64,000 nt of DNA from Candidatus Hebobacterum abditum (GTDB lineage: Bacteria; Armatimonadota; Hebobacteria; Hebobacterales; Hebobacteraceae). Within the stretch, counting starts at the first letter, position 1; each line of letters begins with the position of its first letter. This document shows positions 1 through 64,000 of this stretch, piece after piece. Location of the stretch: positions 1 through 64,000 of the forward strand of contig JALGXW010000017.1 in assembly GCA_029821875.1 (NCBI GenBank), read 5' to 3'. Under the pieces are notes generated by a model. That model saw only the letters and a program-made list of their open reading frames with translations. It was not told the DNA's origin and did not search any database. The position numbers and the translations under genes are program-made.

Positions 1-38
1 CGCATCACCGCCCCAAGACCTCTTCCTCGGCCGAGGGA

Positions 39-461
39 TCACGCCCCCTGCTCAGAGGTCGTTCCACGCTCTTGCGTCGCCGGAGGGAGCAGAGACACCC
101 CCCTGTAACGCTCGTACAGGCGGACGATGTCCTTTATGGCCCCGGAAGAGAGGTGCTCGTCCCCACGGCTGCCAAACCCGAAATCCGGATCTCGACAGAC
201 GACGGCGAAGGCCTGCTGAACCGCTTCTGCTTCACTCAGTCCCGGCGCCAGCTCCTCACCATAGGGGCGGAGGAAGTAGGAAAGGGGGCGGCCCACCGCG
301 GCGGCATACTTCTCCAGGGTCGACTGCTTGACCCAGGTCTGCCTCTCCGCGTACGAAACGGCGCGCTGGCTCACGCCGGCCAGCTCGGCCAGCTGGTGCT
401 GGCTGAGTCCCAGGCTTTCTCTGGCCTCTCGGATCCTCCGGCCCATATCCATGCTCGGCAT
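39..461 (-). CDS. XRE-family helix-turn-helix transcriptional regulator
   Basis: This is a 140-aa protein whose N-terminal ~60 residues form a Cro/C1-type helix-turn-helix: GRRIREARESLGLSQHQLAE, followed by the recognition-helix segment GVSQRAVSYAER. Proteins of this type bind operator DNA as dimers. The C-terminal half (about residues 65-140) has no recognisable ligand domain. The start is taken at ATG 461; ATG 452 would also keep the whole domain and neither has a strong ribosome binding site. It is transcribed away from the window interior, next to DUF4127 with a hairpin between them. Its target cannot be told from the sequence. Confidence 0.8.
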   Translation of the reverse strand: MPSMDMGRRIREARESLGLSQHQLAELAGVSQRAVSYAERQTWVKQSTLEKYAAAVGRPLSYFLRPYGEELAPGLSEAEAVQQAFAVVCRDPDFGFGSRGDEHLSSGAIKDIVRLYERYRGVSLLPPATQERGTTSEQGA

Positions 462-515
462 CGCCTACTGGCCTCTCGGGCGTGGCGCTCCCACAAGCCA
501 TTTCTGGCTGGGACG

Positions 516-544
516 AGGATAGCACACATCCCACTGCAAGTCAG
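516..544 (-). promoter_or_regulatory. possible promoter for the XRE regulator
   Basis: On the minus strand CTGACT (539-544) lies 17 nt before TATCCT (516-521), which is preceded by TGC as in an extended -10 element. It sits about 55 nt upstream of the ATG at 461. The -35 match is weak. Confidence 0.3.
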
Positions 545-550
545 CCGGAC

Positions 551-586
551 CTAGAAGGGGCTGTTGCGCGCGGCGGCCCCTTCTAG
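551..586. terminator. perfect 11-bp stem-loop between DUF4127 and the XRE gene
   Basis: CTAGAAGGGGC (551-561) is exactly complementary to GCCCCTTCTAG (576-586) with a 14-nt loop. It lies downstream of the DUF4127 stop at 667 on the minus strand and upstream of the XRE promoter region. No T-run follows on either strand, so intrinsic termination is plausible but unproven. The perfect symmetry could also serve a DNA-binding protein. Confidence 0.5.
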
Positions 587-666
587 AAGGTGTCTTCGGT
601 GGGGCGCAGGCGACGATACACAGAGGGTTCTTCCGCTGAGCCGGAAACCGATGCCCGGCCTGCAGC

Positions 667-2247
667 TCAGCCTTGCCGCGTTTCAGGCTGGCACGCGTTG
701 CCGGAGAGATCCACCTCCACCTCGAAGAGCCGACGCCAGGGCAGCGAGAGCCGCACAGGTGGCTCCTCACCGGGCGACAGCGCCACCGGAAAACTGGCAA
801 GCAGCTCGCGGGCAAGGGGCCGGAGCTCAGCGCTGACAAACCGCTCCAGTTCGTCGCTCGCATCGCCAAGGGCGAAGGGGTCGGCGCCCATCTGTCGGGC
901 GTGCTCGACCGCTCGGGCTCGGACCGCCGACTGGTACCCATAGTCGTCTACCAGTCGGCTCGCGACGAATTGCCAGCCAGCTTCGGCGGACGCACCGGCG
1001 CGCGCCCGATCTGCAGTGGCCGTCATGCAGAGATGGCTGACGACGGTGCCGATGGTGTTGGCCGCTGTGTTCCACGCGGCAAAGGCATGGAGCTTGCCAA
1101 GAAGCTTGCGCCTCTGCAGAGCGGAGATAAGCTCCGGGTCGGCCCCGTTGCAGTAGGCGACATCGGCAACGCCGGCGAGGCGACCAGCTACAGCCGCGGC
1201 CTGGATGCGGTCTGCCAGGCTGTCGGCCTGGAGAGAGAGGATCGGCGACTGGCCGGGGGGAGGAGCCTCGGCGATGTCTGGTTGCGCCTCGACCGGTGTG
1301 TGGACGAAGAGCATGGCATCTGCTTCTATCGGCGGGCAGACGCGGGCACCGGCGATGGCGATGCTCGCCTCCAGCGTCTGTCGGAGAGGCTGGCTCTCGA
1401 AGGCGGGATACACCTCGGCCCCCCGCTCGGCGGCGTAGTCGGGGCTAATCCCGACGGGACTGCCGCCTGCGAGGACGCAGTGGCGCGCCACGAGAAGAAG
1501 TCCGACCTCGTCCGCGCCCGGGTTCACTGAAGCTCTGTCCCCGATGCGGAACTCCTCAATCTGTGCGCGGAGGGCAAGCTGCTCTGGGACGTGAATCCCA
1601 ACAGGAGCGGCGTCTTCCTGGGACAGCACAAGGTAGTCGATGAGGCCGTCGGCCACCAAGCGGATGGCCGCCTGGTTCACAGCGTGGTTGCGCCGTCGGG
1701 CTTCGAGGTAGTCGCGGAGGGCGGTTGGCCCCAACTTCCGCTCCATCTCCGCCAACTCTTTGGCGGCATCCTGCTCTCCGAGGCGCTCCACACGGTCGAG
1801 CAACTCCGAGTAGCTCCGAAGGAGCAAGTGACCTTCCAGGTCGCCTGACTCAGCCACTGTCCTCCCGAGCCGCATTATGGTGCTGAAGGCGAAGACGGCC
1901 GCGTCGGGCCGCGATTCGCGCAGCGCCCGCACCGCCTCCAGCCTTCGGAGGGCATCCGCCAGAAGCGTATCCGGGGCTCGAGAGGCGACCAGTCCCCCGA
2001 AACACAGCATATCCAGTGAGATCACGAAGCCTTCGGCCTCGGCCTCACCCAGCCAGGCTGCAATGGCGTCGCAATCGCCGGGCCGGGTGAACCAGCCGAG
2101 AGTCTCGCGCGGCGGCATGACGACATCGAGGCCCCCCACGGCCGCAAGCTGACGCGGGAAGAGGCAATTACAAGGCCTGTCGTCGAGGGGCACGATGGCG
2201 AGGGCAGGAAACGGGATGGCGGTCTCCTCCTCTGCGGAATGGCCCAT
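667..2247 (-). CDS. DUF4127 family protein
   Basis: This 526-aa protein matches the DUF4127 family, which is recognised by the N-terminal motif IVPLDDRPCN followed by LFPRQLA and a later SLDMLCFGGLVASR segment. The family occurs mostly in Firmicutes and Armatimonadota-like genomes and its biochemical function is not established. There is no signal peptide or membrane segment. ATG 2247 is the start that leaves the usual short N-terminus before the PLDDRPCN strand, but it has no ribosome binding site and lies inside a promoter-like box (TAGAAT). An in-frame start at 2307, or a later GTG inside IVPLDD, are alternatives. The gene diverges from the radical SAM fusion across about 216 bp. Confidence 0.85.
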   Translation of the reverse strand: MGHSAEEETAIPFPALAIVPLDDRPCNCLFPRQLAAVGGLDVVMPPRETLGWFTRPGDCDAIAAWLGEAEAEGFVISLDMLCFGGLVASRAPDTLLADALRRLEAVRALRESRPDAAVFAFSTIMRLGRTVAESGDLEGHLLLRSYSELLDRVERLGEQDAAKELAEMERKLGPTALRDYLEARRRNHAVNQAAIRLVADGLIDYLVLSQEDAAPVGIHVPEQLALRAQIEEFRIGDRASVNPGADEVGLLLVARHCVLAGGSPVGISPDYAAERGAEVYPAFESQPLRQTLEASIAIAGARVCPPIEADAMLFVHTPVEAQPDIAEAPPPGQSPILSLQADSLADRIQAAAVAGRLAGVADVAYCNGADPELISALQRRKLLGKLHAFAAWNTAANTIGTVVSHLCMTATADRARAGASAEAGWQFVASRLVDDYGYQSAVRARAVEHARQMGADPFALGDASDELERFVSAELRPLARELLASFPVALSPGEEPPVRLSLPWRRLFEVEVDLSGNACQPETRQG

Positions 2248-2273
2248 TCTAGTCAGCACAGGCCTGCTGTCAA
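2246..2273 (-). promoter_or_regulatory. promoter-like element and palindrome at the DUF4127 start
   Basis: On the minus strand TTGACA (2268-2273) is separated by 16 nt from TAGAAT (2246-2251). The -35 overlaps an inverted repeat GCCTGCT-N4-AGCAGGC (2262-2279). The putative -10 contains the chosen ATG of DUF4127, so either this is not the promoter of that gene or its real start is further downstream. Confidence 0.35.
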
Positions 2274-2413
2274 GCAGGCGTCCCCAGGAGAGCACACGGG
2301 CTAACACTCGGGCCGAGCGGTGAATTCCCCCATTGCTGCGGGATTGGCACCAAGATGTGCAGAATCACGACGAGTATTGTGCGAAAGTCCGGTGAACTAG
2401 GACATAGACGGGC

Positions 2414-2442
2414 TTGCGGATATGCCTTCTATCCGCTATCTG
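2414..2442 (+). promoter_or_regulatory. possible promoter of the radical SAM fusion gene
   Basis: TTGCGG (2414-2419), a 17-nt spacer and TATCTG (2437-2442) precede the ATG at 2464 by about 21 nt. The spacer includes a small inverted repeat GGATA...TATCC. Both boxes deviate from consensus. Confidence 0.35.
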
Positions 2443-2463
2443 TAGAGGCTAGCGGACGATTTC

Positions 2464-5400
2464 ATGCCAGTTAGCGATCAGCTACACGTCGAGAGGAGAG
2501 AGGGCTATCATCTAGTCCTGGATCCCTCCGCTCCCAACTGGGTGGCAGCGAACGCCGACGGTGCCTGGATCCTGCGCCGTCTGCACACCGGCAAGTCGCG
2601 CGACGAGGTGACGTGGGGCTACGCAAGGCGAGCTGGAGTGAGCCTCCGGCGGGCGCTGGAGCTCGTCGAGCCCTTTCTCGACGAAGTCGGCGATCTCGCA
2701 GGCCCCACGCGCGAGTCACCCTACGAGGGGAGGGCCCTCTACCTCGAGCCCGACCGGCTGCGGGAGGTCTGGCTTCACGTCAGCGATCAGTGCAATCTTG
2801 CCTGTCGGCACTGTCTCGTGTCTTCGGGACCTGCCGGCGACGCAGGCCTGGAGACGAATGCGCTCCGTGGGATAATCCGGCAGGCGTGCGATCTCGGGGC
2901 CGACACCTTCTACTTCACCGGCGGCGAGCCGCTGCTGCGGCGCGATCTCTCGGGCCTTCTCCACGATGTCACCACGACGTACGGCGCGAGCGCGGTCGTG
3001 CTGACGAATGGCACTCTCCTTGAGGGCGAGCTGCTGGAGAGGCTGTCTGCGCTGCCTCGAGAGCGCCTCTTCCTGCAGGTGAGCCTAGACGGCTCGACCG
3101 CCGCACGCAACGACGCGCTCCGGTCGGCGGGGAGCTTCGACGGCGCGGTACGCGGCATTCGGTCGGCTCTTCAGGCTGGCCTTCACGCCACCGTTGCGAC
3201 GGTGGTCTTGCGGAAGAACCTGGACGACTTGATTCCGATAGCCGATCTGGTGCACGGTCTGGGAGTCGAGCACATGCACTTGATGTGGCAGCATGTGCGC
3301 GAGCGCGGCGCGCGCCTGCCGCGGGCGGGAATGCGGGCCTTGATGTCCGCCGTCACCCGGCTCCACCAGCACTCCGGCAGGATCGGGCTGGTCGTGGACA
3401 ACTTCGAGAACGCCCGCCGGACGGTCAATGGCGATCCGGGCATCAAGTACGATCTGTCGAACGCCTGCTGGGACAGCCTCGCCGTCCACCGGGATGCCGG
3501 TGTCTTTCCGTCTGCGTGTCTGGTTGGCATCGGCTCGGAGGTCGCCGGCTCTCTCCTCCAGACTCCACTCAAAGATGTGTGGCTCGGGTCGGAGCGGCTC
3601 GCCCGTCGCCGCGAGCAGAGCGTCATCGACGGGGACGGCCTGGATGGCGATCCGTGGGTGTTCCTTCACGGGGGCGGGGACCCCGAGCAGGCTTACTTCG
3701 CGTCAAATGGCAATGGCGACGTGGTTGCGGATCCCTATCTGCCGCTCCACCGGGCCATCGCTCGCAGCATTATCGACGAGACGGTGGGAGAGCGCCGCAG
3801 GCTCATTGGCTCCCCGCCGCCGGGTCCGGTCGTCTACCACCTGATGGGCGACGATGGGTACGGCTGTCCGACTGAAGCGGGGGTCAAGAACGGAGGCGAA
3901 CATAAGGTCGACTTCGTACACTCCAATTGCGTCCTCATTCAAGACGTCATCGCGAAGTCGAGGGCGGAGATACGCGACTACTATGGCGAGGCCGCTCGCG
4001 AGCCCAAGACCGAGATATGCCAGCCCATCGCCATCGACCAGCGACACCTTGCGCACATCCCGGACGAGGTCATTGCCCGCTCCTACGGCTGCGGGAGCCC
4101 GGTGTTCGCGGCCGACCCGAAGCCGGGCGAGAAGGTGCTTGACCTCGGCTCCGGAGCCGGAATGGAGGCCTTCATCGCCTCCCGCCTCGTCGGACACAGC
4201 GGTGCCGTGCTGGGAGTCGACATGACTCCGGACATGCTGCGCTTCGCCACCGATGCCCGCCGCTCCGTGGCCGCTCGACTGGGCTACGACAACGTGTTCT
4301 TCATGCGCGGGCTGCTCGAGCATCTGCCGGTCGCGTCGGGCGGTGTCGACGCTGTCATATCGAACTGCGTCATCAACCTCTCGCCGGAGAAGGTGAAGGT
4401 CTTCTCTGAGATTCGAAGGGTGCTGAAGCCGGGGGGGCGCGTGGTGATTAGTGATATCGTCAGCCAGTCACCTCTGCCGCCGGAGATTCGCTTCAACCCT
4501 CGCCTGAAGGGGGAGTGCATCGCCGGGGCGCTCACCGAGAGGAAGCTGCTCGCCACGCTGGTGAAGCTGGGATTCGTCGGGATCGAGGTGCTCCAGAAGA
4601 ATGCCTGGCGCACCGTCGACGAGGTGAACTTCGACACGGTGACAGTGCGAGCGCACAAGTCGGCGGCGGGATCGCCCGTCGTCTACGAGTACCCCGGCCC
4701 CTTCCGCTCGGTCACACTCGACTCAGGACAGGAGCTTGTGCGGGGAGTCCCGGCCGAGGTCGACTCGGGTCTCATCGTGACGGCTGATGGCGGCCGGCCG
4801 ATCGCGGGGGCCGGGGTGTCGGCGCCAGGAGTCGGCCCCGAGACCCACCTGCGGGATTGCATGGTGTGTGGCTCGCCCCTGGTCTACCTCGGGGAAGAGG
4901 TGAACCTCAAGTGCTACTACTGCGGAGAGACAAGGGCCGCAAACGCACACTGCGAGGCCGGCCACTTCGTCTGCGACGGCTGCCACGCAAGAGACCATGT
5001 AGGGTTCATCAGGACCTTCTGTCGGACCACGGCGGGACTTGATCCGATAGCCATCTTCTCGGAGATGCGGCGTTCGCATCTGTTCCCGCTGCACGGACCG
5101 GAGCATCACGCATTGGTGCCGGCCGCGTTTCTGACGGCCTACCGGAACCGCTTTGGCGAACCGCCGCAAGGCCGGGCGGAGGCTGCCATTCAGCGCGCGG
5201 CGAACCTCCCCGGGGGGACGTGCGCCTACTGGGGCGGCTGCGCGGCGGCGCTGGGCGTCGGCATCGCCTATGCCGCCATCTTGCGAGCCACCCCGCTCTC
5301 GCACGAGGAGCGCGGGACTGTGCAGACAGTCGTCAGTCAGATCCTCTCCCACCTTGGGAAGTTCGATACCCCGCGCTGCTGCCGCCGCGAGAGCTACCTG

Positions 5401-5544
5401 GCGCTCCGCGTGGGCTGCGAGCTTTCCCGCAGCTACCTCCCTCACGCCCTCGACTGCGGCCCTCTCCCGCCGTGCGACCAAATGGCCCTCAATCGCGAAT
5501 GCCTGGGCGAGGGCTGTCCGCTGCATCCACCGACCCGCGATTAG
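2464..5544 (+). CDS. PqqD-like / radical SAM / ArsM-like methyltransferase / DUF5714 fusion protein
   Basis: This 1026-aa protein joins four modules. Residues 1-80 resemble a PqqD-type recognition domain. Residues ~100-360 are a radical SAM domain with the cluster motif CNLACRHC (Cys110, 114, 117), GGEP at 153-156 and a C-terminal CW...PSACL cysteine pair (335, 352) like an auxiliary-cluster or twitch region. Residues ~500-735 are a SAM methyltransferase (LDLGSGAGMEAF at 559-570) of the arsenite-methyltransferase type, with YGCGSP, SNCVINLS and GEC; Cys519, Cys634 and Cys684 sit where ArsM has its metalloid-binding thiols. Residues ~795-1026 form a DUF5714-like domain with cysteines at 799, 802, 817, 820, 830, 837 and 840. 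The assignment to radical chemistry and methyl transfer is from family knowledge; the substrate, possibly arsenic or another thiophilic species, is inferred. The gene stands alone. Confidence 0.85.
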   Translation: MPVSDQLHVERREGYHLVLDPSAPNWVAANADGAWILRRLHTGKSRDEVTWGYARRAGVSLRRALELVEPFLDEVGDLAGPTRESPYEGRALYLEPDRLREVWLHVSDQCNLACRHCLVSSGPAGDAGLETNALRGIIRQACDLGADTFYFTGGEPLLRRDLSGLLHDVTTTYGASAVVLTNGTLLEGELLERLSALPRERLFLQVSLDGSTAARNDALRSAGSFDGAVRGIRSALQAGLHATVATVVLRKNLDDLIPIADLVHGLGVEHMHLMWQHVRERGARLPRAGMRALMSAVTRLHQHSGRIGLVVDNFENARRTVNGDPGIKYDLSNACWDSLAVHRDAGVFPSACLVGIGSEVAGSLLQTPLKDVWLGSERLARRREQSVIDGDGLDGDPWVFLHGGGDPEQAYFASNGNGDVVADPYLPLHRAIARSIIDETVGERRRLIGSPPPGPVVYHLMGDDGYGCPTEAGVKNGGEHKVDFVHSNCVLIQDVIAKSRAEIRDYYGEAAREPKTEICQPIAIDQRHLAHIPDEVIARSYGCGSPVFAADPKPGEKVLDLGSGAGMEAFIASRLVGHSGAVLGVDMTPDMLRFATDARRSVAARLGYDNVFFMRGLLEHLPVASGGVDAVISNCVINLSPEKVKVFSEIRRVLKPGGRVVISDIVSQSPLPPEIRFNPRLKGECIAGALTERKLLATLVKLGFVGIEVLQKNAWRTVDEVNFDTVTVRAHKSAAGSPVVYEYPGPFRSVTLDSGQELVRGVPAEVDSGLIVTADGGRPIAGAGVSAPGVGPETHLRDCMVCGSPLVYLGEEVNLKCYYCGETRAANAHCEAGHFVCDGCHARDHVGFIRTFCRTTAGLDPIAIFSEMRRSHLFPLHGPEHHALVPAAFLTAYRNRFGEPPQGRAEAAIQRAANLPGGTCAYWGGCAAALGVGIAYAAILRATPLSHEERGTVQTVVSQILSHLGKFDTPRCCRRESYLALRVGCELSRSYLPHALDCGPLPPCDQMALNRECLGEGCPLHPPTRD

Positions 5545-5564
5545 CCGCCTTCCACCTGCTGCCG

Positions 5565-6953
5565 CTACGGCTCCGTATCCCCGGGCCGCTCCCCCGGCGG
5601 GTAGATCGACCCCTCATCGAACTGCGGCCTCCCCGGTCCGGTTAGGCTCCGCCCAAACGTCGCCGGTGGCTTCGGTCCGCCCTGGCGCACCATCTGCCGG
5701 CTCGGCCACCGGTAGTCAAGCTGGCCTATGTAGTACCAGAGCAGCAGCGCGAGCCCCATGGCCACGACAGACCAGCGGACCAGCGGCCGCCCCCAGCTGT
5801 GCATCTTGCTCGCGCTCCACGCGGCGAGCTCCCAGGCCGCCAGCCCCACCAGCCAGGCCGTGCCGAGGTGCGGCAGGTAGCGGTAGTGCTTGAAGGCCGG
5901 ATTCCAGTAGAGGTCGTGGACCGGCAGATAGAGGGCCACCTGCCACGTGATGCCGAGCGCAAGCTGCCTCCGCTGCCGCGCCAGCAGGATCGCCAGCCCT
6001 GCCCAGAACGCGATGTGCTCGAGAAGAATGCGAGGGTCGGTCCACAGATAGATCGGCAGGCTTGCTCCCTGTGACCGCCACTCCCTAACCACTTCGTAGG
6101 CCCTGGGGCAGACCACGTCCTTGAACAGCCACGTCACGCTTACAGATAGCGGCCGAAGCTGGGGCGCGTTCTGCTGCGCGTACTCCGCCATCGGCCAGGC
6201 GTGCAGCCGCATCCACAGGTAGGGGAGGAGCGCCACGGCGATCACCGCGACACCCAACACGCGCTGCATCGCGCTCCGCCTCCCCGGCACGACCGCGGCC
6301 GCTGTGGCCAGGAACAACGGCGCCACCGCCCCCGGCTCCTTCGCCAGCGCCGACAACAGCACGCAGGCCGTCGCTGCCGCCAGATGCCACCCCGACCGCC
6401 CCTGCATCCACCCCAAGTAGAGATGCACCCCTGCCAGCAGGAATACCCCACACAGCAGATCCTGTCGCCCATTGATCCAGTCCACGGCCATCTTCCCGGG
6501 CGGAAACACAGCCGCCACCACGCCCGCCAGCCTCGCCGCCCACACCGGCGCGCCGGTCCGCGCGGCGAGCGCCGCCACGAGCCATGCACACAGGAAATGA
6601 AGCAGCACGTTCCCGAGGTGGTACGCCCAGGGACGCGGTCCTGCGACCCACCAATTCACGAGCAACGACAGCCGCGTCAGCGGGCGATACTCGAAGTGCG
6701 TGTAGGCCCAGTACCCCCGCGTGAACCAGCCCGCGACATCCTCCGGCGTATGGTGCAGGGCCGCTTGCGTGATGTGATAGAAGTCATCGGGGTTGGCGAG
6801 GTCGAGGCCCGCGAACAGCGAGGGAAACCAGACGATGACGGCGAGCAGCAAGAGCAGCGCCGGGTAGGCGGCTCGCGCTCGCTCGGGCTCCGCGAGCAGC
6901 GACCTCGTGAGGCCCTCGATTCCCGCGACGATTCCACAGAGTCGCTCGCGCAT
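5565..6953 (-). CDS. GT-C-like polytopic membrane protein (TMTC/PMT-type glycosyltransferase candidate)
   Basis: This 462-aa protein has about ten hydrophobic segments. An early loop contains NPDDFYH, in the place where GT-C glycosyltransferases have a catalytic acidic pair, followed by FEYRPLTRLS and the YHLGNVLLHF helix. That combination is typical of TMTC and dolichyl-phosphate-mannose mannosyltransferase relatives, which transfer sugars from lipid carriers on the outer face of the membrane. Donor and acceptor are unknown. The start at ATG 6953 was chosen because the open frame upstream runs over the divergent dehydrogenase gene. It is convergent with the radical SAM fusion, with 20 bp between the stop codons. 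Confidence 0.7.
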   Translation of the reverse strand: MRERLCGIVAGIEGLTRSLLAEPERARAAYPALLLLLAVIVWFPSLFAGLDLANPDDFYHITQAALHHTPEDVAGWFTRGYWAYTHFEYRPLTRLSLLVNWWVAGPRPWAYHLGNVLLHFLCAWLVAALAARTGAPVWAARLAGVVAAVFPPGKMAVDWINGRQDLLCGVFLLAGVHLYLGWMQGRSGWHLAAATACVLLSALAKEPGAVAPLFLATAAAVVPGRRSAMQRVLGVAVIAVALLPYLWMRLHAWPMAEYAQQNAPQLRPLSVSVTWLFKDVVCPRAYEVVREWRSQGASLPIYLWTDPRILLEHIAFWAGLAILLARQRRQLALGITWQVALYLPVHDLYWNPAFKHYRYLPHLGTAWLVGLAAWELAAWSASKMHSWGRPLVRWSVVAMGLALLLWYYIGQLDYRWPSRQMVRQGGPKPPATFGRSLTGPGRPQFDEGSIYPPGERPGDTEP

Positions 6954-7059
6954 CGTACTGAAGTTGCCCCGGCCACATGTCTTCGGCTCGGCCGGCCACC
7001 TCACCTTGACCTCGCTCCCGCCCCAGGACCGGCGCCGAGCCACAGCGAATAGCTCACAC

Positions 7060-8079
7060 ATGAAAGCCTGGTTCCTCACCGGCCCCCGCGCCCTCGAGCT
7101 CCGCGAGGTTCCCGAGCCCCACCCGGGCCCAGATGAGGCCTTCATCCGCGTGCGCGCGGTGGGCATCTGCGGGTCGGACGCTGAGTGCTATTCGGGAAAG
7201 CATCCGCTTCCGAACTACCCGCGGCTGCCAGGGCATGAGTTCTCGGGCGAGATCGCCTCGGTCGGGCCGGCCTGGTCGGGGCCCGCAGTGGGAACGCGTG
7301 TCGCCGTCGATCCCGCGCTCTCATGCGGCGAGTGCTACGCGTGTCGGGCGGGCCGACACAACTGCTGTGTGAACGTGTCGATCGCGGGGGTGCACCGGCC
7401 GGGTGCGATGGCCGAGTATGCTCTCTGCCGCGCGTCTCAGTTGTGCCCGATTCCAGACGATATGACCTTCGAGACGGCCGCGGTCGTGGAGACCCTGAGC
7501 ATCGGCGCGCACGCGTGCCGCCGCGCCAACGTCTTGCGCGGAGACCACGTCGTCGTCCTCGGTGCCGGCCCCGTCGGGCTGTGCAGCCTGATCATGGCTC
7601 GGAGGGTGGGGGCGTCGGCCCTCGTCGCCGAGCTGCTTGCGTGGCGACGCGAACTTGCCGCCGAGCTTGGGGCGGAGATGGTGGTAGACCCGGAAACGGA
7701 CTCAGTGCCCGAGGCCGTTCGCGATTTCACGGACGGCCATGGCGCGCACGTCGTGGTCGATGCCACGGGTGAGATCGACGGGGCGGAAACCGCGCTCGCC
7801 ATCGTCGGCGCGGCCGGACGGGTCGTCATAATGGCCATTCTGGATGAGCCGATGCAGGTGAGGCCCTGGCAGCTTGTGCGGCGGGAGCTGACGATACTCG
7901 GGTCGCGCCTGTCGCTGGCCGATTTCGGCGAGTTGGTGGCGATGGCGGCTTCGGGCGAAGCACCGCTGGAGAAGCTGGTAACACACCGCTATTCCTTCGC
8001 CGAGGCAGGCCAGGCCTTCGAGGCGGTTTGCCGCCGGCCGGAGGGGCTGGTGAAGGCGATGGTGTTGCCTCAGGAGTAG
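7060..8079 (+). CDS. zinc-dependent medium-chain dehydrogenase (first copy)
   Basis: This 339-aa protein is an NAD(P)-dependent alcohol/polyol dehydrogenase of the medium-chain family. Visible features are GICGSD with the catalytic-zinc cysteine, GHEFSGEI, the structural-zinc cysteines in CGECYACRAGRHNCC and the Rossmann motif VLGAGPVGL. The substrate is probably a polyol, sugar alcohol or threonine-like 2-hydroxy compound, which cannot be settled from sequence. ATG 7060 gives the usual family length. It is followed after 65 bp by an LsrF-like gene and then a second dehydrogenase of identical length, suggesting one catabolic operon. Confidence 0.9.
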   Translation: MKAWFLTGPRALELREVPEPHPGPDEAFIRVRAVGICGSDAECYSGKHPLPNYPRLPGHEFSGEIASVGPAWSGPAVGTRVAVDPALSCGECYACRAGRHNCCVNVSIAGVHRPGAMAEYALCRASQLCPIPDDMTFETAAVVETLSIGAHACRRANVLRGDHVVVLGAGPVGLCSLIMARRVGASALVAELLAWRRELAAELGAEMVVDPETDSVPEAVRDFTDGHGAHVVVDATGEIDGAETALAIVGAAGRVVIMAILDEPMQVRPWQLVRRELTILGSRLSLADFGELVAMAASGEAPLEKLVTHRYSFAEAGQAFEAVCRRPEGLVKAMVLPQE

Positions 8080-8144
8080 AGGGCGCGGCTGTTGAGCATA
8101 GAAGCTCCGAATTGAGACAAGACACGTCGAGTGGAGGTCGGAGA

Positions 8145-8942
8145 ATGGATTGGGGACTGCAGAATCGGCTGTCGCGGATCATCCAACCCGTAGACGGGCA
8201 CACCGTCATGTTGGCCGTGGATCACGGGTACTTCCTCGGTCCCATAAGTAGACTAGAGCGCCCGCGCAAGGTCATCGGGCCTCTTCTCCCCTACACAGAT
8301 GCGGTGATGCCGACGCGAGGCGTGGTGCGGAACTGCATCGATCCCAACGCCAATGTCCCCGTCGTTCTCCGCGTCTCCGGCGGCAACAGCGTCATCGGCG
8401 AGGATCTGTCTCGCGAGGGCGTCACCACCGGCATTGAAGAGGCAATCCGGATCAACGCCTCCGCGATGGCGCTCTCGATTTACGTCGGTGCGAAGTACGA
8501 GCACCAGACACTCCTCAACTTCGCCCATCTCGTCGATGAGGGCCAGCGCTACGGAATCCCCTGTCTCGCCGTGACCGCGGTGGGCAAGGAGCTGGAGAAG
8601 CGCGACGCTCGTTACCTCGGGCTGTGCTGCCGCATCGCGGCCGAGCTGGGCGCGCACTTCGTGAAGACGTACTACTGCGAGGAGTTCGAGAAGGTTGTGA
8701 ATGGCTGTCCGGTCCCGCTCGTCATCGCCGGCGGGCCGAAGCTGGAGACCGTGTACGACGCCTTCCGTATTGCCGCGGACGCAATAGCGCAGGGCGCCAT
8801 TGGCGTGGACATGGGCCGGAACATCTGGCAGTCGGAACACCCCGTGGCCGCCATCCGCGCCGTCCGGGCCATCGTGCACGAAGGCGCAACCGCCGACCAG
8901 GCCGGGAAGCTCTTCGACGACATCAAGGGCGGCAACGCCTAG
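8145..8942 (+). CDS. LsrF/DhnA-type class I aldolase or thiolase
   Basis: This 265-aa protein closely follows E. coli LsrF, the thiolase that cleaves the phosphorylated autoinducer-2 product 3-hydroxy-5-phosphonooxypentane-2,4-dione. Shared segments include DWGLQNRLSRI, HTVMLAVDHGYF, KYEHQTLLNFAHLVD, the Schiff-base-lysine segment KTYYCEEFEKVV, VIAGGPKLE and GVDMGRNIWQS. Other members of the family are fructose-bisphosphate aldolases and the archaeal aminodehydroquinate-pathway aldolase. ATG 8145 is preceded by GGAGGTCGG and restores the family N-terminus. No lsrK, lsrR, lsrACDB or luxS is present here, and the flanking dehydrogenases suggest a sugar-catabolic substrate rather than AI-2. Confidence 0.85.
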   Translation: MDWGLQNRLSRIIQPVDGHTVMLAVDHGYFLGPISRLERPRKVIGPLLPYTDAVMPTRGVVRNCIDPNANVPVVLRVSGGNSVIGEDLSREGVTTGIEEAIRINASAMALSIYVGAKYEHQTLLNFAHLVDEGQRYGIPCLAVTAVGKELEKRDARYLGLCCRIAAELGAHFVKTYYCEEFEKVVNGCPVPLVIAGGPKLETVYDAFRIAADAIAQGAIGVDMGRNIWQSEHPVAAIRAVRAIVHEGATADQAGKLFDDIKGGNA

Positions 8943-8967
8943 ATCACTCAGGGACGGTCCTCTGGCC

Positions 8968-9987
8968 ATGCGCGTCGCCATGTACTACCGCAATAGCGAC
9001 GTCCGCCTCGAGGAGATGCCCGCGCCGAAGATCGGCCCCGGCGAGGTGCTCGTCAGGGCGATGGCTTGTGGCATCTGTGGCAGCGATGTCATGGAGTGGT
9101 ATCGCATCAAGCGCGCACCGCTCGTCCTCGGCCACGAGATGGCCGGCGAGATCGCCGAGGTCGGCGACGGGGTCCAGGGCTGGTCGGCCGGGGACCGCGT
9201 CTTCGCCAGCCACCACCTCCCCTGCAACACCTGCCATGCCTGCCTCACCGGGCACCACACGGCCTGTGAGACACTGCACACCACCAACTACGACCCAGGC
9301 GGGTTCGCCGAGTATGTCCGCCTCCCCGCGCTCAACGTTGACCGCGGGCTCTTCCGGCTCCCCGATGACATGGACTACGACACCGCCACCTTCATCGAGC
9401 CTGTGGCGTGTGTGGTGCGCGGGCTCCGCGCGGTGGCCGCGCCGCCGGGCAGTACCTACCTCGTGCTCGGCAGCGGCATCTCCGGGCTCCTCAACATCGC
9501 AGCCGCCCGCGCCTTCGCTGCCGGCCGCATCTTCGCCACCGATGTGAACTCCCGCCGCCTCGACCTCGCCCGCCAGTTCGGTGCCGACGATGCCTTCGAC
9601 GCGGCCGACGACATTCCGGCCAGGCTTCGCGCGGCGAACACGGGTCGCCTCGCCGACTGTGTCATCGTCTCCACGGGCGCGGCGGAGGCCGCCGCCCAGG
9701 CGCTCACCTGTGTAGCCCCCGGTGGTACCGTGCTCTACTTCGCCGTGCCTACGGGAGACATCAGCGTCCCCATCAATGACTTCTGGCGCAATGACATCAC
9801 CATCCGCACCACCTATGGCAACTCGCCGGCCGATGCGGAACAGGCGATTGCGCTGCTGGAGGCCGGGTACATCCCGGTCGAGCAGATGATCACCCACCGC
9901 CTGCCCCTGGCCGAGACGGAGAAAGGCTTCGGGCTTGTGGCGGAGGGACGGGAGTCACTGAAAGTTGTCATCCACCCGCAGGAGTGA
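8968..9987 (+). CDS. zinc-dependent medium-chain dehydrogenase (second copy)
   Basis: This 339-aa medium-chain dehydrogenase has GICGSDVMEW, GHEMAGEIAEVGDGV, the structural-zinc motif CNTCHACLTGHHTAC and a nucleotide-binding LGSGISGLLN segment. It is clearly diverged from the dehydrogenase at 7060, so the two probably act on different substrates or on successive steps around the LsrF-like enzyme. ATG 8968 starts 25 bp after the aldolase stop. Its 3' end overlaps the TTG start of fdhD by 23 bp, which couples the sugar-type genes to the formate dehydrogenase genes. Confidence 0.9.
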   Translation: MRVAMYYRNSDVRLEEMPAPKIGPGEVLVRAMACGICGSDVMEWYRIKRAPLVLGHEMAGEIAEVGDGVQGWSAGDRVFASHHLPCNTCHACLTGHHTACETLHTTNYDPGGFAEYVRLPALNVDRGLFRLPDDMDYDTATFIEPVACVVRGLRAVAAPPGSTYLVLGSGISGLLNIAAARAFAAGRIFATDVNSRRLDLARQFGADDAFDAADDIPARLRAANTGRLADCVIVSTGAAEAAAQALTCVAPGGTVLYFAVPTGDISVPINDFWRNDITIRTTYGNSPADAEQAIALLEAGYIPVEQMITHRLPLAETEKGFGLVAEGRESLKVVIHPQE

Positions 9988-10795
9988 TGAGTCCGCCACG
10001 GCCGAGCCGACCGCAGCTGCCTCGGTCTGGCGCCTGAGGGGAGGGCAGCTCCAGGCCGACGAGGCGACCATCATCGTCGAGGAGCCGCTCGAGATCTTCG
10101 TTGACGGCGCCCCCTATGCAGTCGTCATGCGGACGCCCGGCGATGACATCGCCCTGGTCGCCGGCTTCTGTTTGGCGGAGGGCCTTATCGACGGGCCGGC
10201 GGATCTCGGATCGATCCAGGCCTGTGACGTAGAGGACGCCAATCGCGTCGCGGTTATCAGGACCGGCGAGCGAGAGCCTCCATCGCGGGCTGTGCCGCAT
10301 GCGATCTCGTCGAGCTGCGGTCTCTGCGGTCGCGAGATGATCGACGACATCGTCAAGCGCTTCCCCGCGATCCCCGAGGACTTCAGCACCTCCCTGGCGA
10401 ATCTGCTCGCCTTGGCGGCCCGGCTCCAGGAGGCGCAGCAGTACTTCCAACCTACGGGCGGATCGCACGCGGCCGCTCTGTTCGACCAGGGCGGAGAGTT
10501 GCTCTCGGTGGCCGAGGACATCGGGCGACACACTGCCCTGGATAAGGCCATCGGCCGGCTGCTGCTCTTGGGCCAGCTGGCGGAGGTTCGCGTCGCTGTC
10601 TTGTCGGGCCGTTGTAGCTTCGAGATGGTACAGAAGGCCGCTCGAGCGGGTATTCCTATAGTGGCGAGCGTGTCGGCGCCGACGGAGCTGGCTATCGAGC
10701 TCGCACAGCGCGCCGGAGTGACGCTTGTTGGGTTCGTTCGCCGGGAGTCGCTCACCGTATATGTTGATGGCGGCCGTATCTCCGACATGACGTAG
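9965..10795 (+). CDS. fdhD: formate dehydrogenase accessory sulfurtransferase FdhD
   Basis: FdhD passes sulfur from a cysteine desulfurase to the molybdenum cofactor of formate dehydrogenase and is required for its activity. The 276-aa product has the family signature SSSCGLCG with the two functional cysteines, then FQPTGGSHAAALF, EDIGRHTALDK and VLSGRCSFEM. The frame has no ATG; TTG 9965 lies inside the preceding dehydrogenase gene and has GGGAG a short distance upstream, indicating translational coupling. The formate dehydrogenase subunits and mobA follow directly, which supports the assignment. Confidence 0.93.
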   Translation: MSSTRRSDESATAEPTAAASVWRLRGGQLQADEATIIVEEPLEIFVDGAPYAVVMRTPGDDIALVAGFCLAEGLIDGPADLGSIQACDVEDANRVAVIRTGEREPPSRAVPHAISSSCGLCGREMIDDIVKRFPAIPEDFSTSLANLLALAARLQEAQQYFQPTGGSHAAALFDQGGELLSVAEDIGRHTALDKAIGRLLLLGQLAEVRVAVLSGRCSFEMVQKAARAGIPIVASVSAPTELAIELAQRAGVTLVGFVRRESLTVYVDGGRISDMT

Positions 10796-10878
10796 CACTC
10801 GCTGCTCCATGGGTGGTCGTCGGCGTCAGGGACCATCTGCCGTCTGTTGAGACCGAGCCGAGGGATAGTCGGTAGCTC

Positions 10879-11388
10879 ATGGCTGAGAATGCAACTCCGG
10901 ACAGGTTGGTCTCTCAGGGCCCGTCAGAGGACGACGTTGTGGCGGCCCTGGACTCGCTGGACGCTCGCCCCGAGACGAACCTGATCGGAGCGCTTCAGGA
11001 GGTCCAAGACCGGTTCGGGTATCTTCCTTCGCCGGCCCTGGAGGCAATGAGCGAGCGCTCCGGGATTCCCCTGAGTCGCATTTATGGTGTCGTCACCTTC
11101 TACGCGCAGTTCTACACCGAGCCGCGGGGACGACATACGATCCTATGCTGCCGCGGCACGGCCTGCCACGTGAAAGGCGCAGGCCGGGTGCTGGAAGCTG
11201 TTGAGCGCGAGCTGGGAATCGAGGAGGGTGAGAGCACCCCAGACCTCATGTTCTACCTGGAGACCGTGGCCTGCCTGGGAACGTGCTTCCTGGCGCCGGT
11301 CATCATGATCGACAACGAGTACTTCGGAATGCTGACGCCGCAGAAGGTGGCGGCGATTCTGCAGAACTTCCGAGCCGAACGGCAATGA
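10879..11388 (+). CDS. NuoE/HoxE-like [2Fe-2S] subunit of NAD-linked formate dehydrogenase
   Basis: This 169-aa thioredoxin-like ferredoxin corresponds to NuoE and to the gamma subunit of soluble NAD-dependent formate dehydrogenases and hydrogenases. The cluster ligands are seen in CCRGTACHVKG and, about 35 residues later, ACLGTCFLAP. The N-terminal helical part contains ALQEVQDRFGYLP and IYGVVTFYAQF, both typical of the family. It passes electrons within the flavin module formed with the next gene, whose ATG overlaps this stop codon (ATGA). Confidence 0.93.
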   Translation: MAENATPDRLVSQGPSEDDVVAALDSLDARPETNLIGALQEVQDRFGYLPSPALEAMSERSGIPLSRIYGVVTFYAQFYTEPRGRHTILCCRGTACHVKGAGRVLEAVERELGIEEGESTPDLMFYLETVACLGTCFLAPVIMIDNEYFGMLTPQKVAAILQNFRAERQ

Positions 11389-13226
11389 CACGCCTGGATT
11401 CAATTGACGCTCTGGAGAAGCTGCGCGGCGATCTCGCCGCGCAGGAAGGAGCCGGGGTCGTCGTCCGCGTCTGCTCGACCGGCTGCCGCGCTCTTGGCGC
11501 GCTGAGCGTGTGCGAGGCCCTGGAAAGGGAAATCGCGCGGCGGGCCCTCGGCTCGAAGGCGCGGGTGGTGCGCGCCGGCTGCCACGGGCTCTGCGCGGGC
11601 GCCGTAGCAGTCGTGGTGGATCCACAGGGGATCTTCTACCAGGGCGTCACGACCGAGGACGCGCCTGAGATCGTCGAAGAGACGGTAGTCGGCGGCCGCA
11701 TCGTCGAAAGGCTCTGCTGGTCTCTCGACGGCGAGGCCGTGCCGCTGAAGCACGACATCCCCTTCTACAAGCACCAGACTCGCCTTGTGCTGCGGAACTG
11801 CGGAGTGGTCGATCCTGCAAGTTTGGAGGACGCCATTGCACACGGCGCCTACTCCGCGGCCGCCCAGGCGCTCTCGGACATGAGGCCGGAACAGGTGATC
11901 GAGGAGGTGCTCGCGTCGGGCCTGAGAGGCCGGGGCGGAGCGGGCTTCCCGACCGGCAGGAAGTGGCAGTTCGCCCGTGCGGCGGAAGGAGAGCCGAAGT
12001 ACATCATCTGCAACGCCGACGAAGGCGATCCGGGTGCTTTCATGGACAGAGCGTTGCTGGAGGGCGATCCTCACCTGATCATAGAGGGCATGATCATCGG
12101 CGCCTACGCCATCGGCGCGAAGAAGGGCTTCATCTACGTACGGGCCGAGTACCCTATTGCCATCCAACACACGAAAGCGGCCCTGGAGCAGGCGCGAGAG
12201 GCAGGACTGTTGGGTGAGAGCATTCTGGGGACTGGCTTCGACCTCGACATCGAGATGAGGGTGGGCGCCGGCGCATTCGTCTGCGGTGAGGAGACAGCGC
12301 TCATCGCTTCGATAGAGGGCAAGCGCGGCATGCCGCGGTCGAGGCCGCCGTTCCCAGCGAGTTTCGGTCTCTACGGAAAGCCCACCAACATCAACAATGT
12401 TGAGACGTGGGCCAATGTGCCTCGGATCATAGAGGAGGGCAGCGAGGCCTATGCGAAGGTCGGCACGGAGGGTTCGAAGGGCACGAAGATATTCGCTCTG
12501 GCCGGAAAGGTGCGCAACACGGGCCTTGTCGAGGTCCCGATGGGCGCGACGCTGCGGCAGATCGTGTTCGATATCGGCGGCGGCATACCGGACGACCGGG
12601 AGTTCAGGGCGGCTCAGATGGGCGGCCCCTCGGGGGGGTGCGTTCCGGCCGATTACCTGGATCTCCCGATCGACTACGACTCGGTGAAGCAGGTGGGCGC
12701 CATCATGGGGTCGGGCGGCCTGATCGTGATGGACGACAGCACCTGCATGGTGGACATCGCCCGCTTCTTCACGGACTTCGTGCAGTCGGAGTCGTGCGGG
12801 AAGTGTGTGCCGTGCCGGGTCGGCACGCGGCGGATGCTCGAAATCCTGACGCGCATCTGCAACGGGGAGGGGGAGATCGGTGATGTCGAGCGACTTGATC
12901 GGCTCGGGAAGATGGTGCTGGCGACGTCTCTGTGCGGCCTGGGCCAGACCGCGCCGAATCCGGCACTGTCCACGATCCGGTACTTCCAACACGAGTACGA
13001 CTCCCACATCAACGAGCGGCGATGTCCCGCGGGTGCGTGCCAGGCATTGATCGGATATCGCATTCTCGAAGACACCTGTACTGGCTGTGGGGTCTGCCTC
13101 AAGGCCTGCCCGGTGGGAGCGATCTCGGGGGAGAAGAAGCAGCCGCACTCGATCTCCGCATCGGTGTGCATCAAGTGCGGGGCCTGCCACGAGAAGTGCC
13201 GGTTCGATGCCATTGTCGTAGAGTGA
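11385..13226 (+). CDS. NuoF/HydB-like NADH-binding flavoprotein subunit of formate dehydrogenase
   Basis: This 613-aa subunit binds FMN, NAD(H) and several Fe-S clusters. It begins with a thioredoxin-like ferredoxin domain (CSTGC, CHGLC), continues with the NuoF core (GRGGAGFPTGRKW, NADEGDPGAFMDR, GAGAFVCGEETALI), the N3-type cluster ESCGKCVPCRVGT and ends with two [4Fe-4S] motifs (CTGCGVCLKACP, CIKCGACHEKC). The added N- and C-terminal domains match HydB/HylB-type subunits of NAD(P)-linked and electron-bifurcating enzymes rather than respiratory NuoF. ATG 11385 overlaps the previous stop by 4 bp. Confidence 0.93.
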   Translation: MTRLDSIDALEKLRGDLAAQEGAGVVVRVCSTGCRALGALSVCEALEREIARRALGSKARVVRAGCHGLCAGAVAVVVDPQGIFYQGVTTEDAPEIVEETVVGGRIVERLCWSLDGEAVPLKHDIPFYKHQTRLVLRNCGVVDPASLEDAIAHGAYSAAAQALSDMRPEQVIEEVLASGLRGRGGAGFPTGRKWQFARAAEGEPKYIICNADEGDPGAFMDRALLEGDPHLIIEGMIIGAYAIGAKKGFIYVRAEYPIAIQHTKAALEQAREAGLLGESILGTGFDLDIEMRVGAGAFVCGEETALIASIEGKRGMPRSRPPFPASFGLYGKPTNINNVETWANVPRIIEEGSEAYAKVGTEGSKGTKIFALAGKVRNTGLVEVPMGATLRQIVFDIGGGIPDDREFRAAQMGGPSGGCVPADYLDLPIDYDSVKQVGAIMGSGGLIVMDDSTCMVDIARFFTDFVQSESCGKCVPCRVGTRRMLEILTRICNGEGEIGDVERLDRLGKMVLATSLCGLGQTAPNPALSTIRYFQHEYDSHINERRCPAGACQALIGYRILEDTCTGCGVCLKACPVGAISGEKKQPHSISASVCIKCGACHEKCRFDAIVVE

Positions 13227-13251
13227 ACATGCGGGACGGTTGGTCGAGGAC

Positions 13252-15993
13252 ATGAGCGAGATGAAGGAAGCAACGAAGACGAGGAGCACAGGTGAGCAGG
13301 TCTCCGTGACCATCGACGGCAGAGAGGTTACGGTCCCGGCCGGCACGAGCGTACTCGACGCCGCGCTGAGCGCTGGCATCGATATTCCACACCTCTGCTA
13401 CCTGCCCGAACTGGGCCTGCCAGCCACTGGATCGTGTCGCCTCTGCCTGGTGGAGGTAGAGGGGGAAAAGGGTCCGGTCGCATCCTGCGTGCACCCCATC
13501 GCGCCGGGCATGGTCGTCCGAACGGACAGCGACGAGCTTCGCGAGTACAGGCGGACGGTCATCGACTTGCTGCTCTCCGATCACCCCCACGACTGCCTGA
13601 CCTGTGAGCAAGCAGGCGCCTGTGACCTCCAGAAGTATGCGTACCTTCTGAACGTCAAGGATTCTGAGTATCGGGGCGAGAGCGTGTGGCCCGACCCCGT
13701 GCAGGACGGTCCCGCGATCACCTACGATAAGAGCAAGTGCATTCTGTGCGGCCGGTGCGTGGAGGTCTGCCAGAACGTCCAGGTCACAGGGGCCATCGAC
13801 TTCATGAGCCGTGGCTTTGAGGCACGGGTCGGCCTGCCCCCAGCCATGCCCCGCGAGGAATCTGTCTGCGTCGAGTGCGGCAACTGCATCGACGTCTGCC
13901 CGACGGGGGCACTTGCCTATGTGGGCGCGCAGGGCGCGGGACGCCAGTGGGAGCTCGACCGCGTGACAACGGTCTGTCCGTATTGCGGATGCGGGTGTCT
14001 GCTGGAGATCTCGACTCGCGACGGCAGCATTGTCGACATAAAGGGTGCTCCCGGCGCCGGGCCGACACGCGGACTGCTGTGTGTGAAGGGCCGCTTCGGC
14101 TTCGACTTCATCGGGCACGAGGAGCGACTCACCCAGCCCTTGATTCGGCGCGACGGCGAGCTGGCCCCGGCGACATGGGATGAAGCGCTGGATTTCATCG
14201 CGAGCCGCCTGTCGGCCATCAAGGAGAAGCACGGCGCCGATGCCATCGGCGGACTCGCCTCCGCAAAGTGCACGAACGAAGAGAACTACCTGATGCAGAA
14301 GTTCGTGCGGGCAGTGATCGGCACCAACAACATCGATCACTGCGCGCGGCTCTGCCACGCCTCGACTGTGGCCGGCCTCGCCCGCGCCTTCGGCAGCGGA
14401 GCAATGACGAATTCGGTGGACGACCTGGCGGAGGCCGACGTGATGTTCGTGATCGGGTCGAACACGACCGAATGCCATCCCGTCATTGGGGCCGCCATCA
14501 AGCGCGCCGTGATGAGCGGCAGGACTCGGCTCATCGTGGCCGATCCCCGCGCCATCGAGCTTACCGAGGTGGCCGAGCTGCACCTACGGCACAAGCCCGG
14601 CACCGATGTCGCCCTCATCAACGCACTCGCTCACGTCATCCTCGAGGAAGGACTGGCGGACGAGGAGTTCATCCGTGAGCGGACGGAGGGATTCGAGGAG
14701 TTCCGCAAGGCCGTGGCCGCCAACACAGCGGCGTTCGCCGAGAAGATCACGGGCGTACCGGCGGAGGCAATCGCCGAGGCGGCCCGGCTCCACGCCTCTG
14801 CCCCGGCCGCGTCGATCATCTACTCGATGGGTATCACCCAGCACACCACCGGCACGGATAACGTCTTCGCTCTCGCCAACCTGGCCATGTTGACAGGGAA
14901 CATCGGCAAACCGGGGGCCGGCGTCAACCCCTTGAGGGGCCACAACAACGTGCAGGGCGCATGTGACATGGGCGCGCTGCCCGACGTCTATCCAGGTTAC
15001 CAGAAGGTGGTGGTGGAGGCCGCGCGCTCGAAGTTCGAGCAGGCCTGGGGCGTCTCACTGCCGGCATCTCCGGGGCTAACCGTGGTGGAGATGATGCACG
15101 CGGCGGCCGAGGGGGAGCTCAAGGCCCTCTACATCATGGGCGAGAACCCGATGCTGAGCGATCCCGATGTCAATCAAGTCGAGGAAGCGCTGAAGAAGCT
15201 GGAGTTCCTCGCGGTTCAGGACATCTTCCTCACCGAAACCGCCCAACTCGCCGATGTCGTCCTTCCCGCGGCGGCCTTCGCCGAGAAGGACGGTGCCTTC
15301 ACCAACACCGAGCGCCGCGTGCAACGGGTGCGGCAGGCACTCGACCCGCCGGGCGAGGCGCGCTCCGACTGGTCCATCATCTGCGACCTGGCGGCCCGCA
15401 TGGGATACGAGATGTCCTATGCCGGCCCGGCGGTCATCCAGGACGAGATCGCCGGTGTGACCCCGATCTACGGCGGGATCACCTATGCTCGACTGGATGT
15501 CGAGTCCCTGCAGTGGCCCTGCCCGGATCGAGATCATCCGGGCACATCCATCCTCCACCGGGAGAAGTTCACGCGGGGCCTCGGCAAGTTCCATCCGGTC
15601 GAGTTCATTCCGGCGAAGGAGCTGCCGGATGAGGAGTATCCGCTCCTGCTCTCGACCGGCCGCATCCTCGAGCACTTCCACACTGGCACCATGTCGCGGC
15701 ACTCCGAGGTGCTCGACAAGCTGGTCTCGGTGGGTGCGATCGAGATCAGTCCCGCCGATGCCGAGCGCCTCGGGATCGAGGACGGAAAGCACGTCACGGT
15801 CACGTCCCGGCGCGGCCACATCGAGATCGCCGCTCGCGTCACCGATAGGGTGGCTCCCGGAGTTGTCTTCCTCGCCTTCCACTTCAAGGAGGCGCCCGCG
15901 AACCGGCTCACGATCGCGGCGCTCGATCCTGTCGCGAAGATACCGGAGTTCAAGGTCTGCGCGGTGAAGATCGCGCCGGCCGCCGCTCAGTGA
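13252..15993 (+). CDS. fdhA: formate dehydrogenase catalytic subunit with NuoG-like N-terminus
   Basis: This 913-aa molybdopterin enzyme oxidises formate to CO2 or works in reverse. The N-terminal part carries a [2Fe-2S] domain (HLCYLPELG, SCRLCLVEVEG), the His-Cys cluster region (HDCLTCEQAGACDLQ) and two [4Fe-4S] motifs (CILCGRCVEVC, CVECGNCIDVCP). The catalytic part opens with TVCPYCGCGC and LLCVKGRFG. The active-site segment NNIDHCARLCHAST has cysteine (about Cys368) where many homologues have selenocysteine. The C-terminal cofactor-cap domain includes LLSTGRILEHFHTGTMSR. ATG 13252 was chosen over 13261 because of the purine-rich stretch ahead of it. Together with the two preceding genes it forms an FdsABG/HylABC-like complex, probably cytoplasmic since no signal peptide is visible. 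Confidence 0.93.
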   Translation: MSEMKEATKTRSTGEQVSVTIDGREVTVPAGTSVLDAALSAGIDIPHLCYLPELGLPATGSCRLCLVEVEGEKGPVASCVHPIAPGMVVRTDSDELREYRRTVIDLLLSDHPHDCLTCEQAGACDLQKYAYLLNVKDSEYRGESVWPDPVQDGPAITYDKSKCILCGRCVEVCQNVQVTGAIDFMSRGFEARVGLPPAMPREESVCVECGNCIDVCPTGALAYVGAQGAGRQWELDRVTTVCPYCGCGCLLEISTRDGSIVDIKGAPGAGPTRGLLCVKGRFGFDFIGHEERLTQPLIRRDGELAPATWDEALDFIASRLSAIKEKHGADAIGGLASAKCTNEENYLMQKFVRAVIGTNNIDHCARLCHASTVAGLARAFGSGAMTNSVDDLAEADVMFVIGSNTTECHPVIGAAIKRAVMSGRTRLIVADPRAIELTEVAELHLRHKPGTDVALINALAHVILEEGLADEEFIRERTEGFEEFRKAVAANTAAFAEKITGVPAEAIAEAARLHASAPAASIIYSMGITQHTTGTDNVFALANLAMLTGNIGKPGAGVNPLRGHNNVQGACDMGALPDVYPGYQKVVVEAARSKFEQAWGVSLPASPGLTVVEMMHAAAEGELKALYIMGENPMLSDPDVNQVEEALKKLEFLAVQDIFLTETAQLADVVLPAAAFAEKDGAFTNTERRVQRVRQALDPPGEARSDWSIICDLAARMGYEMSYAGPAVIQDEIAGVTPIYGGITYARLDVESLQWPCPDRDHPGTSILHREKFTRGLGKFHPVEFIPAKELPDEEYPLLLSTGRILEHFHTGTMSRHSEVLDKLVSVGAIEISPADAERLGIEDGKHVTVTSRRGHIEIAARVTDRVAPGVVFLAFHFKEAPANRLTIAALDPVAKIPEFKVCAVKIAPAAAQ

Positions 15994-16020
15994 GAGCGCG
16001 GCCCGAGTCGGCCGAAGGCC

Positions 16021-16641
16021 ATGGCAGAGAAGCTCCCCAAGCGACGAATCGCCGCCGCGATTCTCGCCGGCGGGAAGGCGACTCGATATGGCGGCATCCA
16101 TAAAGGGCTGCTTCGTCTCCCCGATGGCACGACGATAGTCGAGCGGCTTCTCCGCGTGGTGTGGGCCGCCGGAATCAGCGAAGTGGCCATCTGTGCGAAC
16201 GATGCCGAGGCCTACCGGCATATTGGCCTTCCCGTCGTCTCGGACAATACACCCGATGCGGGGCCGCTCGGCGGCATCGAAGCCGCGCTGCGCCACTTCC
16301 AAGACCGATTGGACGGCGTGCTCATCCTGCCGTGCGACTTGCCGGCCCTCACCGAGCGCGAGCTGTCGGAACTGCTCTCCTCCTTCTCCCGCGATCAGGG
16401 CAAGGTGCACTTCGCCGCCGTCGAGGGAGGCAAGGAAGAGCCGCTGGTTGCCGTCGTCCCGCTCTCTGTGTTCGACCATGTGCGGGAGGCGCTGACAGCG
16501 GGCGAACGGCGTGTCGGTCGGCTTTGGGCGAAGTTGCGTGCCGTGAGCGTGCCCTTTCCGAGCGCAGCGCCGTTCCTCAACGTCAACTCCCCCGAAGACC
16601 TGGAGCACGCCATAGAGACGGGAGCGGTCCGAGCCCCCTAG
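16021..16641 (+). CDS. mobA: molybdenum cofactor guanylyltransferase
   Basis: MobA attaches GMP to molybdopterin to make the MGD form used by formate dehydrogenase. The 206-aa protein starts with the nucleotidyltransferase motif AILAGGKATRYGGIHKGLL and has DNTPDAGPLGGIEAAL and ILPCDLPALT, which supply the metal-binding aspartate. It lies 27 bp after the catalytic subunit it is expected to serve. MobA paralogues also include other nucleotidyltransferases, but this neighbourhood makes MobA the best reading. Confidence 0.9.
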   Translation: MAEKLPKRRIAAAILAGGKATRYGGIHKGLLRLPDGTTIVERLLRVVWAAGISEVAICANDAEAYRHIGLPVVSDNTPDAGPLGGIEAALRHFQDRLDGVLILPCDLPALTERELSELLSSFSRDQGKVHFAAVEGGKEEPLVAVVPLSVFDHVREALTAGERRVGRLWAKLRAVSVPFPSAAPFLNVNSPEDLEHAIETGAVRAP

Positions 16642-16789
16642 GGTGCTCGGATCGCTCCGCAGCGCACTCGGGCAGGTCGAGCCGCTTTCGTAGCAGCACA
16701 CCGCTTTCTTGGATGCAAGCAGCCTGATCCCTGGTGGCAGGAACCGCCCCCACGTGTCCAAAACTGAAAGGGAGCCAAAAGGAACGCAC

Positions 16790-17650
16790 ATGCCCGAGAC
16801 CATCTATCTGAACGGCAGGCTCGTACCGCCCGAGGAAGCCCTTATCCCCATCAATGACCGCGGCTTCCTGTTCGGTGACGCTGTCTATGAGGTGATCCGA
16901 AGCTACGAGGGCCGGTTGTGGGCCCTGGAGCGCCATCTGAGCCGCCTGGCCCAGAGCCTGGCGGCCGTTGATATGGGCCACGTGGACACTGACGAGATCG
17001 GGGCGGCGATCCGAGAAACCTACGCGGCAAGCACGATACCGGACGCTGTCGTCTACGTTCACATAAGTCGCGGCGTGGCTCCTCGATCGCACGCCTATAG
17101 TCGAGACCTGCAGCCAACGGTGCTCATTACCGTGCGTGACATCAGCCCTCGCGTTTCCCGCATGGCCTCTCCCGGCGTGGCCGCCATTGTCGAGCCGGAC
17201 CTGCGCTGGCGGCGTTGCGACATAAAGTCAACGTGCCTCCTGCCCAACGTGCTGGCCCACACGCGGGCCCGTAACGCTGGCGCGGACGAGGCGATTCTCG
17301 TGCATCCAGACGGCTACGTGACTGAGGGCGCCTCGACAAGTGTGTTCTGGGTCCGGGGCGGCCGCCTCTGCACCGTGCCGCTGGGCGGGGAGGTGCTCCC
17401 CGGCATCACCCGCGGGTTCATCCTGGAGATCGCTCAGGACGAGGGACTGCCGGTGGTGGAGGAGCGGATCTCCCTGGATGAGTTCCGGAAGGCGGACGAG
17501 ATGCTTCTGGCCGGCACGACGATAGAAGTGTGCCCCATCATCTCCCTGGGCGGCGAACCCGTGGGAAGCGGCCAGGCCGGGCCCATCGCCCTACAGCTGC
17601 AAAAGGCGTTTCGGGCCAGGGTGCAGGCCGCGGATGACGCAGCGCGCTAG
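16790..17650 (+). CDS. class IV aminotransferase (D-amino-acid or branched-chain type)
   Basis: This 286-aa PLP enzyme has the fold-type IV start MPETIYLNGRLVPPEEA, then INDRGFLFGDAVYEVIR. The catalytic lysine is seen in CDIKSTCLLPN (about Lys146), and EGASTSVFWV and LPGITRGFIL follow. The layout fits D-alanine aminotransferase best, with branched-chain aminotransferase or aminodeoxychorismate lyase as alternatives. ATG 16790 has a purine-rich GGGAGCC upstream. The 148 bp in front hold no clear promoter. Confidence 0.87.
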   Translation: MPETIYLNGRLVPPEEALIPINDRGFLFGDAVYEVIRSYEGRLWALERHLSRLAQSLAAVDMGHVDTDEIGAAIRETYAASTIPDAVVYVHISRGVAPRSHAYSRDLQPTVLITVRDISPRVSRMASPGVAAIVEPDLRWRRCDIKSTCLLPNVLAHTRARNAGADEAILVHPDGYVTEGASTSVFWVRGGRLCTVPLGGEVLPGITRGFILEIAQDEGLPVVEERISLDEFRKADEMLLAGTTIEVCPIISLGGEPVGSGQAGPIALQLQKAFRARVQAADDAAR

Positions 17651-17657
17651 TCTGGGC

Positions 17658-17690
17658 TGGCCCTTCGCCTGAGGGCCATCGCGCCTTTTT
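17658..17690 (+). terminator. probable terminator after the aminotransferase
   Basis: TGGCCCT (17658-17664) pairs with AGGGCCA (17672-17678) around a 7-nt loop, and a run of five T follows at 17686-17690. A shorter CGCC-T5-GGCG hairpin overlaps the T-run. It would end the formate dehydrogenase/aminotransferase transcript before the orphan ATPase. Confidence 0.55.
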
Positions 17691-17794
17691 GGCGGCCAGT
17701 CAACCGGCAGGAAACTCCTCGGGAAGACGGAATCCTGACACTGCGTGCCGCCCGGCAGTCGTGCGCGCCGCGCCGAGAGGGGGACCAACGGCTC

Positions 17795-20700
17795 GTGCCA
17801 CAGCAAGGACCCGAGGCCTGCATAGGCGACATCGTCGCCATCGTCCGGACCGCCCCCGTCGTGTCCCTCGCCGACGTCAACCAGCTTCGACGGCAGCTGC
17901 GTGACGGTGCCGATCCCGGGGCGGAGCTGGCCGCGCTGCTTCGTGACTACTGCCTGGCTGACCCCGACACGCGGGCGGCCTTTGACGTGATGATGGGCGC
18001 GCTGACCGCAGACTCGCGGATCGGAGATGCATTCCATGTCCAGGGGGTGTATGGCACGGGGAAGTCGCACCTACTTGCCGCTCTGGCCTTGCTCACCGGC
18101 CATCCTCGAACGGCCTGGCCCGTGTTTCTCGAGGGGCATCCCGAGTGCGAAGAGCTTGCACTGGCCTTCGACAGGCGGCGCCTCGTGGCTGCCATCGCCC
18201 TCGACGAGTATCCGTCCAGGACACATCCCCTAGAGCACGTTGTTCTCGCCGAACTGGAGCGCGCGCTGGCCGAGGACCACGGGGTGAAGGTCGCCCTCAC
18301 CGAGGAGTCTCACCTGCTGGATCTCGTGGACCGCTATGTGGTTCCCCAGGCCGGCGCAGAGCTGGATCGGGTTGCGTCTGAGGCCTGCGGGCAGGGCTGG
18401 GCGGAGCTGCGAAGTCAGGACCCTGGCCGGGCGGCTCAGGTTGCATTGGAGTTCATCACCGCCACCAGCTTCCCCCTGGACTGGCGTCGGTCGCGTTCGG
18501 CGGCCTGGGCCGAACTGCGGCGAGCACTTCAGGCCTCTGAACTGGATGGCGCCGTCATTGTACTCGACGAGTTGGGGCTCTTCCTTGCGAGCAAGAATCG
18601 GCAGGCACTGAACGAGGACGCCTCCTTCCTCCAATGGCTCGCGCAGAGAACGGCATCGTCGCCCGTCTGGCTCATATGCTCCACCCAGCGCGGAATAGAG
18701 GAGGTAGGAGACATCGACAGACGCACGCTGCGGCAGCTGCGCGACCGCTTCCGCGCGGGCTTCACACTGGACCTGACGGAGATCGAGTGGATCGTCCAAC
18801 ACAAAGTCGTGCAACGGCGGAACCCGGCAGCCTTCGCGGACTTCATCGAGGAGCTCTGCAATCTCTACCGCGGCGCCGAGGGTGAACGGCCTCTCGCGCC
18901 CGAGGAGCTCAAAGCGTCATATCCGATCAACCCTCTATGCCTCCAGGCCGTCAGACGCGCCGCCGAGACACAGCTATCCCGCACTCGGAGTGTCATCAGA
19001 CTGCTGGCCGAGGCCGCGCGTGATGACAAGCTGCTTGGGCTTCCTGCGGACCGACTTCTCACCCCGGATGTCGCCTTCGACGTGTTCAGAGACGAGATGG
19101 CGATGAGTGTTGCCGGACGCAGGCAACTCCACGCGTTCGACGTCCTCATGGCGGATGCTCGGCGCCTGGCACCGGGGGAGGAGAACTGTCTCGAGGTCGT
19201 CGTGAAGGCTCTCTGCTTCCTCGGCGTGGGCGAGGTCCGCTGGTCGGCGGGCGACCTGCGACGCAGTCTGATTGGCTGCCAGGAACCTGGCCTGTGGCGG
19301 CAGCCCAACAAGCTGACTGACATTCTCGGCTCCCTCTACCATCGCGGAGCCTACGTCGAGCGGACTCGGAGCGACAGCGGTGATGTATACTACGTCGATG
19401 CTTCTTCGGACAGCTCGGAGCGGATCAGGGGGAGGCTGAGTGAGCTGACGGCGGACCTGAGTCTCGAAGACGAGCGAGTTCTCAGGGCGGCATTGGGGGC
19501 CTGTCGGGCGAGCACTTTTCCCGTTGCGGCAATGGGCGAACCGCGCAGCCTCTCCGTGGAGTGGCTGAACGGGGCGCGACTCGTCAGTGCAGTGTGTCGG
19601 GACTTGCGCGGGATCACGGCGGGAGAGATCATCAACCGAGCCGGTACGCTCGCGTCGCCGGCCACGAGAGAAGATGGGCAGCTCTTTCTTGCCTCACCGA
19701 CGGTTGACCTCGCCGCGCAACAGCGGGCGTGGTGTGACGCCTGCCGCGAGCTCGACCACCGATTCTCCTCCGGGATGGTGGCTTGGCTGCCAGGCGCGCT
19801 CGGCGAGACGACTCGTGAGCAATTGCTGGAGCACGGTGCTCTCGCCTCCATGGTCGCAGATAGGACGCTCGCGCGTCGGCGCGGTGATGACATCCGCGAA
19901 AGAGTGCGAGAGCGGCGGGCTGCCTCAGAGGATCACATGAGAGCTCTGCTGCAGCGGACCTACTACGAGGGGACGGTTATCGCCGCCGACGGCAGCGAGG
20001 TCATCGCGCGGGAGCGGCTCTATGGTCTGCTCGGGCACTGGGAGGAGACGCTGTCTGAGATCTTCGCGGGACCATTCCGCCGGCTCTTCCCCCTCTTCCC
20101 GCCGGTTGCGCCTCGAAGACGGCTGGCGGGAAGAACGCACACGAATCAGATCATAGACCAGTTCATCAGACCCGGGCGCGTGCGGCTGCCGCCTGCTTCT
20201 GCCCTCGAAGGTCATCTCGATTCATACGCGGCCCCCCTGGGCTTGGTGGACCGAGAGGAAGCGGACTTCGTTCTGCGCTTCGGCAACGCCGACCTTGTGG
20301 CGGCCGCACTTGCCGCCACGCCTGAGCGGCACAGCGATGACGACCTCGAACCGGACGAAGCGATCTCGCTGAACGAGCTTGCAGGGCGGCTGGCGAAGAG
20401 CGAATGGGGGCTCACGCGCGAGCAGTGCGAGCTCCTGCTGGCGGCGCTGATTCGCACCGGTCACCTCGTCGGACTCGACGCCTTTCTCCAGCCGGTGTCG
20501 CTCGATCAGGCTGCGGCGCCCCTGGGAGACAGTCTGCCGTACGTCACGCGAGGAAGTGCGCTCGATGGCAGCGCCGCGGCCGACGCGAGGGCGCTGTGGG
20601 AGAGCGCCAGCGGGGAGCCGGCCGGGGAGTGGTGCCTGCCGGTACAGGAGAACGCCTGGCGATTCTTCCTCGGGTGGGCGGCGGAGTTGTCGGCGCGCTC

Positions 20701-21739
20701 GGCCGAGCATGCCGAGGCCATCACACGAGCGGCACTGAGCCTGGACCACCCGCCGGATGCCTGGGACTGGGCACGGGAGGCGCTCGCTTGCGCCGAGGCC
20801 CTTGCCATCGCCGTGGACGCGTCGCTCTCATCGCGCGACGGTCTTGCTGGGCTCGTGACGGCGGCAAAGCGATTACCAGGTGGCCTTCAGCAGACGCGCA
20901 AGCGGCTGGCTGATTGGCAGTCATGCTATCGTTTCGTCTCCGATGACAGGGAGGAGGTCCCGGCCCTCTGGCGACTCGTCTCAGATGCTGGAAGCAACTT
21001 GCCGGCGGGAGTGCTCGCCCGCAGTAGAGAGAAGTTGCTGGACCAATTCAGGACACCCCGCGACGTGGCCCTCCAGACAGGCACGCTGAAGGCGGCGGCG
21101 AGGCAGTGGCTCGACAGCTACCGCCGTCACTACTTGGCCTGGCACGAACAAGTGCACGCGCCCTCTCAGTTCGCAGCTCTGTCCGAGTTGCGGCAGTCGG
21201 CGACCCTTGAGGCAGCGCGCCGGCTCGCGCAAGCCGGCCTGCGTAGAGAGGAGACAACAGGGATCGAAGCAGGGCTCGGCAAGGCGTTGGGACAGCGATG
21301 TCTCGCGGGCGATCCATTGCCGGCCGGACATGTCGTCTGTCCCCTCTGTCGGCTCGCCCTCGGCGAGACGCCCTCGCAGCCTGACGCCGCAGAGCTGGGT
21401 GTCAAGCTCGAAGACCTGGTGAGGGATCAGCTTCGCGATCTGCGCGGCCAGGCCGAGATGCTGCGCCGCCGACTGGGAGCTGTCCACGATGCAGGCACAA
21501 GGGAGCGCGTCGAGAAGCTGCTCGAAGCGCACGAGGCGGGGGCCGACAAGCTTCTCCCTGTGCTCATGGAGGGCACGATTCCCTGGCTGCGCGAGCAACT
21601 GGCCCAGCCGGTGGCCCGGCGGCGTGAGCTGAGGGAGCTGGCGGAGCGGCTGAAGGGTAAGGAACTCACGAAAGGCGAGGTGCTGAGGATCGTGGCGGAG
21701 TGGTTAGGGGAGGAGGAGGGGTCTGTGGAGGTGGTGTGA
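17795..21739 (+). CDS. large P-loop ATPase, BrxC/PglY/DUF6079-like
   Basis: This 1314-aa protein has a Walker A motif GVYGTGKSHLL at residues 84-94, Walker B VIVLDELGLF at about 254-263 and a sensor-like VWLICSTQRGIEE after it. This arrangement, an N-terminal ATPase followed by a very long helical body, is what BREX BrxC/PglY and DUF6079 proteins show. Near the C-terminus there is a CPLC motif, then a charged region likely to form coiled coil. GTG 17795 has a GAGAGGGGG stretch upstream. No BREX or Pgl methylase, phosphatase, protease or nuclease partner lies nearby, so a defence role is only inferred from fold. Confidence 0.7.
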   Translation: MPQQGPEACIGDIVAIVRTAPVVSLADVNQLRRQLRDGADPGAELAALLRDYCLADPDTRAAFDVMMGALTADSRIGDAFHVQGVYGTGKSHLLAALALLTGHPRTAWPVFLEGHPECEELALAFDRRRLVAAIALDEYPSRTHPLEHVVLAELERALAEDHGVKVALTEESHLLDLVDRYVVPQAGAELDRVASEACGQGWAELRSQDPGRAAQVALEFITATSFPLDWRRSRSAAWAELRRALQASELDGAVIVLDELGLFLASKNRQALNEDASFLQWLAQRTASSPVWLICSTQRGIEEVGDIDRRTLRQLRDRFRAGFTLDLTEIEWIVQHKVVQRRNPAAFADFIEELCNLYRGAEGERPLAPEELKASYPINPLCLQAVRRAAETQLSRTRSVIRLLAEAARDDKLLGLPADRLLTPDVAFDVFRDEMAMSVAGRRQLHAFDVLMADARRLAPGEENCLEVVVKALCFLGVGEVRWSAGDLRRSLIGCQEPGLWRQPNKLTDILGSLYHRGAYVERTRSDSGDVYYVDASSDSSERIRGRLSELTADLSLEDERVLRAALGACRASTFPVAAMGEPRSLSVEWLNGARLVSAVCRDLRGITAGEIINRAGTLASPATREDGQLFLASPTVDLAAQQRAWCDACRELDHRFSSGMVAWLPGALGETTREQLLEHGALASMVADRTLARRRGDDIRERVRERRAASEDHMRALLQRTYYEGTVIAADGSEVIARERLYGLLGHWEETLSEIFAGPFRRLFPLFPPVAPRRRLAGRTHTNQIIDQFIRPGRVRLPPASALEGHLDSYAAPLGLVDREEADFVLRFGNADLVAAALAATPERHSDDDLEPDEAISLNELAGRLAKSEWGLTREQCELLLAALIRTGHLVGLDAFLQPVSLDQAAAPLGDSLPYVTRGSALDGSAAADARALWESASGEPAGEWCLPVQENAWRFFLGWAAELSARSAEHAEAITRAALSLDHPPDAWDWAREALACAEALAIAVDASLSSRDGLAGLVTAAKRLPGGLQQTRKRLADWQSCYRFVSDDREEVPALWRLVSDAGSNLPAGVLARSREKLLDQFRTPRDVALQTGTLKAAARQWLDSYRRHYLAWHEQVHAPSQFAALSELRQSATLEAARRLAQAGLRREETTGIEAGLGKALGQRCLAGDPLPAGHVVCPLCRLALGETPSQPDAAELGVKLEDLVRDQLRDLRGQAEMLRRRLGAVHDAGTRERVEKLLEAHEAGADKLLPVLMEGTIPWLREQLAQPVARRRELRELAERLKGKELTKGEVLRIVAEWLGEEEGSVEVV

Positions 21740-21928
21740 GCTGATGGGGATCAGGCCGAGGAGGTGGGGACGGGGGCAGAGAAGTCCCTACTAGAACGTG
21801 TGCAGAACTCTCCCAAGGCGGCTCTGGAGGCGTCTCGAGCCCGTCAGAGGGCGACTCGAAAGATGGTCAACACTGTGGTAGCCTGCGAAGCGGCGACGGG
21901 GGCGACCGCAACGGGAGGTGGGATTCAG

Positions 21929-22882
21929 ATGTCCAGCAGACAACCGTGTCTTACGGCCGTGCTGGTCCTCACGTTGGCAGTCAGCCTGGCGGGCGCTTCG
22001 GTGGCAGGCCAATTGGGGGATCAGGCTCCCGAATTGAGGGTCGCGGAGTGGGTCAAGGGCGGGCCTGTGACGCTCGCGGAGGGCAAGGGGAAGACCATTT
22101 TCGTGGTCGAGTTCTGGGCCACGTGGTGTCCGCCCTGTAGAGACAGCATCCCCCATCTCACGCAACTCCAGAAGAAGCTGAAAGACAAAGGCGTGGTCAT
22201 TGTCGGCGTAAGCCTTGAGGAAGCGAGCACCGTCCGCGAGTTCGTCGAGAAGATGGGATCCAAGATGGACTATGCGGTCGCCGTGGACGACAAGGGGACG
22301 ACCAGCAAGAGATATCTCCAGGCTTGGGGCATCGAGGGGATACCGCATGCTTTCGTCGTCGACACCGAGGGAAGAATCGCCTGGCACGGCCATCCTATGG
22401 GGCAGTTGGGCGAAGTTCTCGAAGCGATGCTCAGCGGCGAGTATGACGTCCGGACTGCGCAGCTCTACGCACGAGCCTTCGAGCTCATCGGGAACTACTA
22501 TGAGCTTGCCACGCGCTCGCTGAATCCCGACGAGAAGAAGGGCCTATCGGCTCTTGGCGCGAGAATCCTCGACCTCACCACAGGGATCAAGAGCGCGGAG
22601 TTGCTGAATGCCTTTGCCTGGATGATTCTGAAGGACGAGGAGATCAGGGAGCGAGACTTCGAGCTGGCGTTGAAGGCTGGGAAGGCGGCCTATGATCTGT
22701 CCGAGGGCAAGGTCGCAGCCGTTGTCGATACATATGCCTGGGCCTTGTTCGAGAATGGGAGAGTGGCCGAGGCGATCGAGATGGAGAAGAGCGCCTTGGA
22801 TCTCTGCACCGATGAGGAAGAGAAGGCCCAGCTGAGGAAGACGCTCGAGCTGTTCGAGCAGAAGGCAGAGCAATCGGGCTGA
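21929..22882 (+). CDS. TlpA/ResA-like thiol-disulfide oxidoreductase with C-terminal helical repeats
   Basis: This 317-aa protein has a signal peptide (hydrophobic residues 8-27) and a thioredoxin-like domain with the active site WATWCPPC (the CPPC at 67-70), followed by the redoxin features VIVGVSLEE and GIPHAFVVDTEG. After about residue 170 it becomes helical and TPR-like (AFAWMILKDEE, ALKAGKAAYDLSEG, ALFENGRVAEAIEMEKSAL), probably a partner-binding platform. ATG 21929 is preceded by GGGAGGTGGG; the open frame upstream lacks a signal peptide. It likely acts outside the cytoplasmic membrane. Confidence 0.88.
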   Translation: MSSRQPCLTAVLVLTLAVSLAGASVAGQLGDQAPELRVAEWVKGGPVTLAEGKGKTIFVVEFWATWCPPCRDSIPHLTQLQKKLKDKGVVIVGVSLEEASTVREFVEKMGSKMDYAVAVDDKGTTSKRYLQAWGIEGIPHAFVVDTEGRIAWHGHPMGQLGEVLEAMLSGEYDVRTAQLYARAFELIGNYYELATRSLNPDEKKGLSALGARILDLTTGIKSAELLNAFAWMILKDEEIRERDFELALKAGKAAYDLSEGKVAAVVDTYAWALFENGRVAEAIEMEKSALDLCTDEEEKAQLRKTLELFEQKAEQSG

Positions 22883-22912
22883 GGAATGCTCCCGGCGACG
22901 GGGAGTGCCACT

Positions 22913-22955
22913 GAGGGGCGGCGCGGTGAGCCTGAGAAGGAAGCGCCGCCTCTTC
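22913..22955. terminator. stem-loop between convergent genes
   Basis: GAGGGGCGGCGC (22913-22924) pairs almost fully with GCGCCGCCTCTTC (22943-22955) around an 18-nt loop, between the TlpA gene and the convergent gene ending at 22999. A second, smaller hairpin (TGCTCCCGG...CGGGGAGTGCC) sits just before it. Bidirectional termination is likely. Confidence 0.5.
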
Positions 22956-22998
22956 GCTCTGGGCGCGGATGGAGGCTGTCACGGGGTCCGATTCGCGT

Positions 22999-24138
22999 CT
23001 AGATCGGGCAGGCTTTGAGCTGGCCTTCGAACCACTGGTAGAAGTCTGCGTTCGGGATATCGTCATGGCCAAGGACCATAGGCGAGCAGGGGCGGCCCGT
23101 CACGTAGGCGAGATGGCTCTCGAGTGCTGTCTGGTCGGTATCCTTGTCGATCTCCAGCAGGTGGCGCAGGGATGAGTCCGGCACAGTGTCGGTCTCTTCC
23201 GGCGCGACGGCGTTCAGCCAGATGAGCCGATATACGTCATCGATCGATAGGTTGAGGTTGTCGAAGTCTCGCTCGATACTGCGGGCCAGGTCGTCGTCCT
23301 GGTCACCGTAGTCCACAACGAACTTCTCCAGCGTGTCGATGGCATCGGCCAGGAAGACACCCAGCGCAGCAGACAGGTTGTACAGCTTGCCGGCCGCGAT
23401 GATCGCGGCGTCGTCGGAGGCGCCGCCTCCCCGCCGCTCCCGCACATACATGTACCGGATGCGGTCGCCGCGAACATCCGGCCCGGGATCGTCGACGACC
23501 AGGCCCTCGCGCTTGTAGGCCTCGATCTGGTCGGCGTGTTCTCCCGCGGCGAGCTGGTCGCCGTTGAGGTCCATGGTGCGCATCACCTCGGTGTCGATGA
23601 AGCGCATGCAGCCGCCGCCGATTCGAATCCCCGTCTGTCGCTCGGCCTGCAGGCGCAGCTCCGAGTCGTCGCGAAGTCCGCCCAGGTAGAGGCCGCGTAG
23701 AACTTCGGGTGGGTCCACCTCGATGTGGCGCAGCAGCCCGCACCCGATCAGCCCTTCCCCCTGCTCGTCGACGAGAGAGGGGGGAGCCTTCCCCTCGATG
23801 GCGCGGGAGGCCCATTCGAAGACCTCATCTATCAGGTCTTGGCGCTGCTCGGCCACGACAGTGGGGTTGCGTCCGAGCGCGCGCACGATATCGTCCATCT
23901 CCGTGTTGGGGAAGCGCCGGCCGGCGAAAGCGCCGTGTCCCATCTGCGCGTGTCCCTCGCAGGACTGCATGAGGATGTTCTCTGCCGCCTGCTCGGTTGT
24001 GCGCAGGCGCATGGTGTAGAGCATCCGCTGGAAATCCTCGCGGATGAGGTCATAGGGCGAAGTCTGTGGACGGCGCTGGTGGTGACGGGACTTGCCGCCT
24101 TTCTTGCGCCGGTGTTTGTGGTGCTTCTTGCGGGGCAT
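22999..24138 (-). CDS. unknown protein with a very basic, His/Lys-rich N-terminus
   Basis: I do not recognise this 379-aa protein. It starts with a strongly basic tail (MPRKKHHKHRRKKGGKSRHH) that could bind nucleic acid or metal. The rest is soluble, acidic and mainly helical, with stretches such as QSCEGHAQMGHGAF, GIRIGGGCMRFIDTEVM and DAAIIAAGKLYNLSAALGVFLADA. No signal peptide, transmembrane helix or nucleotide-binding motif is evident. ATG 24138 was chosen because the upstream extension to 24201 has different composition. Neighbours (a TlpA protein and an MntP-like pump) give no clear hint. Confidence 0.7.
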   Translation of the reverse strand: MPRKKHHKHRRKKGGKSRHHQRRPQTSPYDLIREDFQRMLYTMRLRTTEQAAENILMQSCEGHAQMGHGAFAGRRFPNTEMDDIVRALGRNPTVVAEQRQDLIDEVFEWASRAIEGKAPPSLVDEQGEGLIGCGLLRHIEVDPPEVLRGLYLGGLRDDSELRLQAERQTGIRIGGGCMRFIDTEVMRTMDLNGDQLAAGEHADQIEAYKREGLVVDDPGPDVRGDRIRYMYVRERRGGGASDDAAIIAAGKLYNLSAALGVFLADAIDTLEKFVVDYGDQDDDLARSIERDFDNLNLSIDDVYRLIWLNAVAPEETDTVPDSSLRHLLEIDKDTDQTALESHLAYVTGRPCSPMVLGHDDIPNADFYQWFEGQLKACPI

Positions 24139-24281
24139 GGGGCATCTCCAGGATTGGCTTCCGAAGAACTCTTCTGATAGGAGGGGCAGGCTCCTCCTCA
24201 TGCGGGACCGCGCGCAAGCTTGCCTGGAGGCCGCTGATTCTCCTATGATGGGAGGTCTGTCGTTCCGGGAGGACCGCTCAG

Positions 24282-24842
24282 TTGAGTACGATAGAGGTCA
24301 GCCTTCTCGCGGTCGCGCTTGCCATGGACGCGTTCTCGGTGGCCGCCTCGGCGGGGCCCAGGTGCTGTCCGAAGTTCGGCGCGCTGCGTCTCTCGCTGGC
24401 CTTCGGGGGATTCCAGGCGGGCATGCCAGTGCTGGGAGCCCTGGTCGGGTCCCTCTTCTACGTCTACGTGCGTGAGTACGACCACTGGGTAGCCTTCGGC
24501 CTGCTTGAGATGATCGGCCTGAGAATGGTCATTGAGGCGGCACGGCACTGGAAGGGCGAATCTGAGCAGGCCGATGAGGCGAGCTTCGATCCCTCGTGCG
24601 GCCTCCCGCTGCTCGGCCTGAGCGTCGCGACTAGCATCGATGCATTCGGCGCCGGCATGGGGATGCGGATGGCCGGGGCGAACCTCTGGCTGGCGTGCCC
24701 GATGATCGGGGGCATCACGGCCGCTCTCACGTTTCTCGGCGCCAAGCTTGGCATTCGCGCAGAGCGATGGCTGGGCCGAAAGGCCGAGCTGCTCGGCGGA
24801 CTGGTCCTCATGGGCCTCGGCGTGAAGATGCTGGGGATGTAG
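24282..24842 (+). CDS. mntP: MntP-like manganese efflux pump
   Basis: This 186-aa membrane protein has six hydrophobic segments and the paired family motifs AMDAFSVA (first helix) and ATSIDAFGAGMGM (fourth helix), whose aspartates are needed for manganese export in MntP. Length matches the family. The start is TTG 24282, preceded by GGGAGGACC. I looked for the manganese-sensing yybP-ykoY riboswitch in the 143 bp upstream and did not see its conserved loops. Other cation substrates are possible. Confidence 0.85.
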   Translation: MSTIEVSLLAVALAMDAFSVAASAGPRCCPKFGALRLSLAFGGFQAGMPVLGALVGSLFYVYVREYDHWVAFGLLEMIGLRMVIEAARHWKGESEQADEASFDPSCGLPLLGLSVATSIDAFGAGMGMRMAGANLWLACPMIGGITAALTFLGAKLGIRAERWLGRKAELLGGLVLMGLGVKMLGM

Positions 24843-24955
24843 GGAGAGGCGGGACAGCCGACATCGCGCAGCACTCGATCCGGACTCATGGTGTTGGGTA
24901 GGGTAGCAGTTGGCCTGGGGCCTGCTGGCGCGGGGGCACTAGGGATGGGCGGCAA

Positions 24956-25420
24956 TCAGATGGATTTGCGGGAGACGGCCCGGTCGCGGCCGGGGCCGGC
25001 GTAGTCCTTGATGATGGGAACGCCATCTTCATTGGGCTCGCCGAGAAGCTCCATGCCCAGGGCCTGGTGGAAGGCTATGGAGTCGGCATTGGTGGGGCTC
25101 GTGATGGCGCGTATCTCAGTGCAGTTCTGTGTCTTCGCGTAGGCGATGAGGTGATCGTAGAGGCGCCGGGCGAGTCCGCGTCTGCGGTAGGCTCGACGTA
25201 CGCCGACAAACTTGACATAGGCGGCGGCCCGGGTCTGGGAGAGGAAGCCGAAGAGGTAGGCGGCGACCGTGTCGCCGTCCTTGATGACATAGGCGGTGTT
25301 GCCGAACTCGCGCACGTACATGGGGTGATGGAGGTAGAGCGTCCGGTCGTCTCCCCAGAAGTCAGCGATGTCGTTGAAGATCTGGGAGAAGTCTTCGAGG
25401 GAGCAGTTGGTGATCGTCAT
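24956..25420 (-). CDS. GNAT-family N-acetyltransferase
   Basis: This 154-aa protein has the acetyl-CoA-binding signature of GNAT enzymes in VRRAYRRRGLARRLYDHL, followed by the strand and helix around ITSPTNADSIAFHQALGM. It would acetylate a small molecule or protein amine that cannot be named. It is a single gene; about 130 bp separate it from the upstream minus-strand gene. Confidence 0.88.
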   Translation of the reverse strand: MTITNCSLEDFSQIFNDIADFWGDDRTLYLHHPMYVREFGNTAYVIKDGDTVAAYLFGFLSQTRAAAYVKFVGVRRAYRRRGLARRLYDHLIAYAKTQNCTEIRAITSPTNADSIAFHQALGMELLGEPNEDGVPIIKDYAGPGRDRAVSRKSI

Positions 25421-25550
25421 GGGTCGGAGGTTGGGCGGGAGGGGATTGAGTCCCTTTTGGGATGTGTCTCGCGACGCTCGGGCGCCTCAGGCGCCTTGGC
25501 CCCGAAACCGCGTGACATCGCTCGAAGGCTGCCTTACGCGCGGTTCGGCG

Positions 25551-26060
25551 TCAGAACCGAGACGCGTCGTCGGCACCCGCGATGAACACCCGATAGTGGT
25601 CGTACTCGACATCGCGCTGGCCCGATTTGAACACCACCTTGAAGCTGCGCTCCTGGCCAGGGGCCAGTGTCTCATTGCTCCAGTCCTCGCTAGTATCGAC
25701 GAGCTCACCCTTGGAGTTGTAGTAGTCCACCTGAATCGTGATGGAGCGCCACGGGGTCTCGCTCACATTCTTCATGGTGCCGATCACACACCGGCTGCCT
25801 TCCTCATCCTCGCCCGGGTGATGGCTTGTGATCTGGATGGCGTCGGGCTGCTGCCAGTACTTCTGCTCATCGAACATCTCCTCGAACATGAACCGGTCCA
25901 TGATGAGCATAAAGCCCACAAACAACGCCAGCACACCCACAGCGGGCAGGAGATGCCGCTTGACCGGCCCTCTCCAATCGACCCACTCCCGGCAGTGGTG
26001 GCACTTGACGCTGTCGGCGGGAATATCCTGCCTGCAGTGCGGGCACGGCTTGGTGTCCAT
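25551..26060 (-). CDS. zinc-ribbon membrane protein with FxLYD-like extracytoplasmic domain
   Basis: This 169-aa protein starts with a zinc ribbon (CPHC at residues 6-9 and CHHC at 20-23), has one membrane helix (LLPAVGVLALFVGFMLIM) and ends with a beta-rich domain (MKNVSETPWRSITIQVDYYNSKGELV...ALAPGQERSFKVVF-like) similar to FxLYD domains. The likely topology is ribbon inside, FxLYD outside. The role is unknown. Just after the stop there is an inverted repeat (25502-25512 with 25539-25548) and a GGCGCC-TCA-GGCGCC hairpin (25481-25495) that may end the transcript. Confidence 0.75.
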   Translation of the reverse strand: MDTKPCPHCRQDIPADSVKCHHCREWVDWRGPVKRHLLPAVGVLALFVGFMLIMDRFMFEEMFDEQKYWQQPDAIQITSHHPGEDEEGSRCVIGTMKNVSETPWRSITIQVDYYNSKGELVDTSEDWSNETLAPGQERSFKVVFKSGQRDVEYDHYRVFIAGADDASRF

Positions 26061-26152
26061 GGTTGCGCCTCCCCCTGTAGCTCAGCGCTCGCGTATACCT
26101 GACCCATAGAGCAGAAGGCAAGCCGCCGGAGGCGGCCAGGGCCCCTGCCCAA

Positions 26153-27238
26153 CTACCCCTTCATCCCACTCAGGGCGATTCCTCTTACGAAGTAGCGCTG
26201 GCCGATGGCGAAGACGATGAGCACCGGGATCATGACGATGACGGAAGCGGCCATGAGGAGGTGGTACTCGGTGGTGTAGGAGTCCTGGAAGTGGGCGAGG
26301 CCGATGGGGAGGGTCTTCAGCGCGAGGCGGTCCACCACCATCAACGGCCACAGGAAATCGTTCCAGGAGTGGAGGAAGACGAAGGTGGTGAGGGTGGCGA
26401 GGGCCGGCTTCGACAGCGGCATGATGATGTGCCGGTAGACGGCGAAGGGCGAAGCCCCGTCGATGACGGCCGCGTCCTCCAGGTCCCGGGGGATGGTCAT
26501 GAAGAACTGCCGCAGCAAGAAGGTGCCGTAGGCGGAGAACATCGGCGGGAATATGAGGGCCGCGTAGGTGTTCGTCATGCGCAGGTTGCTGAGGAGCGCG
26601 TAGACGGGGAGCATGATGACGATGGCCGGCACCATGAGGGTGGCGAGGTAGCCGAGGAAGATCGAGTCGCGTCCGGGGAAGCGCAGACGAGCGAAGGCGA
26701 AGGCGGCGAGCGAGCTTGTGAGGACCGTGCCGATGGTGATGCAGACGGTCACGATTATGGAGTTGAGGTAGAAGACGAGGAAGCAGTCGACGTCCTTCAG
26801 CAGCCCGGAGAACGCCTCCCGTACCCGCATCCCGCGGGCGCGCCAGGCCTGCGCGTAGTTATCCCAGTGGAATCGCACCTCTCGGACCGTCCGCAGCTCC
26901 TCCTCCGGCAGCACCATCCGCTCTCCGGCCCGCCCCAGAGGCGATACGGCTTGCACGTGCGCTCCCTCGGGCGAGTACCTGACGACGGCCACCCGAAGTT
27001 CGGGCTGGCCGACGACCTCGGCAAGGCGGCACTCCCGGCCGTCGATTTCAACCGTGACCGGCTCGGTGGGAATCCAGCGCGGCGGGAACTCGACCGCGTA
27101 GGCGGGGGCCTTGAGCGATGTCGAGACCATCCAGGCGAACGGAGCCAGCATAGTGAGGCCGATCGCCGCCAACAGCACGTAGCTTGCCGCGACCCTGAGC
27201 CGCGGGCGTCGGCGAGCTGTCGGGGCCGGAGTCGTCAT
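26153..27238 (-). CDS. sugar ABC transporter permease, MalG type, with an enlarged external loop
   Basis: This 361-aa inner-membrane permease has six membrane segments and the EAA loop EDAAVIDGASPFAVYRHIIMPLSKP that docks the ATPase. It is about 80 residues longer than usual. Between the first helix and the core lies an insertion (roughly residues 45-125, including TVEIDGRECRLAEVVGQPEL and the WDNYAQAW segment) predicted to face outside. ATG 27238 overlaps the upstream permease stop (ATGA). No ATPase or binding protein is adjacent. Confidence 0.88.
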   Translation of the reverse strand: MTTPAPTARRRPRLRVAASYVLLAAIGLTMLAPFAWMVSTSLKAPAYAVEFPPRWIPTEPVTVEIDGRECRLAEVVGQPELRVAVVRYSPEGAHVQAVSPLGRAGERMVLPEEELRTVREVRFHWDNYAQAWRARGMRVREAFSGLLKDVDCFLVFYLNSIIVTVCITIGTVLTSSLAAFAFARLRFPGRDSIFLGYLATLMVPAIVIMLPVYALLSNLRMTNTYAALIFPPMFSAYGTFLLRQFFMTIPRDLEDAAVIDGASPFAVYRHIIMPLSKPALATLTTFVFLHSWNDFLWPLMVVDRLALKTLPIGLAHFQDSYTTEYHLLMAASVIVMIPVLIVFAIGQRYFVRGIALSGMKG

Positions 27239-28233
27239 GAGTAATGGACCAGCCGTTGGCCATAGCGCCAGTTGATGAGTGTGAAGGTGAAGACGAGAAA
27301 GAACAGCACGGCCGCGATGGCGGCCGCGTAGCCGAGCTGGTGCCAGGCAATGGCGTAGTTGTAGATGTAGAGCATGAGTGTCGTCGTCGCGCCCGCGGGG
27401 CCGCCGTTGGTCATAAGGAAGGCGGCTGTGAAGAGGAAGCTGCCCTGCAGGCCTGCGATGATGCTCATCGTCACGACGAAGAAGGTTGTGGGCGACAGCA
27501 GCGGCCAGGTGATGTGGCGCAGCCGCGCCCAGGCGCCGGCGCCGTCGAGATCGGCCGCCTCGTAGAGCTCCTGTGGGATGCCCTGGAGTCCGGCCAGGTA
27601 GAGCACGCAGTTGTAGCCCCCCACGGCCAGCCACAGCACCATGATGATGAAGGCCGGCTTGGCCCAGGTCATTGAGCCAAGCCAATCGGGCGGATTGGCG
27701 ATGCCCATGTTCATGAGCACGCTGTTAAGCAGGCCGATCTCGTTTGGCTGCTGGTGGAAGATCCACTTCCACACGATGCATACTGCAACCGCCGAAGAGA
27801 CGGTCGGCAGGAAGTAGATGGTCCGGAAGATAGTGATCCCGCGGAGGCGCTGGTTGAGCAGCAGTGCCAGCAGCAGAGAGCCCGCGATGGACAGCGGGAT
27901 GCCGAGCATGAGGAACAGCGTGTTGCCGAGGTAGCGCCAGAAGAGGGGATCGCTTGCAGCAAGGCGGCCCTCCTCGCGGCCGAAGCCGAGGAGCCGTGTG
28001 AAGTTACCGAGTCCCACGAAGCGGATTTGCTCGCGGAAGTCGGCGAGGCCGCCTATCGGGGCCAGTCGGTAGTCCGTGAGGCTCAGCCCGAAGCAGGCGA
28101 TCACGGGAAGGAACGTGAAGACGAGGAAGCCGATCAGGTTCGGAAGCAGGAAGGGCAGGGCCTGGAGAAGAGCGGCCCGGCGGCGACCGGAGGAGGCGAC
28201 GCTCGCAGGCCGTGGCTGCGGTGGCTCGGCCAT
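27235..28233 (-). CDS. sugar ABC transporter permease, MalF type
   Basis: This 332-aa permease has six predicted membrane helices, FLLPNLIGFLVFTFLPVI in the first, and the EAA loop ELYEAADLDGAGAWARLRHI. It pairs with the overlapping MalG-type gene to form a carbohydrate import channel. The substrate is unknown. A small gene of unknown function ends 9 bp upstream and is probably cotranscribed. Confidence 0.9.
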   Translation of the reverse strand: MAEPPQPRPASVASSGRRRAALLQALPFLLPNLIGFLVFTFLPVIACFGLSLTDYRLAPIGGLADFREQIRFVGLGNFTRLLGFGREEGRLAASDPLFWRYLGNTLFLMLGIPLSIAGSLLLALLLNQRLRGITIFRTIYFLPTVSSAVAVCIVWKWIFHQQPNEIGLLNSVLMNMGIANPPDWLGSMTWAKPAFIIMVLWLAVGGYNCVLYLAGLQGIPQELYEAADLDGAGAWARLRHITWPLLSPTTFFVVTMSIIAGLQGSFLFTAAFLMTNGGPAGATTTLMLYIYNYAIAWHQLGYAAAIAAVLFFLVFTFTLINWRYGQRLVHYS

Positions 28234-28242
28234 GGGGCGGGA

Positions 28243-28554
28243 TCAGTTCCCGTTTATCTCGTCGCCGGCCGGCGGGTAGTTGAGTGAGTCGACTTCGCGG
28301 CCGACGAAGACCGTTACGAGGAACTGGTCGCGGTCGAAGCTCGGCAGATAGGAGGACACGACGTCCTCGTCTAGCTGGCGCATGAGATCGTTCTGTTCTT
28401 CCTCTTCGAGGGCAACTTCGAGGAGCAGGTCGGCCTGCACCGAGCTATCGGCGTAGTGTACGTCGGCCTGGCCGATGCGCTGGTTGCCTCGCCAGACGAC
28501 GTAGACTTCAGAAGACAGGGTGCGCAAGAGGCGGACGAGACGGAACGTGTTCAC
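28243..28554 (-). CDS. small acidic protein of unknown function
   Basis: This 103-aa protein is not recognised. It is acidic and predicted alpha/beta, with SSEVYVVWRGNQRIGQADVHY and LLLEVALEEEEQNDLMRQLDED, and has no signal peptide or cysteine motif. The start is GTG 28554 with GGAGGCGCC ahead of it, a good ribosome binding site. Its end lies 9 bp before the MalF-type permease, so it may be cotranscribed with the transporter. Confidence 0.7.
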   Translation of the reverse strand: MNTFRLVRLLRTLSSEVYVVWRGNQRIGQADVHYADSSVQADLLLEVALEEEEQNDLMRQLDEDVVSSYLPSFDRDQFLVTVFVGREVDSLNYPPAGDEINGN

Positions 28555-28662
28555 TTGGCGCCTCCGCCGGGATTGTAGACTGGGTTCGGCGGCTTTGCGG
28601 AGGCCTCCTGCTCATCGGCGGCAGGCAGCGGGCCGGCTCGCGGCGGTCGGGGGCGACCTCTG

Positions 28663-29169
28663 CTACTGCCTCATACTCCCGTAGCGCTCCCAGTGGACCA
28701 TCTCCTTCAGGGGTCGCTTCTGCGCCTGCGCCGCTACCTTCGCTGGCGCCCCGACCGGCAGCACGACCATCAACCGCATCGCATCGGGCACGCCTAGCAC
28801 TTTCTTGTGATCTGCCTCCGCGCGCAGGAGGGTGCCCTCGATCCAGACGCTGGCGTATCCGAGGGCGGTGATGGCCAGCAGCATGTTCTCGGTGGCGGCG
28901 GCCACGTCTTCGAGCCAGTATTCGGACTTCTCCGGGTCGGCGGCAACTGCGATGAGCACGGACACATCGGCGATGCACCCCTGGGCCTTCGAAAGCTCCT
29001 TGATGGTGTCCGCGTCGCGGATCACGATGAACTCGATGGGCTGGCGGTTGCGCCCCGAGGGCGCCCGTCGACCGGCGTCGAGAATCCGCTTTAGGTCGCC
29101 CTCCGGAACGTCGGCCGGCTGCAGGTCGCGCACAGACGCACGCTTCTCGATGGCATCGAAGAGATCCAT
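28663..29169 (-). CDS. nitroreductase-family FMN oxidoreductase
   Basis: This 168-aa protein has the nitroreductase start MDLFDAIEKRASVRDLQP, the FMN-binding APSGRNRQPIEFIVI segment and the later LEDVAAATENMLLAITALGY helix. It is at the short end for the family. Reactions in this family range from nitro and quinone reduction to dehalogenation, so the substrate is open. ATG 29169 follows GGAGGAGCC. Confidence 0.88.
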   Translation of the reverse strand: MDLFDAIEKRASVRDLQPADVPEGDLKRILDAGRRAPSGRNRQPIEFIVIRDADTIKELSKAQGCIADVSVLIAVAADPEKSEYWLEDVAAATENMLLAITALGYASVWIEGTLLRAEADHKKVLGVPDAMRLMVVLPVGAPAKVAAQAQKRPLKEMVHWERYGSMRQ

Positions 29170-29418
29170 TGGGGCTCCTCCCTCTCTTTCTCTGCTCACG
29201 GATTCCATCATGATGAGCGGTATCCCTGTCGTGGTGGGGGTCTAGTCGCGACAGGTTCCGGTCCGAGTGATCGCGGCTGAGCTGCGCGTGAGTCGGCTGG
29301 AGGCTGACAGCGTCGGCGATGGCGCCGATTGAGGGCAGGCGCGAATGCCAGGAGCGGCTAAGCCCCAGGCGAATAGGTCGAGAGCAGGCCGTTCTGGCAG
29401 AAGCGAAGGAGTAGCGAG

Positions 29419-30324
29419 ATGAAGGATCGAGTGATACGGCAGTCCGCGGCGATCGCATTGTGCGTGGCCGTCGGCCTTGCGCTGTTCCTGGCAGGATGCG
29501 GCGGGCCCGCCGACCGGGAGCCGGGCGCGCCGGCGCGCACGATCAGCAATATCGGCTCCACGACCGTGTTGCCGTTGGCCGACGAGTGGCGAGCCGCCTT
29601 CAACAAGGTACACCCGGGCATCGAGATCGCGGTTTCCGGCGGCGGCTCGGGCACCGGCATCAAGGCGCTGATCAGCGGCTCGGCCGACATCGCCAACTCC
29701 TCCCGCGAGATCAAGGACAAAGAGGTGGAGCAAGCGAGGGCCGCCGGCGTCGATCCCGTCGAGCATGTTGTTGCCTACGACGGCATCGCGGTGATAGTCC
29801 ATCCATCCAACCCGCTTGACACGGTCTCGGTTGAGGACCTGTCGGCCGTCTTCTCCGGACACATCACCGATTGGGGCGCCATTGGCGCCCCGGGCATGAA
29901 CCGAATTCAGGTGATGAGCCGGGACTCGGCCTCAGGAACGTACGAGGCCTTCAAGGAGCTGGTGATCGCTCTCCGCGGCAAGGACAAGAGCCGGGACTAC
30001 GCCGCCTCTGCTCTCAAGCAGACCTCCAACCAGGGCGTGCTGGCCCTCGTCGCGCAGACCAAGGCCGCCATCGGATACGTCGGCCTCGGCTACCTAGACG
30101 ACACCGTGAAGGTGCTCTCGGTGACGCCACTCGGCGGCGGCGAGTCGGCGACTGCCACCGTCGGAAACATCATGGACGGCAGCTATGCAATCTCGCGGGC
30201 GCTGTACTGCTACACAAACGGCGAGCCCAGCGGGGTCGTGAAGGAGTATCTGGACTGGATCAAGGGGCCTGAAGGTCAGGCGATAGTAGAGCAACTGGGC
30301 TTCGTGCCCCTGAAGGAATCGTGA
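29419..30324 (+). CDS. pstS: phosphate ABC transporter substrate-binding lipoprotein
   Basis: This 301-aa protein has a lipoprotein signal peptide ending in LAGC (Cys27). Phosphate-binding motifs are seen in ISNIGSTTVLPL, VSGGGSGTGIKAL, SADIANSSREI and SRDSASGTYEAF. It delivers phosphate to the PstCA channel encoded just downstream. ATG 29419 follows AAGGAGTAG. I saw no PHO box of the CTTAAC-repeat type in the 249 bp upstream. Confidence 0.95.
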   Translation: MKDRVIRQSAAIALCVAVGLALFLAGCGGPADREPGAPARTISNIGSTTVLPLADEWRAAFNKVHPGIEIAVSGGGSGTGIKALISGSADIANSSREIKDKEVEQARAAGVDPVEHVVAYDGIAVIVHPSNPLDTVSVEDLSAVFSGHITDWGAIGAPGMNRIQVMSRDSASGTYEAFKELVIALRGKDKSRDYAASALKQTSNQGVLALVAQTKAAIGYVGLGYLDDTVKVLSVTPLGGGESATATVGNIMDGSYAISRALYCYTNGEPSGVVKEYLDWIKGPEGQAIVEQLGFVPLKES

Positions 30325-30378
30325 GGCGAGAAACCGCGTCACAACACTAGCTCTTCTCAGATTGGGGCACGGCCGGTC

Positions 30379-31272
30379 ATGTCCTCCGCGCAGCGCGCAT
30401 GGGAGTGGTTCGTCGGCAAGGTGATCCGGTTGTCGGGGGCGATGGCGATCGTCTTCGTCATACTGATCTTCGCCTTCCTGCTCCGCGACGCGCTGCCACT
30501 GCTCCGGTCGGCCTCGCTGCGAGAGATCCTCCTCGGCGACACGTGGCTGCCGACATCGGAGCCGCCGAAGTTCGGCATGCTCCCGCTCGTGCTGGGTTCG
30601 CTCTATGTGACCGTGGGAGCGCTCATCATCGCCGTGCCGCTGGGTCTTGCGACGGCGGCCTTCATCTCCGAAGTCGCCCCACGGTGGATACAGGAGATCC
30701 TCAAGCCGACGGTCGAGGTCCTGGCGTCGATCCCCTCCGTGGTGTTCGGCTTCCTGGGGCTGCTGCTCGTCGGCCCATGGCTGATGGAGCTGCTGGACCT
30801 GCCTCTTCCCGTCTTCGCGGGGCTCGGCTCGTTGATGCTGGCCTTCATGGCGATGCCGACCATCGTGTCGGTGGCGGAGGATGCCATCCGGTCTGTGCCC
30901 ACGGCCCTGCGTGAGAACTCCCTGGCGCTGGGCGCAACACGCTGGCAGACGATACGGCGGGTCGTGATCCCGGCCGCCCGCTCAGGGATCATAGCGGGCA
31001 CGCTGCTGGGCCTGGGGCGGGCGATAGGGGAAACGATGACCGTGCTCATGGTGACGGGCAACGCCGCCGTCATCCCAGAGGGCCTGGTCGGGATATTGCG
31101 ACCTGTGCGGACGCTGACCGCCACCATCGCCGGCGAGATGGGCGAGACCGCCTACGCCACGCCGCATTACCACGCGCTCTTCATGATAGGGCTGATCCTG
31201 TTCGTGATCACCTTCCTCACCAACACCATAGCCGACATCGCGGTCAGGCGGAGCGGAGGGGTAGCACAGTGA
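30379..31272 (+). CDS. pstC: phosphate ABC transporter permease PstC
   Basis: This 297-aa inner-membrane protein forms the phosphate channel with PstA. It has six membrane helices, the PstC segments VLASIPSVVFGFLGL and MPTIVSVAEDAI, and the EAA-type loop [21 protein letters not shown]. It begins 54 bp after pstS, and its stop overlaps the GTG of pstA by 4 bp. Confidence 0.95.
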   Translation: MSSAQRAWEWFVGKVIRLSGAMAIVFVILIFAFLLRDALPLLRSASLREILLGDTWLPTSEPPKFGMLPLVLGSLYVTVGALIIAVPLGLATAAFISEVAPRWIQEILKPTVEVLASIPSVVFGFLGLLLVGPWLMELLDLPLPVFAGLGSLMLAFMAMPTIVSVAEDAIRSVPTALRENSLALGATRWQTIRRVVIPAARSGIIAGTLLGLGRAIGETMTVLMVTGNAAVIPEGLVGILRPVRTLTATIAGEMGETAYATPHYHALFMIGLILFVITFLTNTIADIAVRRSGGVAQ

Positions 31273-32117
31273 GCGCCCTTCCCCGGACTTCGCCCAAGGT
31301 CTCGCAGGCCGTCGCCTTCGCGCTGCTGTGGATCGCGGCCGTGGTGGTGATCGTGCCCGTCGCCGCTATCCTGGCGATCATGCTGCTGAAGGGCGGAAAG
31401 GGGCTGAGCTGGGAGCTGATCTCATCGGTGGAGGAGGGACTGCTCCCCGCGATCGCCGGGACCGCAGCCCTGGTGGCCCTCACGGCACTGATATCCGCGC
31501 CGTTCGGCATCGCGGCTGCCGTCTACCTCAGCGAGTACGCCCGGGCCGGCACGCTGGTGCGCCTCATCCGCCTCGCGATAGTGAACCTGGCCGGCGTGCC
31601 ATCGGTGGTGTACGGGCTGTTCGGCCTGGCCCTCTTCGTCACCCTTCTCCAGCTCGGGCGCTGCCTGCTGGCCGCGGCCTGCACGATGGCGTTGCTGGTG
31701 CTGCCTCTCGTCATCACGGCCTCAGAGGAGGCCTTGCGTCAGGTCCCGCGCCGCCTCCGTGAGGCATCGCTTGCGCTCGGCGCAACCCGCTGGCAGACGA
31801 TCAGGAAGGTGGTGCTGCCCAACGCCCTGCCGGGGATCATCACGGGACTGATCCTGTCGGTAGGCCGAGCGGCCGGGGAGACGGCGCCGATCCTGTTCAC
31901 CGGTGCCTTCTACGGGCTCACCCATCCCTTCCCGCGCTCTCTCGGCGATCCATTCGTAGCCTTGACCTATAAGCTCTTTGTTGACGCCACCGAGTTCCCC
32001 CACGTCGAGGAGGCCGAGAAGTGGGCGACGGCCGCCGTCCTCGTGGCTCTCGTCGTGGCGATGAATCTGGCCGCCGCGGTCTTCCGCGCCAGACTGCGGC
32101 GCGCTCGTAGGTGGTGA
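31269..32117 (+). CDS. pstA: phosphate ABC transporter permease PstA
   Basis: This 282-aa permease carries [20 protein letters not shown]-type helices (here beginning [18 protein letters not shown]), [15 protein letters not shown] and the ATPase-docking loop [21 protein letters not shown]. The GTG start at 31269 is formed within the GTGA overlap with pstC. It completes the membrane channel of the Pst system. Confidence 0.95.
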
Positions 32118-32121
32118 CGCC

Positions 32122-32916
32122 TTGTCGAGCGACGCTAATCTCCCAATCAAGAAGCCCGAGGGCGAGATCAAGCTAGAGACGCACGATCTCAGCCTCTACT
32201 ACGACGGCTTCCACGCCCTCAAGAACATCAGCGTGTACATCCCCGCGCGGCGCATCACCGCGCTCATCGGGCCATCCGGGTGCGGCAAGTCCTCCTTCCT
32301 GCGCTGCTTCAACCGGATGAACGACCTCATCCAGAGCGCCCGGGTCACGGGCGAAGTGCTCATCGACGGCGCGAACGTATACGACCGCACCACCGACGTG
32401 GCGGCGCTGAGAAAGCGGGTCGGGATGGTCTTTCAGACGCCGAACCCGTTTCCGATGTCGATCTACGACAACGTAGCCTATGGCCCGCGGCTGCATGGAA
32501 TCCGGGAGCGCTCCGCGCTCGACGAGGTGGTGGAGAAGAGCCTGAGGGGAGCGGCCCTCTGGGACGAGGTCAAGGACACGCTGCGGAAGTCCGCGCTCGA
32601 TCTCTCCGGCGGGCAGCAGCAGCGGCTGTCCATCGCCCGCGTGCTCGCGGTGGAGCCGGAGGTGCTGCTGATGGATGAGCCCTGCAGCGCGCTCGATCCC
32701 ACGGCCACCTTCAAGATCGAAGAACTCATGATCGAGCTGATGGAGAACTACACCATAGTGATAGTGACGCACAACATGTACCAGGCCTCGCGGGTATCGC
32801 AATACACGGGTTTCTTCCTCCTTGGGGACCTGATAGAGTATGGGGACACGGTGCAGATATTCGAGAATCCAAAGGACCAGCGCACCGACGATTACGTGCG
32901 AGGTCGCTTCGGATAG
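32122..32916 (+). CDS. pstB: phosphate ABC transporter ATPase PstB
   Basis: This 264-aa ATPase drives phosphate import. It has Walker [10 protein letters not shown], the Q-loop [14 protein letters not shown] typical of PstB, the signature LSGGQQQR, Walker [13 protein letters not shown] and the switch histidine in [14 protein letters not shown]. The only upstream start is TTG 32122, four bases after pstA. Length fits the family. Confidence 0.95.
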
Positions 32917-32927
32917 GGAGGGGCTGC

Positions 32928-33653
32928 ATGCGGCGCACGCGCCAGGCGTTCGAGGAGCAACTGGAGCAGTTGGAGCGGCACCTGCTCGAAATGGGGACCT
33001 TCGTCGAAAGCATGCTCGAAAAGGCCGGCCGCGCGCTCTGCCAGCATGACGTGAACCTGGCCCGCGAGACCATCGCGGCCGACGACACCGCCGACCAGAT
33101 GGACCTGCAGATCGAGCAGGAATGCATGCGCCTGCTCGCGCTCCAGCAGCCCATGTCTCGGGACCTGCGCACCATTGGGACGGTCATGAAGGTGATCGCC
33201 GACGTCGAGCGTGTGGGAGACTACTCGGTGGATATCGCCAGAGCCGCAATCGACCTCGCGGAGACCGAGTACTACAAGCCGCTGGAGGACATCCCCCGCA
33301 TGGTGGAGATCGTGCGCAGGATGCTGCGGCAGGCCCTGGAGGCGCTGGTGGCCCGCGACCTGGAACTCGTGCGGCAGGTGATCGAGAAGGACGACGAGGT
33401 CGACCGGCTGTGGTACAAGCTCCGCGGTCAGCTCGAACAGACAATGAGGGAGCGACCGGAGATCGTGCAGCAGGCGGTCGCGCTGCTGCTCGTCGCGCGG
33501 TATCTGGAGCGGGTGGCCGACCACGTGGTGAACATCGCAGAGCGGGTCGCCTACATGGAGACCGGGCGACTAGAGGTATTGGCGCCGAGCCACCTGGCTG
33601 AGGCCCCGTCGCGCGCGGACGCGGAGGGGGACTCGGGGCCGGCACAGGAGTGA
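32928..33653 (+). CDS. phoU: phosphate signalling and transport regulator PhoU
   Basis: This 241-aa all-helical protein has two PhoU repeats, including the metal-coordinating acidic segments MKVIADVERVGDYSVDIA and RYLERVADHVVNIAERV. PhoU restrains Pst transport and the PhoR-PhoB response when phosphate is plentiful. ATG 32928 follows AGGGAGGGG. No phoB or phoR is encoded in this window. Confidence 0.95.
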   Translation: MRRTRQAFEEQLEQLERHLLEMGTFVESMLEKAGRALCQHDVNLARETIAADDTADQMDLQIEQECMRLLALQQPMSRDLRTIGTVMKVIADVERVGDYSVDIARAAIDLAETEYYKPLEDIPRMVEIVRRMLRQALEALVARDLELVRQVIEKDDEVDRLWYKLRGQLEQTMRERPEIVQQAVALLLVARYLERVADHVVNIAERVAYMETGRLEVLAPSHLAEAPSRADAEGDSGPAQE

Positions 33654-33684
33654 GCGCGGAGCATTCGCTGAGCTATTGTGTGAA

Positions 33685-33709
33685 GGTGGGAGGTTGTCCG
33701 CCTCCCGCC
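33685..33709 (+). terminator. probable terminator of the pst-phoU operon
   Basis: GGTGGGAGG (33685-33693) pairs with CCTCCCGCC (33701-33709), with one G-U pair and a 7-nt loop, 32 bp after phoU. The following sequence is only mildly T-rich. Confidence 0.5.
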
Positions 33710-33770
33710 TCGTCATTCGTGCGGGGTGAGCGTTTGGCCCTTCGCCGCGGTGACATGCAGGAGGTGTGAC

Positions 33771-34769
33771 ATGGGGGCGGATACGGAGACATCGGGGCAG
33801 GGCCGTGCGGTGCGGGTGGGGATGATCGGCGCCGGGGAGATGGCGAATCAGGTGCATTACCCATCCCTCGCCTCCTTCGAGGATGTCCAGCTCTCCGCCA
33901 TCTGTGATCTCGACGAGAGGAAGCTCAACGCGACGGCCAACCAATACGGCGTGGGGAAGCGATATACCGAGTATCGGAAGATGATCGAGGAGGTCGCGCC
34001 GGACGCCGTCTACGCCATCGGGCAGCCGCACGTCATGTACGATGTGTGGGTCTGGTGTCTGAGTCAGGGCCTCAACTTGTTCATCGAGAAGCCGATGGGA
34101 ATCACGATGCACCAAGCGCGCCGCCTGGCGGAGCTCTCGGAGAAGAACCAGTGCATCACCCAGGTTGGGTTCCAGCGCCGGAACAGCCCCATGCTCGTGT
34201 TGCTCAGGGACAAGTGCCTGGAGCGCGGGCCTATCTTCCACGCGGTCTGCTCGTTCTACAAATGCGAGATTCGGCCTTACCTGGAAGCGAGGGACCGCCT
34301 CACCGATGACGGGATCCATGCGGTGGACACGCTTCGCTGGATGTGCGGCGGTGAAGTCGTTGAGATCCAGAGCGCGACGAACAGCATCGGCGTGCCTGAC
34401 GTCAATCACGTCGCGGCCGTGCTTCGCTTCGCCAACGACTCGACCGGCGCGCTCATGACGACCTGGGCCAGCGGCCGCCGAACCTTCCGGGTGGAGATGC
34501 ATTCCCCGGGCATCTGCGCCGAGGCCGAACACGAGGGCAAGGGGCGTCTATACGCCGACGGCGACACGAAGGGAGTCGAGTATGACTCCCGCGAGGTCGC
34601 GGGGAGTGAAGAACTCTTCGTGCACGCTGGGTTTCAGGCGAAGAACCGCGAGTTCATCGACTGCGTGAAGGAGGGAGGAGGACGGCCGAGCTCACACTTT
34701 GGCGATGCGGCGAAGACGATGGAGGTGGCGCAGAAGATCCTGGCATCTGCGCTGCTGGAGGGCAAGTGA
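33771..34769 (+). CDS. Gfo/Idh/MocA-family oxidoreductase
   Basis: This 332-aa NAD(P)-dependent oxidoreductase has the Rossmann motif GMIGAGEMANQVHYPSL, the family EKP motif in FIEKPMGITMHQA and the catalytic-region histidine in DDGIHAVDTLRWM. Family members oxidise or epimerise sugars, inositols and sugar derivatives. ATG 33771 is preceded by AGGAGGTG. The isochorismatase-family gene begins one base after its stop, and a sugar transporter operon follows, suggesting a catabolic unit. Confidence 0.9.
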   Translation: MGADTETSGQGRAVRVGMIGAGEMANQVHYPSLASFEDVQLSAICDLDERKLNATANQYGVGKRYTEYRKMIEEVAPDAVYAIGQPHVMYDVWVWCLSQGLNLFIEKPMGITMHQARRLAELSEKNQCITQVGFQRRNSPMLVLLRDKCLERGPIFHAVCSFYKCEIRPYLEARDRLTDDGIHAVDTLRWMCGGEVVEIQSATNSIGVPDVNHVAAVLRFANDSTGALMTTWASGRRTFRVEMHSPGICAEAEHEGKGRLYADGDTKGVEYDSREVAGSEELFVHAGFQAKNREFIDCVKEGGGRPSSHFGDAAKTMEVAQKILASALLEGK

Positions 34770-34770
34770 G

Positions 34771-35523
34771 ATGAGCTCGCAGGCAATGCTCCAGCTTCTG
34801 CTGCGAAGTCAGGGCCTCGGCCGGGATAGCCGCGGGAGGGCCTTCTGGCAGGTTGTGGAGCGAGAGCGCGAGGTCTCGGCCGAGCGAACTGCCATCATCG
34901 TGTGCGACATGTGGGACACACACTGGTGTAGAGGCGCGGCCGAGCGCGTGGATGAGATGGCGCCGAAGATGAACAACGTCCTCGCGACCGCGCGGGAGAA
35001 GGGCGCCCGCATCATCCATGCCCCCTCGGAGACGATGGACTTCTATGCCGAGGCCCCGGCGCGGCAGCGCATGCACGCAGTCGCCCGCGTCGATCCCCCT
35101 GCCGCGGCCAATCGCCCCGATCCGCCCCTGCCGATCGACGACTCGGATGAGGGCGCGGACACCGGGGAGACGTCGTGGAGTACGGTCTGGACTCGTCAGC
35201 ATCCTGCGCTGATGATCGATCAGGAGCGCGACAGTATTTCGGACGACGGTCCGGAAGTCTACAGCCTCCTGCGCCGCGAGGGGATCGAGCAGACCCTCAT
35301 CATGGGCGTGCACACCAATATGTGTGTGCTGAACCGGTCCTTCGGCATCAAACGCATGATCAACTGGGGCGTGAGCATCGCGCTTGTGCGGGACCTGACA
35401 GACACGATGTACAACCCCGCGCGGCCTCCGTACGTCAGCCACGATGAGGGTACACAGCTGGTAGTCAGCTACATAGAGAAGTTCTGGTGTCCGACTGTGG
35501 ACAGCGAGCAACTGCTGTCGTGA
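34771..35523 (+). CDS. isochorismatase-family cysteine hydrolase
   Basis: This 250-aa protein has the fold features of the family: catalytic aspartate in IIVCDMWDTHWC and nucleophile cysteine in LIMGVHTNMCVLNRSFG. Members include nicotinamidase, isochorismatase and carbamoyl hydrolases; here the region between these motifs is long and carries an acidic DDSDEGADTGE loop, so a standard nicotinamidase is unlikely. It begins one base after the Gfo/Idh gene and is clearly cotranscribed with it. Confidence 0.85.
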   Translation: MSSQAMLQLLLRSQGLGRDSRGRAFWQVVEREREVSAERTAIIVCDMWDTHWCRGAAERVDEMAPKMNNVLATAREKGARIIHAPSETMDFYAEAPARQRMHAVARVDPPAAANRPDPPLPIDDSDEGADTGETSWSTVWTRQHPALMIDQERDSISDDGPEVYSLLRREGIEQTLIMGVHTNMCVLNRSFGIKRMINWGVSIALVRDLTDTMYNPARPPYVSHDEGTQLVVSYIEKFWCPTVDSEQLLS

Positions 35524-35662
35524 CGGCTCCAGAGTCCGCTCTCGGCGGCGCCGAAAGGGTCACCCTGATTCGAGCGGAACAGACAAAGCGTGCTTCTGGC
35601 AGGGATGAACAGATCGTCGCCTTGAATGAACTGCAGCAAGTAGGCTGCCCGCGAGTCGACCC

Positions 35663-37018
35663 ATGAAGGCGTTCTTTCTAATCACGTTCTTCGTTCTGGT
35701 GCTGCTGTCGGTCGTGGCCTGGCAGATTCAGCCGGCTCCCCCCGAGGGGAAGATACCTCTCGTCTGGGTCAGCGACGACAATCCCGCCCGGCGCGAGCAG
35801 ATCTCCCTCTTCAACGAGCTTCACCCGGAGTACGACCTCCGTCTGGACCCGAGGGCCAACCAGGCCGGCATGGAGAAGGTGATGCTCCAGTGCCTGGCCG
35901 GGGTGGGCCCCGATCTCTTCGACGCCTTCAGCCCCTCGGAGCTGGACGCTTTCGTGCGGTCCGGCGTGGCCTGGGACATCACGGAAGAACTGGCCAAGCG
36001 CGGTATCGACATGGAGAAGGAGGTGTGGCCGGCGATCCTGCCGACGGGCATCCGGGAGGGGCGGGTGTACGGCTTCCCCGCCAACGTCGCAGTGGACGCG
36101 ATATGGGTCAACAAGGATCTCTTCGACGCCGCGGGTGAGCCGTATCCCGAGGGGCCCTGGAGTTGGGAAGAGCTCATAGAAGTCGCCCAGCGGCTGACCA
36201 TCAGAGACGAGAGGGGACGGATCAAGCAGTTCGGGTTCCTCTGCGATTGGTGGCAGTGGCCGCAGTTCATCATGTTGTTTGGCGGACAGCTCTACGCCGA
36301 GAACGGCACCCGGTCCGCCGTGGACAGCCCCGAGGCCATCGAGGCCATCCAGTTCATGCACGACCTGATGTATGTTCACCATGTGATGCCGACTCCCGTA
36401 GACGAGGCTGCCATGGCCACCGCGGGCGGATGGGGCTCGGGGACCATTACCTACTTCGGGGCGAGCAAGGGTGCCATGGCCTTGGGCGGCCGCTGGTGGC
36501 TGTGCACCCTGCGCGACTACGAGGGGCTGAACCTGGGCGTCGTCGAGATTCCGCGCATGAGCGACACCGCCTACCGAGCGTATGGCCGCGCGACTCTGGT
36601 GAACCGGTACAGCCCCACCCGCGAGCAGGCGCTCGACTTCCTCGTGTATGAAGCCGGGAAGGACTACAACGATCTCATCAACCGTCAGGCCGACGCCGTG
36701 GCTGCGGTGATGCGCTACAACTACACGCCCCAGTTCCTCCACAACCCCGAGCACCCGGAGGAAGACTACAACGAGGTGTGGCGCGATGTCATTCAGTACG
36801 GCGCGCCAGACGTCTGGAGTCCCTTCATCAATGGCCAGGCGGCGAATCGTATCCTGACGAAGCAGCTGGACCTGGTGAAGAACGACCAGAAGTCGGCCGC
36901 GGACGCGCTGCGCGATGCCGCCCGGGAAATCCACAAGGAAATGGCCAAGACGCTGGCGAGGGATCCCTCCCTGCGGATCAAGTACTACCGGCTGACAGGC
37001 AGGGAGCGGCCGGAGTGA
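35663..37018 (+). CDS. sugar ABC transporter substrate-binding protein
   Basis: This 451-aa extracytoplasmic solute-binding protein has an N-terminal hydrophobic segment (residues 4-21) without a lipobox, so it may stay membrane-anchored by an uncleaved signal. Family-1 features include ISLFNELHPEYDLRLDP, the hinge region PANVAVDAIWVNKDLFDAAG and WSWEELIEVAQRLT. It overlaps the GTG start of the MalF-type permease by 4 bp. The sugar is unknown. Confidence 0.92.
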   Translation: MKAFFLITFFVLVLLSVVAWQIQPAPPEGKIPLVWVSDDNPARREQISLFNELHPEYDLRLDPRANQAGMEKVMLQCLAGVGPDLFDAFSPSELDAFVRSGVAWDITEELAKRGIDMEKEVWPAILPTGIREGRVYGFPANVAVDAIWVNKDLFDAAGEPYPEGPWSWEELIEVAQRLTIRDERGRIKQFGFLCDWWQWPQFIMLFGGQLYAENGTRSAVDSPEAIEAIQFMHDLMYVHHVMPTPVDEAAMATAGGWGSGTITYFGASKGAMALGGRWWLCTLRDYEGLNLGVVEIPRMSDTAYRAYGRATLVNRYSPTREQALDFLVYEAGKDYNDLINRQADAVAAVMRYNYTPQFLHNPEHPEEDYNEVWRDVIQYGAPDVWSPFINGQAANRILTKQLDLVKNDQKSAADALRDAAREIHKEMAKTLARDPSLRIKYYRLTGRERPE

Positions 37019-38001
37019 AGGCCCGCAGGCACGAGTTCCGGGCGGCGCTCGGGTTCCTGCTGCCCAACTTCCTCGGCTTCGGCGTCTTCACCGCGGGGCC
37101 GGTCCTGTTCTCGCTGGCCATCTCCATATCGAACTGGCATCTGCACCGGACCATCCCCTTCCGCTGGATCGCGCTCGGCAACTTCCTCGAATTGCTCGTC
37201 GATAAGGACTTCTGGCTGTACTCGATGAACACCGTGTATCTGATGCTTGGGATGCCGGTCGCGATCGCTGGCTCGCTCTTGCTCGCCATTCTCTTGAGCC
37301 AACGGCTTCGCGGCATCGTGGTCTACCGCACCCTCTTCTACCTGCCGACCTTCACGAGCGGCGTGGCGCTCATGTTGCTGTGGAAGGCGCTGTACAATCC
37401 GGAGTTTGGCGCGCTCAACGCCGCGATCAACTGGTGCATCGACACTTTCCGCGTCAACGAAGTCGTCCGCGCCCTGGGCGGGGCTGGCGTGAGCGCCCCC
37501 ACCTGGCTGCTCTCGACCAAGAACCTGTTCGGGCTCGAGGCCGAACAGGTGCGATCTGCGACCGCCCAGTGGGGTCTCGGCGCCCGCGACGCGCTCATCA
37601 TCATGGGCATTTGGATCGCCATCGGCGGCAACAACATGCTGCTCTATCTGGCGGGCCTGAGCAACATCCCGCCTGAGCTTGTGGAGGCAGCCCAGCTCGA
37701 CGGAGCAGGCAGGTGGGCCGTTTTCCGGAACGTCACCTGGCCACAGCTTGCCCCGACGACGTTCTTCATCGTGGTGATGAGCTTCATCGGCGGCCTGCAG
37801 GGAGGCTTCGAGCAGGCGCGGGTCATGACGCAGGGAGGGCCGGCCGGCACGACCACGACCGTCGCCTACTACATCTACACGAAGGCATTCGAGGAGCTCA
37901 TGGTGGGATACGCGGCGGCCGTATCCTGGCTGCTGTTCACGGCCATCTTCGTGATAACGATGATTAACTGGCGGCTCGGCAGCAAGGAGCTGAACTACTG
38001 A
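37015..38001 (+). CDS. sugar ABC transporter permease, MalF type
   Basis: This 328-aa inner-membrane permease begins at GTG 37015 inside the GTGA overlap with the binding-protein gene. It shows FLLPNFLGFGVFTAGPVLF in the first helix and the EAA loop ELVEAAQLDGAGRWAVFRNV. A large segment between helices (about residues 145-190) includes two Trp-rich stretches. It forms the channel with the MalG-type gene that follows. Confidence 0.9.
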   Translation: MKARRHEFRAALGFLLPNFLGFGVFTAGPVLFSLAISISNWHLHRTIPFRWIALGNFLELLVDKDFWLYSMNTVYLMLGMPVAIAGSLLLAILLSQRLRGIVVYRTLFYLPTFTSGVALMLLWKALYNPEFGALNAAINWCIDTFRVNEVVRALGGAGVSAPTWLLSTKNLFGLEAEQVRSATAQWGLGARDALIIMGIWIAIGGNNMLLYLAGLSNIPPELVEAAQLDGAGRWAVFRNVTWPQLAPTTFFIVVMSFIGGLQGGFEQARVMTQGGPAGTTTTVAYYIYTKAFEELMVGYAAAVSWLLFTAIFVITMINWRLGSKELNY

Positions 38002-38005
38002 TGGA

Positions 38006-38908
38006 GTGGCGAGTGGGCCCCAGGGGGTCGAACCGTTGAGCGCGACCGGGCGGGTGCAGGAGCCGAAGCCACAGGCCGGATTCTCGGCCTGGTGGTATCG
38101 TCGCGGCCGCTTCACCGGGGCCCACATCGCGCTGACCATCATGGCGGTGACGATGCTGGTGCCGTTCTCGTGGATGGTGCTGGCGAGTTTCAAGCCGCTT
38201 CAGGAGGTCGAGCAGCTCAATCCATTTCCTTCCGTGTGGCGCTTCGACAACTACCTCAGGGTCTTCGAGCAAGTCTCCTTCGCCCGCTACTACTTCAACA
38301 GCATCTTCGTCGCCGCATGGGTCACGTTCCTCCAGTGCCTCACCAGCGCCATGGCAGCTTACGCCTTCGCGCGGCTGCGGTGGCGAGGGCGCGACATGGT
38401 CTTCCGGCTATACCTGGCGACTCTCATGATCCCCGGCGTGGTGGTGATGATTCCGAACTACACGGTCATGGTCAAGCTGCACCTTCTGGACAGCTACGTG
38501 GGCCTGATCGTTCCCGCGGCATTCGGTGCCTTCGGCACCTTCCTGCTTCGGCAGTTTATGTTGACCATTCCCGCCTCCCTCGATGAGGCGGCCGAGATCG
38601 ACGGCGCTACGCCGTGGCAGATCTTCTGGGATGTCATCATGCCACTCTGTCGCGCCGGACTGGTGACCCTCGCCATCTTCACTTTCCTCGGCAACTACGG
38701 CTCCTTCTTCTGGCCGCTGATCTTGGTCAAGAGCGAGCACCTCCGGACATTGCCGATCGGCATGCTCTACTTCGACAGCGTCTATGGACGCCAGACCAAC
38801 CTCATCATGGCCGCCAGCGTCATGAATATCGTCCCGCTGATCATCCTCTTCGTCGCCGCCCAACGACACATCGTTCGCGGCGTCCAGCTTGGAGCGATCA
38901 AGGGATAG
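38006..38908 (+). CDS. sugar ABC transporter permease, MalG type
   Basis: This 300-aa permease has six membrane helices and the EAA loop LDEAAEIDGATPWQIFWDVIMP. The exact start is uncertain: GTG 38006 is used, while TTG 38036 has the better-placed purine stretch AGGGGGT and would remove ten residues of the N-terminus. The ATPase partner is not in the window, as is common for shared MsmK/UgpC-type ATPases. Confidence 0.9.
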   Translation: MASGPQGVEPLSATGRVQEPKPQAGFSAWWYRRGRFTGAHIALTIMAVTMLVPFSWMVLASFKPLQEVEQLNPFPSVWRFDNYLRVFEQVSFARYYFNSIFVAAWVTFLQCLTSAMAAYAFARLRWRGRDMVFRLYLATLMIPGVVVMIPNYTVMVKLHLLDSYVGLIVPAAFGAFGTFLLRQFMLTIPASLDEAAEIDGATPWQIFWDVIMPLCRAGLVTLAIFTFLGNYGSFFWPLILVKSEHLRTLPIGMLYFDSVYGRQTNLIMAASVMNIVPLIILFVAAQRHIVRGVQLGAIKG

Positions 38909-38979
38909 GTCGTTAGGAGGGCGATGGCGGGACGCTGGTAACGGGGTCATGGGCTCCGGCGCCCAGGGGGGCACGCGCG

Positions 38980-39009
38980 TTGACAGAACGGGCCCCATTC
39001 TGCTATACT
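38980..39009 (+). promoter_or_regulatory. housekeeping promoter of the infC-rpmI-rplT operon
   Basis: TTGACA (38980-38985), an 18-nt spacer and TATACT (39004-39009) with TGC directly before the -10. The same arrangement recurs at 40799 and 42379. A leader of about 75 nt would precede infC. Confidence 0.85.
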
Positions 39010-39078
39010 GCCGCGGCCAGGGCGGGCCCGAGGTCGCTGTCTGGGATCGGCGGGCGCGTCGATTTTATTCGCCGTGGC

Positions 39079-39087
39079 GGAGGTGAT
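39079..39087 (+). promoter_or_regulatory. extended Shine-Dalgarno sequence for infC
   Basis: GGAGGTGAT (39079-39087) is a nine-base match to the usual 3' end of 16S rRNA. It ends 7 nt before an ATC codon at 39095. It decides the infC start, because the upstream GTG at 39074 lies before it. Confidence 0.75.
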
Positions 39088-39094
39088 TGGGAAG

Positions 39095-39772
39095 ATCGAA
39101 CGACAAGTCCGTGTGAACGAGCGCATCCGCGCTCGGGAAGTGCGCCTCATCGATGAGAACGGAGCGCAGCTCGGCGTCATGTCAGCTCAGGATGCGCTGC
39201 GGATAGCCCGTGAGCGAAACTTCGACCTCATCGAGGTGGCGCCCAAGGCGCAGCCGCCGGTCTGCCGCATCATGGACTACGGGAAGCACAAGTACGAGCA
39301 GGCCAAGCGGGAGCGGGAGACGCGAAGGAAGAGCAGGGCGACCGAAGTGCGGCTGCTTCGCCTGAAGACGCCGCAGATCAGCCAGCACGACCTGGACGTG
39401 AAGATCCGCAAGGTGCGCGAGCTGCTCGCAGAGGGCAGCAAGGTCCGGATCAGCGTCAGATTCCGCGGTCGAGAGATGAGCCGACCGCAGCTCGGGACGG
39501 ACTTGTTCAACCGGGTTAGGGAGATGCTCTCGGACGTGGCGCAGGTGGAAGGGGAGCCCAGGCGCGAGGGGCGGCTGATGGGCATGATGCTCGTGCCGAA
39601 GCCCGGGACCAGGCCGCCCAAGGAGAAGAAAGAGCCCCCCGAGGCGCCCACGCAGAAGAAGGAGAGGGAAGAGAAGGCGAGCCGAGATGCCAAGGAGCAA
39701 GTCCAGAAAGAGCAGGTCGCAGAGCGGCCGGCCCAGACTGAAGACACAGAAGACAGCGGCGAAGCGGGTTAA
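39095..39772 (+). CDS. infC: translation initiation factor IF-3
   Basis: IF-3 binds the 30S subunit and checks start-codon choice. The protein shows [21 protein letters not shown] at the N-terminus ([18 protein letters not shown]), [21 protein letters not shown] and VSVRFRGRE-like [15 protein letters not shown] place the start at ATC 39095 (225 aa): it lies 7 nt after a nine-base Shine-Dalgarno sequence, and rare AUU/AUC/AUA starts on infC are a known autoregulatory feature. GTG 39074 is the alternative and would add seven residues. A charged Lys/Glu-rich tail of about 55 residues extends past the usual end and overlaps rpmI. Confidence 0.93.
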
Positions 39773-39929
39773 GCGGACGGCCAGCGGCAAATTGCGCGTC
39801 CGGCACGCCTACAAGGGCCACCTTCTCACCCGCAAGTCCTCTGCGCGACAGCGCAGACTGCGTAAGCCCGGAGAGGTATCGGCCGCTGACCGGCGGGCCT
39901 TCGACCGGCTCGTGCCGCCATCCCGCTGA
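39687..39929 (+). CDS. rpmI: 50S ribosomal protein L35
   Basis: The conserved L35 core is clear: [32 protein letters not shown] and RQRRLRKP. The nearest start is ATG 39687, which gives 80 aa, about 15 more than usual, and overlaps the infC 3' end by 86 bp in another frame. The normal N-terminus would fall at an Arg-Pro (39729) with no start codon, so the extra basic residues ([14 protein letters not shown]) are probably real. Translation is likely coupled to infC. Confidence 0.92.
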
Positions 39930-39951
39930 GCCTCGGCCGCGGAGTTCCGAT

Positions 39952-40311
39952 ATGCCACGAATCAAGCGAGGAAAGGTAACGCACCGGCGCCACAAGGCCG
40001 TGCTGAAAGAGGCCCGAGGCTTCGTCGGCGGCCGGCATCGTCTCTTCCGCTCGGCGAAGGAGACGCTGATGCGCGCCAAGCGGTACGCCTACCGCGACCG
40101 GCGCCTCCGGAAACGGGAGTTCCGTCGGCTGTGGATCGCTCGCATCAACGCGGCCGTGCGCGAGCGCGGTCTCAGCTACAGCCGGTTCATGCAGGGCCTA
40201 AGGGGCGCTCAGATCGGCCTGGATCGCAGAAGTCTGGCCGAGCTGGCGGTACGCGACGGGGAGGCATTCGATCAGATCGTCGAGACTGCAAGGAAGACGC
40301 TCAAGGCCTGA
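39952..40311 (+). CDS. rplT: 50S ribosomal protein L20
   Basis: This 119-aa protein has the complete L20 sequence pattern: [57 protein letters not shown] and [14 protein letters not shown]20 is an early assembly protein of the large subunit and, in many bacteria, a repressor of its own infC-rpmI-rplT operon. It begins 22 bp after rpmI and ends the operon just before a strong terminator. Confidence 0.97.
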
Positions 40312-40344
40312 GCTTACAGACGATTCTCTCCTTGGCGAACTGAC

Positions 40345-40381
40345 GCGGCGAGCGGATAACCCGCTCGCCGCTTCTCTTCGA
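40345..40381 (+). terminator. terminator of the infC-rpmI-rplT operon
   Basis: GCGGCGAGCGG (40345-40355) and CCGCTCGCCGC (40361-40371) form a perfect 11-bp stem with the loop ATAAC, followed by the T-rich stretch TTCTCTTCG. It is the clearest intrinsic terminator in the window and lies 33 bp after rplT. Confidence 0.85.
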
Positions 40382-40397
40382 TTCCGAATACCGCGCT

Positions 40398-40658
40398 CTA
40401 GCTCGACTGCGAATCGTCGCCCGAGGCCTGGTCCGGCGACTCCCCTGAAGGAGGCGCGGCCTCGAGAACGGGGGGCTCCTCCCCGCCGGCCCTGAGCTCG
40501 CTCACACCGAAGACGAAGATGCCCAGTCCCACGACTATCGCCATGAGCGCAACGGCCGCCTTCAGGAAGACCAGCACGTCGCCGCTCCAGGCGACGACAC
40601 CCCAGATGCCCAGAGCCAGCAGTATCAGCCCGATCAGGATAGACAGGATCTTGCCCAT
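40398..40658 (-). CDS. small two-helix membrane protein
   Basis: This 86-aa protein starts MGKILSILIGLILLALGIWG, has a second membrane helix around AALMAIVVGLGIFVFGVSEL-like residues 34-54 and ends with an acidic, Pro/Ser-rich tail. No family function can be assigned. ATG 40658 is preceded by GGGGAGGCGCC. It is convergent with rplT and shares the terminator region. Confidence 0.75.
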   Translation of the reverse strand: MGKILSILIGLILLALGIWGVVAWSGDVLVFLKAAVALMAIVVGLGIFVFGVSELRAGGEEPPVLEAAPPSGESPDQASGDDSQSS

Positions 40659-40798
40659 GCTCGGCGCCTCCCCTTTTGGGGGCCTTCGGTGCAGAGAAAG
40701 CCCCTCGTCGCTCAGCACCTGATTCCACCCTCCCTCTCGACCTCCTTCTCCTTCCTGTGCGCTGATTGGACGCGCCTCCCCGGGCATAGGGGGCCGCG

Positions 40799-40828
40799 TT
40801 GACACCGTGGGAGCACGATTGCTATACT
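40799..40828 (+). promoter_or_regulatory. housekeeping promoter for the TauE/SafE-like gene
   Basis: TTGACA (40799-40804), 18-nt spacer, TATACT (40823-40828), with TTGC before the -10. It lies about 75 nt upstream of the GTG at 40902. The bases just after the -35 (CCG) match those of the 42379 promoter. Confidence 0.85.
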
Positions 40829-40901
40829 TCGCCAGGCCTCCAACGTCTTGGAGGCGGCCCCAGCTGGGGCCGGAGTGCCTCAGCCAGGAAGGAGACCCGC
40901 A

Positions 40902-41351
40902 GTGAAGCCAGCCTCTCTGTTCATCTACTACGGCAAGTTCAGCCTGCTCGGCCTCGCCGTGGGCCTCTTCAGCGCTCTCTTCGGCGTCGGTGGCGGCATC
41001 ATCATGGTGCCCGTTCTCGTCGTGCTTGCAGGCTTCACCCAGCACATGGCCCAGGGGGTGTCGCTGGCGGCCATGGTACCGACAGCGCTCGTAGGTGGGC
41101 TCGGCTACTGGCGTGGGGGAAACGTGAATCTCTGGATCGCGGCCGCCGTGTGCGTTGGGTCAATTCCGGCGGCGCACGTGGGGCAGCGGATTGCGCAGGA
41201 TCTGCCGCAGGGGACCCTGAGAGCGATGTTTGCGCTCTTCATGGTCGCCGTGGCGGCGAGGATCATGCCGACGGCCAGCCTGCGGTCGATGAGCCTGCTG
41301 CTGGGCATGGCTCTCATCGCGATCGGGGTCCGCTTGATGCTCTCCCGCTGA
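40902..41351 (+). CDS. short TauE/SafE-like membrane transporter
   Basis: This 149-aa protein has the TauE/SafE signature GLFSALFGVGGGIIMVPVLV followed by QGVSLAAMVPTALVGGLGYW and four to five membrane helices. Full-length family members are about 250 aa with two such halves, so this is a half-size form that would have to dimerise. Substrates in the family are sulfite, sulfoacetate, taurine and other organic anions. GTG 40902 follows AGGAAGGAG. Confidence 0.83.
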   Translation: MKPASLFIYYGKFSLLGLAVGLFSALFGVGGGIIMVPVLVVLAGFTQHMAQGVSLAAMVPTALVGGLGYWRGGNVNLWIAAAVCVGSIPAAHVGQRIAQDLPQGTLRAMFALFMVAVAARIMPTASLRSMSLLLGMALIAIGVRLMLSR

Positions 41352-41378
41352 GCGCGGCCGCCGCTCGCACAGGAAAGC

Positions 41379-41410
41379 GAATCGACCCCGCCCTCGGGCG
41401 GGGTCGATTC
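41379..41410. terminator. long perfect hairpin between convergent genes
   Basis: GAATCGACCCCGCC (41379-41392) is complementary to GGCGGGGTCGATTC (41397-41410) with a 4-nt loop. On the minus strand it is followed by a short T-run (CGCTTTCC). It probably ends the beta-barrel gene transcript and also blocks read-through from the other side. Confidence 0.75.
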
Positions 41411-41447
41411 CTGACACCCTCACGCAGCCACGCAGGAAGGGCCGCTG

Positions 41448-42152
41448 CTACTTCGCGTTGAACGTGTGGCTGACGCCGACCCACCAATGGCCGCCGAATG
41501 TGCCGCCTTTGAACGTAGGCCATCTCGGTTTCGGGACATAGGTGAGCCCGGTGATGACGTCGGTGCTGTCGTAGAGCGCGATGAGCCCGATGGCGGGATC
41601 GCTCGGCCGGAACAGGATCTGGATGCCGCCGAACAGCCCCTCGTGCCTTCCCTCTGCAAAGAGCGTCTTATCCTCGGTTCCCACGCTCAGGTGGAGGCGG
41701 TAGATGGGCCCCGTCGGCGGCCCGGCCACGGGCGGGTTGAGCGTCTTCGCAGAGCATAGGTAGTAGGAAGCGTGGCCGTACTCGTTCGTCAGGTCACGGC
41801 CGCCGATGACCACGTTGGGCCGCTTCGCATCCTCCTTCAGCACGAGGACGTTCAAGTTGTAGATCGAATCCTTCCCCACTTTGTCGACGTCGTAGCGGTG
41901 AATGTCGAGCTCCACCTCGTCCGTCAGGCCCATGTAGAAGGTCTGAGCGCGGACGGAACCGATGTCCAGGGGCTGTATGGCATCGACCAGCGCATCGTTG
42001 TCGACGAAGATGTAGTAGCCGGCCAGATCGATCTCGCCCGCCCTCAACTGGTTCGCCGTGGGCACGGTGACTATGTCGGCCGCAGGCGCGGCGGCCGCGC
42101 CCAGCGCAACCAGGAGAAGGCCCAGAAGAACAGACACGGCACGGTGCTTCAC
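41448..42152 (-). CDS. secreted, predicted outer-membrane beta-barrel protein
   Basis: This 234-aa protein has a signal peptide (VLLGLLLVALGAAAAPAAD) and then alternating beta-strand pattern, including DLAGYYIFVDN, FYMGLTDEVELDIHRY, IYRLHLSVGTED and a C-terminal HWWVGVSHTF-NAK end resembling the terminal strand of outer-membrane proteins. No enzyme motif is visible. GTG 42152 follows GGAGGG. It has a strong promoter of its own at 42214-42242. Confidence 0.72.
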   Translation of the reverse strand: MKHRAVSVLLGLLLVALGAAAAPAADIVTVPTANQLRAGEIDLAGYYIFVDNDALVDAIQPLDIGSVRAQTFYMGLTDEVELDIHRYDVDKVGKDSIYNLNVLVLKEDAKRPNVVIGGRDLTNEYGHASYYLCSAKTLNPPVAGPPTGPIYRLHLSVGTEDKTLFAEGRHEGLFGGIQILFRPSDPAIGLIALYDSTDVITGLTYVPKPRWPTFKGGTFGGHWWVGVSHTFNAK

Positions 42153-42213
42153 GATGATCCCTCCTCGCCCAAGGGTGTGCTTGCTGGGAGTCGGCGTAGA
42201 GCAAGCGAGACGC

Positions 42214-42242
42214 AATATACCAAAGGGAGGAGTCGGTGTCAA
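42214..42242 (-). promoter_or_regulatory. housekeeping promoter of the beta-barrel protein gene
   Basis: On the minus strand TTGACA (42237-42242), 17-nt spacer, TATATT (42214-42219), about 60 nt upstream of the GTG at 42152. A second TTGACA lies further upstream (42258-42263) without a matching -10. Confidence 0.8.
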
Positions 42243-42378
42243 TGTGACGGCCGGTGCTGTCAACTCCTCGGTCGAGGAGACCGTCTTGGCAGCGCGAGCA
42301 GGACGCATCGGCCGGCCACAGGTCGACTTCACCCAGGGGCTCGTGAGAGATTGAGCCGCGCTCCAGGAGTGCGGAGCG

Positions 42379-42408
42379 TTGACACCGCGCGAGGGCGGTG
42401 GCTATACT
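42379..42408 (+). promoter_or_regulatory. housekeeping promoter of the TIM-barrel/DUF3866/NUDIX operon
   Basis: TTGACA (42379-42384), 18-nt spacer, TATACT (42403-42408). Transcription would begin near 42415, giving a short leader of roughly 20 nt before the TTG start at 42437. Confidence 0.85.
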
Positions 42409-42436
42409 GAGCCGACGACCGCCAAGGGGGCAACAC

Positions 42437-43423
42437 TTGAAGCTCGGGCTGGACACCTACAGCTACCGTCACGCAGCCGGCCTATGGGACTATGTCCCTC
42501 GCGAGAACCCGGCGATGAGCGTCGACCATTTCGTCCAGAAGGCCGCCGACCTTGACCTCGACGGCCTTCAGCTTGCCGATGCGCGACACCTGGACAGCCT
42601 CGAATATGGATACGTCAGTGAGCTGCGGCGCAAGGCCGAAGGCCTGGGCCTATACGTGGAGGTCGGCACCGGGGGGACGAATCCAGAGCACCTTGAGAGC
42701 ATGGTGCGAGCCGCGCACGTGCTGGCGTCACCCGTGGTCCGCACGTTCGTCGGTAAAGCCCGTCCGACCACGAGCCAGGAGATGGAGCACGTCATCTCAG
42801 AGGCCGCTTCTGAGATCCGCCAGGTGCTGCCGGTGTGTGAGCGGTACGGCATCGAGGTCGCAATAGAGAACCACCAGGACCTCACGACCGAGGAACTACT
42901 CAGTCTGTTGGAGTTGGTCGACAGCCAATGGGTTGGCATCTGCTTCGATACGGGGAACTCGCTTGCCCTGCTCGACGATCCCCTCGAATCTGCCCGGGCC
43001 TTCGGGCCCCTGGTGAGAACGGTCCACTTGAAGGACTACCAAGTGGCCGCACGATCTGACGGCTTCTGCCTGATCGGGTGCGCCCTCGGGGACGGCGTGG
43101 TGGATCTGCGTGCAATACTGGAGGTGCTGTCGAGAGAGGCCCCCGAGGCGAACCTGAACATAGAGGCCTACATCGGCAAGCACCCCGTGCCGGCGCTCGA
43201 AGAGGACTACCTGCGACGCCTGTCGGAGACTTCCGCGGCATCACTCGGCAGGACACTGCGCCTCGTGCGGGACCGCGGACTGCCCCGAGAGCCGAAGCTC
43301 CTCGCCGAGCGGCCGGCGCCCGAGGCCGACATCCTGGCCGCCGAGGACAACGTCGTGGCGCGGAGTGTGCACTGGGCCCGGCGGGCATTGGAGCGGCTCG
43401 GGAGGGAGAGTCCGGGTGAATGA
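42437..43423 (+). CDS. sugar phosphate isomerase/epimerase-like TIM-barrel protein
   Basis: This 328-aa protein belongs to the AP-endonuclease-2/xylose-isomerase-like TIM-barrel group. Visible metal-site strands include GIEVAIENHQDLTTEELL, WVGICFDTGNSLAL and TVHLKDYQV. Substrates are typically keto-sugars or inositols. The start is TTG 42437, six bases after AAGGGGG and about 20 nt after the predicted transcription start; GTG 42398 lies inside the promoter and is excluded. It overlaps the next gene by 8 bp. Confidence 0.87.
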   Translation: MKLGLDTYSYRHAAGLWDYVPRENPAMSVDHFVQKAADLDLDGLQLADARHLDSLEYGYVSELRRKAEGLGLYVEVGTGGTNPEHLESMVRAAHVLASPVVRTFVGKARPTTSQEMEHVISEAASEIRQVLPVCERYGIEVAIENHQDLTTEELLSLLELVDSQWVGICFDTGNSLALLDDPLESARAFGPLVRTVHLKDYQVAARSDGFCLIGCALGDGVVDLRAILEVLSREAPEANLNIEAYIGKHPVPALEEDYLRRLSETSAASLGRTLRLVRDRGLPREPKLLAERPAPEADILAAEDNVVARSVHWARRALERLGRESPGE

Positions 43424-44537
43424 GGGCCCTGGCGCCACTCTGATGCGGACAGATGTCGGCGTGGTTTCCAGTGTGACCGGAACGAGGCCGGGCGCGCAAG
43501 ACCTGCATGTCAAGCTGAATGCGGGCGAGGAGCAGGCCATCAACTACACGCACCTATTGGGCGAGGTCCAGGTCGGCGAGCAAGTGCTCCTCAACACTAC
43601 CGCCGTGCGCGCCGGGCTTGGAACCGGCGGCTACCACTTCGTGATGAAGCGGGCCGGCGAAGAGAAGCGAAGAGAGCACGTCGGTCGGATCGTGAAGCTA
43701 CGCTATACACCCCTTCAGTTCCGGTGCCGTACAGTCGAGGAGGAGGACAGCCCCTACCGTCAGGCCTTGGAGTCTTGTGACGACCTGGCGCGGATGCCGG
43801 TCGTCGTCGCCGGCCTGCACAGCCAGATCGCGCCTGCGGCGGCAGCCGTAAAGGCGCTTTCGGCAGACTCGCGCGTGGTGTACGTGATGACCGATACGGC
43901 GGCGCTCCCATATGCCTTCAGCAGGCTGGCGGCGAGGCTGAAGGAGGCGGGACTGGTCGATGCTGCGATCACCGTCGGACAGGCCTTCGGCGGCGACTAC
44001 GAAGCCGTGAACATCTACACGGGCCTGCTCGCCGCCAAGGCGGTGCTGGGCGCGGACGTCGCCATCGTCGCACAGGGCCCCGGCAACGTCGGCACTCAGA
44101 CCGAATGGGGATTCAGTTCGATCGCGCAGGGGGACCAGATCAACGCAGTGGGAGTGCTCGGGGGCGCGCCTATTGCCGTGCCGAGGGTGAGCTTCGTCGA
44201 TCCCAGAGAGCGCCACCGCGGCGTGAGCAGACAGAGCTTGGTCGCGCTGAGTCGAGTCGCGCTTGTGGAGGCCATTGTGGCCGTGCCCGCGATGGACTCA
44301 GATAAGCTGGAGTTCGTGCACCGGCAGCTCGATGACGCAGGCATCACGGAGCGGCACGAAGTGCTCGTGGCTAAGGGAGACGTCGGACTGCAGGCCTTGG
44401 TTCAGCAGGGCGTGGAGGTGACGACGATGGGCCGCAGCGTCGATGAGGACCCCGAGTTCTTCCTGGCCGCAGGAGCGGCCGGCGCGGTGGCCGCCGAGGC
44501 GACGAAGTGGACGAAGAACTCAGAGAAAGACTCATAG
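43416..44537 (+). CDS. DUF3866 family protein
   Basis: This 373-aa protein matches DUF3866, a family of unknown function often encoded beside NUDIX hydrolases, as it is here. Recognisable segments are INYTHLLGEVQVGEQVLLNTTAV, GTGGYHFVM, VAGLHSQIAPAAAAVKA, ITVGQAFGGDYEAVNIYTGL and QGPGNVGTQTEWGFS. GTG 43416, preceded by GGGAGGGAG, overlaps the upstream gene by 8 bp; ATG 43443 is an alternative. The 3' end overlaps the NUDIX gene by 31 bp. Confidence 0.9.
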   Translation: MNEGPGATLMRTDVGVVSSVTGTRPGAQDLHVKLNAGEEQAINYTHLLGEVQVGEQVLLNTTAVRAGLGTGGYHFVMKRAGEEKRREHVGRIVKLRYTPLQFRCRTVEEEDSPYRQALESCDDLARMPVVVAGLHSQIAPAAAAVKALSADSRVVYVMTDTAALPYAFSRLAARLKEAGLVDAAITVGQAFGGDYEAVNIYTGLLAAKAVLGADVAIVAQGPGNVGTQTEWGFSSIAQGDQINAVGVLGGAPIAVPRVSFVDPRERHRGVSRQSLVALSRVALVEAIVAVPAMDSDKLEFVHRQLDDAGITERHEVLVAKGDVGLQALVQQGVEVTTMGRSVDEDPEFFLAAGAAGAVAAEATKWTKNSEKDS

Positions 44538-45055
44538 GGTCAACCACGACATTCGCTGGGCGGTTCATTTCGGTAACGGTGGACGAAGTCGAGTTGCCCG
44601 ATGGTCGTACGACGATGCGGGAGATCGTCCATCACCCGGGGGCGGTGGCCGTGGTGCCGCTGCTGGATGACGGCCGGGTGATCATGATTCAGCAGTATCG
44701 TCAGGCTGCGCGGAAGGTGCTGTGGGAGCTCCCGGCAGGAGTGCTGGAAGCCGGGGAGGAGCCGGAGGTCTGCGCCCGCCGAGAGCTGGCGGAGGAGATA
44801 GGCCAAGAGCCGGGAGAACTCGTGCACCTGTTCTCGGCCTATCTGAGTCCGGGATTCAGCACGGAGGTGATCCACATCTTCCTCGCGCGCGAGCTCCACG
44901 AAGTTGATGCGTCGGAGGAGTCGGACGAGAACATCCGGGTGGTTCCGATGGCGCTGTCAGAGGCGGTGGCGATGGTGCGCCGCGGAGAGGTGCAGAACGC
45001 AGCCGCCGTCTGCGGGCTTCTGGCAGCGGCTGCGTGGCTGCGGCCAAGCGAGTGA
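44507..45055 (+). CDS. NUDIX hydrolase, ADP-ribose pyrophosphatase type
   Basis: This 182-aa protein contains a full NUDIX box, GVLEAGEEPEVCARREL continuing into AEEIGQEPG, with the catalytic glutamates. The residues before it (IQQYRQAARKVLWELPAG) are the pattern of ADP-ribose pyrophosphatases, and the SPGFSTEVIHIFLA segment afterwards also fits. GTG 44507 lies inside the DUF3866 gene, so translation is coupled. Confidence 0.92.
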   Translation: MDEELRERLIGSTTTFAGRFISVTVDEVELPDGRTTMREIVHHPGAVAVVPLLDDGRVIMIQQYRQAARKVLWELPAGVLEAGEEPEVCARRELAEEIGQEPGELVHLFSAYLSPGFSTEVIHIFLARELHEVDASEESDENIRVVPMALSEAVAMVRRGEVQNAAAVCGLLAAAAWLRPSE

Positions 45056-45131
45056 CAGGAGGTCGCGGCCCCCGGTTGAACAGGTAGTATTCGGGCGGGG
45101 ATGAACCTACGACCGGAGAGGAGCCGTTCTC

Positions 45132-46181
45132 ATGCGAATTGCAGCAGCGGCCGGAACCGCTACCTACATGCTACTGCTATGCTGCGCGCTCTGGGCCGCG
45201 GAAGTCGAGCCCGGCGCTGACAGCGCCGAGGGAGGCGAGGCCCGTCCGAAGGTGGGTGTCGTGGGGGAGGTGCCGCCTCGGCCGGAACTGGCGGCGCTCT
45301 CAGGGGTGAGTGCCTGGATCGTCAACGGGCGCGAGATCCCGCTCGGGCTCGTGCAGGAGAGGGCGGCTGCCTGGCACGGACAATACGTGTTGGAGAACCT
45401 GGTCGCAGATCTCCTGCTGCAGGAGGAGGCCGATCGTAGGGGCATCGTGGTGACGGAAGAAGAGGTGGCGCAGAAGGTCGCGGCGCTGCGCGAAGAGTTG
45501 GGAGTGCGGTCGGAGGCGGCCCTCGAAAGCTACTTGCGCGCGAAGCTGGTCACACGGGACTGGCTCTCTGCAAAGGCCCACACCTACGTTCTCATGGAGA
45601 AGGTCCTATCTGAGCAGATCTACGTGGACGATCGAGAGATCGAGCGAGCCTATCGACTCAACCAGGACCTCTACCGCCGAGGAGATATGGTGGGATTCCG
45701 GGCGATGCGGTTCCTCAGCGAGGCCTCGGCAACGGCGGCGCTGGCCGAGGTCCGCAAGGGACGCAGCTTCCAGGAGGTAGCCAAGGAAACTGCCCCCACC
45801 GCCAGGGAGAGAACGTTCGCTGGAGACATCCAATACTATGAGAGGAGCCAGCAGTCGCTGCCACCGGAGTTCGAGGCCGCTCTCTTCGCAGCCCCGCTGA
45901 ATCAGGTCGCGGGGCCGGTGGAGATACGCGGCTCCTACTATCTGATACGCGTGGAGAAGAAGCTCGACCCTCGTCAGTTCACCTTGGACGATGTGCGAGA
46001 CGTGATCCGCGAGCGGCTCGAGAAGCAGAAGCTTGAGCAGATCGTGTGGCCGAACTGGATCCGCGATCAGCTCCAGCGAGCCGATATCAGGGTGATGATG
46101 GCCGAGGCGACACCTGAAGCGGCACCCGAGGTGGCGCCCGAGGAGGTGCCTGAAGTGGCACCCGAGGTGGGACCCGAGTAG
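45132..46181 (+). CDS. SurA/PpiC-type peptidyl-prolyl isomerase
   Basis: This 349-aa extracytoplasmic folding factor has a signal peptide (residues 1-22), a SurA-like helical N-domain (WIVNGREIPLGLVQERAAAW, VTEEEVAQKVAALREELG) and one parvulin domain (VGFRAMRFLSEASAT, ARERTFAGDIQYYERSQQ, GPVEIRGSYYLIRV). The C-terminus is a run of Pro-Glu-Val/Ala repeats (about residues 326-349). ATG 45132 follows GGAGAGGAG. It fits a role in folding of outer-membrane or secreted proteins. Confidence 0.87.
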   Translation: MRIAAAAGTATYMLLLCCALWAAEVEPGADSAEGGEARPKVGVVGEVPPRPELAALSGVSAWIVNGREIPLGLVQERAAAWHGQYVLENLVADLLLQEEADRRGIVVTEEEVAQKVAALREELGVRSEAALESYLRAKLVTRDWLSAKAHTYVLMEKVLSEQIYVDDREIERAYRLNQDLYRRGDMVGFRAMRFLSEASATAALAEVRKGRSFQEVAKETAPTARERTFAGDIQYYERSQQSLPPEFEAALFAAPLNQVAGPVEIRGSYYLIRVEKKLDPRQFTLDDVRDVIRERLEKQKLEQIVWPNWIRDQLQRADIRVMMAEATPEAAPEVAPEEVPEVAPEVGPE

Positions 46182-46238
46182 TCTATCCTCGATGGGCGTT
46201 TCCCCTCTTGCCAGACGGCCCGAGGAGAGGAGAGTCGA

Positions 46239-47393
46239 GTGGCCATGCGCATGATCAACGCGGCTGTCATAGGAACAGGCTTCATCGGGCCCGCTCACGT
46301 CGAGGCGCTGAAGCGCCTCGGGTCCGTCGACGTCGTCGCGCTGTGTGGCAGGAATCCGCAGCGAACGGAACAGAAGGCGGCCGCTCTCGGCGTCCCCCGC
46401 GCATACACCGACTACCGCAAGTTGCTCGAAGACCCTGACGTCGAGGTCGTTCACAACGCCTCGCCAAACAACCTCCATTTCGAGGTGAACCAGGCCATCC
46501 TCGAGAGCGGCAAGCACTGTGTCTCGGAGAAGCCGCTGACGCGAACCACCGCGGAGTCGCGCCGGCTCGTCGAGCTGTCTCGGGAGAAGGGGCTCGTCAA
46601 CGCCGTCTGCTTCAACTACCGCTTCTATCCGCTGTCTCAACAGGCGAAGGCCGTCTGCGACGCAGGCGATGTCGGAGAGGTCCACGCCATCCACGGCTCC
46701 TATCTCCAGGACTGGCTGCTGCGCGAGACGGACTACAGCTGGCGGCTCGACCCGGAGGTTTCGGGCGACAGCTGCGCGGTGGGCGACATCGGCTCCCACT
46801 TCTGCGATCTGGTCACTTTCATCACCGGCCGCACGATCACTGAGGTGATGGCCGACTTCCAGACGACCCACAGGGTCCGCAAGCGGCCGAAGGCCGACCT
46901 GGAGGCCTTCGCGGGGAAGATGCTCAAGCTCGAAGACTACGAAGAGGTCGAGATAGAGAGCGAGGATCTCGCCAGCGTCCTGTTCCGCCTGGACAACGGC
47001 GCGCGCGGGGCCTTCACCGTCTCCCAGATATCGGCGGGCAGAAAGAACCGCCTCTTCTACGAGATCGACGGGGCCAAATGCGCGATCTCGGCCGACCTGG
47101 AGCGCCCGAACGAGCTCTGGGTGGGCTACCGCGACAAGGCCAATGAGTCCTACGTGAAGGACCCTTCGGTTCTCAGCGAGCAGGCGCAGCCGTACGCCCA
47201 CTACCCCGGCGGCCACCCCGAGGGCTATCCCGACGGGTTCAAGAACCTGTTCATCAACGTGTATCGAAGGATCGCAGGTGAGTCCGATGTTGACAACTTC
47301 CCTACCTTCGCGGATGGACATAGGGCCGTCGCCATCGTCGAGGCCGCCGTGAGGAGCGCCCGCGAGGGACAGTGGGTGACCGTGGGCTACTAG
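46239..47393 (+). CDS. Gfo/Idh/MocA-family oxidoreductase
   Basis: This 384-aa protein has the Rossmann motif AVIGTGFIGPAHVEAL, the NNLHFEVNQAIL helix, EKPLTRTTAESRRLV and the DIGSHFCDLVTFITG segment with the family histidine. The large size and C-terminal AHYPGGHPEGYPDGFKNLF part are typical of sugar or myo-inositol dehydrogenase-like members. GTG 46239 or ATG 46245 may be the start. A TIM-barrel isomerase gene follows 43 bp later, a common pairing in sugar catabolism. Confidence 0.92.
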   Translation: MAMRMINAAVIGTGFIGPAHVEALKRLGSVDVVALCGRNPQRTEQKAAALGVPRAYTDYRKLLEDPDVEVVHNASPNNLHFEVNQAILESGKHCVSEKPLTRTTAESRRLVELSREKGLVNAVCFNYRFYPLSQQAKAVCDAGDVGEVHAIHGSYLQDWLLRETDYSWRLDPEVSGDSCAVGDIGSHFCDLVTFITGRTITEVMADFQTTHRVRKRPKADLEAFAGKMLKLEDYEEVEIESEDLASVLFRLDNGARGAFTVSQISAGRKNRLFYEIDGAKCAISADLERPNELWVGYRDKANESYVKDPSVLSEQAQPYAHYPGGHPEGYPDGFKNLFINVYRRIAGESDVDNFPTFADGHRAVAIVEAAVRSAREGQWVTVGY

Positions 47394-47436
47394 CGGCCCT
47401 GCGCAGAGACTGAATGAAACCGGCGAGGAGGATGTC

Positions 47437-48402
47437 ATGAAGGTCGGAGTCTTTACCGTGCTATACGGCGACATGTCCTTCGAGAAGATGCTCGATCACG
47501 TCGCCGAGGTTGGCTGTGAGTCGGTCGAGATCGGGACCGGCGGGTATCCTGGCAATGCGCACTGCGACGCGACGGCTCTGCTGAAAGACGAAGCCGCGCA
47601 GAAGCGGTTCCTGCGAGCGGTGGAGAAGCGCGGCCTGATCATCTCCGCCCTGAGCTGCCACGGCAACCCGGTCCATCCCCAAGCTTCGGTGGCGAGAAGG
47701 TTCCACAACGACTGGCGCAAGACCGTGCGCCTGGCAGAGGCACTGGGGATCGAGCGCGTGATCACCTTCTCCGGCTGTCCCGGCGACAGCGACGCCTCGA
47801 AGTATCCCAACTGGGTCACCTGTCCCTGGCCGCCCGACTTCTCCGAGGTCGTGACGTGGCAGTGGGAGGAGAAGCTGATTCCGTACTGGGCCAAGGAGGT
47901 CGACTACGCGGCAAAGCAGGGCATCACCAAGATCTGCTTCGAGATGCACCCCGGATTCTGTGTCTACAATCCGGAGACACTGCTGAAGCTGCGCGAGGCC
48001 TGCGGCGAGGCAATCGGCGCCAACTTCGATCCTAGCCATCTCTTCTGGCAGGGAATCGATCCGGTGGCGGCCATCCGCGAGCTTGGCTCGTCCATCTACC
48101 ATGTGCACGCGAAGGATGTCAAGGTCGACCCCATCAACACCTCTCGCAATGGCGTGCTCGACACGAAGTCCTACACCAACGAGATCGCGCGCTCCTGGAT
48201 CTTCCGCACGGTTGGCTACGGCCACGGGGCGGAAGTGTGGAAGGCGATGATCTCGGAATTGCGTCTGGCCGGCTATGACTACGTGCTCAGCATCGAGCAC
48301 GAGGACAGCCTGATGAGCATCGACGAGGGCTTCCGCAAGGCCGTCGCCTTCCTGAAGGACGTCACGATCTCGGAGCCCCCGCCGAAGGTTTGGTGGGCGT
48401 GA
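47437..48402 (+). CDS. sugar phosphate isomerase/epimerase (TIM barrel)
   Basis: This 321-aa protein starts MKVGVFTVLYGDMSFEKML and has the metal-ligand strands ITKICFEMHPGFCVYNPETL, IGANFDPSHLFWQGIDP and YHVHAKDVKVD and the final VLSIEHEDSLM. This is the classic pattern of the family, with Glu, Asp, His and Glu around the metal site. It is expected to act on the product or substrate of the preceding dehydrogenase. ATG 47437 follows GGCGAGGAGG. Confidence 0.93.
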   Translation: MKVGVFTVLYGDMSFEKMLDHVAEVGCESVEIGTGGYPGNAHCDATALLKDEAAQKRFLRAVEKRGLIISALSCHGNPVHPQASVARRFHNDWRKTVRLAEALGIERVITFSGCPGDSDASKYPNWVTCPWPPDFSEVVTWQWEEKLIPYWAKEVDYAAKQGITKICFEMHPGFCVYNPETLLKLREACGEAIGANFDPSHLFWQGIDPVAAIRELGSSIYHVHAKDVKVDPINTSRNGVLDTKSYTNEIARSWIFRTVGYGHGAEVWKAMISELRLAGYDYVLSIEHEDSLMSIDEGFRKAVAFLKDVTISEPPPKVWWA

Positions 48403-48436
48403 TGTGAGAGCACCCGTGTTCTCGATTTGTGAACCG

Positions 48437-48465
48437 GAACGGGCCGGCCCTCCGTCGGCCCGTTC
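48437..48465 (+). terminator. stem-loop after the TIM-barrel gene
   Basis: GAACGGGCCG (48437-48446) pairs perfectly with CGGCCCGTTC (48456-48465) around a 9-nt loop, 34 bp after the stop. There is no T-run, so it may be a processing or Rho-assisted site. Confidence 0.55.
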
Positions 48466-48597
48466 TCGCCGTGGGGACGGCGTCACAGAAGGTCTATCAC
48501 TCGTTCACCCCCGATTCACCTGCGGCGAGCACCTTAGGGGGCTACCTTTGCGCGTAGGCGAGACCGGTCACCGGAGCACACAGATGGAGGAGTGGGT

Positions 48598-49983
48598 ATG
48601 AGCACGGGACTGCTGGGGCGGCGCGGGGTGACATGGCTCATGCTGGCGCTGATGGCGCTCGGCGCGGCGGCCGCCTGGGGTGAGGCGGCCAGCATCGGGC
48701 CGGACGACCGACAGTACCGGGAGCTGGACGCGCTCGGCCGGGCGGGGCTGCTGAGCGGACACCCGAAAGGTCCCATCGGCGAGTGGGCCGGCGAGCGATT
48801 GTCTCGCTACGAGGCGGCTTCGCTGACCCTGCGGGCGGTGGAGGGGATCGCCCAGGCCTATGAGGAGCAGGGGGCGGCCCTGCACCAGATCGCCAGGGCC
48901 GAGCCCGCCGAAGAGCCGGCCGCGCCGACGCCGGTCACGCACCTCGACCTCGCCCGCGTGGAGAAGCTCATCTCGGAGTTCCGCGCCGAGCTAGTCACTA
49001 TGGGTGTGCGGGTGGACGACCTGGAGTCCGCCATGCAAGACGTTCAGACGCGCCTGGCCAAGGTTGAGGCCGAACAGAGGAAGCACAAGCTCGACGGCTA
49101 CTTCCAGGTGCGCTACACCTCCGACGACGCGACCGACACGCACGAGTTTCAAGTGCGCCGGGCTCGGTTCAACATCCGCGGGCCGGTCACCGACCTCTGG
49201 TCGTATCGCATCGAGTTCCAGTTGGATGCGAGGGAAGTCGACAAGGGCCCGACGTCAAAGACGCAGCTTCGCACGCTCTATGCGGACTACAAGACAGGCA
49301 AATCGACGCTACGCATCGGCCAGGCGAAAGTGCCCTGGGGTTACGAGTTGCTGGAGGGGGCCCCCAACCTGTGGAGCGGAGAGCGGGCCCTCTTCATGGA
49401 CGTGCTCTTCCCCAACCAGCGCGACATAGGTGTGCAGTATGCCTATCGAACGGCCCCTCGCGGCCCCCGACTCGACGTCGGCATCTTCAATGGCACGGGC
49501 ATCAACGCCAACGATGACAACGATCGGAAGAGCCTCATGGCCCGGGTGAACTTCCCCGTGCCGAACGGTTCGGTGGCCTTCTCCGGGTATGCAGGCGAGA
49601 GGGGGGAGGGGGAGGAGGCGACCGACCAGGACCGTTTTGGCCTCAGCGCTCGCTTCAAGTGGCCGGGCGGCACGGAGTTCATGGGCGAGGCCGTGAGTGG
49701 CGAGGATCGGGGCGCGGATGTGCGAGGCTGGTACGCGCAGATCGGCCAGCCGATCAGCGGGAGGGCTCCCAATCTGCTGTTCGTGAAGTACGACCAATAT
49801 GACCCGGACACGGATGTCTCGGATGATCTCTTCAAGCGATGGACACTTGGCTACTGGTATCAGCTCGATCCAGCGACACGCCTGACGCTCGTGCACGCCA
49901 TCCGACGGCCGGAGGACGGCTTCTCGCAGTTGGCGGCGTGGGAAGGCGAGAGGACCTACCTGCAGCTGCAGCTCAAGTACTAG
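48598..49983 (+). CDS. OprO/OprP-type outer-membrane porin with SLH-like N-terminal domain
   Basis: This 461-aa protein has a signal peptide, an SLH-like domain (YRELDALGRAGLLSGHPKG, LSRYEAASLTLRAVEG), a coiled coil (RVEKLISEFRAELVTMGVRV, LESAMQDVQTRLAKVEA) and a porin O/P barrel beginning KLDGYFQVRYTSDD and ending in an aromatic strand LQLQLKY. Similar SLH-coiled-coil-porin proteins anchor the outer membrane to the cell wall in several diderm groups. ATG 48598 sits 7 nt after GGAGG. Phosphate selectivity cannot be claimed from this. Confidence 0.88.
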   Translation: MSTGLLGRRGVTWLMLALMALGAAAAWGEAASIGPDDRQYRELDALGRAGLLSGHPKGPIGEWAGERLSRYEAASLTLRAVEGIAQAYEEQGAALHQIARAEPAEEPAAPTPVTHLDLARVEKLISEFRAELVTMGVRVDDLESAMQDVQTRLAKVEAEQRKHKLDGYFQVRYTSDDATDTHEFQVRRARFNIRGPVTDLWSYRIEFQLDAREVDKGPTSKTQLRTLYADYKTGKSTLRIGQAKVPWGYELLEGAPNLWSGERALFMDVLFPNQRDIGVQYAYRTAPRGPRLDVGIFNGTGINANDDNDRKSLMARVNFPVPNGSVAFSGYAGERGEGEEATDQDRFGLSARFKWPGGTEFMGEAVSGEDRGADVRGWYAQIGQPISGRAPNLLFVKYDQYDPDTDVSDDLFKRWTLGYWYQLDPATRLTLVHAIRRPEDGFSQLAAWEGERTYLQLQLKY

Positions 49984-50011
49984 GGAGGAGCCCCGTACCA
50001 CCTCTGGGCGA

Positions 50012-50038
50012 GGGGCCCGTCGCGGCGCGGCGGGCCCC
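50012..50038 (+). terminator. GC-rich stem-loop after the porin gene
   Basis: GGGGCCCG (50012-50019) pairs with CGGGCCCC (50031-50038); the loop is 11 nt and the trailing sequence GGGGTCTTTGG is only weakly T-rich. Confidence 0.5.
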
Positions 50039-50102
50039 GGGGTCTTTGGACAAGGTCGCCTCGCCAAAGGTGTAGAAATCAGTGCGGGAAGGAAGCAAAC
50101 AA

Positions 50103-50867
50103 ATGGCGAGCGTCTCCGATAGCATCGCTCTGAGCGAGCAGGACAAGGAGCGATATCATCGCCAGATGATGATCGCTGGCTGGGGGGAATCCGGCCAGGA
50201 ACGGCTCAAAGCCGCTCGCGTGTTCGTGGCGGGTGCAGGCGGACTGGGCTCGCCGGCTGCCATGTATCTCGCAGTGGCTGGGGTGGGCCATATACGGCTG
50301 TGTGACTCCGACAGCCCGGAGCTGTCCAATCTGAACCGGCAGATACTACACAACGACGCCAGGATCGGAGTGAACAAGGCCGAGTCGGGTAAGATGACCT
50401 TGGATGAGCTGAACCCAAGCATCGAAGTCGAGGCCGTGAGCACCCGCATCGAGGCGGACAACGTCGATGAGCTGGTGGGAGATTCCCACCTCATTGTAGA
50501 CTGCATGGATAACTTCCCGACGCGCTACATTCTCAACGAGTGCGCAATCCGCAAGGGCATACCGTTCGTGCACGCAAGCGTGTGGGGACTTGAGGGGAAG
50601 CTCAGCTTCATCCACTCTCCGGATACGCCATGCTTGAGATGCATCTTCCCGAGCGCCCCGCCCCCGGAGGTCTTCCCAGTGTTGGGGGCCACCCCGGGAG
50701 CGATCGGGTGTCTTCAGGCGATGGAGGTCGTGAAGTACCTCGCCGGCGTGGGAGAGAACCTGACAGGCAAGCTCCTCGTCTGGAGCGGGGAGGATATGGA
50801 GTTCGCAGTCTATCCCGTCACCAAGCGGCCGGATTGCCCGGCCTGCGGTGCCATCGGCGACGGGTGA
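50103..50867 (+). CDS. ThiF/MoeB/HesA-family adenylyltransferase
   Basis: This 254-aa E1-like enzyme activates the C-terminus of a small sulfur-carrier protein with ATP. It shows RYHRQMMIAGWGESGQERL, the nucleotide-binding GAGGLGSPAAMYLA, the DSDSPELSNLNRQIL segment, the zinc cysteines CLRCIF and CPACG, and GATPGAIGCLQAMEVVKYL. No ThiS, MoaD or other carrier gene is adjacent. The formate dehydrogenase elsewhere in the window requires molybdopterin, which makes a MoeB role possible but unproven. ATG 50103 is preceded by GGAAGGA. Confidence 0.9.
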   Translation: MASVSDSIALSEQDKERYHRQMMIAGWGESGQERLKAARVFVAGAGGLGSPAAMYLAVAGVGHIRLCDSDSPELSNLNRQILHNDARIGVNKAESGKMTLDELNPSIEVEAVSTRIEADNVDELVGDSHLIVDCMDNFPTRYILNECAIRKGIPFVHASVWGLEGKLSFIHSPDTPCLRCIFPSAPPPEVFPVLGATPGAIGCLQAMEVVKYLAGVGENLTGKLLVWSGEDMEFAVYPVTKRPDCPACGAIGDG

Positions 50868-50921
50868 ACGGACGCTGGTGTCGAATCGTAGCTTGGTAAC
50901 TCTTCTTTTGGGAGGAGAAGT

Positions 50922-51470
50922 GTGTCTAGTCACAAGGTGATTACGCTTGGCGTGGCAATGTTGCTGGCCTGCTGTCTGGCCCTCTGTGGGTGTCGTGGCG
51001 GCGAGCAGCCGGAGCCGGAGAGCACGCCGCCGGCCGAAGTGGCGGGCGCGCCATCTGAGACCCCCGCGGTGCCTGACGCGCCGGTGGTCATCGAGGCCTA
51101 CTACCCACTCAACCCGAGCCACCAGTTCATCGCAGACTACGTTCTAGCCATTGGGGAGGCCAACCCGGACACGGTGCAGGTGACGGTCTACGATATGCAG
51201 TCTCCGGAAGGCCGGAAGAAGTGGATGACCAGCGGGCTCAGCTGCGCGGGCATCTTCGTCAACGGCAGCACCGAACATCGGATCAAGCGGGGAGACGAGA
51301 CGGAGACAGTTAACCTCCTCAGGCGGATGGACGTCACCTGGACTCGTGACGACCTGCTGCTGGTCATCCAGCAAGAGCTGGACAAAGTGGGAGCAACCCT
51401 TGCACCACCGAAGGAAGCTGCCGAGGAGGGAGCGGAGACTGCTGAACCGGACACTGGGTCTTCGGGTTAG
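50922..51470 (+). CDS. lipoprotein with possible thioredoxin-like domain
   Basis: This 182-aa protein has a lipoprotein signal ending LALCGC (Cys24 or Cys22), a Pro/Glu-rich linker to about residue 55, then an alpha/beta domain (VVIEAYYPLNPSHQFIADYV, VQVTVYDMQSPEGRKKW, SGLSCAGIFVNG). The strand order suggests a thioredoxin-like fold without a CxxC. GTG 50922 follows GGGAGGAGAA. Its 3' end overlaps the next lipoprotein gene. Confidence 0.72.
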   Translation: MSSHKVITLGVAMLLACCLALCGCRGGEQPEPESTPPAEVAGAPSETPAVPDAPVVIEAYYPLNPSHQFIADYVLAIGEANPDTVQVTVYDMQSPEGRKKWMTSGLSCAGIFVNGSTEHRIKRGDETETVNLLRRMDVTWTRDDLLLVIQQELDKVGATLAPPKEAAEEGAETAEPDTGSSG

Positions 51471-52275
51471 CGGCCTCATCGCTGCCTGCCTTCTGCTGGC
51501 GGGCTGTGGCGGGGAGCCTCCCGAGGTCGCCTCGCCGCAGCCCGTCGCGCTTACCGTCTACGTGCCCTGTGTGCTGAGCGGGCCCGTGCTGCAGATCGTC
51601 TCGGCCTACCAGTCCACGCACCCGGGGGTGGAAGTCCAGGCGTTGGTGGAGAAGCCGATGGCCATGCTGTCCAAGGTGCCCGGCGCCCAGGGCGGCGCTG
51701 CGGTGGCCATCACCACGGGCGAGCTCGAGATGCAGTCGTTGATCGCAGATGGCGTGGTTGCACCGTCCGATGTCGAGACAATCGCGCTCAACACATATGG
51801 GATTGTGCTCCTGGCCGCGGCCGACGGTGTGCCGGGCGTGGAGGGGCTGGAGGACGTGGCCGCGCCGGACGTGGCGAGGATCTACGTCGAAGACCCGTCG
51901 AAGAGCAGCCTCGGCGACCGGACCGAGCAATCCCTCCGCCAGCTTGGCCTGTGGGAGATTGCTGCGCCGAAGGTCGTGCACCCACAGGCGGACGCGATGC
52001 TGCTCGGCGGGCTGGTCGCGGGCGAGGCAGACTTGGCGTTCGTCTTCCAGGGCTGCTGGTCCGACGAGAGCGGCGGCGAGAGCACCGTCCCCAAGACCCT
52101 TCGGCTGATCGGAGAGCTCCCTCCCGACACCTACCGGCCTATCGAGTACAAGGCGGCCCCGCTGAGCGGGGCCGTGGAGGCGGGGCCCGCGCGCGAGTTC
52201 GTGGACTTCCTGCTCTCACCTGAGGGCCGGGAGGCGCTCTCCGAGGCGGGACTCAAGCCGACGCAGAGCCAGTAG
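51400..52275 (+). CDS. ModA-like substrate-binding lipoprotein
   Basis: This 291-aa protein resembles molybdate-binding ModA and other oxyanion-binding proteins: VYVPCVLSGPVLQIVSAYQS, VAITTGELEMQSLI, LNTYGIVLLAA, GLVAGEADLAFVFQG and FVDFLLSPEGREAL. The frame has no ATG. TTG 51400, with GGGAG close upstream, gives a basic start and a lipobox LLAGC at Cys36, and overlaps the preceding gene by 71 bp. No modB or modC follows. The molybdate reading is tentative; tungstate, sulfate or other anions are possible. Confidence 0.75.
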   Translation: MHHRRKLPRRERRLLNRTLGLRVSGLIAACLLLAGCGGEPPEVASPQPVALTVYVPCVLSGPVLQIVSAYQSTHPGVEVQALVEKPMAMLSKVPGAQGGAAVAITTGELEMQSLIADGVVAPSDVETIALNTYGIVLLAAADGVPGVEGLEDVAAPDVARIYVEDPSKSSLGDRTEQSLRQLGLWEIAAPKVVHPQADAMLLGGLVAGEADLAFVFQGCWSDESGGESTVPKTLRLIGELPPDTYRPIEYKAAPLSGAVEAGPAREFVDFLLSPEGREALSEAGLKPTQSQ

Positions 52276-52441
52276 CGGCGTGCTCAGCCAGCCACGCTTG
52301 CCATCGGGCCAGCCGTCCCCTACACTGTAGGCCCATCTGTCTCATCTGGAGGAGGCAATCACGGCGCACGACCGCGAGCCCGGCCCTGCTCAAGGAGCGG
52401 AGGTCAACCGCGGGCGGACCTGGCCGGCGGCGCTGCGTTCC

Positions 52442-53626
52442 TTGCGCCACCGCGATTTCCGCCTCTTCTGGATGGGCCTCATCGTCTCGGTCGTCGGAAG
52501 CTGGATGCAGCGCACCGCCCAGGGATGGCTCGTCTACGAGCTCACTGGCCGCGCCATCTATCTCGGGCTGGTCGCCGCCTGTGGCACGCTGCCCATGCTC
52601 CTGCTCTCACTCCCTGCCGGTGTCCTCGCCGACCGCGTGCGGAAGCGGAACATACTCCTGGTCACTCAGAGCCTGGCCATGCTCCAGGCCTTCGTCTTGG
52701 CCTTCCTCATCTACACCGACGCCGTCAGAGTCTGGCACGTCATGGTGCTGGCGAGCACGCTCGGAGCCATCTGGGCATTCGATATGCCGACGCGCCACGC
52801 AATGGTCCTCGAGCTGGTCGACAGGGACGACGCGCTCAATGCGGTCTCGCTCAACTCGACTGCCTTCAACACGGGACGCGTCCTCGGCCCGGCCCTCGCC
52901 GGCGTGCTCGTGGCCACCCTCGGCATGGCCGTCTGCTTCTTCATCAATGGCGTCACCTTCCTCGCCCTCATCAGTGCGCTTGCGCTCATTGCCGCTCGGC
53001 CTCCCGGCTCGGCCAGCCGTGCCTCCTTCTCCCGCCAGATCGCCGACGGGGTCACCTGGGCGCGCCGCAATCCCGTGCCGCTTGCCCTCCTCTCCCTCCT
53101 CACTGTCGTCGGCCTCTTCGCGCTGTCCCACCCGGTGCTGCTCCCTGTGTTCGCGGGCGACATCTTCCACGTCGGCCCGACGGGCTACGGCCTCATGATG
53201 TCCGCCTATGGAGTCGGAGCGCTCGTGGCCGCCCTTTTTCTCACCATCGCGGGAGGCGGCTGGCCGGCCGGACTGCTGGCCACCGCGGGCTCGTTCATCT
53301 ACCCTGTCGCCATGCTGGGAGTGGCCGCGGCCCCGGGCTATGCTGCTGCGCTCGCCGCACTCTTCTGCATGGGCGTGGGTCTGATGTCTTTCAACGTGCT
53401 TGCCAACACCATGCTCCAGAAGCACTCCCCCGATGAACTGCGGGGCCGGATTATGAGCTTCCGCAGCTTCCTCTTTGCCGGGATGTCTTGGATTGGCGAT
53501 GTTCAGATGGGAGTTCTCGGCGAATGGCTTGGCGCGCGAATTGCATACGGAATCAGCGCGGCCGTCTGCCTCTGCGCTGCCGCTGCAGTCTGGTCGCGCG
53601 TGCCGCAGCTTCGCCGCAGCGATTGA
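52442..53626 (+). CDS. MFS transporter, EntS/DHA3-like
   Basis: This 394-aa protein has twelve predicted helices and the family features FRLFWMGLIVSVVGSWMQRTA, LPAGVLADRVRKRNILLV between helices 2 and 3 and VLGPALAGVLVATLG. It is of the drug- or siderophore-efflux type. The open frame continues about 28 codons upstream to a strong GGAGGAGG (52348-52355), but no ATG, GTG or TTG follows it, so TTG 52442 is only the first conventional start. Homologues usually have an N-terminal extension of that size. Confidence 0.87.
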   Translation: MRHRDFRLFWMGLIVSVVGSWMQRTAQGWLVYELTGRAIYLGLVAACGTLPMLLLSLPAGVLADRVRKRNILLVTQSLAMLQAFVLAFLIYTDAVRVWHVMVLASTLGAIWAFDMPTRHAMVLELVDRDDALNAVSLNSTAFNTGRVLGPALAGVLVATLGMAVCFFINGVTFLALISALALIAARPPGSASRASFSRQIADGVTWARRNPVPLALLSLLTVVGLFALSHPVLLPVFAGDIFHVGPTGYGLMMSAYGVGALVAALFLTIAGGGWPAGLLATAGSFIYPVAMLGVAAAPGYAAALAALFCMGVGLMSFNVLANTMLQKHSPDELRGRIMSFRSFLFAGMSWIGDVQMGVLGEWLGARIAYGISAAVCLCAAAAVWSRVPQLRRSD

Positions 53627-53659
53627 CGTCCGTTCAGGCTCAAGTCAAGGAGGTCTGAG

Positions 53660-54433
53660 ATGCGTATCGACGCTCACGTACACGGCGACTTCTCGAAGCT
53701 CAAGGCCGCTCCCGCCGAATACGTCGCCAGCTGCCGCGCCCTCGGCATCGAGCGAATCGGGCTCATCGAGGATCCCGATGACGTGATGGCCGCCCATGAG
53801 GCAATGCCCGACTTCGTCATCCCCATCGCCCGTGTCGACATCGACGCGGTCACCCTCTCCGAGTTGCGAGAGTATCTCGACGGCGGCGCTGCCGCCATCA
53901 AGTTCATCAATCCGCGCTTCTCCTATGGGGACACGCGCTACGATCCTCTCTACGCGGCCATATCCGAACGAGGGAAGGTCGCTGTCTTCCACACGGGCTA
54001 CCTCGGCCGCTCCTTCGCGGTGCCGTCTCGTCCGACGGACATTGCGCTCATGCGGCCGGCGGCGATCGACTGCCTGAGCCGTCGCCATCCCGACTTGAAG
54101 ATCATCATGGCCCACTATGGCAATCCCTGGTGGGAGGAGGCCTGGAAGATCGCCTGGTCGACCCCCAATGTGTACGCCGACCTTGGCGGCGGCACGGCCA
54201 TCTTTCGCTCGCTGGCGATGTGGCGGGAGATGTTTGCCCCCAACGGCGTCCTGGACGAGCCGAGCCTGACGAAGTTGATGTTTGCCAGCGATGTGGGGTA
54301 TTTCGAGAGAGAGCCAGACGTCAGGCCTTACTTCGACTTCTACGACGGGCTGTTCGAGGCGGTGGGCGCGCCGAAGGAGCTCCGGGACAGAGTCAACCGC
54401 AGGAATGCCGAGGCGCTGTTCGGCATCTCATAG
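53660..54433 (+). CDS. amidohydrolase-2 family metal-dependent hydrolase
   Basis: This 257-aa TIM-barrel protein starts MRIDAHVHGDF, with the HxH metal motif, and has VAVFHTGYLGRS, KIIMAHYGNPWW and MFASDVGYFERE, which provide the remaining metal and acid residues. Family reactions include decarboxylation of aromatic and dicarboxylic acids and lactone hydrolysis. ATG 53660 has AAGGAGGTC ahead of it, 33 bp after the MFS gene. The next gene is a separate ion channel. Confidence 0.88.
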   Translation: MRIDAHVHGDFSKLKAAPAEYVASCRALGIERIGLIEDPDDVMAAHEAMPDFVIPIARVDIDAVTLSELREYLDGGAAAIKFINPRFSYGDTRYDPLYAAISERGKVAVFHTGYLGRSFAVPSRPTDIALMRPAAIDCLSRRHPDLKIIMAHYGNPWWEEAWKIAWSTPNVYADLGGGTAIFRSLAMWREMFAPNGVLDEPSLTKLMFASDVGYFEREPDVRPYFDFYDGLFEAVGAPKELRDRVNRRNAEALFGIS

Positions 54434-54568
54434 ACAAGGGCGACTGCCGCTCTCGCCTGCAGGCGCACGTGCGACCCGCGGGAGCGCTGGTTCCCGATCG
54501 CTCGGCTGGCGGCGTCGCCTCCTCCGACCAGCCCTTGGCATGCTGCCTGCTGGAGTCATGGCACAGCG

Positions 54569-56605
54569 ATGTCTGAACGACACAACGCGACAGGGACGCC
54601 AACGCAAACCGGCGGCAGACCGCTCCTGACGCGTGTCGCGCGCTATTGGCGGTCGCCGGCGGCAACTGCTCTGGTGGTGATGGCCGTTGCGGTCGGCATC
54701 GCCGCTGGTTACGGCGCCGTCTGCTTCCACTGGCTGCTCGCGAAGTCGGACTATGTCTTCTTCGTTCTGCTCGGGGGGAAGCTGCGGCAACTCAGCCCCT
54801 ATGCTGTCCTCCTGGTGCCCGCCCTCGGCGGTCTACTTGTGGGTCCTTTGGTGTACTTCGTGGCGCGGGAGGCGCGTGGCCACGGCGTCCCGGAGATCAT
54901 GCTGGCCGTCGCCCATCAGGGCGGCAGGATTCGCGCTCGCGTCGCGCTGATCAAGGGGCTGGCCGCGGCCCTCACCATCGGATCGGGCGGGTCGGCCGGG
55001 CAGCACGGGCCGGCCGTGCAGATCGGCTCCGGCCTCGGCTCGCTGCTGGCACAGCGACTTCGGCTTCCGGCCGAGCGCACGCGGCTGCTCGTGGCCTGCG
55101 GCGCGGCGGGCGGCATCGCCGCCACGTTCAACGCGCCCATCGGCGGGGTGATCTTCGCCCTGGAGGTCATTCTCCGGAACTTCAGCACCCGATCCTTCGG
55201 CTTCGTGGTCATATCATCGGTCTCGGCGGTCGTCATCGCTCACATGTACTTGGGGGACGCGGCCGTGATCGATGTCCCTCGTTACTTCCTGGTGAGCGCG
55301 TGGGAGTTCCCGCTCTACCTGGCACTGGGTGCCGCCGCTGCCGTCACAGCGCGGGGCTTCATCTGGGCACTCTATGCGGCCGACGATCTGTTCGAGAACT
55401 GGCGCCTGCCCGAGTATCTGAAGCCGGCGATCGGTGGGCTAGCGGTCGGTGTGATTGGCGTCTGGTTCCCACGGGTATTCGGGATCGGCTACGATGCGAC
55501 GGAGGCCGCCCTGACAGGGTGGATCGCTCTCGGGATCATGGCTGCATTGGTCCTTGTCAAGATCGTGGGCACATCGCTCAGCCTCGGGTCCGGAGGATCA
55601 GGTGGCGTCTTCGCGCCCTCGCTGTTCGTGGGGGCCATGTTGGGGGGAGTGTTCGGGCGCGCTGTCAACGCGGCCTGGCCCGATGTCACGGCGCCCGCGG
55701 GCGCCTACGGGCTTGTTGGGATGGGAGCGCTCTTCGCGGGCGTCGCCCATGCGCCGATGACGGCGATCATCATCCTTTTCGAGATGACCGGCGACTACCG
55801 GATCATAGGTCCGCTGATGGTCGCGTGTGTCGTGAGTTCTCTGCTCTCTGAGTTCCTCGGTCGGGAGTCCATCTACACGCGTAAGCTGGCCCGGCGCGGC
55901 GTCGATGTCTTCGGGGCCGAGCCGGATCTGCTTGACGCGATAGCCGTGCGGGATGCCATGGTCGCGGACACAGCCGCCCTGCCACAGAGCGCCACTGTCC
56001 AGGAGCTTCTCGCGATGTTCGCACGCGGCGATGCGGCCAGCATTCCCGTTGTTGATCGACGAGGGGTCCTCATCGGCATTGTTTCGCGGTCGGATGCTGA
56101 GAGCGCGGTGCTCCACGGATCGCCCGACGCGACGGCCGGTGACATCATGACCCCCGACCCCGTCACCTGCTCGGCGGATGAGAGCCTGACGCTCGCCCTC
56201 CAGCGGCTGACGAGCCGCGATGTGGCCGCCCTGCCGGTAGTCGATCCCGACGAGACAGGCCGCGTGGTTGGCATGCTCCGTCGGCGCGACATAATCGCAG
56301 CCTACGACCGAGCGCGGCGCGAGCGGCCGGAAATCGTCGCTCGCGTGGACCGTCTGCGAGAGTCGGTGGCCGGCGCGCGTGTGTTCGAAGTTGAGGTGCT
56401 AGGGGGCTCGACGGCTGCGAACATACAAGTGCGGGACCTCTCCCTCCCGGCGGATACACTTCTGGTTGCTGTCCGTCGCGGCGAGCGCACTCTGATCCCA
56501 CGCGGCGACACCGTGCTCCGGCCGGGTGACAGAATCGTGGCAGTGGCCGAGCCGGGCCAACTTGAAGCACTGCGAGATGTGTTCGGCCTGGGACGTGAGG
56601 AGTAG
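54569..56605 (+). CDS. ClC-family chloride channel with CBS pair and TrkA-C domain
   Basis: This 678-aa protein has an N-terminal ClC domain (to about residue 435), two CBS domains (AVRDAMVADTAALPQSATV and AGDIMTPDPVTCSADESL) and a C-terminal TrkA-C-like domain (about 590-678). Filter motifs are GHGVPEIM (104-111), GSAGQHGPAVQIG (141-153), where His146 replaces the gating glutamate, and FALEV (196-200), where Val200 takes the place of the inner proton glutamate. From family knowledge these changes point to a passive channel rather than a Cl-/H+ exchanger. The CBS pair suggests nucleotide control. Confidence 0.92.
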   Translation: MSERHNATGTPTQTGGRPLLTRVARYWRSPAATALVVMAVAVGIAAGYGAVCFHWLLAKSDYVFFVLLGGKLRQLSPYAVLLVPALGGLLVGPLVYFVAREARGHGVPEIMLAVAHQGGRIRARVALIKGLAAALTIGSGGSAGQHGPAVQIGSGLGSLLAQRLRLPAERTRLLVACGAAGGIAATFNAPIGGVIFALEVILRNFSTRSFGFVVISSVSAVVIAHMYLGDAAVIDVPRYFLVSAWEFPLYLALGAAAAVTARGFIWALYAADDLFENWRLPEYLKPAIGGLAVGVIGVWFPRVFGIGYDATEAALTGWIALGIMAALVLVKIVGTSLSLGSGGSGGVFAPSLFVGAMLGGVFGRAVNAAWPDVTAPAGAYGLVGMGALFAGVAHAPMTAIIILFEMTGDYRIIGPLMVACVVSSLLSEFLGRESIYTRKLARRGVDVFGAEPDLLDAIAVRDAMVADTAALPQSATVQELLAMFARGDAASIPVVDRRGVLIGIVSRSDAESAVLHGSPDATAGDIMTPDPVTCSADESLTLALQRLTSRDVAALPVVDPDETGRVVGMLRRRDIIAAYDRARRERPEIVARVDRLRESVAGARVFEVEVLGGSTAANIQVRDLSLPADTLLVAVRRGERTLIPRGDTVLRPGDRIVAVAEPGQLEALRDVFGLGREE

Positions 56606-56642
56606 CCTGAAGAAGACGGCCCAGGCGGCGAGCTGGCTCCAG

Positions 56643-58313
56643 CTACGAGTCGGGATTCCCTTCGGCAGGGGGAAGTGCCGCAGGAGGCAGCCCCGGCAGC
56701 CCGCGAAGCCGCTCGGCCTCCGCGAGCACCCGCTTGGTCTTCGGATCGACCGGCTCGATGGCTCCGTTCACAGGGCGCGTCTGCAGCCTGCCCGCGGCGT
56801 GAGGATTCCCCTTGAGGTGAGGCGCGTCGAGCAATCCCAGGCGGATCGCCTCCGTCAGCACCTTCGGGCTCGTGAGCGGGTCCTCTTCCGCCGGCGCGAG
56901 CGCCTTGAGCGCTTCGATGAGCACGTGCGCCTCGGCGACCAGCCTGTCTTTCCGTTCTTCGACGGCCGGATCGACGGCCATGTCCGGCATTCCGAAGAGG
57001 CAGTTGCGCAGCACTCCGCGAACGATCTCGCAGCTCTCGATCACATCCCCGGCCCTCGCCGCATGGTCGCCCTCGCAGAACGCCACGACATGGATGATGT
57101 GAGGTCGGAGCCCCAGCGCGAGAACGGTCGAGGCCGCGAGCTGTCCCTTCGCCACCTGGGGATCGGGAGAGAAATGCAGCAGCCCCGCCCGGACCTGCCG
57201 CATCGAGACGAAGTTCTCCCCGTGTAGGCCCTCGATCATCTCTCGCTTGGCGAGCATCTTCGCCAGGTCCATGTTGCCATAGGTGGTGGGCGGCGAGTTG
57301 AACATGTACTGCGCGATGTAGTGCTTCACACCCATCGCGCGGGCGTTGTAGGCCGCCAGGTAGCCCGTCACGACGGCCAGCGTATCGTGCGAGTCGCGCA
57401 GGCTCCAGTGATGGGCCTCGTTCACCTCGACAGGGATGTCGCGCTCACCGTACCAGCGCATGGCGGCCTGGTTCTCGGCGATGGACTCCTCGGGTGTCCG
57501 CTTCGAGCGCCCGTCGAGCACGTTGTACCAGCAGAGTGGGATCGCGCCCCAGGCGTTGTTGATGGTCTCCGTGGCCAGCTCGGCCCACTTGACCAGGTCG
57601 CGCGTGCCCGAGTATATGCGCAGCAGAGGGTAGTTGCCGGTGCGACTGGCCTCGTGGATGCGGGCCAGGTCATCCCGCGTTCGTACTGGCACGCCGCCGG
57701 CGCCGTCCAGCGATGGGTCCATCTCCTCGGGCCGGAAGAACGACTCCTGGGCGTTCTGATCCGGGCCGATCGAGATGACGTCCACGACGCGCCCGTCCGC
57801 GATCTCCCTGATGCCGGCGATGGTGTCTTCGAGGCTCGGCAGGCCGAAGTGATGCCGCAAGAGCGGATAGGGTTTCTTCTTCTCGAGGCGGGCGATCTGG
57901 GTCGTGCCCCAGTCTTCGGCCTCGTGAGGCGGCGGCTCGCCCTTCAGGTAGCCCCACGTCTCCTCCGGCTCCTCGAACCCGGTGAAGCAGCGCTCGAACC
58001 ACTTGAACTCCTCCGCAACAGCGCACACGGGAGGTGTGCCCGCAAACACGAATCGTCGGCCGGCCAGCCCGGCCTCCTCCAGTCGCTGCTTCAGATCTGC
58101 TACGAGCGTGCGCGCCACTTCCGGGGTAAGGCGGTAGCTGACGCCGACCAGGTCAGGATCGTGCTCGCGAACGGCCTCGACCAAGGCATCGACAGGTACG
58201 GCCGCGCCGAGGAACTCCGTCTCATAGCCGGCCCGCTCGGCGAGGGCCAAGAAGCTGAGTGCCCCGGCGACGTGGACGCAGTTGCCGAGGGAGCCGGCGA
58301 TGACCTTCGGCAT
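56643..58313 (-). CDS. cobalamin-binding-domain protein of mutase-like layout
   Basis: This 556-aa protein begins with a Rossmann-like B12 domain: AGSLGNCVHVAGALSFLALA keeps the His and Gly of the DxHxxG motif but has Cys for Asp, and LVGVSYRLTPEVARTLV follows. The remainder (about 150-500) has TIM-barrel-like segments, such as PVEVNEAHHWSLRDSHDTL and YIAQYMFNSPPTTYGNMDLA, reminiscent of the large subunits of B12-dependent glutamate or amino-acid mutases. I cannot assign a substrate. ATG 58313 lies 5 bp after the octopine-dehydrogenase-family gene, so the two are cotranscribed. Confidence 0.72.
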   Translation of the reverse strand: MPKVIAGSLGNCVHVAGALSFLALAERAGYETEFLGAAVPVDALVEAVREHDPDLVGVSYRLTPEVARTLVADLKQRLEEAGLAGRRFVFAGTPPVCAVAEEFKWFERCFTGFEEPEETWGYLKGEPPPHEAEDWGTTQIARLEKKKPYPLLRHHFGLPSLEDTIAGIREIADGRVVDVISIGPDQNAQESFFRPEEMDPSLDGAGGVPVRTRDDLARIHEASRTGNYPLLRIYSGTRDLVKWAELATETINNAWGAIPLCWYNVLDGRSKRTPEESIAENQAAMRWYGERDIPVEVNEAHHWSLRDSHDTLAVVTGYLAAYNARAMGVKHYIAQYMFNSPPTTYGNMDLAKMLAKREMIEGLHGENFVSMRQVRAGLLHFSPDPQVAKGQLAASTVLALGLRPHIIHVVAFCEGDHAARAGDVIESCEIVRGVLRNCLFGMPDMAVDPAVEERKDRLVAEAHVLIEALKALAPAEEDPLTSPKVLTEAIRLGLLDAPHLKGNPHAAGRLQTRPVNGAIEPVDPKTKRVLAEAERLRGLPGLPPAALPPAEGNPDS

Positions 58314-58318
58314 TTGGC

Positions 58319-59443
58319 CTACACCTTGCCTTCCAGCACCAGCTGGCGTATCTGCTGAAGGCCGAGTCCGGCCAGCCCGAGCTTCTCGACCGTGCGGCCG
58401 GTCTCCCAGTAGTCGCAATCGTGCATGATGTTGGCCATGTGGATGATGCTGCAGATCGCGGGACAGGGAGAACCGAGCATCTCGCCGATCGAGGCGATCG
58501 GCACCAGGCTCATCGGGACGTCTTCCGTGATGTAGCGCTGATGCAGGTGCGGCGGGGCCTTGATCCCGTAGTAGCCTCGGTTGGCGTGGATCGCATCGTG
58601 GAGCGTCTCCCCAACCGCGTCATAGGCTATGTAGAGCCATTCCCGCGCGGTCATGCAGTTGAAGCCCATCGCCGCGCCGACGGCCACTCGCTCCCTGTCG
58701 ATCTCCTCCAGCAGCTTGGCGACCGATGGTGTAATGCCGTCCACGTAGTACTCGAAGTCGCCTCGCGTGCTTTCGATGCGCGCCGAGTTGAGCACCGTGA
58801 CGGCCGGGTGGAACACCGCGCCGATGTTGTCCATCCCCGTCTTGATGACATTGTCCCCCGGGATGAACTGCGTGAAGGCGGCCGACAGCGCCTTGATCAC
58901 CTCCGGGGTGCGGTAGGCCGGAATGGCGGCCACGGGCACGCTGTTCTTCACGCGGAATATCTGCACCTGAGCCGGGTTGACGGCCCGGCTCGCGTAGAGG
59001 AAGGTCTGCGCCTCCGCGATGATGACGTCGGCATCCACGCTCTTCTCTCGGAAGATGTGGTGCACCTCGAGGGCCCCACCTGTGCGTCCCGGGTTGAGAA
59101 CGACTATCTGCCCGTCAGCAAGATGCGGCGCCATCGCCTCTGCAAGCGGAGCGTGTCCGGTTGCCGGAACGACCAGCAGGATGATGTCGGCGCCACTGAT
59201 GGCCTCCTTCATGTCGGAGGTGGCAAGCTTGAGCGGCCCAGTGCCGCGGGGTATCTCCTCGCCGTCGTGCGCGATTACCTCGATGGCGCCGCGTCGTCGG
59301 ATCGGCTCCAGGCGCGCCGCCGTGCGATTGAATAGGCGGGTCTCAAAGCCACTCAGTGCGAGGTATCCAGCCATAGCAAGGCCGCCGTGGCCGGCCCCAA
59401 GCACCGCAAACACGGGCTTCTTCTTTGCAGTTTCCTTCTTCAT
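58319..59443 (-). CDS. octopine/nopaline-dehydrogenase-family NAD(P)-dependent oxidoreductase
   Basis: This 374-aa protein has the Rossmann motif FAVLGAGHGGLAMAGYLALS followed by FNRTAARLEPI, and the second-domain segments DNIGAVFHPAVTVLNSARIE and GFNCMTAREWLYIAYDAVG, characteristic of the octopine/nopaline dehydrogenase and ketopantoate-reductase-like superfamily. Family members reductively join or oxidatively cleave amino and keto acids. ATG 59443 is preferred to GTG 59449. With the cobalamin protein it suggests an amino-acid pathway. Confidence 0.87.
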   Translation of the reverse strand: MKKETAKKKPVFAVLGAGHGGLAMAGYLALSGFETRLFNRTAARLEPIRRRGAIEVIAHDGEEIPRGTGPLKLATSDMKEAISGADIILLVVPATGHAPLAEAMAPHLADGQIVVLNPGRTGGALEVHHIFREKSVDADVIIAEAQTFLYASRAVNPAQVQIFRVKNSVPVAAIPAYRTPEVIKALSAAFTQFIPGDNVIKTGMDNIGAVFHPAVTVLNSARIESTRGDFEYYVDGITPSVAKLLEEIDRERVAVGAAMGFNCMTAREWLYIAYDAVGETLHDAIHANRGYYGIKAPPHLHQRYITEDVPMSLVPIASIGEMLGSPCPAICSIIHMANIMHDCDYWETGRTVEKLGLAGLGLQQIRQLVLEGKV

Positions 59444-59516
59444 AAGCACCTCACGAGAATCGGCGGCTGTCTGCTCGTTCTCTCGCCTCCGTCAGCCGGC
59501 CGGCCCAGCCTCGCGG

Positions 59517-60680
59517 CTAGTCGCCCGCCTCGCCCGGACCCTCGCCCTCTCCCACCTCGGGCGCAGGAGGCTGTGTTCCCGGCGCCAGCATGGCTGCGGC
59601 CCCCTCCCCCGTCGGCTCGGGAGTCTGCATGATGACGGTGCGGATCGGGAACGGAATCTCTATCCCCTCCTCGTTGAAGCGGCGGTGGAGGGCCTTCATG
59701 TACTCGTGACCCAGCAGGTACTGAGCCGCGAAGTCCTTCACGCGCAGGACAACCAGGAAGTTGATGCTGAAGTCAGCAAACTCCTTGAACCTGACCACGG
59801 GCGACCAGTCCGTCTGACACCCCGGCACCCGGGCCATCACCTCCTTACCGACCTCAATGCACACTCGCTCCACGTGCTCGAGGTCGCTGTCGTACGCCAC
59901 GCCACATCTGATGTAGACCGACAGTTCCTGGTGGGGGAGGTAGTAGTTCGTGAGCACGCTCTGCGAGAGCTTCGAGTTCGGAATGACGACGATGTTGTTG
60001 GCCCACATCCGGACCTTTGTGTTTCGCCACCCGATCTCCTCGACGAACCCCTCCTCGCCGGACTCGAGCTTGATGAAGTCGCCTACCGTCAACGGCCGAT
60101 CGACCATCATGTATATCCCGGCGAAGAGATTCGCGAGGGTGTCCTGCAGCGCCAGGGCCACAGCCAAACCGCCGATGCCCAAAGCGCCAAGCAATGGACC
60201 TATCTTCACGTTCAACTGGCTAAGGATGATCAGTATGCCGATGACGAGGATGGTGATGTTGACGACCTTGCGGCCCACGAGCGCCCTGGCGCGCATCTCG
60301 CGGGGATGCTCTGACTTCTCCGCGGCCGCCTCCCCGTACCACTGCGCCACCCCGTTGAAGACGCGAAGCCCGGCGTACACCAGCAGAAGCACGCCCAGCA
60401 CGCCCGCCACCTTGTCCACGTACGGGAAGGTGATGAGCGACCAGTACTCCGGATTGCGCAGCGCAAGCCAGAGCCCTATCAGCAGCACAGCCCAGGCGAC
60501 GGGCCGGCGGAGCGCGGCCACGATCACGTCGTCGAGGTCGGTGTCGGTTCTTCGCGTCAACCTGCGAAGCACCGGTGTCAGGATCACTCGGACGAAGGTC
60601 GAGATGATCACCGCCACAAGCACTATGCCGACACTGATGAAGATGTCTCGGGCGTTGTCAGTCCGGAGCCATTCAGACAT
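59517..60680 (-). CDS. MscS-family mechanosensitive channel
   Basis: This 387-aa protein has four predicted helices, the pore helix GIGGLAVALALQDTLANLF, then the beta domain starting VGDFIKLESGEEGFVEEIGW and NNIVVIPNSKLSQ, and a C-terminal alpha/beta cage (YDSDLEHVERVCIEV). It opens under membrane tension after osmotic downshift. The last ~30 residues are Pro/Glu/Gly-rich. ATG 60680 begins it; the long gap to 61024 lies upstream. Confidence 0.93.
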   Translation of the reverse strand: MSEWLRTDNARDIFISVGIVLVAVIISTFVRVILTPVLRRLTRRTDTDLDDVIVAALRRPVAWAVLLIGLWLALRNPEYWSLITFPYVDKVAGVLGVLLLVYAGLRVFNGVAQWYGEAAAEKSEHPREMRARALVGRKVVNITILVIGILIILSQLNVKIGPLLGALGIGGLAVALALQDTLANLFAGIYMMVDRPLTVGDFIKLESGEEGFVEEIGWRNTKVRMWANNIVVIPNSKLSQSVLTNYYLPHQELSVYIRCGVAYDSDLEHVERVCIEVGKEVMARVPGCQTDWSPVVRFKEFADFSINFLVVLRVKDFAAQYLLGHEYMKALHRRFNEEGIEIPFPIRTVIMQTPEPTGEGAAAMLAPGTQPPAPEVGEGEGPGEAGD

Positions 60681-61024
60681 CGATAGCTTGACCCCCAGTG
60701 CGCGATGTTCTACCCAGTGCGCAGGGATGAGACGTAAACGCCCCGCCTATGAAGGCCGGGGTTATCTCGCCCAAAAGGACTGCGATTGCTGGCGCGACGG
60801 GAACGAGGAACGCTTCTCTGAGCTGCCCTTGTACTCTATCACACCTCCATCCAACGGTCAAGAATGGAGCCCTGGTGCTGCAGTCAGGATGCGCACACAG
60901 AGCATCTACGGCCGCAGGAACGCCATCACGATCGTGATGGCGAACTGGCGCCAGACGAGCCCCACTTCGGCGAATCCCGCCGTGGACATCGCTGCCGCCA
61001 TGTGTTCACGATGGAGGCGCCTGC
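60681..61024. other. gene-poor 344-bp gap
   Basis: No convincing gene lies here between the divergently starting MscS gene and the methyltransferase that ends at 61025. The small frames present are short and unlike known proteins. The one structured element is the hairpin at 60741-60761. I see no promoter with both boxes for mscS on the minus strand. Confidence 0.6.
60741..60761 (+). repeat. hairpin resembling an IS200/IS605 end
   Basis: CCCCGCCT (60741-60748) pairs with AGG-C-CGGGG (60753-60761) with one bulged C and the tetraloop ATGA. It is flanked by AAACG on the left and TTATC on the right. Bulged stem-loops of this size with such flanks occur at IS200/IS605 ends, but no TnpA or TnpB gene is present, so this may be a relic or a chance hairpin. 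Confidence 0.3.
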
Positions 61025-61819
61025 TCATTGCTCCTTCCGCGCAGCGAAGATCATCCGGTCACTCTCCGGTTGCAGCGGCGTCCGGTCATAGTCGCCCCAG
61101 ACGGCTTCGACCGCAAAGCCGGCACTTCCAAGGGCATCCTCGACGTGTGCCTGCGACAGCACGAGACCCTCTACGGTCTCGGTCACTGGGCCCAGGTGCT
61201 CTGGTGTATGGAAGGTATAGGTGATGGTCGCCCTGCTCACTCGTGTGGCAGGATCGAACTCGAAGCTCCTCTCTTCGGTGAAATCGACCTGTCCGTCAGG
61301 GGACGCGCGCCGCACAGGTGGGAGCCGGCCGCTCTGTATCCAGTCGTCGAAGATGCGCACGTCGAAGCCAAGATGTCCCTCCTCTCGAAGACAGGCGTGA
61401 ATGTTGCCAAGTGCTCTCTCCTGATCCTCCCGCGTGAGCAATACAGCGAAAGTGCTGGCGGGTATGACGGCACAGGCGAATGTGGCATCGCTTCTGAATC
61501 CGCGCATGTCTGCTCTCATCAGGCGGACCCGCTCGCGCACTTCGCCGCACTCCGCGTCGAGCCGCTGACGTGCAACCGCGAGCATCGGCTCCGCCAGGTC
61601 GACGCCCACTACTTCGAGTCCAGCACGCGCTAGCGGAATGCTCACGCGGCCGGTGCCGCAGCCGAGCTCTAACACCGGGCCGCCCCACTCGCGGCATTGC
61701 TCCAGCCAGAACGCCACATCAGGTGCGTCCGGGGCGAACTGCAGGTCGTACACCAAAGGGGTGATGTCGCTGAAGAAACGCCTCAGCGACGGCCTTCGGC
61801 TCGGCATCTCCTCTGTCAT
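61025..61819 (-). CDS. class I SAM-dependent methyltransferase (third of three)
   Basis: This 264-aa methyltransferase has motif I VLELGCGTGRVSIPLARAG, the acidic end of strand 2 in VVGVDLAEPML and the C-terminal helix and strand ending FAARKEQ. Methyl acceptor unknown. ATG 61819 overlaps the stop of the upstream methyltransferase (ATGA). It resembles that neighbour over its full length, including FTEERSFEFDP/QYDRA-type C-terminal beta-sheet, suggesting duplication. Confidence 0.87.
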   Translation of the reverse strand: MTEEMPSRRPSLRRFFSDITPLVYDLQFAPDAPDVAFWLEQCREWGGPVLELGCGTGRVSIPLARAGLEVVGVDLAEPMLAVARQRLDAECGEVRERVRLMRADMRGFRSDATFACAVIPASTFAVLLTREDQERALGNIHACLREEGHLGFDVRIFDDWIQSGRLPPVRRASPDGQVDFTEERSFEFDPATRVSRATITYTFHTPEHLGPVTETVEGLVLSQAHVEDALGSAGFAVEAVWGDYDRTPLQPESDRMIFAARKEQ

Positions 61820-62598
61820 GGGGCTTTCCTGCCCACGAAGATCATCTCCGGGCTGTCGGCCGCGAACTCGTTGCGCTCGAAGTCACCATAGAGGGCCTCG
61901 ATCTCGAAGCCGCAGGCCTCCAGCATCCATTCCATTTCGAAGCGGAAGAAGTAGTGCAACTCCAGTCTATAGTCGCGCCTTGTGACTGCCCCCTGCTCGT
62001 CACGTACGACGTACCACCAGTCGGCCGCGAGGGCCTGGCTGGCGCGGTCGTATTGGGAGTGGGCCTCGTGGACCACAGACATCCCGTCGGGGCCGACGAA
62101 CTCATTCGGGCCGTCGTGGTGACCCTCGGGGGAGATGAGGAAGTCCAGTCTCGGGTTAAAGACGGTAAGGGCCAGCTGTCCGTCTGGGCGAAGGTGCTGC
62201 GCGCAGCGGTCTAGGCAGCTCCGCTGCTCATCGCGGCTGAGCAGTATCTGGAATGAGCGCGCCGGGATGTAGATGAGGCCGAAGTTCTCCTCAAACGTGA
62301 ACCCACTCATATTCCCTTCGACGAGACGACACCTAGCCCGCACTTGGTGATCCTCCTGCGCGAGCTTCCGGCGAGCCACTGCAAGCATGAATCGAGACGC
62401 GTCGAGCCCGGTCACCGTGAGCCCGGCGCGGGCGAGAGGCAGCAGGAGACGCCCAGTGCCGCAGGCGAGTTCGAGCGCCGGCCCTCCGGCGGACTCCGCG
62501 AGCGACTGCCAGAACGGCAGATCCCCGAGGCTCTGCACCTCGTGGTCGTAGATATCCGCGCTCCACTGGTCGCCGTACAATGGAAGAGCCTGTGTCAT
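61816..62598 (-). CDS. class I SAM-dependent methyltransferase (second of three)
   Basis: This 260-aa protein has motif I ALELACGTGRLLLPLARAG, VTGLDASRFMLAVARRKL and the later GFTFEENFGLIYIPARSFQ strand. Methyl acceptor unknown. ATG 62598 follows AGGAGACGG, and 4-bp overlaps join it to the genes on both sides. The C-terminal part (DYRLELHYFFRFEMEWMLEA) matches the layout of the downstream copy. Confidence 0.88.
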   Translation of the reverse strand: MTQALPLYGDQWSADIYDHEVQSLGDLPFWQSLAESAGGPALELACGTGRLLLPLARAGLTVTGLDASRFMLAVARRKLAQEDHQVRARCRLVEGNMSGFTFEENFGLIYIPARSFQILLSRDEQRSCLDRCAQHLRPDGQLALTVFNPRLDFLISPEGHHDGPNEFVGPDGMSVVHEAHSQYDRASQALAADWWYVVRDEQGAVTRRDYRLELHYFFRFEMEWMLEACGFEIEALYGDFERNEFAADSPEMIFVGRKAP

Positions 62599-63491
62599 CG
62601 TCCGTCTCCTTTCTTCTGTGCTGCTAGCACGAGCGCGGCTGGCCAGCCCCGGAAACGCTCGACGTCGTGCTCGGAGAGAATGCCCACGACGCGTTCGTCG
62701 ACGACGGATTCGCACAGATCGACTAGCTCAAAGCCGCTAACAAGCAGCGCGCGGACGTACTCCTGCGTCAAGTTGAGATGATTCTCGATCCAGTACCTGG
62801 CCTCGGGCCGGTCGAAGGCAGTGCGCCATCCGATCAGCAGGCAGAACGGATGGAAGTCCGAGATCACAAGACGGCCGCCGGGACGAAGCACGCGGGCGAA
62901 TTCCGCCATCACCGGGCTTAGGTCCGGTACGTGGCAGAGCGCCAGGCCCGAGACGACGAGATCGAACGACTCCTCCCCGAACGGCAGGGCGTGTAGGTCG
63001 CCATCGCGCAGGTCCAGTGTGAGACCGCGTTCATCGGCCGTTTGACGCGCGCGGGCGAGCATCTCCGGTGTCGCATCCATGCCAGCAACGCGCGCTCCGC
63101 CCTCCGCCAGTCGGAACGCGTAGCGGCCCGTCCCGCAGGCAGCGTCGAGCACATCCAGACCGGCGACATCGCCGACAACCTCCAGTACGACGGGCTCCTC
63201 CAGCGCGATCAGCGGGTTAGCCTCCCCGTCGTACTGCTTCGACCATTCCGCGTAGCCTTCGCGCACGTTCATCTCCACGGTGGGCTTGTGCCAGCGCTGA
63301 CGGCCAACGGTTTCGTGGCCCTCGGCGAGTTGCTCGGGAGTGAGCAGCGCTTTCACGCGTTCGCTGAGGGTGACAATCTCGGCCAGCGGCAGGTGCATGA
63401 GGTCGGTGGACCCGCGCTGGATCATCCGGCGCACCTGGAGCGCCTTGCTGAAGATGCCGTCCGTCAGGCGTTCGACCACGTCAGTGTCCAC
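62595..63491 (-). CDS. class I SAM-dependent methyltransferase with N-terminal extension (first of three)
   Basis: This 298-aa protein has about 90 extra N-terminal residues, mostly helical (IFSKALQVRRMIQRGSTDL, TLSERVKALLTPEQLAEG), then motif I VLDAACGTGRYAFRLAEGG, GMDATPEMLARAR and the ARVLRPGGRLVISDFHP segment of UbiE-type methyltransferases. It is distinct from the two copies that follow. GTG 63491 has GGAGGTGG upstream and overlaps the GNAT gene by 11 bp. Substrate unknown. Confidence 0.87.
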   Translation of the reverse strand: MDTDVVERLTDGIFSKALQVRRMIQRGSTDLMHLPLAEIVTLSERVKALLTPEQLAEGHETVGRQRWHKPTVEMNVREGYAEWSKQYDGEANPLIALEEPVVLEVVGDVAGLDVLDAACGTGRYAFRLAEGGARVAGMDATPEMLARARQTADERGLTLDLRDGDLHALPFGEESFDLVVSGLALCHVPDLSPVMAEFARVLRPGGRLVISDFHPFCLLIGWRTAFDRPEARYWIENHLNLTQEYVRALLVSGFELVDLCESVVDERVVGILSEHDVERFRGWPAALVLAAQKKGDGR

Positions 63492-63954
63492 AGGGGTCCA
63501 CCTCCTCCGGCCGGAGCTTCTTGCGCAGGTAGACCACGAAGTCGAAGGACTCGTAGCCCAAGCTCTCGTACAGCGCCATAGCCGCCGCGTCGTTGCGGTT
63601 GACAAGCAGGGAGGCCTGATAGGCTCCGAGTTCGGCCAAGGCGCGTTCGGCCTCTGCCATGAGTCGCCGCGCGATTCCCCGCCGTTGGTGAGCCGGACTC
63701 ACGGCCACCGCGCTCACCCATCCCCAGCGACCGTCCCAGGTCACGATCGCGGTACCCACGACGTCACCGTTGACCTCGGCCACCAGGAACGGGCCCGCGG
63801 CATTGTGAAGCTTGTAGGCAATTGCCGCCTCGCTTGTGCTGCCACGGTCGCCCCATCCCGCCGCCTCCCAGATTCTTTTGACCTGCGGGTAGTCGGAGGC
63901 GCGATAGCAGCGGATCGTCAGTTCGTCATCGCAGAGTCGAACAGGTTCCTTCAT
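63481..63954 (-). CDS. GNAT-family N-acetyltransferase
   Basis: This 157-aa protein has the acetyl-CoA signature in VSAVAVSPAHQRRGIARRLM and the NRNDAAAMALYESLGYESF segment common to RimI-like members. It starts at ATG 63954 after GGGAGC and is the first visible gene of the methyltransferase operon. The 46 bp to the window edge hold no recognisable gene. Confidence 0.88.
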   Translation of the reverse strand: MKEPVRLCDDELTIRCYRASDYPQVKRIWEAAGWGDRGSTSEAAIAYKLHNAAGPFLVAEVNGDVVGTAIVTWDGRWGWVSAVAVSPAHQRRGIARRLMAEAERALAELGAYQASLLVNRNDAAAMALYESLGYESFDFVVYLRKKLRPEEVDPCGH

Positions 63955-64000
63955 CGCTCCCTCATTCCTTTCTTCACGGCCGCCCACTCCAGCGCGGTCG

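Follow-up and report, generated by a model that had tools for sequence, protein, structure and literature searches.

One review names only two radical SAM enzymes that form carbon–arsenic bonds, ArsS of the arsenosugar pathway and ArsL of the arsinothricin pathway, each of them a separate protein. In arsenosugar synthesis, arsenic is adenosylated by the radical SAM enzyme ArsS (PMC12159101); in arsinothricin synthesis, the radical SAM enzyme ArsL acts before the methyltransferase ArsM, which has four cysteines (PMC8552651). Here we describe a protein of 1026 residues in which a radical SAM core and an ArsM-like methyltransferase lie on one chain, separated by a degenerate SPASM domain and followed by a zinc-ribbon-like segment and a DUF5714 domain. 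Its gene, which begins with ATG, occupies 2464..5544 on the forward strand of a 64,000-nucleotide stretch from a metagenome-assembled genome of an uncultured member of the Armatimonadota (the window); all nucleotide positions below refer to this stretch, and all features within the gene lie on the same strand.

Results

Domain architecture of the fusion protein

The gene reads as a single open frame, and Pfam and NCBIfam matches bear out the claim of an initial annotation that a radical SAM domain, an ArsM-like methyltransferase and DUF5714 are united in one 1026-residue protein. Pfam places Radical_SAM at residues 106-262 (E 1e-16), Methyltransf_31 at 553-691 (E 1e-29) and DUF5714 (PF18978) at 849-1020 (E 3e-50, 170.4 bits against a gathering score of 26.2); the degenerate SPASM domain and an adjoining linker with two invariant cysteines were absent from that annotation. 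The PqqD-like N-terminus that it proposed survives as a weak assignment. Residues 16-74 (2509..2685) form a PqqD/RRE-like segment by virtue of PF05402, which gives 14.1 bits (E 0.062; gathering score 23.4) in the window's own protein and E 0.03-0.06 in two of eight homologues, and a search of the PDB returned no PqqD structure match for this segment. The full-length AlphaFold2 model is poor (mean pLDDT 58.4), with the methyltransferase domain modeled moderately well.

The fusion recurs across the Armatimonadota and is under purifying selection

A profile search of 291 Armatimonadota genomes with a cut-off of E <= 1e-70 returned 11 matching genomes, one of which (G126) carries the zinc-ribbon/DUF5714 part alone. 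The remaining ten, drawn from nine genera and six families, hold the radical SAM–ArsM fusion or a piece of it cut by a contig end, so that the domain order seen in the window is also found in other genomes. Uncut three-part copies are present in the window's genome (G000), G103, G073, G280 and G285, with two copies in G103, one of which has a masked stretch; contig ends cut the copies in G023, G048, G076 and G189. The homologue in G200 has both catalytic halves and ends in a short cysteine-rich tail without DUF5714, which is therefore not indispensable.

Between the window and the congeneric G023, Ka/Ks lies between 0.055 and 0.235 in every domain, indicating that all parts of the fusion are under purifying selection. 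Its repetition in independent assemblies and the low Ka/Ks throughout discount an assembly error as the origin of the fusion. Counted over 9 to 11 homologues, the invariant residues include the radical SAM triad C110/C114/C117, C468, C489 and four ArsM cysteines. Within the Armatimonadota, none of the homologues recovered has an established substrate, and two scans of viral contigs returned no relatives. Plasmids yielded separate ArsM-type proteins only, none covering 80% of the query, and a scan of genome contigs with one protein has a reach of close relatives only.

The radical SAM core is followed by a SPASM domain that has lost its cluster ligands

The radical SAM core (residues 99-290; 2758..3333), assigned by Pfam and NCBIfam, shows the features of the superfamily: a CX3CX2C motif inside the PF04055 domain (C110, C114 and C117; 2791..2814) and GGEP (residues 153-156; 2920..2931), both invariant in 9/9 homologues. 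The CNLACRHC and GGEP motifs picked out in the initial annotation are thus located at 110-117 and 153-156. The nearest named family is Rv1681 (NF049973), which matches residues 101-283 of the window's protein at 123.9-127.2 bits, short of its cut-off of 380; in each of the seven genomes examined with this model, the fusion comes out first at 110-127 bits, well ahead of the next protein.

The cores were also ranked with TIGR04167, which we take to be the ArsS family, in the seven genomes where the core is present and rankable. In six of these (G000, G023, G048, G073, G103 and G200) the fusion outscores every other radical SAM protein, and in G285 it comes second, all at 41-60 bits; the window's copy scores 49.8 against a cut-off of 300. 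Among the control models, MftC places the fusion first in G048 and G103 and not first in G000, G023, G073, G200 and G285, and TrsS (NF045646) gives 40.9 bits against a cut-off of 490 and ranks the fusion sixth in the window's genome, for which reason TrsS membership was rejected. We read these rankings as a weak hint that the core leans towards ArsS.

Downstream of the core, a profile of residues 280-500 matches SPASM proteins elsewhere in the phylum, and hhalign against one such protein gives a probability of 96.7 and E 3.6e-10. Against PDB sequences the same region returned nothing significant, the sole radical SAM entry being the SPASM protein CteB at E 1.2. A column alignment, the sole basis for the register, shows other residues in place of the CxxCx5CxxxC ligands of SPASM and of the DPYC cysteine further on: a variable residue, D396, H402, D406 and L426. 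The yPC cysteine is S350 here and threonine in G280, and C335, the sole SPASM cysteine kept, is lost in G285. Taken together, the profile search, hhalign, column alignment and residue invariance identify residues ~308-444 (3385..3795) as a degenerate SPASM domain that, because its cluster ligands are replaced, is predicted to carry no auxiliary Fe-S clusters. D396, H402 and D406, which fall at three of the lost-ligand positions, are invariant in 10/10 homologues, a pattern that permits another metal site. The linker that follows (3796..3954; Ka/Ks 0.055) contains C468 (GCP) and C489 (SNCVL), each invariant in 10/10.

The methyltransferase retains the four cysteines of ArsM

The ArsM-like methyltransferase (residues 498-735; 3955..4668) is defined by NCBIfam matches and by PDB sequence and structure matches. 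The class I SAM motif and fold are present, with a conserved DLGSGAG at 560-566, and the best PDB sequence matches are CrArsM and CmArsM. The structural comparison to ArsM suggested in the initial annotation points the same way: the top 13 Foldseek matches of the methyltransferase model are all ArsM or AS3MT structures, with and without bound arsenicals, and the PDB ArsM matches include 5jx7, 4rsr, 4kw7 and the As(III)-bound 6cx6, at about 35% identity.

Alignment to 5evj and 4kw7 places four cysteines at ArsM positions, each invariant in 11/11 homologues: C519 (EIC; 4018..4020) at CmArsM C44, C543 (YGCGSP; 4090..4092) at C72, C635 (SNCVINLS; 4366..4368) at C174 and C685 (GEC; 4516..4518) at C224. 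The three sequence contexts named earlier, YGCGSP, SNCVINLS and GEC, hold; the count rises from three cysteines to four, and the numbering changes, since residue 519 is the upstream EIC cysteine and the YGCGSP cysteine is C543, with C635 and C685 in place of 634 and 684.

The arsenite methyltransferase model NF008823 matches residues 514-726 at 223.5-226.5 bits, below its cut-off of 263, and all fusions fall below it (210-237 bits), whereas the genome's canonical ArsM scores 349.6. With the arsinothricin ArsM model NF040538, the fusion domain misses the equivalog cut-off of 500 at 186.7 bits and is nonetheless nearer to it than canonical ArsM is (143.3). ArsM/DUF2284, ArsM/AhpD and UXPK-star selenoprotein models match as well, plain arsenite methyltransferase scoring highest. 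A tree of 24 rows unites the fusion domains with Staphylococcus plasmid methyltransferases located in ArsR-permease operons (support 98/93), a placement that is provisional because a long branch leads to the Staphylococcus sequences. At least five fusion genomes (G000, G048, G073, G189 and G200) also encode a canonical ArsM of their own that scores above the cut-off; for this reason routine arsenite methylation is probably not the role of the fusion, and a duplicate detoxifier is unlikely.

A cysteine-rich tail combines a zinc-ribbon-like segment with DUF5714

From residue 799 on, the protein contains 17 cysteines. The initial annotation had counted seven in a DUF5714-like domain. Seven (799, 802, 817, 820, 830, 837 and 840) make up a zinc-ribbon-like segment ahead of DUF5714 (residues 799-840; 4858..4983), which is recognized by its cysteine pattern and covered by the MbdU model. 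Ten more (853, 920, 926, 972, 973, 985, 998, 1004, 1013 and 1018) lie inside DUF5714 itself (residues 849-1020; 5008..5523), which Pfam assigns and which displays HGPEHH, PGGTC, RCCRRES and a C-terminal C/N/C/C pattern. A model of the two parts built from 13 sequences is of good quality (pLDDT 86.8, pTM 0.80); searched with Foldseek, the PDB yielded no similar fold (best E 1.1). Stand-alone DUF5714 proteins exist in the same genomes; PF09719 (C_GCAxxG_C_C) matches them below its cut-off (E 1e-5 to 6e-4), and hhalign of DUF5714 against one C_GCAxxG_C_C member, the only one compared, was negative. None of the papers searched mentions DUF5714.

The MbdU model (NF045648) matches residues 794-1006 at 99.6-104.1 bits against a cut-off of 600. 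MbdU is listed with a CU motif (PMC13188914), where the fusion carries CC, and the gene has no in-frame TGA. Selenocysteine in homologues was rejected in two instances: the in-frame TGA of G126 is a normal stop codon, and that in the contig-end copy G048 C84 arises from a deletion of ~15 residues. A formate dehydrogenase encoded in the window has Cys at the usual Sec site.

The fusion gene has no conserved operon partner

Upstream, across 156 bp, lies a divergent gene for a DUF4127 protein (667..2307, reverse strand), assigned by Pfam in the window and recognized by sequence in G023, G048 and G103. This neighbor is kept in five of five same-family copies with upstream sequence (window, G023, G048 and both G103 copies) and was not seen in the other families with the fusion, and is hence lineage-specific. 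Downstream, after 20 bp, an open frame for an integral-membrane protein without a Pfam match (5565..7166, reverse strand) stands tail to tail with the fusion.

Neither flank holds a conserved small ORF or RiPP precursor, in agreement with the initial annotation, and a RiPP role was set aside as no precursor was found. Among the compared fusion loci, we found no conserved operon partner, no arsenic transporter or regulator gene as a conserved neighbor, and no ArsQ beside the fusion. Membrane glycosyltransferase-type genes adjoin the fusion in several genomes; since they differ in family and orientation, an arsenolipid/glycosyltransferase idea was given no weight.

Discussion

The reading that we tentatively favor, with considerable reserve, is that the fusion, as a SAM enzyme of several domains that needs no partner, may work on a thiophilic metalloid, most probably As(III); for an enzyme of this kind, the absence of a conserved operon partner is expected. 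We infer the substrate, the order of the steps and the product as follows. The cysteines of the zinc-ribbon-like/DUF5714 tail, the invariant C468/C489 linker, or both, would receive the element in thiolate-bound form. The radical SAM domain, with one [4Fe-4S] cluster and no auxiliary clusters, would cleave SAM and place a SAM-derived organic group on the element, either 5'-deoxyadenosyl, as with ArsS, or 3-amino-3-carboxypropyl, as with ArsL. The ArsM-like domain would bind the element on C543, C635 and C685, with C519 as the exchange cysteine, and then methylate it. A more specific version, which we regard as rather doubtful, is a single-chain organometalloid synthase in which radical SAM formation of a carbon–arsenic bond is coupled to ArsM methylation, D396/H402/D406 form a possible non-Fe-S metal site, DUF5714 is a loading domain of a fold unseen in the PDB, and the product is a new bacterial organoarsenical.

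Several observations argue for the metalloid reading: the four ArsM cysteines are invariant and the best PDB matches are ArsM; the smallest enzyme set known to make bacterial organoarsenicals consists of a radical SAM protein and ArsM; the methyltransferase scores better with the arsinothricin ArsM model than the genome's canonical ArsM does, and groups with enzymes of ArsR-permease operons; the fusion is the best TIGR04167 match in 6/7 rankable genomes; and a separate canonical ArsM accompanies it in at least five genomes. The reading is weakened in that arsenic neighbors are not conserved, the radical SAM core is nearest to Rv1681 with a weak ArsS signal, the methyltransferase falls below the NF008823 cut-off, and the G200 homologue does without DUF5714. 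The initial annotation's proposal that one polypeptide may generate a radical and pass a methyl or bulkier group on to a thiophilic element agrees with all the observations made here and with the ArsS/ArsM and ArsL/ArsM pairs. The conditions that it named for its own refutation did not arise where they could be applied: the set of ArsM cysteines is complete and invariant, and the best structure matches are ArsM. Substrate and product are nonetheless only putative, with no conserved arsenic neighbor and with a core closest to neither ArsS nor ArsL.

Alternatively, the ArsM-like fold may have been recruited for an unrelated substrate (a small-molecule thiol, a peptide or a cofactor precursor), the radical SAM and methyltransferase domains catalyzing consecutive biosynthetic steps and the cysteines binding a structural metal or being redox-active. 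The proximity of the core to Rv1681 and to SPASM maturases, the degenerate SPASM domain and the lack of arsenic neighbors would all suit such an enzyme, and the weak PqqD-like N-terminus would suit recognition of a peptide or protein. We nonetheless consider it an unlikely explanation, given that all four arsenic-site cysteines, the exchange cysteine included, are invariant in 11/11 homologues, that the nearest annotated neighbors of the domain are arsenic-operon methyltransferases, and that no peptide precursor gene is adjacent. The two halves might also act separately, the methyltransferase on arsenic and the radical SAM domain on a protein or peptide, possibly the enzyme's own cysteine-rich tail, without forming a carbon–arsenic bond. 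DUF5714 has a cysteine-rich core of its own and also stands alone in the same genomes, and an RRE-like N-terminus, itself weakly supported, would be in keeping with such a role; however, wherever a homologue's contig extends over the two catalytic halves they are joined, and in G200 the pair is retained without DUF5714. We judge this division of labor to be quite unlikely.

An enzyme for selenium, mercury or another organometal, akin to the selenoprotein-rich systems that Haft and colleagues described but using Cys where those use Sec, seems improbable. The tail does match MbdU, with CC here for CU there (PMC13188914), and the methyltransferase does match selenoprotein-associated ArsM/DUF2284, ArsM/AhpD and UXPK-star models. 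Yet the MbdU score of 104 bits is far under the cut-off of 600, the gene lacks a selenocysteine codon, the window's formate dehydrogenase has likewise Cys at the Sec site, and plain arsenite methyltransferase remains the highest-scoring model for the methyltransferase domain.

Should the metalloid reading be correct, a fused radical SAM–ArsM protein kept beside a normal ArsM would point to a new organoarsenical or other organometalloid. Spread over a phylum of mostly uncultured bacteria, the fusion would offer a single gene with which to assay the two SAM reactions. It would also give DUF5714 a testable function, alongside an unusual SPASM domain predicted to be cluster-free.

Comparison with known systems

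Set against described proteins, the parts of the fusion compare as follows. Stand-alone DUF5714 proteins of the same family share HGxxHH, PGGxC, RCC and the C-terminal C/N/C/C with the tail, which also aligns over 226 residues with the metal-binding double selenoprotein MbdU but has Cys where MbdU has selenocysteines. The Rv1681 family, the nearest named relative of the radical SAM core, matches up to profile position 253-268 of 326; unlike the fusion, this uncharacterized family is without a methyltransferase or DUF5714. ArsM and AS3MT have the fold, the SAM motif and the four cysteines with their sequence contexts in common with the fusion domain, whereas the latter is embedded in a 1026-residue protein and scores below the NF008823 cut-off. 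The ArsS–ArsM partnership pairs a radical SAM enzyme with ArsM in the same way, but in separate proteins and with another domain after the radical SAM core. ArsL and ArsM, too, act one after the other as distinct proteins, and ArsL, whose CX3CX2C lies at 194-201, is not described with SPASM or DUF5714, unlike the fusion. By analogy with these pairs, our best guess is that the fusion may equip a thiophilic element, most likely As(III), with both a methyl and a SAM-derived group, much as ArsS and ArsM, or ArsL and ArsM, might do if joined in a single chain.

Sequence variation within the fusion gene

Comparison of the fusion gene with its homologue in the congeneric genome G023 (L028) shows that divergence is unevenly distributed along the reading frame. 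Within the region encoding the ArsM-like methyltransferase domain (3955-4668), 14 of 130 four-fold sites differ (0.11), and across the remainder of the gene the difference is 0.34-0.55; no similar dip over the methyltransferase region appears in the other relatives compared with the window. This low divergence suggests that the domain has undergone recent intragenic recombination or domain exchange.

In genome G048, a fusion C-terminus lying at a contig end (G048:C84; L039/L074) carries a deletion of roughly 15 residues that leads to an in-frame TGA. Because the TGA is created by the deletion, and the corresponding stretch is intact in G048:C306, we rejected a selenocysteine reading and regard this copy as a strain variant or assembly artefact. 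The G200 homologue (L022, 8701-11442) has a short cysteine-rich tail in place of DUF5714, and has a pyridine nucleotide-disulphide oxidoreductase gene downstream of it on the same strand.

Related and neighboring genes

Elsewhere in the window genome, a DUF5714 protein stands alone, without the zinc-ribbon-like segment (G000:C102; L034, 8130-8786), and matches PF09719 (C_GCAxxG_C_C) weakly, below cut-off (E 5.9e-4). Translations read by eye indicate a formate dehydrogenase cluster at 9965-16641 of the window (FdhD-like, NuoE/NuoF-like, FdhA-like and MobA-like), whose FdhA-like protein has Cys where Sec is usual. Open frames of 839-898 aa in G053 (L110) and G179 (L111) apparently comprise two tandem rSAM/SPASM modules, the first of which may be frame-shifted in L110.

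The window genome also encodes a separate, canonical ArsM (G000:C87; L032, 8009-9411; 349.6 bits), followed by a DGC-domain protein. On Staphylococcus plasmids (L049, L050), operons combine ArsR, a permease and a methyltransferase that scores 350.9 bits against the arsinothricin ArsM model, under its cut-off of 500; in our tree, this plasmid methyltransferase is provisionally placed as the nearest neighbor of the fusion methyltransferase domain.
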